DNA of 21,433 nt from a virus. This document shows, in pieces, positions 1-21,433 of the stretch (its first letter is position 1; each line of letters starts with the position of its first letter). The stretch lies in IMG/VR virus record IMGVR_UViG_3300020183_000539, positions 1 through 21,433 of that record, one strand, 5' to 3'. The translations under genes and the position numbers were made by a program. The notes under the pieces were generated by a model. The model did no database searches and had not been told where the DNA came from. It saw only the letters and a list, made by a program, of their open reading frames with translations.

Positions 1-3000
1 ATAGTTGGTAGTTTAGGATTTTCTGATGATGCACCTAATACTAATTCAAATTCTCCAACAGAGGATAAAGTTAATTTATCATATCTTGCCAAATAGAAAG
101 AATAGTCAAATACAAAATCTTCATTAGAAGATAAAATTTGAGTTGCATTTGAACCAGAACCAGAAAAATCTCTGGATGCAAATTCAAATGGACTAATAGT
201 GCTTGCTGTATTATAATCAGACACTCTTGGTCTTACATCAATAGTATCTAAATTCCTTACTTGATTGAAAGTAGCAATTTTATTTTTATTGACAGATGAT
301 GGATAACTATTAACTGTAATAACATCTCCATTATCAGTTGATTCAAAGGAGAATCTATCAAAATAAACGTTAATTCTATGTGATGGTTCTTTGGAAGAAT
401 TTTTTCTTACAATTCTGCCAAAATCATAGAATTGTTTTCTCTGTCCATTATCAAGAATAAAATCATTAGTAATGTTAGTTGAACCTACATTTACTGTAGA
501 TACAGTTGCTGAATATCCACTTTCTTTAAAAGAAACCACTTCAGAGGCAGAGAATACCTTTTGATTCTTGTAGATTACATAAATTTCACTAGAGGTTTTA
601 TTTTCTGCATAGATTGCAACTGCACCAGAATCTTGACCAATAAGAACTTCTCCTAAAATTAAATCAAAAGTATTTCCATTTGGTCCAGTAATACCAGTTA
701 ATGAAATCCAAGGTGGGGTAGGAGTTTCTGTTTCAGTAGATTCAAAAACTCCTTGAACTTCAAGAACATCTGCATAATTTAATGATATTTCAGCATCCTC
801 TACTCTTGTTCCATAAATTGACGTTGAGGTAAGTCCTGCATTTGGAGGAGTTGAATATTTGGTTTTAGAAATTACCACAGAAGAACATCTGTTTAACTTT
901 TTGAACTTATTAGTTACATTAGATTTAATTTGAGTGGTAATGACAGAACAAGGACCTGCAGTAGAACTTAAATTAGTAAATTCAGCATCTTTATTGCCAT
1001 TAGATCTTGTGAAAGTTGCATTAGAAAGATTTTCTAATGTTCCATTAGCATTAACTACAACATATCTTTCTTCGTCAAAAGATGCATATACATAATCTCC
1101 TACTAATGTTGGAAGAGTTAATGTGGTAGAAGATTTAGATACTCCAGTGTATTGTTTTTTAATATAAACATTTGAGTTTAAGGTGCTTACATTTGAAATA
1201 TTGTTGTGATTTAATTTTGTGTATAAAGATGATGATTCAGAGTTTGCAACTATTTGTGGTTTAATTACTTTTAAATCTGATATTTGATAGAATGTTGTAC
1301 CTGAACCAATATTTCCAGTACAAACATTTCCAACTGTAGATTCTCCTACAACAGCAATTTGATTGTTAGAACCTTCTATAGAAGTAATTCTAACATAAAC
1401 TGAAGATGTTAATCCTGCTCTACTGAAAGATAAGACATCATTTACTTTTAATGTTGATGCAAATGAACCTCCATTATTGCTGGTGATAGTTCCTATACCA
1501 GAATCAATTTGAGCAGTAAACTGTCCATTAATTGAAGTTTGTTTGGATAACAAAGTATCAGCAACAAATTCAACACTTTGATTATAAATTGATTTTACAT
1601 CATCAATTGAATAGTCTCTAACTGTAGAAATAGTTGGAGAAAATTCTATGCCATCTACTATTAAAGTTTCTCCAACAGAGAATTTTCCAGATACTTGATA
1701 TAATTTTACAGAAACTCCACTGACGTCTTTTGCGTATCCAAAGGCACCACTATTCTTTCCTTTTACATATGAACCTACTGCTAATTCTGCAATAGAACCA
1801 CTTAAAGTCAGGTTAGTATATGTCTGAATGTCAAACAAGTACAAGTTTGCCTGACTTGAAGGACTTTCAAAAGAAGTATTGTGAGATTCAAAATCATATA
1901 CTCTTGCAAATCCTACAGTTGTTCCAGTTGCTACTTGATTAGTCAGTCTTTGGTCCAACAGAGAAACTGAAAATGTAGTAGTCAATCCAAGATTTGGGGA
2001 ACCATTTACATTATTGACTCTAATCAAATCTCCACCACAAAAAGATGCAGATGAAGATTCTACTGATTTTGTAGTTCTTGGTTTTGGATAATCTATTAAA
2101 ACGTTACTTGTGGGAATTTCATATCCTTTTACATATGCTTTTCCTGGAGAAACTTTTAACAATCCTAAATCAATTGAAGGTACAGAACCATCTAGAGTTC
2201 TTTGAGTTTCTGTATAAAGACCACCATTTCCAAGATTATCATTTAATGATTCTAAAGATTGTACATCAGAAGGATTTACATAATAATTTCCAGATTCATC
2301 ATAAGTTCTTCTAGCTAAAATTTCATTAATAAAAGAATACTTATCATCTTTTTTAATTGATGTTACTAAACCATTAGTGACTCTAAACAGTTCTATAAAG
2401 TTATCATCACTAAAGTCATCTATTGACTTTTTAGATAAGTTTAAAGTAATTTTTAATCTATCTGCACCAGGAGCAGCATAGTTTGAAAATCCTTGAGCAT
2501 TATCATTTAAAGATGAGTCTTCATCAGAATCTATAATATCTTCTACAATCTCTAAACCAACTCTATATGAAGGCGTATTTGTATATTGGTCTAATATAAT
2601 AGTTGAAGCATCAACACCAATAAAATACCCTCTAACAAAATAAACACCTTCTGTTAGATTTGCTGCAGACCCTACAGAAGTTGCTTTTCTATTAGTTAAA
2701 GATATAACTCTTGCAAATTCAGAATTAGTGAAGATGTAAGAATCTCCAACAGGAATGTCTGATAATGTTATTAATTCTTCCCCATCATCAAATACTTCTT
2801 TAACAAAAGACTGATCATCTGAACTATCAGATGATGAAATGTACTTTACATACAAAGTTGTATTTGCACGTTCAGAATCTTCTGAAGATAAAACTTTAAC
2901 TACCTTTGCTGAAATGCCAGTTACTTTTCCTTTTATTGTTACACCAATTAAACTTTCATAATATGCTTCTACATTAATACCCTTATAAGTATTTTCAATT

Positions 3001-3233
3001 TCTACGCAAGTAAAGTTGCCATCATAGTTTGATGCCCCAGGAATTACTACTCCACCATTTGTATAAAAAGCAGTGCCAAATTTTTCAATTTGATTTTGTA
3101 AAATTGATTGTAAAGTAGTTAATTCTCTTGATTGTACAGTAGTTCCTGGTTTAAATAAAACCTTATAATAGTTTTTGTCCTCACTGAAGTCATCAAAATA
3201 AGGACTTTTATTTAAATTTGTGCTTTGGGGCAT
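1..3233 (-). CDS. DUF4815-type virion structural protein, C-terminus cut by window edge
   Basis: An open frame of 1077 codons with no stop runs from an ATG one base after the gp8 stop codon to the left edge, so the C-terminus is missing. Residues 12-55 (YFDDFSEDKNYYKVLFKPG, then RELTTLQSILQNQIEKFG) match the start of DUF4815 proteins as I know them. A segment near residues 358-372 (VSPGKAYVKGYE) and the later RNLDTIDVRPRV also fit that family. The rest is Ser/Thr/Asn-rich beta-type sequence without membrane segments. The family is found in phage tails and has no established biochemical role. The position directly after gp8 corresponds to T4 genes 9/10, so a peripheral baseplate or fibre-connecting part is the best inference. 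An AGAG about 8 bases before the ATG is a weak ribosome binding site; coupling to gp8 translation is likely. Confidence 0.8.
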   Translation of the reverse strand, partial: MPQSTNLNKSPYFDDFSEDKNYYKVLFKPGTTVQSRELTTLQSILQNQIEKFGTAFYTNGGVVIPGASNYDGNFTCVEIENTYKGINVEAYYESLIGVTIKGKVTGISAKVVKVLSSEDSERANTTLYVKYISSSDSSDDQSFVKEVFDDGEELITLSDIPVGDSYIFTNSEFARVISLTNRKATSVGSAANLTEGVYFVRGYFIGVDASTIILDQYTNTPSYRVGLEIVEDIIDSDEDSSLNDNAQGFSNYAAPGADRLKITLNLSKKSIDDFSDDNFIELFRVTNGLVTSIKKDDKYSFINEILARRTYDESGNYYVNPSDVQSLESLNDNLGNGGLYTETQRTLDGSVPSIDLGLLKVSPGKAYVKGYEIPTSNVLIDYPKPRTTKSVESSSASFCGGDLIRVNNVNGSPNLGLTTTFSVSLLDQRLTNQVATGTTVGFARVYDFESHNTSFESPSSQANLYLFDIQTYTNLTLSGSIAELAVGSYVKGKNSGAFGYAKDVSGVSVKLYQVSGKFSVGETLIVDGIEFSPTISTVRDYSIDDVKSIYNQSVEFVADTLLSKQTSINGQFTAQIDSGIGTITSNNGGSFASTLKVNDVLSFSRAGLTSSVYVRITSIEGSNNQIAVVGESTVGNVCTGNIGSGTTFYQISDLKVIKPQIVANSESSSLYTKLNHNNISNVSTLNSNVYIKKQYTGVSKSSTTLTLPTLVGDYVYASFDEERYVVVNANGTLENLSNATFTRSNGNKDAEFTNLSSTAGPCSVITTQIKSNVTNKFKKLNRCSSVVISKTKYSTPPNAGLTSTSIYGTRVEDAEISLNYADVLEVQGVFESTETETPTPPWISLTGITGPNGNTFDLILGEVLIGQDSGAVAIYAENKTSSEIYVIYKNQKVFSASEVVSFKESGYSATVSTVNVGSTNITNDFILDNGQRKQFYDFGRIVRKNSSKEPSHRINVYFDRFSFESTDNGDVITVNSYPSSVNKNKIATFNQVRNLDTIDVRPRVSDYNTASTISPFEFASRDFSGSGSNATQILSSNEDFVFDYSFYLARYDKLTLSSVGEFELVLGASSENPKLPT

Positions 3234-3234
3234 T

Positions 3235-4782
3235 TTAGAACTCTATAATAATTTTAATATCTTCTCTTTGTTGAGACTGTCTTGACACAGAAACTCTGTT
3301 ATCAACATATACAATCTCACCACTCTTTGTATTTATATCTGGATTTGCAAGTCCCTCTGAAAAAGTTTGTCCCAAAAAGGTGTCTCCCAACTGAGCACCT
3401 GAAAAACTCACTACATTATAATTATTTCCATTTATTGTAATTGCACTTGCATCAAAATTGGAATAAGAATACTTTGAAGTTGTTGTTAACCCAACTCCAC
3501 CAGTTAAGTATCTATCAAAAGTTTTTGTAATATTTTCAGAAGAATAAGTATCAATATAATATTCTATTGGTTTAGTGTACTTAATTACAGTAGAAGAACC
3601 AATAGATACTGCACTTACTAAACTTGCAGTTGAATTTGTTTGAGATTGTGTAATTACAGAATCTTCTGGTTCTGTAGATGCTGATGTACCATCTACTAAG
3701 ATTCCATAAACTCCAGTTCCTGTTGTTGCAGTGAATGCAGTAGTGCTTCCAAATTGAGTAATATCTTTAATTATCCCAACTCTTGCAAACTGGTTACCCT
3801 CTATAAAGTCTGGGTTTGTTATAGTATTCTCAATTCTTGAATAAATTAAAACTCTGTTTGTTCCAAGCTCTGCATAAACATTTTTACCATGACCACCAGC
3901 AGGAGGAATAATAACATTAAATACTGCTTTTGTTCCTTGGGCACTTACTACAGAATCTAAATCTAAAGTTGCAAAAGAATATCCAGACCCTCCATTAGTA
4001 ACAGTAACCTTTATGGGGTTTCCTTGTTCGTTAAAAGTTACTGATGCTAATCCTCCAGAACCATCTCCAAGAATAGGAATATCATTTATAATATTAGAAG
4101 TTGATGGAATTAAATATGGTTGAGAATCTTCAACTAAAATTGTTTCAATTTTACCATTTTCTGCTGCTTCTCTGATTCTATAAATTTCAGAATTTTCTTG
4201 TTGAGTTGCTGTAGTCCAATTATTTGGAACTGAAATATAATTTGTAGAATCAATTTTTAAGGCATCTGAAGCAGAAATAGTGTACAAATATTTCCAAGTA
4301 TATCCATCATTTTCTGTTTCTGGAGATTCTGATGTGTGGACAGGTTCATTTATTGAAATAACTCCTTTATTTTGATTTGAAGGAGCAGCACCATTATTAA
4401 TACAAATATAAACTCTATAATCTCTGTTTATTACATAAAATCTACTGTCATATAATCTTGTAGAATTTGTGATTGGAGTCAAATTGTATCTGCTATAATC
4501 ATGTCTATACATGTCATACTTCAACCCAGAAGTCCACTGAACTTTTGGAATAACTCTAATTGTATCTGATGTTGTTATTTTTTTAACACCAAGAATTGTA
4601 TTCCTGTGCTCATTTAAATAATTTAAATTGTCTACAGGGTCTGGAGTATTGCTGTTCCAGTCTGAAAAATAATCACTATAATTTGATAATCCTATAAAAC
4701 AATAATAGTTACCATTCTCAACAGAGTCAATAAAATTAGTACATGTTCTGATTTTTAAATTATCAGTTATTATAGCTGGCAT
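3235..4782 (-). CDS. 8: Baseplate wedge subunit, T4 gp8 homologue, enlarged
   Basis: 515 residues against 334 in T4 gp8. From memory of T4 gp8, matching landmarks lie in order: an N-terminal stretch leading to TILGVKKITTSDTIRVIPKV (62-81, T4 SVLGVTDMW...VKVLPS), DGYTWKYLYTI (159-169, T4 DGYVWEYLFEI), EIYRIRE (199-205, T4 LIYRVKA), FARVGIIKDI (332-341, T4 FRQISIITNP), and the C-terminus KSGEIVYVDNR (about 486-496, T4 HSGEMIYMENR) ending in IIIEF (T4 ILFTF). In T4, gp8 forms a dimer in each wedge of the hexagonal baseplate. Extra sequence is placed between these landmarks: a Gly/Tyr module (VTNGGSGYSF near 261-270) and about 110 residues before the C-terminal motif. A late-promoter-like element lies just upstream. 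No Shine-Dalgarno sequence is visible; the start follows from position and homology. Confidence 0.9.
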   Translation of the reverse strand: MPAIITDNLKIRTCTNFIDSVENGNYYCFIGLSNYSDYFSDWNSNTPDPVDNLNYLNEHRNTILGVKKITTSDTIRVIPKVQWTSGLKYDMYRHDYSRYNLTPITNSTRLYDSRFYVINRDYRVYICINNGAAPSNQNKGVISINEPVHTSESPETENDGYTWKYLYTISASDALKIDSTNYISVPNNWTTATQQENSEIYRIREAAENGKIETILVEDSQPYLIPSTSNIINDIPILGDGSGGLASVTFNEQGNPIKVTVTNGGSGYSFATLDLDSVVSAQGTKAVFNVIIPPAGGHGKNVYAELGTNRVLIYSRIENTITNPDFIEGNQFARVGIIKDITQFGSTTAFTATTGTGVYGILVDGTSASTEPEDSVITQSQTNSTASLVSAVSIGSSTVIKYTKPIEYYIDTYSSENITKTFDRYLTGGVGLTTTSKYSYSNFDASAITINGNNYNVVSFSGAQLGDTFLGQTFSEGLANPDINTKSGEIVYVDNRVSVSRQSQQREDIKIIIEF

Positions 4783-4803
4783 TTTTTATGGACACTTTTA
4801 TGT

Positions 4804-4811
4804 TATTTATT
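4804..4811 (-). promoter_or_regulatory. Late-promoter-like element before gp8
   Basis: On the minus strand this reads AATAAATA, one base from the T4 late consensus TATAAATA and fitting the NATAAATA pattern described for T4-like cyanophages. It overlaps the TAA stop of the 912-residue gene and lies about 22 bases before the gp8 start, giving an expected leader of roughly 16 bases. T4 late promoters need only this -10 element, read with the phage sigma gp55. The same octamer stands before gp25. Confidence 0.55.
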
Positions 4812-7548
4812 AAGATTTTCTCCAGATAGAAATTGTAGAAGTATTTGTTCCTGCTGGAGAATCTGAAGTGTAATAAGTTTTGCCTATACCAATAAAACTT
4901 GCACCTATAGAAGTTACAGTAACTCCTACTCCAGTATAATCAGATTCTACATAATCACCAATAGTGATTAATGTTCCAATTCCTACAGTGGTGTCAATTC
5001 CAACTACATTAGTATTGACTCCAACAAAAGTTCCAGTTGTTGTTCCAATACCCACAAAATGATTGTATGTAGACCTCTGAGAATACCTTGATTTGTTTAC
5101 ATATTCTCCAGATATGATAATATCTTGTTTTTGAGGTGTCCAAGAAATAGATCTAATTTGAGATGAACTTTCTGATAAACCTAATTTATTATATAATTCT
5201 GTTTCTACAGAATCAGAAGTTAAAATTTTCTTAACTGTTCTTGTTTGCTGTCTTTGGGGAGACTTATTTAATAAATCTTTGCGTATTTGTAAAAGATCTC
5301 CTGGTTCTACTGGAGGATCTATATTAACAAATTCAGTATCATTATAATATCCTTTATAAAAATAAACTTTAATAATGCTTCCTAGTGTAGGAGCTTCTTT
5401 AAAGACTACTTGAGTTCCTGACGTGAATGTATAAGATTCATTAGGAATTTGTAAAACATCATTGATGAAAATTAATAAATTATATGCTAAGTTTATTTCA
5501 GATCCATCTATTGTTTCTAAACTTATTGGTTGAATTTCACCATTTACAGTTTCATATAAAGTAAATATTTTTCTTCTTCCACTTACATAAGGAGTAAAAT
5601 CATTTAACTTTTGTAATATACCAATATTCCAAGCAGCAAATTTATCCTTTTCAACTTCATTTATGGTTATCTGTAAAGGAACATATCCTGGACCAGTAAC
5701 CACACCAACAGGAGTTAAAACTTCTCCAACAGTATATCCATACCCAGGATTAGTAAATTTAAAGTTTGTTACTGTCCCAAATGAGTTGACCTCAAGAGAA
5801 ACAGAAGCTCCTATGCCTAAAGTAGATCCAGTTACAGGAATATTTTCATATCCAAATGGTGGGTCAATTACTACAGTTGGAGCAACACCTCCAGTATAGG
5901 TGCCAACTTGACTAAAACTTACTCCAATAACATTTCCATCTTGAACTATTGCAGTTGCTTCTCCTGTGGTTCTTATTCCTGAAGAAGTTTCAAAATGAAT
6001 GTTGTAAACTCTATCAGATCTATATCCAGATCCAGATACTCCTATAACAATATTATCTGAATTTATTTCTTGTTCTGGAAGAACTCCACCAATAAAAAGT
6101 TCTGCTGGAACCATAGGTTGGTAATTAGTTCCATAGCTTAATCCATATCCAACTATCATTCCTCCTCTTGGAAGTCCTCCAACATTTACATCATAAGGTT
6201 TTGTGGTGCCAAACCCAGATTCATATTCACCCCTACTTCCTATAAATGAAATGCTTGTGATTCCAGATATAGAGTCTTCTTCATATACAAAAGCTTCTTC
6301 AGATTCTGGATATTGGAATATATTATTGACTAACACTATTCCATTATCTGATTTAATTCCTACAGTATTAATTCCTGCTACTTTTAATGTGAAAGATGAA
6401 CTAATTCCATTAAATTGCTCAGAAACATCATCAAATACTGCATTACCAAAATAATTTGATCTTAAGAAAGCTCTTCCTTGAAATTTAGTTTCTTCATTTG
6501 GAATAATTTGAACCAGTTGTACATTTGATACTGGATTTGCAAGATCAACAGAATCTACAAACTGAATTTTCTGATTGTTTATAGCATTTAAATAACTATT
6601 GGCAAAACTAAAGTTATTTTCTGAATTTTTAATTATAAAATAATTGTTATCTGATGTTAACTGATCTGGAGGTCTTGATGCAAAAAGTTTAACTTGAGAA
6701 CCTGTTTTAAAATTGTTGGTAAAGTAGTCAAAAGAATATGATGATATTCCTGTATTAGAATAGTTAAAGTTTTCTGGTAAAATTAAAATTGAATATATTT
6801 TTCCTTCTAAAGGAGCACTTGTAAAGTAAATTATGTCTTTATCAATAGTATAATTACCCTCCATTACATAAGCAACAGTTGCTTGAGATATAGAAGTATT
6901 ATCTGTTCCCAAATAGTTCAAGTCTTCTAATAACGTAATATCATATCCAGATGGAGATGTTTTTAATCCATAGTCTAATGTTAAAACTCTAAAAAGACCG
7001 TCATTAATTTTTAATACTGAAGTTGGTGATATATTTCTTAAAGATGAAACTCTAATTTTTGCTGAGTTGAATACAGTTTGTATTCCAACAGTAGAACCAA
7101 TTGAAAGTGGAGATTGAATTACGTTATCAATAGTGATTAAACATTTTGAATTTTGTTTTTCTACTTCAAAGTAATGCTCAGTCCCTACTCCAACAGATGT
7201 TATATTGACATAGGAATTTGATAGTGCCAAAGAGGATGCAAGTGCAACTCTTATGGTGTCCTTATCAACTACTATAGGATATACAGTATCAGGTAAATAA
7301 GTAAATCCTAATCCAAATCCTAAAGAACTTATTCCTACAGAAGAACTACCAACTCCTAAAGTATAATTTAATTTTTCTCCAGTTTTGAAGTAATGATTTT
7401 CAACTGTGATAGTCTCGTTATCTATATCTACTATATCACCATCACTTCCATCAAATTGTTTGTAAAATAATGGAGTTTCATTATGTTTTATTGGAAAAGA
7501 TGTTCTTCCAAAAATATTAGGAACATATAAAATATCTATGTTTGCCAT
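4810..7548 (-). CDS. Virion structural protein, modular beta-rich, between gp7-like and gp8
   Basis: 912 residues, no signal peptide or membrane segment. I do not recognise a T4 equivalent; it lies where T4 has gene 7 directly followed by gene 8. It is built of repeated units. Residues 52-124 hold a unit of the form HYFKTGE...DTVYPIVVDKDTIRVAL...NSYVNI..GVGT, closely matched in the upstream giant protein. Three copies of an 'own-name' loop with N-N/D-x-x-Q-x-P occur near 137-147 (ITIDNVIQSP), 402-412 (IVLVNNIFQYP) and 690-703 (LIFINDVLQIP). Residues about 498-616 carry Gly/Tyr repeats (GSGYRSDRVY, NPGYGYTVGE). The C-terminal 60 residues are rich in Gly/Val/Thr (VGIGTTTGTF). The ATG follows the previous TAA with no gap, so translation is probably coupled. 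Large proteins of this type are virion components in marine cyanophages; the exact place in the baseplate is inference. Confidence 0.8.
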   Translation of the reverse strand: MANIDILYVPNIFGRTSFPIKHNETPLFYKQFDGSDGDIVDIDNETITVENHYFKTGEKLNYTLGVGSSSVGISSLGFGLGFTYLPDTVYPIVVDKDTIRVALASSLALSNSYVNITSVGVGTEHYFEVEKQNSKCLITIDNVIQSPLSIGSTVGIQTVFNSAKIRVSSLRNISPTSVLKINDGLFRVLTLDYGLKTSPSGYDITLLEDLNYLGTDNTSISQATVAYVMEGNYTIDKDIIYFTSAPLEGKIYSILILPENFNYSNTGISSYSFDYFTNNFKTGSQVKLFASRPPDQLTSDNNYFIIKNSENNFSFANSYLNAINNQKIQFVDSVDLANPVSNVQLVQIIPNEETKFQGRAFLRSNYFGNAVFDDVSEQFNGISSSFTLKVAGINTVGIKSDNGIVLVNNIFQYPESEEAFVYEEDSISGITSISFIGSRGEYESGFGTTKPYDVNVGGLPRGGMIVGYGLSYGTNYQPMVPAELFIGGVLPEQEINSDNIVIGVSGSGYRSDRVYNIHFETSSGIRTTGEATAIVQDGNVIGVSFSQVGTYTGGVAPTVVIDPPFGYENIPVTGSTLGIGASVSLEVNSFGTVTNFKFTNPGYGYTVGEVLTPVGVVTGPGYVPLQITINEVEKDKFAAWNIGILQKLNDFTPYVSGRRKIFTLYETVNGEIQPISLETIDGSEINLAYNLLIFINDVLQIPNESYTFTSGTQVVFKEAPTLGSIIKVYFYKGYYNDTEFVNIDPPVEPGDLLQIRKDLLNKSPQRQQTRTVKKILTSDSVETELYNKLGLSESSSQIRSISWTPQKQDIIISGEYVNKSRYSQRSTYNHFVGIGTTTGTFVGVNTNVVGIDTTVGIGTLITIGDYVESDYTGVGVTVTSIGASFIGIGKTYYTSDSPAGTNTSTISIWRKS

Positions 7549-10500
7549 TTATGATTGTGTTGTTAAAATATTTTTCTCAAAGAATTTAATGGAGTAATTG
7601 GCATTATTTGCTGGAATGTAAGATAATAAGTAAGAATTTGTACCTGATTCATAAGTGGTTTCAAAGGATAAATCATCAATATTTCCAAGTACAGAATAGT
7701 TTATATTATTTAAGTAGGTATTTTGTTGATAGTGAATTGTGTCAAGTAAAACAAAACTTTTTTGTGTAGTTACTCCTACAGTTTTAGTCACTTCAATACC
7801 ATATTTTGATGCCGCATAGTCTGCTGAAATGGTAGCAATAATTTCATCATTTCCAGAAGTATAACTTCCAGAAACTGCAGAACTATTTAATCTTGTTGGA
7901 GAATCAACTATTTCACTTGGAGAAGTTAATGTATTGGTTAAGAATGTAATGTTGCTGTAAACAGTCACTCCAACACCAGAAACTCCATCATAAGTAATTA
8001 ATAAATCTCCTCCAGAAGTAGAAATGCCAATAGTTCCTAATCCAACTATTTGGTTTGATGCATAGTTATTATATTGAACACATCCAGAATCATATAAAAA
8101 TGCCATTTCTTGGGAACTTTCAATACGGTTTAATTGTGAAGATATTCCTACAAACAAAGTGCCAGAAGATGATTCTGATAATGGTATTGAGTAAATTGTT
8201 TTCTGGGTTGGAGAAACTTCAGAGGCATAATTTGAAGTCACTGTAACATTTCTAACATAACCGTATGATGTTGTAGAAACTCCTACAACTGTGTCTACAT
8301 TTTCTCTAACAGCTTTAATTGACAAAGAATTGAATATGTTGACTGGAATATAATTAATGACCATTGTATTATCGCCCAAAGGTTCTGCAGTAACTTTTCC
8401 AAAATCATTACTTTCAAAATAAGAATATGAAGTCAAGTTTATGATTTCTCCATTTCTGGTTACTAATAATTCAAAGAATTGTGGGAATAAAAATGGTCCC
8501 AAGAAAGAATTTGAAGCTTCTACAAAAAATACATATTTTGAAACAAGACTGCCAGTAATTTCATCTATAGGAATTACAACCACTGGTGGAACAGTAGTAT
8601 TAAATAAATTAGAGATATCATCTATTTTTAAAACTAAATTTTCTTTTGATAATAAATAATCTGACAAAACTTTACTGTTAAATTTAATAATATCTGATGC
8701 TGTGAGATTGTAATCTTCAACATTCTCAAAGACTAAATCAAAATCATTAATTGTGGTTAGGTCTGCAAAAGAACTAAGAGCAATATTAACCTTTGATGAA
8801 TCATCTGTTGTAATAGAAGAAATTCCAGATGGTAAAGATTCTACTACTAAATCACTAAACTTTTTATATCCTGCAACATGAGAGGTGTCAGACACTACTG
8901 AATCCCAATCACTTAATGATTTTTTACTCTTAAGTGAATAAGCAAATCTTTGATAATAATCATTATCTGGAAGTTTTTGTACAGTAGATGATAATTGACC
9001 TTGTTGGGTTTGCCATCCTATAGTTTTAAGAACACTTGAGGAAGATTTTAAAATTAAATTGTAATTTTCAATCTTATAAACTTTACCTTTTGATAAACTT
9101 GAAGTTCCAGTTAGAATATTTCCAACTTGTACAGAATTTGGATTTTTGATTTTTAATAAATTCGTTACAGGGTCATTATTTTGATTTGAGATTATTGTAG
9201 AATCTGCTACTGACTCATTACTGTAGAAAATATTTTCTACAAGATTTGCTGTAACTTTAGGTAAGATATTAGAGTTTACAACATAGGCATTATTATCTAA
9301 AGTTCCTTCTACAGAAAACACTCCAGGATACTGTTTTAATTGATATGTTATTTGAGCTGCATTTTCAGATCCAAGAGAAGTTTGTACTCCAACAACTTTA
9401 AAGAAGTTGTAATCATAATCTGATGAGTTGTATCCTGCACCAAGATTTTCTTCTATTCCTTCTACAAAAATTTCATCATCAATTAAAAATGGTAATGGAT
9501 TGCTTGTAGTAAATCCTGATATTGGTGTTTCTAAGGTTAAAGTAATTTGATATTGATTTGAAGCAAATGCAGTGCTTATTCCAAGAATTTTTAATCCATT
9601 ATTATTTTCTGTAAAGACTATTTTATCATCTGTAGAATATAACCCAGAACTTGGATTGACAAGTTCAATTTCATCTAATGATCCATTTCTAATAGTAACA
9701 TTAGCAGCAAAATCAGGAACTAAGTCGCTAGACTCAACACTATACAAATTAATTTTAGGAGCACTTAAATAATTTGCTCCTCTTTCAACAATACTTAGTG
9801 TCTCAACTTTATAATTATTGTATACAAATGTTGATGAGTATCCTTTTGAAAATGGTTTTAAAGTTTTATCAAATGGCAAGACACATTCATCATTTACAAC
9901 AGTGCTTTTTACAATTTTTCCTATGCTTTTACTAATAGGTATTAAATTAGATCCAGATCCATTTCCAGAAATTGAAGATATCTTTGGCAGTCTTTGATAC
10001 TCACTTCCTTTAGACAATAATTTAACTTTACTTATAGAACCAGGAGTATTTGAAGAAGTTACCTTATAAGATAGTGTAGAAATTCCTGAAATATAATGTC
10101 TATTTTCTGGGTCTACTGGATAATTAACTTCAAAAGAATTATCAGAGACTGTAGTAATGCCAACAACAATATCATTATACAAACTTGGATTTATATTGAT
10201 AGTATTAAATTTAAATACAGATTCATCTGAAAATACTTTTTTGGAGGTTGACTCTATATTGTAATAAAGAATTTTAGGGGTATATCTTGAAATTCTTAAA
10301 GTTAGTGCTGTAGAAGTTTTTGTAACTTCAATACCATTTTGTACATTTCCCAAGTATTCGTTTTTAAATTCAGAATCTGTATATAATTTAAAATTAGTAT
10401 CAGAGAGAGTATCAGAAGATGTATCAAATGTCACAATTTCATTTTCATAAGCATTAACATTAGGGTTATTTTGAGAGTTTATTCTTAACTTTGCTGTTGA

Positions 10501-13500
10501 TGTATCATATGATGCAATATATGTTGTAGTGACTCCAGAATTTACAGTTAAGTATACTTTATCCTCAACTAATAATCCATGAGTTTGTGCTGTAGATACT
10601 ACAGTTTTATTTGTATTGACATTAGCAGTAACAACACTTCTATTTGAATTTAACTTATGAAGGTAATTGTTTTCTGCTGAAGTGTATAATAAGAGATTAT
10701 CAGTACTGTTAGTTGTTGTAATTGAACTTGTTAGTCCAATTACATTATTATCAATTTTGACAACATATAAAGTTGAAATCCCACTTAAATTGCCAAATTC
10801 AGAAACCACTATTGAATTTTCTGCAGGAGTATAAATTACTTTTTCTCCAGTTTTAAATTTGTGATTGGGTAAGAAAATTCTTCCAGTGGGAATAAATTCA
10901 GTATTGCTTACTCCATATCCTAATGGTAAAATTGATAATGTGTTTCCTGCACCAATTGCAGTAGAAACTCCTACAGATACAGATTGTTGTGGATTGAAGT
11001 AGTATGCTTCATTTTTAGGAGGGAGATCTGAACTAGAAGAATTGAAATTAAATCTACTTTGCAGTAGTGTGACTGATGTTCCTAAATTATGAGATGTTGC
11101 TCCACTTTCCCTTAAAACATTAATAAAGTTGTTTGTGAAATCCAATCCAATTACTTTCAAAGTTTCTGAGTCTATTTTGATTAAAGAATCTATGTCAAAA
11201 TTTAAGATAGAATCTTTGACTTGAATTGAAGTAACTATTCCAGTAGTAGTTTGGTCAGATATCCCTTCAAGTAATTGCGTTTCTTTTAATGGAACATTTA
11301 CTTGAACAAATCCTTCTAAATCAGAGAATGTAGTTGTAGACACTCCAGAAATTTTAATATAACTTTTATCCTTAATGTTGTGAGTTGTAGTAGCAATACC
11401 AACAACTGAACCTTTTTCATAAATCAAAGTTACATTAGATAGTGTTTGAGTTGAAGATTGAATGCTATTAATTCCAACTCCAGAAAGTTCTGATACTTCT
11501 GCTAAAGCTCCAAACCCACCAGTATTGGAGTTGTCAAAAGATATTCTATTACCTATTGAATAATTAAATCCACCATTAACAACAAGAACATCATCAACTC
11601 GTCCTCTTGAAGAATTTGTGACTAAAATTTCTCCTGATTTTGACTTTTCATTAAAGTTAAAGTATTCATAATAATTTTGTTTATTTTCTACACCATATGG
11701 AAGGGTGTGTTTTGATATGTTTAAAGCGTTAAAGTTTAAATCTTGATTAATTCTTAAATCTAAATTATCCTGTTCTGGCGTGTACTTGTAGTAATTTCCT
11801 ATGAAGTATGGGAATATTGGGTTTCTTGTATTTGAAACAGTACAGAAATATGCATATACACCATTTGGAAATTCTGGAGTTGCACAGAATCTTCCATTAT
11901 ATTTGTCCAATCTTCCAAGACCTTCAACATACTCATAGTCCTCTATAAGTGAACCTGGAGGGAATGTAGAGGAATCTGGTCTATTTGTTGATAATGTAGA
12001 TTTTATTTGATAACTTGAGGTCATTCTTCTAAACCCACCAGTTCCATCAGGATTAGTGTATCCATCTGGACCATAAATTGGAGAACCATCATAAGCCCAT
12101 CCAATTATTGAAGAATGTGATGTTGGATTTTGATTTGTTGCTAATTCTGGAATATTAAACTGTGACCACAAATCAGAGTTTAGATAAAAGATGTTAAAAG
12201 TATTTCCAAAGTATGAGTGTTTCTTTCCTAAAAGAACCCCTGAAGAAACATTAGTTGAACCTAATTTGTATATTTCATTTAATGACCAAGACTGTAAATT
12301 AGTGGAAAGTTTTAAATTCTTGCCTACAGGGTCTATTTTTATATCAGTTGAACTGTTATACCCAACACCACCATTAACAATTGATATAGAGGTAATCTGT
12401 CCATTTACTATCACAGGTTCAAGTTGAGCACCATAACCAGAACCTTCAACAATTAACTTGATAGAATTGTAATAGTTGTTTCCTGAACTTTTAACTATTA
12501 CTTTAATAATTTTACCATCTACTACAACAGGTTCTAAGTTTGCTCCTTCTCCAACCAATTCCTTAATTGTTGGAGCATTTTTATAATTAAGGATTGTTGG
12601 AGTTCCATATCCATACTGCCCAAAGAATCCAGTTTGTACTTCAGTAACTTTGCCTAAAACTATAGGTTTTATTGTTGCTTGAGAACCTATAATGTTTCCT
12701 TGTCCATCTGTTGCAAGAGAACCAGAAACATTTACTCTAATTGGTGAATATTCAAAGAAGTAAATTGAAAATATATCAGAAACTCCAAAGTCAACATATG
12801 TTGTTGAAGTTTTGCTTGTTTTTAATTTAAATCTATTTTCATCTATTTTGTGAATATAATAATTTGTTTCTGTACTAATTCCTGATAAAGTTGTGCCAGA
12901 AAAAGAATATCTTACTTCATCATCTGTAGAAAACCCATGATTTTTTATGGTAATAACACTATCATAATGGTTTACATCATTAGGTCCTGCTAATACTTTT
13001 TTATATTTAAATTCAGTGTTTACATCAATTAAATTGACAGAATCTACTACAAGTTTCTTTTTGGTTGATACAAACCTTTGAGTTCCTGCCCCATATTCTC
13101 TAATAGAAATATAATTATTTGTTAAAGCATCATTTTTAGTATAAGCTAATCTAAATGATGTTCCAGCACCAACAGTAATTACATAGTAAACGCTATCATT
13201 AACTAAGTATTCACTTGCTAAGGTTCCTATGCCTATTGGAAACCCTCCTAAAGTTTGATATACAACTTCTTCTCCAGTTATAAGATAATGCTTGGATGGG
13301 AATGTAAACTGGTCATTAATATCACTAACATACCCTCCTGCAGAAGATGCAGTAAACTCTAATTCTTTTGCCTGAAGTTTCATTTTAACTTCAGTCTTTA
13401 CAGAATCATTTCCTCCACCAAACACTGTGATTGTTGGAGGTTTAGTATAATTGAATCCTTGATCAGTTACAATTAATTTAGTTATTTTACCAGTTAATTG

Positions 13501-15807
13501 AGGTATAACAGTGGTTTGAGTATCATTTCCATTATTGATTAAAAATCTTGGAGGATTTGCAATATCATAATTTGTTCCAGGGTTTAAAATATTAATAGAT
13601 GTTATTTCACCATAGTAAACTTTATCATAAGATTTGTAATTTTTGATTTCTACGCCATTTGCTAAAATTCCTATTGGTCCTGGTAATGTTTCTACATCAG
13701 AAATTAGAACATTTGGAATTTTAGGAAACTTTTTAAATATTTTTGCTGAAGTAAATGTGTTTCCATATAAACTATTATCAATCAAAGTAAATGAACTAAC
13801 ATATCCTTTAACAGAATTGTTTACAGGAGGATTGACTAATTCATAAAAACTAATAAAAGATGAATTGGCAATATTTTCTGCAGAATATGCTAATTTAATA
13901 GTATCACCATTAATGTTTTTAACATAAAAAGATACACCTGTAGTAACACCAACTGGATTGGAATAATTGCCAGTAATAGTGTAATTAGTTACAGTTACTA
14001 ATTCACCATCATAAAAATTATGAGATCCTTCTAAAGATTCATAGTCACTTTGATTTACAGTAAATGAAAATTGTCTTTTGTATGGAGTTATGTTATAATT
14101 AGGAAATCCATTAGAAGTTATGTAGTTATAAGTTTCATCTACAAAAGAGTTTTGAATATTTGCAGTAAACTTATTATTAACTTCTGGATATGTTGTTGAC
14201 TGTGATTTAAATAATTTTCTTTTTGCAGTTATTCTTGATCCAACATAGGAAGAAATTCCAGACACGTTAATTGTGTACTGTTTTGGAGTTGCATTACTTG
14301 TAGAAACATCTACATTAGATTTAATTCTTTCATTAAAGTTGGTTCTATATAAATCTACAACATCACTATTTCTCAATTTGTGATTGTGTAAAGTTTTTAC
14401 ATTTCCAGTAGATAAGCTGATTCCCTCTAAACTATAATTTGGTAATGATGTAGTCAATACACCAGAATATACAGTTAAAGGTAAATTATAAATTAAAGAT
14501 TTTGTAAAAGGATTGTCATCAAGATTTCCTAAATTATCTACTTTAATTGGGTCACCTTTGAGTGCATAAGAAACTGTAGAATACTCTATTCCTGAAAGAG
14601 AACCAACTATTCTCAATTTAACTTGAGTGTTTGAGTCTGCTTGATATCCATAAACAAAATTGTCTCCATATACTTCTGATTTTGAAAGTATACTTTGAGA
14701 AATTCCAGAACAATTTAAAAATTGATTTGTTGTTTTATCTGTATAAGTTACTGTAAGATCATTAATGTAGATAGTTCCAGATTTTTCAAATCCAATAGTA
14801 GAATCAACTGTAATAACATTTGCACCTGAAGAAATATCTTCTACAACATAAGTTTTTGGAGTCTCTAGAAAAGAACCAAAAATAGAACCAGTTGAACTTA
14901 AGTTTGCAGAATATCCAGAGAATAAATTAATTTTATAGAAGACTTTATTCTTTACATAAAACCTATCAACACTATAGATTGAACCAGAAGCTGGTAAAAT
15001 TCTTCCATCTACACTTTTATCTTGATAAAGTGTTTGACCTACTAATTTAATAGGGTCTCCTGATATTAATTCACATCTAAATGACTCACAGACAGTCCAT
15101 TTATCATCAGATGGTTTGAATGTATAGTCATCAGGTTTGATGACCTTTACATCTTGTCCATAGAGGACTTTGAACAGTATTTTGTATGCTTCATCAGTTC
15201 CTTTGGTCTCATAAAATGTTCTTGCTTTACTAATAAAGTTGGGAACATTAATTCTACTGTCAAAATCAATTTCTTCAAATCCAGGAATAAATTGATACTT
15301 GGTTTTTCTAAAAAACTCTTGTAAAAATAAGTTAGTTAAGTTTTGAACAGCAGCACCTGAAGTATGCTCTGAAGATTCTGTTTGAGAAAAGACTAAAAAT
15401 TCTGGATTATTCTCTTGTGTTAATGATGAAATGCCACTAAATCCACGAACACATCCAGTAAAGGAATTTGTAGTAATTCCAGTGTACGTGATGATTTCAT
15501 TATCAATCTTAATCAATCCATATTCTTGTGGATACCCACTAACAGATTCTACAAAAATCTCATCATCAAAAAAATCTACATTTTCTGTTAGTACAGTGTC
15601 TGAATATAAATTAGTATTATCAAACGCATCAAAATTCTTGTAATTAATTAAATTTTCTGCAAGATCTACTGCAGAACCTTGAAATTCTTGTGATGTATAA
15701 TATTGCTTTAAAAATTCTGAAAAATTTGGATTATCTGATAGAATAAATTCAGGAATTTGATTATAAACAATATCCTTAATTTTTACTACTTTATTGTCTT
15801 GATTCAT
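7549..15807 (-). CDS. 7: Giant gp7-type baseplate wedge protein with modular C-terminal extension
   Basis: 2752 residues; T4 gp7 has 1032. Residues 19-56 and 159-265 resemble the C-terminal third of T4 gp7 as I remember it: ARTFYETKGTDEAYKILF (195-212) and KVLYGQDVKV against T4 SYDFYSTKGIEASYKFLFKVLYNEEVEI, then LVGQTLY (255-261) against LVGQTIY. T4 gp7 is the large wedge protein that, with gp10 and the gp6/gp53 core, starts wedge assembly. Here this part is N-terminal and about 2,500 residues follow: loop modules at 71-150 and 320-370, Gly/Tyr repeats near 735-797, 1099-1160, 1402-1422, 1924-1962 and 1998-2020, an HxxxTGE unit at 839-911, a YHYH-like domain at about 1228-1337 (IGWAYDGSPIYGP to YFIGNYY), and a duplicated C-terminal unit (about 2439-2502 and 2676-2749). 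The ATG lies one base after the gp6 stop. Likely roles are wedge structure plus outward extension or receptor contact. Confidence 0.85.
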   Translation of the reverse strand: MNQDNKVVKIKDIVYNQIPEFILSDNPNFSEFLKQYYTSQEFQGSAVDLAENLINYKNFDAFDNTNLYSDTVLTENVDFFDDEIFVESVSGYPQEYGLIKIDNEIITYTGITTNSFTGCVRGFSGISSLTQENNPEFLVFSQTESSEHTSGAAVQNLTNLFLQEFFRKTKYQFIPGFEEIDFDSRINVPNFISKARTFYETKGTDEAYKILFKVLYGQDVKVIKPDDYTFKPSDDKWTVCESFRCELISGDPIKLVGQTLYQDKSVDGRILPASGSIYSVDRFYVKNKVFYKINLFSGYSANLSSTGSIFGSFLETPKTYVVEDISSGANVITVDSTIGFEKSGTIYINDLTVTYTDKTTNQFLNCSGISQSILSKSEVYGDNFVYGYQADSNTQVKLRIVGSLSGIEYSTVSYALKGDPIKVDNLGNLDDNPFTKSLIYNLPLTVYSGVLTTSLPNYSLEGISLSTGNVKTLHNHKLRNSDVVDLYRTNFNERIKSNVDVSTSNATPKQYTINVSGISSYVGSRITAKRKLFKSQSTTYPEVNNKFTANIQNSFVDETYNYITSNGFPNYNITPYKRQFSFTVNQSDYESLEGSHNFYDGELVTVTNYTITGNYSNPVGVTTGVSFYVKNINGDTIKLAYSAENIANSSFISFYELVNPPVNNSVKGYVSSFTLIDNSLYGNTFTSAKIFKKFPKIPNVLISDVETLPGPIGILANGVEIKNYKSYDKVYYGEITSINILNPGTNYDIANPPRFLINNGNDTQTTVIPQLTGKITKLIVTDQGFNYTKPPTITVFGGGNDSVKTEVKMKLQAKELEFTASSAGGYVSDINDQFTFPSKHYLITGEEVVYQTLGGFPIGIGTLASEYLVNDSVYYVITVGAGTSFRLAYTKNDALTNNYISIREYGAGTQRFVSTKKKLVVDSVNLIDVNTEFKYKKVLAGPNDVNHYDSVITIKNHGFSTDDEVRYSFSGTTLSGISTETNYYIHKIDENRFKLKTSKTSTTYVDFGVSDIFSIYFFEYSPIRVNVSGSLATDGQGNIIGSQATIKPIVLGKVTEVQTGFFGQYGYGTPTILNYKNAPTIKELVGEGANLEPVVVDGKIIKVIVKSSGNNYYNSIKLIVEGSGYGAQLEPVIVNGQITSISIVNGGVGYNSSTDIKIDPVGKNLKLSTNLQSWSLNEIYKLGSTNVSSGVLLGKKHSYFGNTFNIFYLNSDLWSQFNIPELATNQNPTSHSSIIGWAYDGSPIYGPDGYTNPDGTGGFRRMTSSYQIKSTLSTNRPDSSTFPPGSLIEDYEYVEGLGRLDKYNGRFCATPEFPNGVYAYFCTVSNTRNPIFPYFIGNYYKYTPEQDNLDLRINQDLNFNALNISKHTLPYGVENKQNYYEYFNFNEKSKSGEILVTNSSRGRVDDVLVVNGGFNYSIGNRISFDNSNTGGFGALAEVSELSGVGINSIQSSTQTLSNVTLIYEKGSVVGIATTTHNIKDKSYIKISGVSTTTFSDLEGFVQVNVPLKETQLLEGISDQTTTGIVTSIQVKDSILNFDIDSLIKIDSETLKVIGLDFTNNFINVLRESGATSHNLGTSVTLLQSRFNFNSSSSDLPPKNEAYYFNPQQSVSVGVSTAIGAGNTLSILPLGYGVSNTEFIPTGRIFLPNHKFKTGEKVIYTPAENSIVVSEFGNLSGISTLYVVKIDNNVIGLTSSITTTNSTDNLLLYTSAENNYLHKLNSNRSVVTANVNTNKTVVSTAQTHGLLVEDKVYLTVNSGVTTTYIASYDTSTAKLRINSQNNPNVNAYENEIVTFDTSSDTLSDTNFKLYTDSEFKNEYLGNVQNGIEVTKTSTALTLRISRYTPKILYYNIESTSKKVFSDESVFKFNTININPSLYNDIVVGITTVSDNSFEVNYPVDPENRHYISGISTLSYKVTSSNTPGSISKVKLLSKGSEYQRLPKISSISGNGSGSNLIPISKSIGKIVKSTVVNDECVLPFDKTLKPFSKGYSSTFVYNNYKVETLSIVERGANYLSAPKINLYSVESSDLVPDFAANVTIRNGSLDEIELVNPSSGLYSTDDKIVFTENNNGLKILGISTAFASNQYQITLTLETPISGFTTSNPLPFLIDDEIFVEGIEENLGAGYNSSDYDYNFFKVVGVQTSLGSENAAQITYQLKQYPGVFSVEGTLDNNAYVVNSNILPKVTANLVENIFYSNESVADSTIISNQNNDPVTNLLKIKNPNSVQVGNILTGTSSLSKGKVYKIENYNLILKSSSSVLKTIGWQTQQGQLSSTVQKLPDNDYYQRFAYSLKSKKSLSDWDSVVSDTSHVAGYKKFSDLVVESLPSGISSITTDDSSKVNIALSSFADLTTINDFDLVFENVEDYNLTASDIIKFNSKVLSDYLLSKENLVLKIDDISNLFNTTVPPVVVIPIDEITGSLVSKYVFFVEASNSFLGPFLFPQFFELLVTRNGEIINLTSYSYFESNDFGKVTAEPLGDNTMVINYIPVNIFNSLSIKAVRENVDTVVGVSTTSYGYVRNVTVTSNYASEVSPTQKTIYSIPLSESSSGTLFVGISSQLNRIESSQEMAFLYDSGCVQYNNYASNQIVGLGTIGISTSGGDLLITYDGVSGVGVTVYSNITFLTNTLTSPSEIVDSPTRLNSSAVSGSYTSGNDEIIATISADYAASKYGIEVTKTVGVTTQKSFVLLDTIHYQQNTYLNNINYSVLGNIDDLSFETTYESGTNSYLLSYIPANNANYSIKFFEKNILTTQS

Positions 15808-15808
15808 T

Positions 15809-17707
15809 TTAATTTCTTACTTTTGAGTCAGAGAAATAACTTGATTCTGGAATAAATCTACTACCAGATGCATTTTCCCCAGATGATATTAAATCCTTAA
15901 CCATAGAAATATTGCTATTTCCAATATCTAATTTTAAGTAAATTGATTTTTTGGCAATTACATCATTAGAATATGGAATTGCATCAATCTCAATAATCTT
16001 GTTGGGTTTTGATGTAGAAGATACCTTTATATTATCTATATTGATAATTCCATTCACATAATCAACTGTACCAACATTTCCTATCTGTTTGACTATTTTA
16101 TTTTCACTATATGAAAAGAGATATAATGTTCCTGTCTTTAATGTAGAATCATCAACAATATCCCCAATATAAACAGTGGGAGTAACTCCATTAACTACAA
16201 ATCCACTTGATCTAATATTTGGAATAGTATTATTTCTATTGTCATTTACATTAAATCTATTTTCAAAGCAAATCAGGTACTTTGTGGGTTCATTTAAAAT
16301 GACTTCAAAGTTTCTTCTAATTCTTACTTTGGTTATGTTTGATGTAATTGCAGTGCTTGTAGAATCTATAATTCCTAAAGCCTTACTATACTTAAATCTT
16401 CCACCAAACTTATTCAAATCAGATGAATTTGAATACGTGGTTAATGATGACAGAACATTAGTCTTTAAGGACTCTGGCGAAGAAGATAAGTTTGAATTAT
16501 AATACACTGTAGAATCTATTTCAACATATAATACATTAATATCTACAAATTCTGGTCTAATTCCTGCTATAGTGTACTTCTTGAGGTCATTTAAAATAAA
16601 ATCTTTTGTAGATTGAGCAAGAAAATCAGAATTTTTTGGTTTTACTGCTAAAAATACCTTACCATATTGAGGTGGTGTCATTTCTTCACCACCATAAGCA
16701 GTTACTGATTCAATATTTGAGTAAATTGAAGGTAAAATTGCTTCATAATCACCTGCTGTTACTGCTCTACGCTGTGATGCATACAATCTTGGTGCATAAT
16801 ACCTCACAGACTCTATAGATTGTATATCGTCACCATTTTGAGCAGGTGTATTTGTGACCACAACACCAACAGATAATGTCACCAGAGCATCATTATTGTC
16901 TATCAGAGTGCCAGAGAAGGTGAAGTTGGATGCTCCATTACCTGCAGGCCCATTCGTGACCACGTAGGAGGCATTAACAACATTTCCATTACTCAATTTC
17001 TTACCAAAAATGCCATCACCAAAGAAAAGTTCATATTTTTCATCAGAAACTTCTTGAATTAAAAAGATTTGTGATGTAGAACTGATGCCAACAATATCAT
17101 TAATTGAAGAATACTCCTCTGAAGTGGTACTTTGGGAGTTATTATAGACTTTTACCCTAATTGTAGAGGTATCTACATAAGGATTTGGGATAATATACTT
17201 CTGATTTGGTTGAGAATTATCTACAGTAAAGGTTTTTGTGAGATATGTTCCTTCATAAATGTCAATTCCAGAGAAAATTGCCTCACCATTTGAGACACTG
17301 ACAGTAATATCTTCTGGAATTGAGAAAATGTAACTGGTATTATCTAATGAACCTGTGCAGACAATACCAGATTTGAGTGATACAGTCTTAATTGAGGAAT
17401 TAATGCCAGTTACTATGAATGAAATATTTGCTTTTGCTGCTCTTCTGGAGAGGGGAACAAACCCTATGTTCCTTGCAAGAGACACTACGTTCTCTCTGAT
17501 GGTTGCACTGTCCAGGAATGCCTCATTTGCCACCATATTGGTGTTGTAGGCAGTCAGATAACTGTTATAGGCAAGTATATCAATCAGTACAGAGAAGTTA
17601 GAACCTTCAAAATCAAAGTCGCTAAAGGTTGAATTTGCTCTTAAGTAGTCTTTGATGGAGGTTCTAATCTGATCGAAGTCCAGATTAGTGAAATCTGTGA
17701 ATGCCAT
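15809..17707 (-). CDS. 6: Baseplate wedge subunit, T4 gp6 homologue
   Basis: 632 residues, close to the 660 of T4 gp6. The N-terminal core FDFEGSNFSVLIDILAYN (31-48) followed by NEAFLDSATIRENVVSLAR and IGFVPLSRRAA (81-91) matches T4 YDFEGSRLNVLCDLLAYN, YESFMRTANLRSSVVQ and NGYLPTSKSAA. A second conserved block near 302-345 (YAPRLYASQRRAVTAGDYEA) matches T4 IKRETQQRCVTATDYDTF and continues into the KVFLAVKPK strand (T4 AFIAAKPK). In T4, gp6 dimers form the inner ring that ties the six wedges together with gp25 and gp53. The stop codon of gp25 and this ATG share a base (TAATG), so translation is coupled. The gene is less AT-rich at its conserved 5' end than at its 3' end. Confidence 0.95.
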   Translation of the reverse strand: MAFTDFTNLDFDQIRTSIKDYLRANSTFSDFDFEGSNFSVLIDILAYNSYLTAYNTNMVANEAFLDSATIRENVVSLARNIGFVPLSRRAAKANISFIVTGINSSIKTVSLKSGIVCTGSLDNTSYIFSIPEDITVSVSNGEAIFSGIDIYEGTYLTKTFTVDNSQPNQKYIIPNPYVDTSTIRVKVYNNSQSTTSEEYSSINDIVGISSTSQIFLIQEVSDEKYELFFGDGIFGKKLSNGNVVNASYVVTNGPAGNGASNFTFSGTLIDNNDALVTLSVGVVVTNTPAQNGDDIQSIESVRYYAPRLYASQRRAVTAGDYEAILPSIYSNIESVTAYGGEEMTPPQYGKVFLAVKPKNSDFLAQSTKDFILNDLKKYTIAGIRPEFVDINVLYVEIDSTVYYNSNLSSSPESLKTNVLSSLTTYSNSSDLNKFGGRFKYSKALGIIDSTSTAITSNITKVRIRRNFEVILNEPTKYLICFENRFNVNDNRNNTIPNIRSSGFVVNGVTPTVYIGDIVDDSTLKTGTLYLFSYSENKIVKQIGNVGTVDYVNGIINIDNIKVSSTSKPNKIIEIDAIPYSNDVIAKKSIYLKLDIGNSNISMVKDLISSGENASGSRFIPESSYFSDSKVRN

Positions 17708-18111
17708 TAGTATCTGGTTGGTTGTAATATGAAGTTAATTGCCTGTGTTGGAACAGCAAGTCCAACAATATCATAAGTAATGGTTACATCAAGTTCATTA
17801 TCTTCAGGATATAGTGCAACATTTACATCTCTAACAACAACTCTTGGTTCAAAGTTAGAAAGAACAGTCTTAATTTCTTCCTGTAAAGGATCTACAATAC
17901 CACTATCTGCAAGTTCAAAGAAGTAACTTTCAACCTTTGACCCTAAAAGTGAGTTAAAAAACCTTTCGCCAACTCTTGTTCTGATTAAATTGACTACAGA
18001 TCGCTTAATTGCATCTTCATTTAAGAGTGTTCCAATATCATTAGTCACAGGATGCCTTAGAAAGGACAAGCTGATATCTTTAAATCCTCTTGAAATATTC
18101 TCTAAAGGCAC
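17707..18111 (-). CDS. 25: Baseplate wedge subunit, gp25 (GPW_gp25 family)
   Basis: 134 residues, as in T4 gp25 (132). The sequence GFKDISLSFLRHPVTNDIG (9-27) followed by AIKRSVVNLIRTRVGERFF (34-52) and the family motif NFEPRV (86-91) identify the GPW_gp25/lysozyme-like fold shared with type VI secretion TssE. It forms part of the inner wedge next to gp6 and the tail tube. The start is GTG at 18111-18109: the in-frame codons upstream are CAG, TCA and TAG (stop), and the only nearby ATG is out of frame. An AATAAATA late element lies about 26 bases upstream. This gene heads the baseplate operon seen here, unlike T4 where gene 25 is distant from genes 6-8. Confidence 0.95.
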   Translation of the reverse strand: MPLENISRGFKDISLSFLRHPVTNDIGTLLNEDAIKRSVVNLIRTRVGERFFNSLLGSKVESYFFELADSGIVDPLQEEIKTVLSNFEPRVVVRDVNVALYPEDNELDVTITYDIVGLAVPTQAINFILQPTRY

Positions 18112-18136
18112 CTGTGACTATCAAATACATTACTTT

Positions 18137-18144
18137 TATTTATT
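18137..18144 (-). promoter_or_regulatory. Late-promoter-like element before gp25
   Basis: The minus strand reads AATAAATA, matching the T4-like late -10 element (TATAAATA, cyanophage NATAAATA). It includes the TAA stop of the 302-residue gene and lies about 26 bases before the gp25 GTG, giving a predicted leader near 20 bases. It is the natural start of transcription for the baseplate operon. It has the same octamer and the same stop-codon overlap as the element before gp8. Confidence 0.6.
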
Positions 18145-19048
18145 GAGGTTTGCCATAGGTTGGTTCAGTTCCATATTCCCAATCATCATAGTCCTCATCA
18201 TTACGAATTTTCTCATGAAATTCTGTTTGTTCCTTCAAAAAATGTTTACTTTTGGGAACATCATCATGCATAATTTCTTGAATTGTACGTTTCTCGAGTT
18301 TTACATGGTAGTCAGTGACTAAATTTGTGGTTCCCCACATCTGATACATGTAATTTTTGTCTCTATCTACAGGTAAGTTGGACATTTTTCCTAATTCGAA
18401 GTGAATTAGAACTTTTAAAGGGGTTGCCATCCCTATTTCGTACATAAAATCATCAGAAGTTTCAATTTTTCTTTTATTTTCCACTGAGTATTCAGTCAAA
18501 TCTATCTCATAACCAGGATTTTGAGTGATTCTATTGCGAGTCCAGGCATCATCATACCATAAAATCTTATTATTTGGGTATGCATAGAAGTTTCCATTAT
18601 CCATTTTAAAAAAATGAGCACATTTGTGCTCTGGAGTCTCACTAAAATTAGTATTCAGTGTTGATTTTGACTCCCAAGACCAATCTAAAGTGAACATATA
18701 GACACCTTCGTTCTTTTCGCCCTTATAATTAATCAATTCTGCACGCAATCCAGCAAGTCTAGACCTCACTTGAACATCAATATAAGGCGAAAAGCAATCC
18801 CACCACATACATTCCTCAAGTTTAGGCACTGGAGCATCTGGTTTCCAGCAAAATGCATGAATAGGTCTTCTAGTCCAGTTAACGCCATTCTCTAAAAATG
18901 CCTCAAAGAGGGGTACATGTTTCTCTAAGGATGCTACAGAGTGTACATCACATAAAGTCACCTCTCCATGTCCTTGCTTATGATTATAGAGGAACTCATT
19001 CCTAATGTAACAAGTAATTGTAGGAAGATTGTGATTTAAATATGCCAT
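18140..19048 (-). CDS. Unknown 302-residue protein upstream of gp25
   Basis: I choose the ATG at 19048 (MAYLNHNLPTITCYIRNEFL). An in-frame ATG exists at 19195, but the extra 49 codons would cover an intrinsic terminator and most of a better-supported 47-residue gene in another frame. The protein is soluble, rich in aromatic residues, Lys and Asp/Glu, with no membrane segment. Visible blocks include CDVHSVASLEKHVPLFEAFL, NWTRRPIHAFCWKPDAPVP, and ECMWWDCF, with several Cys and Trp residues. The C-terminal 60 residues are highly charged (EFHEKIRNDEDYDDWEYG). I do not recognise a domain. It lies between a terminator and the late promoter of gp25, so its own transcription is unclear; read-through or a weak TATAGATA element near 19087 are possible. 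It may act in tail assembly by location only, which is weak evidence. Confidence 0.8.
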   Translation of the reverse strand: MAYLNHNLPTITCYIRNEFLYNHKQGHGEVTLCDVHSVASLEKHVPLFEAFLENGVNWTRRPIHAFCWKPDAPVPKLEECMWWDCFSPYIDVQVRSRLAGLRAELINYKGEKNEGVYMFTLDWSWESKSTLNTNFSETPEHKCAHFFKMDNGNFYAYPNNKILWYDDAWTRNRITQNPGYEIDLTEYSVENKRKIETSDDFMYEIGMATPLKVLIHFELGKMSNLPVDRDKNYMYQMWGTTNLVTDYHVKLEKRTIQEIMHDDVPKSKHFLKEQTEFHEKIRNDEDYDDWEYGTEPTYGKPQ

Positions 19049-19057
19049 ATAGTTAAT

Positions 19058-19080
19058 AAAAAAGCAGGGTTTCCCCTGCT
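19058..19080 (-). terminator. Intrinsic terminator after the 47-residue gene
   Basis: On the minus strand a perfect 7-bp stem AGCAGGG/CCCTGCT closes a GAAA tetraloop and runs straight into six T residues. This is a textbook rho-independent terminator. It follows the stop codon of the 47-residue gene by about 9 bases and ends about 9 bases before the start of the 302-residue gene, so it closes the glycosyltransferase-type cluster. Confidence 0.85.
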
Positions 19081-19088
19081 TATCTATA

Positions 19089-19232
19089 TTAATTACCTTG
19101 ACCTCTGTAACGCTTCTTCCTGCCATTACGAGAGGTGGCAGAGAGAATGGTGTGCTGTGAACGACCTTGACGAGTCTTTTTGGGTTTGTGCTCAATAATG
19201 ACCTTATTAGTCAGGGAAGGACGCTTTGCCAT
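19089..19232 (-). CDS. Small, strongly basic protein (47 residues)
   Basis: Sequence begins MAKRPSLTNKVIIEHKPKK and ends SRNGRKKRYRGQGN; about 13 of 47 residues are Lys or Arg. A good ribosome binding site (GAGGAA) lies 8 bases before the ATG, overlapping the end of the 57-residue gene, whose TAA ends three bases upstream. A terminator follows at once. The product looks like a nucleic-acid or ribosome-binding peptide, but no family is recognised. I have the impression that similar short proteins recur in marine T4-like cyanophages; that is memory, not a search. The frame conflicts with the long upstream extension possible for the 302-residue gene, and the ribosome binding site and terminator favour this frame. 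Confidence 0.75.
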   Translation of the reverse strand: MAKRPSLTNKVIIEHKPKKTRQGRSQHTILSATSRNGRKKRYRGQGN

Positions 19233-19235
19233 AAT

Positions 19236-19409
19236 TTATTCCTCAGAATCACCTATACATTCTACCACAAGATCTGCTGGATTGGGAACCCCTGTCTCAT
19301 AAAATTGTTCAGAAAGTTCATCTACAATATCCCACAGTTCCTCTTGAGAGAGATTCTGGTACAGTACCCTCCCTTGACACAGAATTCTAAATGACTCTTG
19401 TTTTTTCAT
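19236..19409 (-). CDS. Small acidic protein (57 residues)
   Basis: Starts MKKQESFRILCQGRVLYQNL, continues SQEELWDIVDELSEQFYETG, and ends in VVECIGDSEE. The first 23 bases overlap the end of the glycosyltransferase-like gene in another frame, and an AGGA lies 2-5 bases before the ATG, so translation is probably coupled. The acidic helix SQEELWDIVDELSEQF suggests a small folded protein. No domain is recognised. The arrangement glycosyltransferase-like gene, 57-residue gene, 47-residue gene, terminator looks like one transcript. Confidence 0.75.
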   Translation of the reverse strand: MKKQESFRILCQGRVLYQNLSQEELWDIVDELSEQFYETGVPNPADLVVECIGDSEE

Positions 19410-20145
19410 GTCCTACACGAATTTGTGGATGGCACCAAATCTCAAAACCTGCCTTCTTGGCATCCAGACAGAAGGAAACATCCTCCCCACACATGTCCTG
19501 GACCTCACCAGAATCAAAGACCTGCATTTGTGGGGCAAACCATGGATACTTCATGTCAGGGTGCTCAAAGACCCCCTTCTTAATCAGAACCCAACCAAAG
19601 CCTGTGTAATCCACAGTGAATGGTTTCTTTCTGTTGCCAATGGTTTCTACCATCTCATGATTCATGACGCCCCCATTCTTCTTGAAGTCGTCCTCTTCCA
19701 ACCAGTGTGCCACTGATGTGGTTCTGCCATCTTCTGTGGCATACCAACCTGCTGCAATGTCCTTATCCATTCCAAAGATTGCCCAGAATGCATCAGTGTT
19801 AAAGACAATATCAGAGTCAATCCACAGTTGATAATCATACTTCAATTTACCCTGCCAGGGAACCTGATCAGGACCTGCCAGTACATTTGCACCTAGACAC
19901 TTACAACGTGCAAAGTTCACCATGGAACTATAATCTTGACTAATCTGAATACTTGCCCCTGCCTGTACTAAATCAAAACACAACTGAACAAATGCCTTCA
20001 GAAATGTATATGATACTCCACGACCTGGAAGACAGAATACAATACTCTTTCCTTTAATTCTTTCTAGACATTCTTCTCTATTGAACAGAGGTTGCTCTTG
20101 AGGTTCAGTAGGTTTTTTTGCCTTTACAGTAAATCCTTTTGCCAT
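19387..20145 (-). CDS. GT-A type glycosyltransferase-like protein
   Basis: 252 residues. The fold is indicated by SIVFCLPGRGVSYTFLKAF (34-52), an SRC-like N-terminal strand (FARCKCLGANVLAG, 78-91), the DxD motif in LWIDSDIVF (107-115; Asp110 and Asp112), an acidic ED in CGEDVSFCLDAKKAGFEIW (219-237), and late His239 and His246. In GT-A enzymes DxD holds the metal and nucleotide sugar, and the ED region and late His complete the site. Substrate and acceptor are unknown: phage DNA, a virion protein or a host glycan are all possible. No Shine-Dalgarno is visible before the ATG, but a sigma70-type promoter and a 16-bp palindrome lie just upstream. The gene overlaps the next one by 23 bases. It is less AT-rich than the structural genes. 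Confidence 0.75.
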   Translation of the reverse strand: MAKGFTVKAKKPTEPQEQPLFNREECLERIKGKSIVFCLPGRGVSYTFLKAFVQLCFDLVQAGASIQISQDYSSMVNFARCKCLGANVLAGPDQVPWQGKLKYDYQLWIDSDIVFNTDAFWAIFGMDKDIAAGWYATEDGRTTSVAHWLEEDDFKKNGGVMNHEMVETIGNRKKPFTVDYTGFGWVLIKKGVFEHPDMKYPWFAPQMQVFDSGEVQDMCGEDVSFCLDAKKAGFEIWCHPQIRVGHEKTRVI

Positions 20146-20163
20146 AAAAATTCAATACTAAAT

Positions 20164-20179
20164 GTTGATACGTATCAAC
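20164..20179. promoter_or_regulatory. 16-bp perfect palindrome, candidate operator
   Basis: GTTGATACGTATCAAC is its own reverse complement over all 16 bases. It covers the predicted transcription start (about 20177) of the promoter at 20212-20184 and lies 19 bases before the glycosyltransferase-like start codon. An adjoining 8-bp palindrome TCATATGA (20180-20187) overlaps the -10 box. The position is typical for a dimeric repressor site. Confidence 0.5.
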
Positions 20180-20183
20180 TCAT

Positions 20184-20212
20184 ATGATACTACATTATTT
20201 AGTTTCAGTCAA
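20184..20212 (-). promoter_or_regulatory. sigma70-type promoter for the glycosyltransferase-like gene cluster
   Basis: On the minus strand TTGACT, a 17-base spacer, then TATCAT; each hexamer differs from consensus by one base. The -35 box contains the stop codon of the 47-residue gene at 20348-20205. T4-like cyanophage early promoters resemble host sigma70 promoters, so this probably serves early transcription of the genes ending at the terminator near 19060. Confidence 0.55.
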
Positions 20213-20348
20213 ATACAGCAGTGACCCCTATGACTTTTGCCTTTGGATTTCTTGCAAGTGCCGTTTCCTTTGCATCCTTATAATCTCTGGCATAGACTTC
20301 TTCATAAAAGACCTTCCCTGCCACATATAACTGTACTCTACACTTCAT
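20205..20348 (-). CDS. Small protein of 47 residues, unknown function
   Basis: Begins MKCRVQLYVAGKVFYEEVYA, followed by RDYKDAKETALARNPKAKVI and ending GVTAVFD. The alternating start and the helix DAKETALAR suggest a beta-alpha-beta miniature fold. Its ATG lies within the last codons of the previous gene (11-base overlap), which implies coupled translation. I do not recognise a family with a known role, though short proteins starting this way seem familiar from marine T4-like cyanophages. Its stop codon lies in the -35 box of the next promoter. Confidence 0.7.
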   Translation of the reverse strand: MKCRVQLYVAGKVFYEEVYARDYKDAKETALARNPKAKVIGVTAVFD

Positions 20349-20496
20349 CACAGGTACTCACAATCAAAAACTCTTCTAGATCATAATCAGTGGAAAATAT
20401 GTCCATCATCATGGAAATATTTGTGAGGCAAGACTGGCATTCTGCCTCAGTACCCTCACAAAATATCCTGTCTCTGGCAATCAACTTATAGGGCAT
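20338..20496 (-). CDS. Small protein of 52 residues, unknown function
   Basis: I choose the ATG at 20496 (MPYKLIARDRIFCEGTEAEC) because AGGA lies 5 bases before it. A longer version from 20562 would add 22 residues that read through a hairpin. The product has three Cys residues (two in CEGTEAECQSC) and an acidic C-terminus (DYDLEEFLIVSTCDEV). The Cys pattern could hold a metal or be chance. The ribosome binding site lies in the 3' arm of a hairpin, and the end overlaps the next gene by 11 bases. Function unknown. Confidence 0.6.
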   Translation of the reverse strand: MPYKLIARDRIFCEGTEAECQSCLTNISMMMDIFSTDYDLEEFLIVSTCDEV

Positions 20497-20633
20497 TTTT
20501 TCCTGGCAAAAATTTTTTCTATTGCCAGGGACCCAATAATCTTTATTCCTTCCCACAGGCAAACTCCAATATACTCCAATTCCTCACAAAAGTCCAGGGT
20601 ATTTTTTACTAGGGAAAAATTTTTTTGTTTCAT
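20481..20633 (-). CDS. Possible 50-residue protein overlapping the next gene
   Basis: An open frame MKQKNFSLVKNTLDFCEELE, then YIGVCLWEGIKIIGSLAIEK, ending ARKKCPIS. It ends with TGA 13 bases past the ATG of the 52-residue gene, as in coupled phage genes. The ribosome binding site is weak (AGAG directly before the ATG). A competing 36-residue frame (start 20694, stop 20584, MRILLTPLTYKPLKKRANYR...) overlaps its first half; I cannot decide which, if either, is made. Confidence 0.4.
   Translation of the reverse strand: MKQKNFSLVKNTLDFCEELEYIGVCLWEGIKIIGSLAIEKIFARKKCPIS
20502..20529 (-). promoter_or_regulatory. Hairpin covering the ribosome binding site of the 52-residue gene
   Basis: CCTGGCAA and TTGCCAGG form an 8-bp perfect stem around a 12-base A/T loop. 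On the minus-strand RNA the 3' arm contains the AGG of the Shine-Dalgarno sequence, 6 bases before the ATG at 20496. No T-run follows in that direction, so it is not a terminator. Ribosomes reading the 50-residue frame would open it. Confidence 0.45.
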
Positions 20634-20694
20634 CTCTATAATTAGCTCGCTTTTTCAAAGGTTTGTAGGTTAGGGGAGTCAGTAAAATTCGCAT
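20584..20694 (-). CDS. Possible 36-residue basic peptide
   Basis: First ATG after the predicted start of the leader RNA: MRILLTPLTYKPLKKRANYR, ending KKYPGLL. A GGGG run lies 6-9 bases upstream. It overlaps the 50-residue frame. There is no recognisable family. It could be a leader peptide or non-coding. Confidence 0.25.
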   Translation of the reverse strand: MRILLTPLTYKPLKKRANYRDETKKFFPSKKYPGLL

Positions 20695-20738
20695 TACAAC
20701 CCCACAACAACACAAACCCCCACAATACCTGTCAATTC

Positions 20739-20767
20739 ACTATAACATACCCTCACAGATCTGTCAA
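20739..20767 (-). promoter_or_regulatory. Strong leftward sigma70-type promoter
   Basis: Minus strand: TTGACA, 17-base spacer, TATAGT, with a TGn extended -10. Only one base departs from the consensus hexamers. The predicted start is near 20732, with a leader of about 100 bases to the 50-residue frame. Two further TTGACA sequences lie at 20792-20787 and 20735-20730 without a good -10 partner. Confidence 0.7.
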
Positions 20768-20820
20768 GTGGTATAGCCTACTGGTTTGTCAATAGAATAC
20801 TTTCAGTCCCACACATACAC

Positions 20821-21009
20821 TCACTGTCTTATACACAGTTTTCCACAGGTTTGTTATACTTTTTCCACAGGTTTTCCACAGTTTTCTTATAGTTTTCCAC
20901 AGGCATATTCACTGTCTATTTGTATAAACACTGACAGGCACTGTGTTCTCACAAAATATAACTCACTGCCTGTGGAAAACTTTTATACTGTGCCACAAAA
21001 TTCACTGTC
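20821..21009 (+). repeat. TCACTGTC repeats (three exact copies)
   Basis: TCACTGTC occurs at 20821-20828, 20909-20916 and 21002-21009, with a near copy TCACTGCC at 20963-20970 directly before an inverted TTTTCCACA. Two copies are preceded by AT (ATTCACTGTC or AATTCACTGTC). They are interleaved with the DnaA-box-like repeats. Confidence 0.6.
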
Positions 21010-21148
21010 CTGGGGGTATTGACATCTGGGAGGATTTGTGATATACTGGGGGCCAAGATCACAACAACTGGACACATTTACCAACAATACAGTAGATTAT
21101 ACATATCATTCACACTTTTTCCACAGAATTAACAAAACCTGTGGAAAA
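20829..21148. repeat. Cluster of DnaA-box-like repeats, candidate replication origin
   Basis: Exact TTTTCCACA on the plus strand starts at 20839, 20861, 20872, 20893 and 21117; the reverse complement TGTGGAAAA lies at 20971-20979 and 21140-21148. All seven continue with G, and five read TTTTCCACAGG. TTATACACA at 20829-20837 fits the E. coli box TTATNCACA. As I recall, TTTTCCACA is the DnaA box of Synechococcus chromosomes. The last two boxes form a 10-bp inverted repeat with a 12-base gap. Such density is not expected by chance. Confidence 0.7.
21019..21047 (+). promoter_or_regulatory. Strong rightward sigma70-type promoter, no gene in its path
   Basis: Plus strand: TTGACA, 17-base spacer, TATACT, with TGA before the -10 (extended -10). 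Predicted start near 21054. Transcription would pass two inverted DnaA-box-like repeats and the AT-rich patch and then run antisense to the gene at 21418-21209. No convincing plus-strand frame lies downstream inside the window. Confidence 0.65.
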
Positions 21149-21190
21149 CTCATCTATATTTTTTTGAACATTTATATTCATTTCATAACA
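21149..21190. other. AT-rich patch beside the last repeats
   Basis: A short AT-rich stretch with a run of seven T residues follows the last inverted repeat pair. It could be the unwinding element of an origin. TGAACATTT occurs here (21165-21173) and again at 21199-21207 as a short direct repeat. Confidence 0.3.
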
Positions 21191-21208
21191 CTGTACGGAA
21201 TGAACATT

Positions 21209-21418
21209 TCACCATCTATTAACATCTAAAACATCTTCCATCATGTATGCTAACTCACTGATATAAGACCACTCTAACCATGCCACACTTCTCTGATCTT
21301 CAGTATCACACTGCTCAATCACTTTGTTATACTGTTGCTTATAACTATCAAGTGCCAAGATGATTCTTTGTGCATCCTCTTGACATAACTCAATCTTGAA
21401 AACTTTGTTCTTTTTCAT
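21209..21418 (-). CDS. Small acidic protein of 69 residues, unknown function
   Basis: Starts MKKNKVFKIELCQEDAQRII and ends YMMEDVLDVNRW. The pattern is largely helical: QEDAQRIILALDSYKQQYNK, then a loop QCDTEDQRS, then AWLEWSYISELAYMMEDVLD, consistent with a two-helix bundle. No domain is recognised. The start has a weak AGTAGA a few bases upstream. In front of it, TAA at 21427-21425 may be the stop of a gene beyond the right edge. Its transcript would run into the repeat region; I see no terminator for it. Confidence 0.65.
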   Translation of the reverse strand: MKKNKVFKIELCQEDAQRIILALDSYKQQYNKVIEQCDTEDQRSVAWLEWSYISELAYMMEDVLDVNRW

Positions 21419-21433
21419 TCTACTTTAACACAT

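Follow-up and report, generated by a model that had tools for sequence, protein, structure and literature searches.

The 21.4-kb IMG/VR viral fragment analysed here (21,433 nucleotides, hereafter the window) was found to carry an array of cyanobacterial-type DnaA boxes in a non-coding gap of a T4-like cyanophage genome. The array is real biology. Host DnaA very probably binds it, whatever the outcome of the binding, and as judged from the sequence the resulting hub would most likely serve as the start of phage replication, a reading to which we assign a probability of roughly 0.4. Lytic cyanophages with the array probably recruit or capture host DnaA; to our knowledge neither is known for T4, so that recruitment by T4-like cyanophages would be a use of DnaA new relative to that phage. 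Where replication starts in the abundant T4-like cyanophages is not settled, and the conserved array, which may mark the start of phage DNA copying, offers one exact place. The recombination route of these phages has been assumed from T4 (PMC2984593), and the open-access literature, covered partly by title and abstract, yielded no report joining cyanophage, DnaA box and replication origin.

The original prediction described seven exact copies of TTTTCCACAG, in both orientations, and one TTATACACA within 320 bases, and an exact string search of the window confirmed all of them at 20829-21148 (Table 1). The remainder of the 21,433-base window holds no further exact TTTTCCACAG, and five one-mismatch sites outside the array correspond to the background level. 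A first-order Markov model built on the remaining window sequence predicts 0.097 exact copies of TTTTCCACAG per window and 0.0015 per 320 bp, and no unrelated 10-mer in the window reached at least three copies per 320 bp. The non-coding setting was upheld as well: the gap between the two flanking minus-strand ORFs spans 575 bp, and inspection of the ORFs gave no convincing gene within it, the overlapping TTG/GTG ORFs being merely mechanical. The array lies upstream of a group of small ORFs and a phrog_1574 gene. Genes for T4-type gp25, gp6 and other baseplate-wedge families on the minus strand bore out the assignment to a T4-like phage, and among the isolates of the phage collection the freshwater Synechococcus phages DSL-LC02 and DSL-LC03 come closest. 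A tRNA explanation was discarded, there being no tRNA in the window; no Rfam family was found at the locus, and a snoRNA match under the gathering score was attributed to chance. A 47-aa protein (MKCRVQLYVAGKVF...), not in the ORF list, is encoded at 20208-20348 on the minus strand and matches stretches of marine cyanophages that carry the annotation hypothetical protein or RNA polymerase inhibitor.

Table 1 Features of the DnaA-box region, in window coordinates.
Feature	Position	Strand	Remarks
Non-coding module	20634..21208	.	Between 50-aa ORF (20481-20633, -) and 69-aa ORF (21209-21418, -)
CCCTAACCTACA leader element	20664..20675	-	Downstream of array; 12/19 isolates, searched as CCTAACCTACA
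Sigma-70-like promoter TTGACA-17-TATAGT, TG before -10	20739..20767	-	11/12 match; faces small-ORF/phrog_1574 genes
Variant DnaA box TTATACACA	20829..20837	+	Left edge of main cluster; same place in L141
DnaA box 1, TTTTCCACAG	20839..20848	+	Exact match
DnaA box 2, TTTTCCACAG	20861..20870	+	Exact match
DnaA box 3, TTTTCCACAG	20872..20881	+	Exact match; 1 base past box 2
DnaA box 4, TTTTCCACAG	20893..20902	+	Exact match; among the best-kept boxes in 9 freshwater relatives
DnaA box 5, TTTTCCACAG	20970..20979	-	Exact match; invariant in core alignment of 9 relatives
Sigma-70-like promoter TTGACA-17-TATACT	21019..21047	+	11/12 match; faces against gene direction
Dyad TTGTGAT-N15-ATCACAA	21036..21064	.	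Covers -10 and start of rightward promoter
DnaA box 6, TTTTCCACAG	21117..21126	+	Exact match; one arm of inverted pair
DnaA box 7, TTTTCCACAG	21139..21148	-	Exact match; second arm of inverted pair
AT-rich patch, direct repeats (TAAATGTNNNAANAAATGTA, minus strand, in relatives)	21149..21190	.	Flush to inverted pair

The cyanobacterial type that had been proposed for the boxes is well supported. The 9-mer TTTTCCACA is documented as a cyanobacterial DnaA box by EMSA and footprinting in Cyanothece and is also supported for S. elongatus and Anabaena (PMC4674748). Of 32 Cyanobiaceae genomes, 20 have it upstream of dnaN, where it is enriched and ranks among the most shared 9-mers; the GC-rich variant TTTTCCCCA occupies this region in 13 of the 32, and TTTTCC(C/T)CA boxes are also used by the hosts, as disclosed by the listing of dnaN-upstream sequences. 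The phage boxes share a longer consensus, AGTTTTCCACAGGT, an extension that is mostly absent from ten lone sites found in other parts of four genomes. DnaA domain IV (PF08299) was not detected in 15 phage genomes, with positive controls; a phage-encoded DnaA-like initiator was thereby ruled out for these genomes, and host DnaA is the likely ligand. Upstream of dnaN in 22 of the 32 Cyanobiaceae genomes (L371-L399) CTACTACTA was also seen, which reads as DnaA-trio repeats and hence as a DnaA-trio-like signature of the host oriC. A direct derivation of the array from a host oriC was rejected, only the 9-mer being seen in common.

Close relatives were retrieved with the phrog_1574 protein as query, which gave 80 IMG/VR loci for comparison. 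Among closest-clade loci with enough upstream sequence, 4-8 boxes lie upstream of phrog_1574 in L024, L129, L130, L132, L134, L135, L137, L138, L141 and L142; the array is missing in L139 and L140, the latter with decayed boxes. Alignment of 9 relatives revealed that the promoter hexamers, one minus-strand box, the AT-rich repeats and the dyad are invariant or nearly so, and A(A/T)AG precedes DnaA box 5 in the relatives. Mean column identity in this alignment was 0.86 for boxes, 0.80 for other non-coding positions and 0.66 for upstream coding sequence, so that the boxes stand out only modestly from the other parts of the gap. The inverted pair has been lost in L132 and L095, which carry two direct boxes about 100 bp away instead, a turnover that suggests selection to keep the array.

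As the window is only a 21.4-kb fragment, the check for a single peak suggested by the original prediction was made in relatives, and every TTTTCCACA was recorded in 19 isolate genomes. The maximum was located upstream of gp25/gp6 in P-SSM7, S-CAM22, S-SSM5, S-BM1, S-RIM2 and S-RIM12, as well as in DSL-LC02, DSL-LC03, Syn9, S-ShM2 and ACG-2014d. In Syn1 and S-PM2 it falls nearby, at 5-7.6 kb upstream of gp25, and S-PM2 was counted as doubtful because annotated tRNA genes overlap its three boxes. One peak each was again found in the fragments G001 (155 kb) and G002 (45 kb). The peak contains 4 of the 6 sites of the genome in P-SSM7 and in ACG-2014d, 4 of 7 in S-CAM22, S-ShM2 and Syn1, 7 of 10 in DSL-LC03, 5 of 8 in G001 and 7 of 8 in G002, and for each of these eight the scan statistic gave p ≤ 1e-4. 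Values of about 0.001-0.013 were obtained for five further genomes, and taken alone the statistic is weak for Syn9 (0.07) and DSL-LC02 (0.13); these two, together with S-BM1, S-RIM2, S-RIM12 and S-SSM5, have smaller peaks. An inverted pair with a start-to-start distance of 22-25 bp is present in most array-bearing isolates, across several genera.

A single peak at or near the same place is thus a property of most Kyanoviridae tested. The expected conservation in related phages was found in most of them but not in P-SSM2, P-SSM5, P-HM2, S-CAM9, ACG-2014f and S-N03, whose TTTTCCACA listing contains no box cluster; since L139 and L140 are also without it, the array is not essential in all. A wider search of IMG/VR for the pair pattern gave, among the matches listed, several high-GC ones that were set aside because by eye they look like repeats within ORFs or like different phages that carry terminase/portal-like genes. 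Three viral contigs (L013, L016 and L045, corresponding to G007, G006 and G011; 69-103 kb) contain two groups of boxes in mixed orientation, separated by about 1 kb.

The two 11/12 promoters have 17-bp spacers and diverge around the main box cluster. The -35 and -10 of the leftward one are invariant in the 9 relatives, and a near-perfect promoter occurs at the matching place in S-CAM22, S-SSM5, S-BM1, S-RIM2, S-RIM12, Syn9 and P-SSM7. The rightward promoter is kept and strong in freshwater relatives and is weak or doubtful in marine isolates. The dyad over it, near-invariant in the 9 freshwater relatives and not seen in the marine ones, is a possible operator. As for the AT-rich patch noted beside the boxes, it is present at about 21121-21200, but its weakness is only local, with a duplex stability z of about +0.7 against an AT-rich window, which is not exceptional. 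Its repeats, flush to the inverted pair, are conserved in the aligned relatives, and the patch is a candidate unwinding element. In L137, tandem AT-rich repeats (ACAGTCAATATTAGTATATTA, at about 550-800) lie between the boxes and the promoter and may likewise be an unwinding element. A late-promoter reading of the AATAAATG repeats, one base off the T4-like NATAAATA, was dropped. Most of the Kyanoviridae tested have a single copy of the CCCTAACCTACA element, which lies at position 1501 of L246-L257, is often followed by AAAGGTT (short hairpin), and is present in P-SSM2 although boxes are missing there.

The reading of the array as a replication origin draws on seven consensus boxes per 320 bp where about 0.0015 are expected, on the single peak, the inverted pair and the turnover of boxes, on the host-type and extended form of the box, on the lack of a DnaA domain IV in the 15 phage genomes, and on the divergent promoters and AT-rich repeats. 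Unmodified host RNA polymerase is believed to transcribe the early genes of cyanomyoviruses, and for Syn9 a single theta origin was predicted, versus several in T4, with no position stated (PMC2984593). Early in infection, unmodified host RNA polymerase would fire both promoters and host DnaA would fill the array between and beside them. Bound DnaA would then help to melt the AT-rich repeats by the inverted pair, or hold a promoter R-loop open, after which the phage replisome (gp59, gp41, gp61, gp43) would be loaded, ahead of recombination-dependent replication. The array would in this way work as a hybrid of oriC and T4 oriF and not as a copy of a host oriC. DnaA-dependent single-strand priming sites are hairpins with a DnaA box in the stem; the inverted pair of the window (boxes 6 and 7) folds as a 10-bp single-stranded DNA hairpin of this kind, so that a role in priming is possible.

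Replication origin, as originally proposed, remained the most likely use of the array, but some expected signs did not appear, and the mildness of the AT-rich patch and the relatives without the array also count against it. The GC skew around the locus has no kink of the right sign. Cumulative skew rises along the whole genome, nearly linearly because the genes run in one direction, and after detrending no switch was detected at the locus; over 30 kb, skew was lower on the right in 4 of 4 genomes tested, opposite in sign to what a bidirectional origin would give, though this result is confounded by the structural gene block. No DnaA-trio repeats were seen beside the phage boxes when close-relative loci and isolates were read by eye. 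Furthermore, the phages carry T4-type gp59 and recombination genes and therefore need not use DnaA. That T4-type Kyanoviridae, through much of the family, and independently a Vibrio T4-like phage start replication at a DnaA-using, oriC-like site is a more tentative proposal than the origin reading for the array itself. If the array is an origin, the first round of phage replication would depend on host DnaA, which is regulated by the cell cycle and by light. More broadly, the array suggests that host DnaA is connected with phage replication, with transcription or with the shut-off of the host, which is of relevance because cyanobacterial replication depends on light.

Capture of host DnaA could by itself be the purpose of the array, a datA-like titration by which the host chromosome is not re-initiated while the phage multiplies. 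Exact TTTTCCACA numbers only 5, 8, 12 and 17 in four picocyanobacterial genomes (2.2-3.5 Mb), so that one phage genome with seven boxes equals or rivals the full set of perfect boxes of its host; box number is kept while positions turn over, and the extended flanks suggest high affinity. Such titration, however, needs no fixed place, inverted-pair spacing or promoters, yet all are kept, the host TTTTCC(C/T)CA boxes would dilute its effect, and several marine isolates have just 2-3 boxes. We regard it as a serious rival, though a less likely one; an origin or a transcriptional function is favoured over it because the place, the inverted pair, the adjoining AT-rich repeats and the promoters are fixed.

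That transcriptional function, a rival of similar weight to titration, would be an early switch in which DnaA, bound between and beside the divergent host-type promoters, activates or represses them and links early genes to the cell cycle. DnaA is a known transcription regulator in bacteria. In the window the main box cluster is upstream of both promoters, the rightward one is followed about 60-95 bp downstream by the inverted pair, and both promoters are among the best-conserved stretches of the gap in the 9 relatives. Against this, distances between boxes and promoters differ between lineages; marine isolates have their main boxes outside the pair of promoters, the second of which is weak there.

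Less probable again is the binding of another protein, such as a phage repressor or a partition or packaging factor, whose site resembles a DnaA box. In its favour, the phage flanks (among 108 distinct contexts, 77% have A at -2 and 72% have G at -1) show a stronger preference than those of host dnaN-upstream boxes, and the conserved dyad adjoins the boxes; the core, however, is the exact host DnaA box, GTTxTCCACAGG flanks recur in high-affinity E. coli boxes, and an array in Vibrio phage nt-1 is built from the box type of its own host, TTATCCACA. Very unlikely is that the inverted pair acts as an RNA hairpin, terminator or single-strand priming hairpin with the remaining boxes incidental: a 9-14-bp fold occurs in six phages (z -2.2 to -7.0), but no terminator-like site was found in the array region, the arms hold the exact box sequence with no paired drift, five further boxes of the window lie outside the hairpin, and L132 and L095 have direct boxes in place of the pair.

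The array can be set beside several known systems. Host DnaA boxes occur at the replication or promoter region of lambda (ori/pR), P1 and R6K, but these belong to temperate phages or to plasmids, several of which have an initiator and iterons of their own, whereas the array belongs to a T4-type phage of a lytic family. The T4 origins oriE, oriF and oriG are transcript-primed (R-loop) origins and share with the array a promoter beside an AT-rich stretch in a T4-type genome. No DnaA-box cluster was found in T4 or Aeromonas phage 44RR, only scattered E. coli-type boxes, and the promoters described here are TTGACA-17-TATANT and not of the MotA-dependent middle type. As cyanomyoviruses are without MotA (PMC2984593), the promoters of the array would be of the host sigma-70 type. 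The cyanobacterial oriC (S. elongatus PCC 7942, Anabaena 7120, Cyanothece 51142; PMC4674748) likewise has several TTTTCCACA in both orientations in a non-coding gap; the phage array differs in having no adjoining dnaN or dnaA, no trio seen and no skew switch, and in belonging to a lytic phage that has a replisome of its own. E. coli datA and DARS (PMC5835720), which bind DnaA at sites other than oriC, resemble the array in being small non-coding groups of DnaA boxes, and differ in box number and spacing and in not being phage-borne. In the T4-like Vibrio phage nt-1, a 371-bp non-coding gap (18214-18585) among small ORFs contains about eight TGTGGATAA-like boxes (L416:2815-2940, NC_021529.2 at about 18314-18440), arranged, unlike those of the cyanophages, in one orientation at steps of roughly 11-22 bp. 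Its relative KVP40 has no such box cluster, and the nt-1 array indicates that T4-like phages of different hosts can gain DnaA-box arrays, each in the box type of its host.
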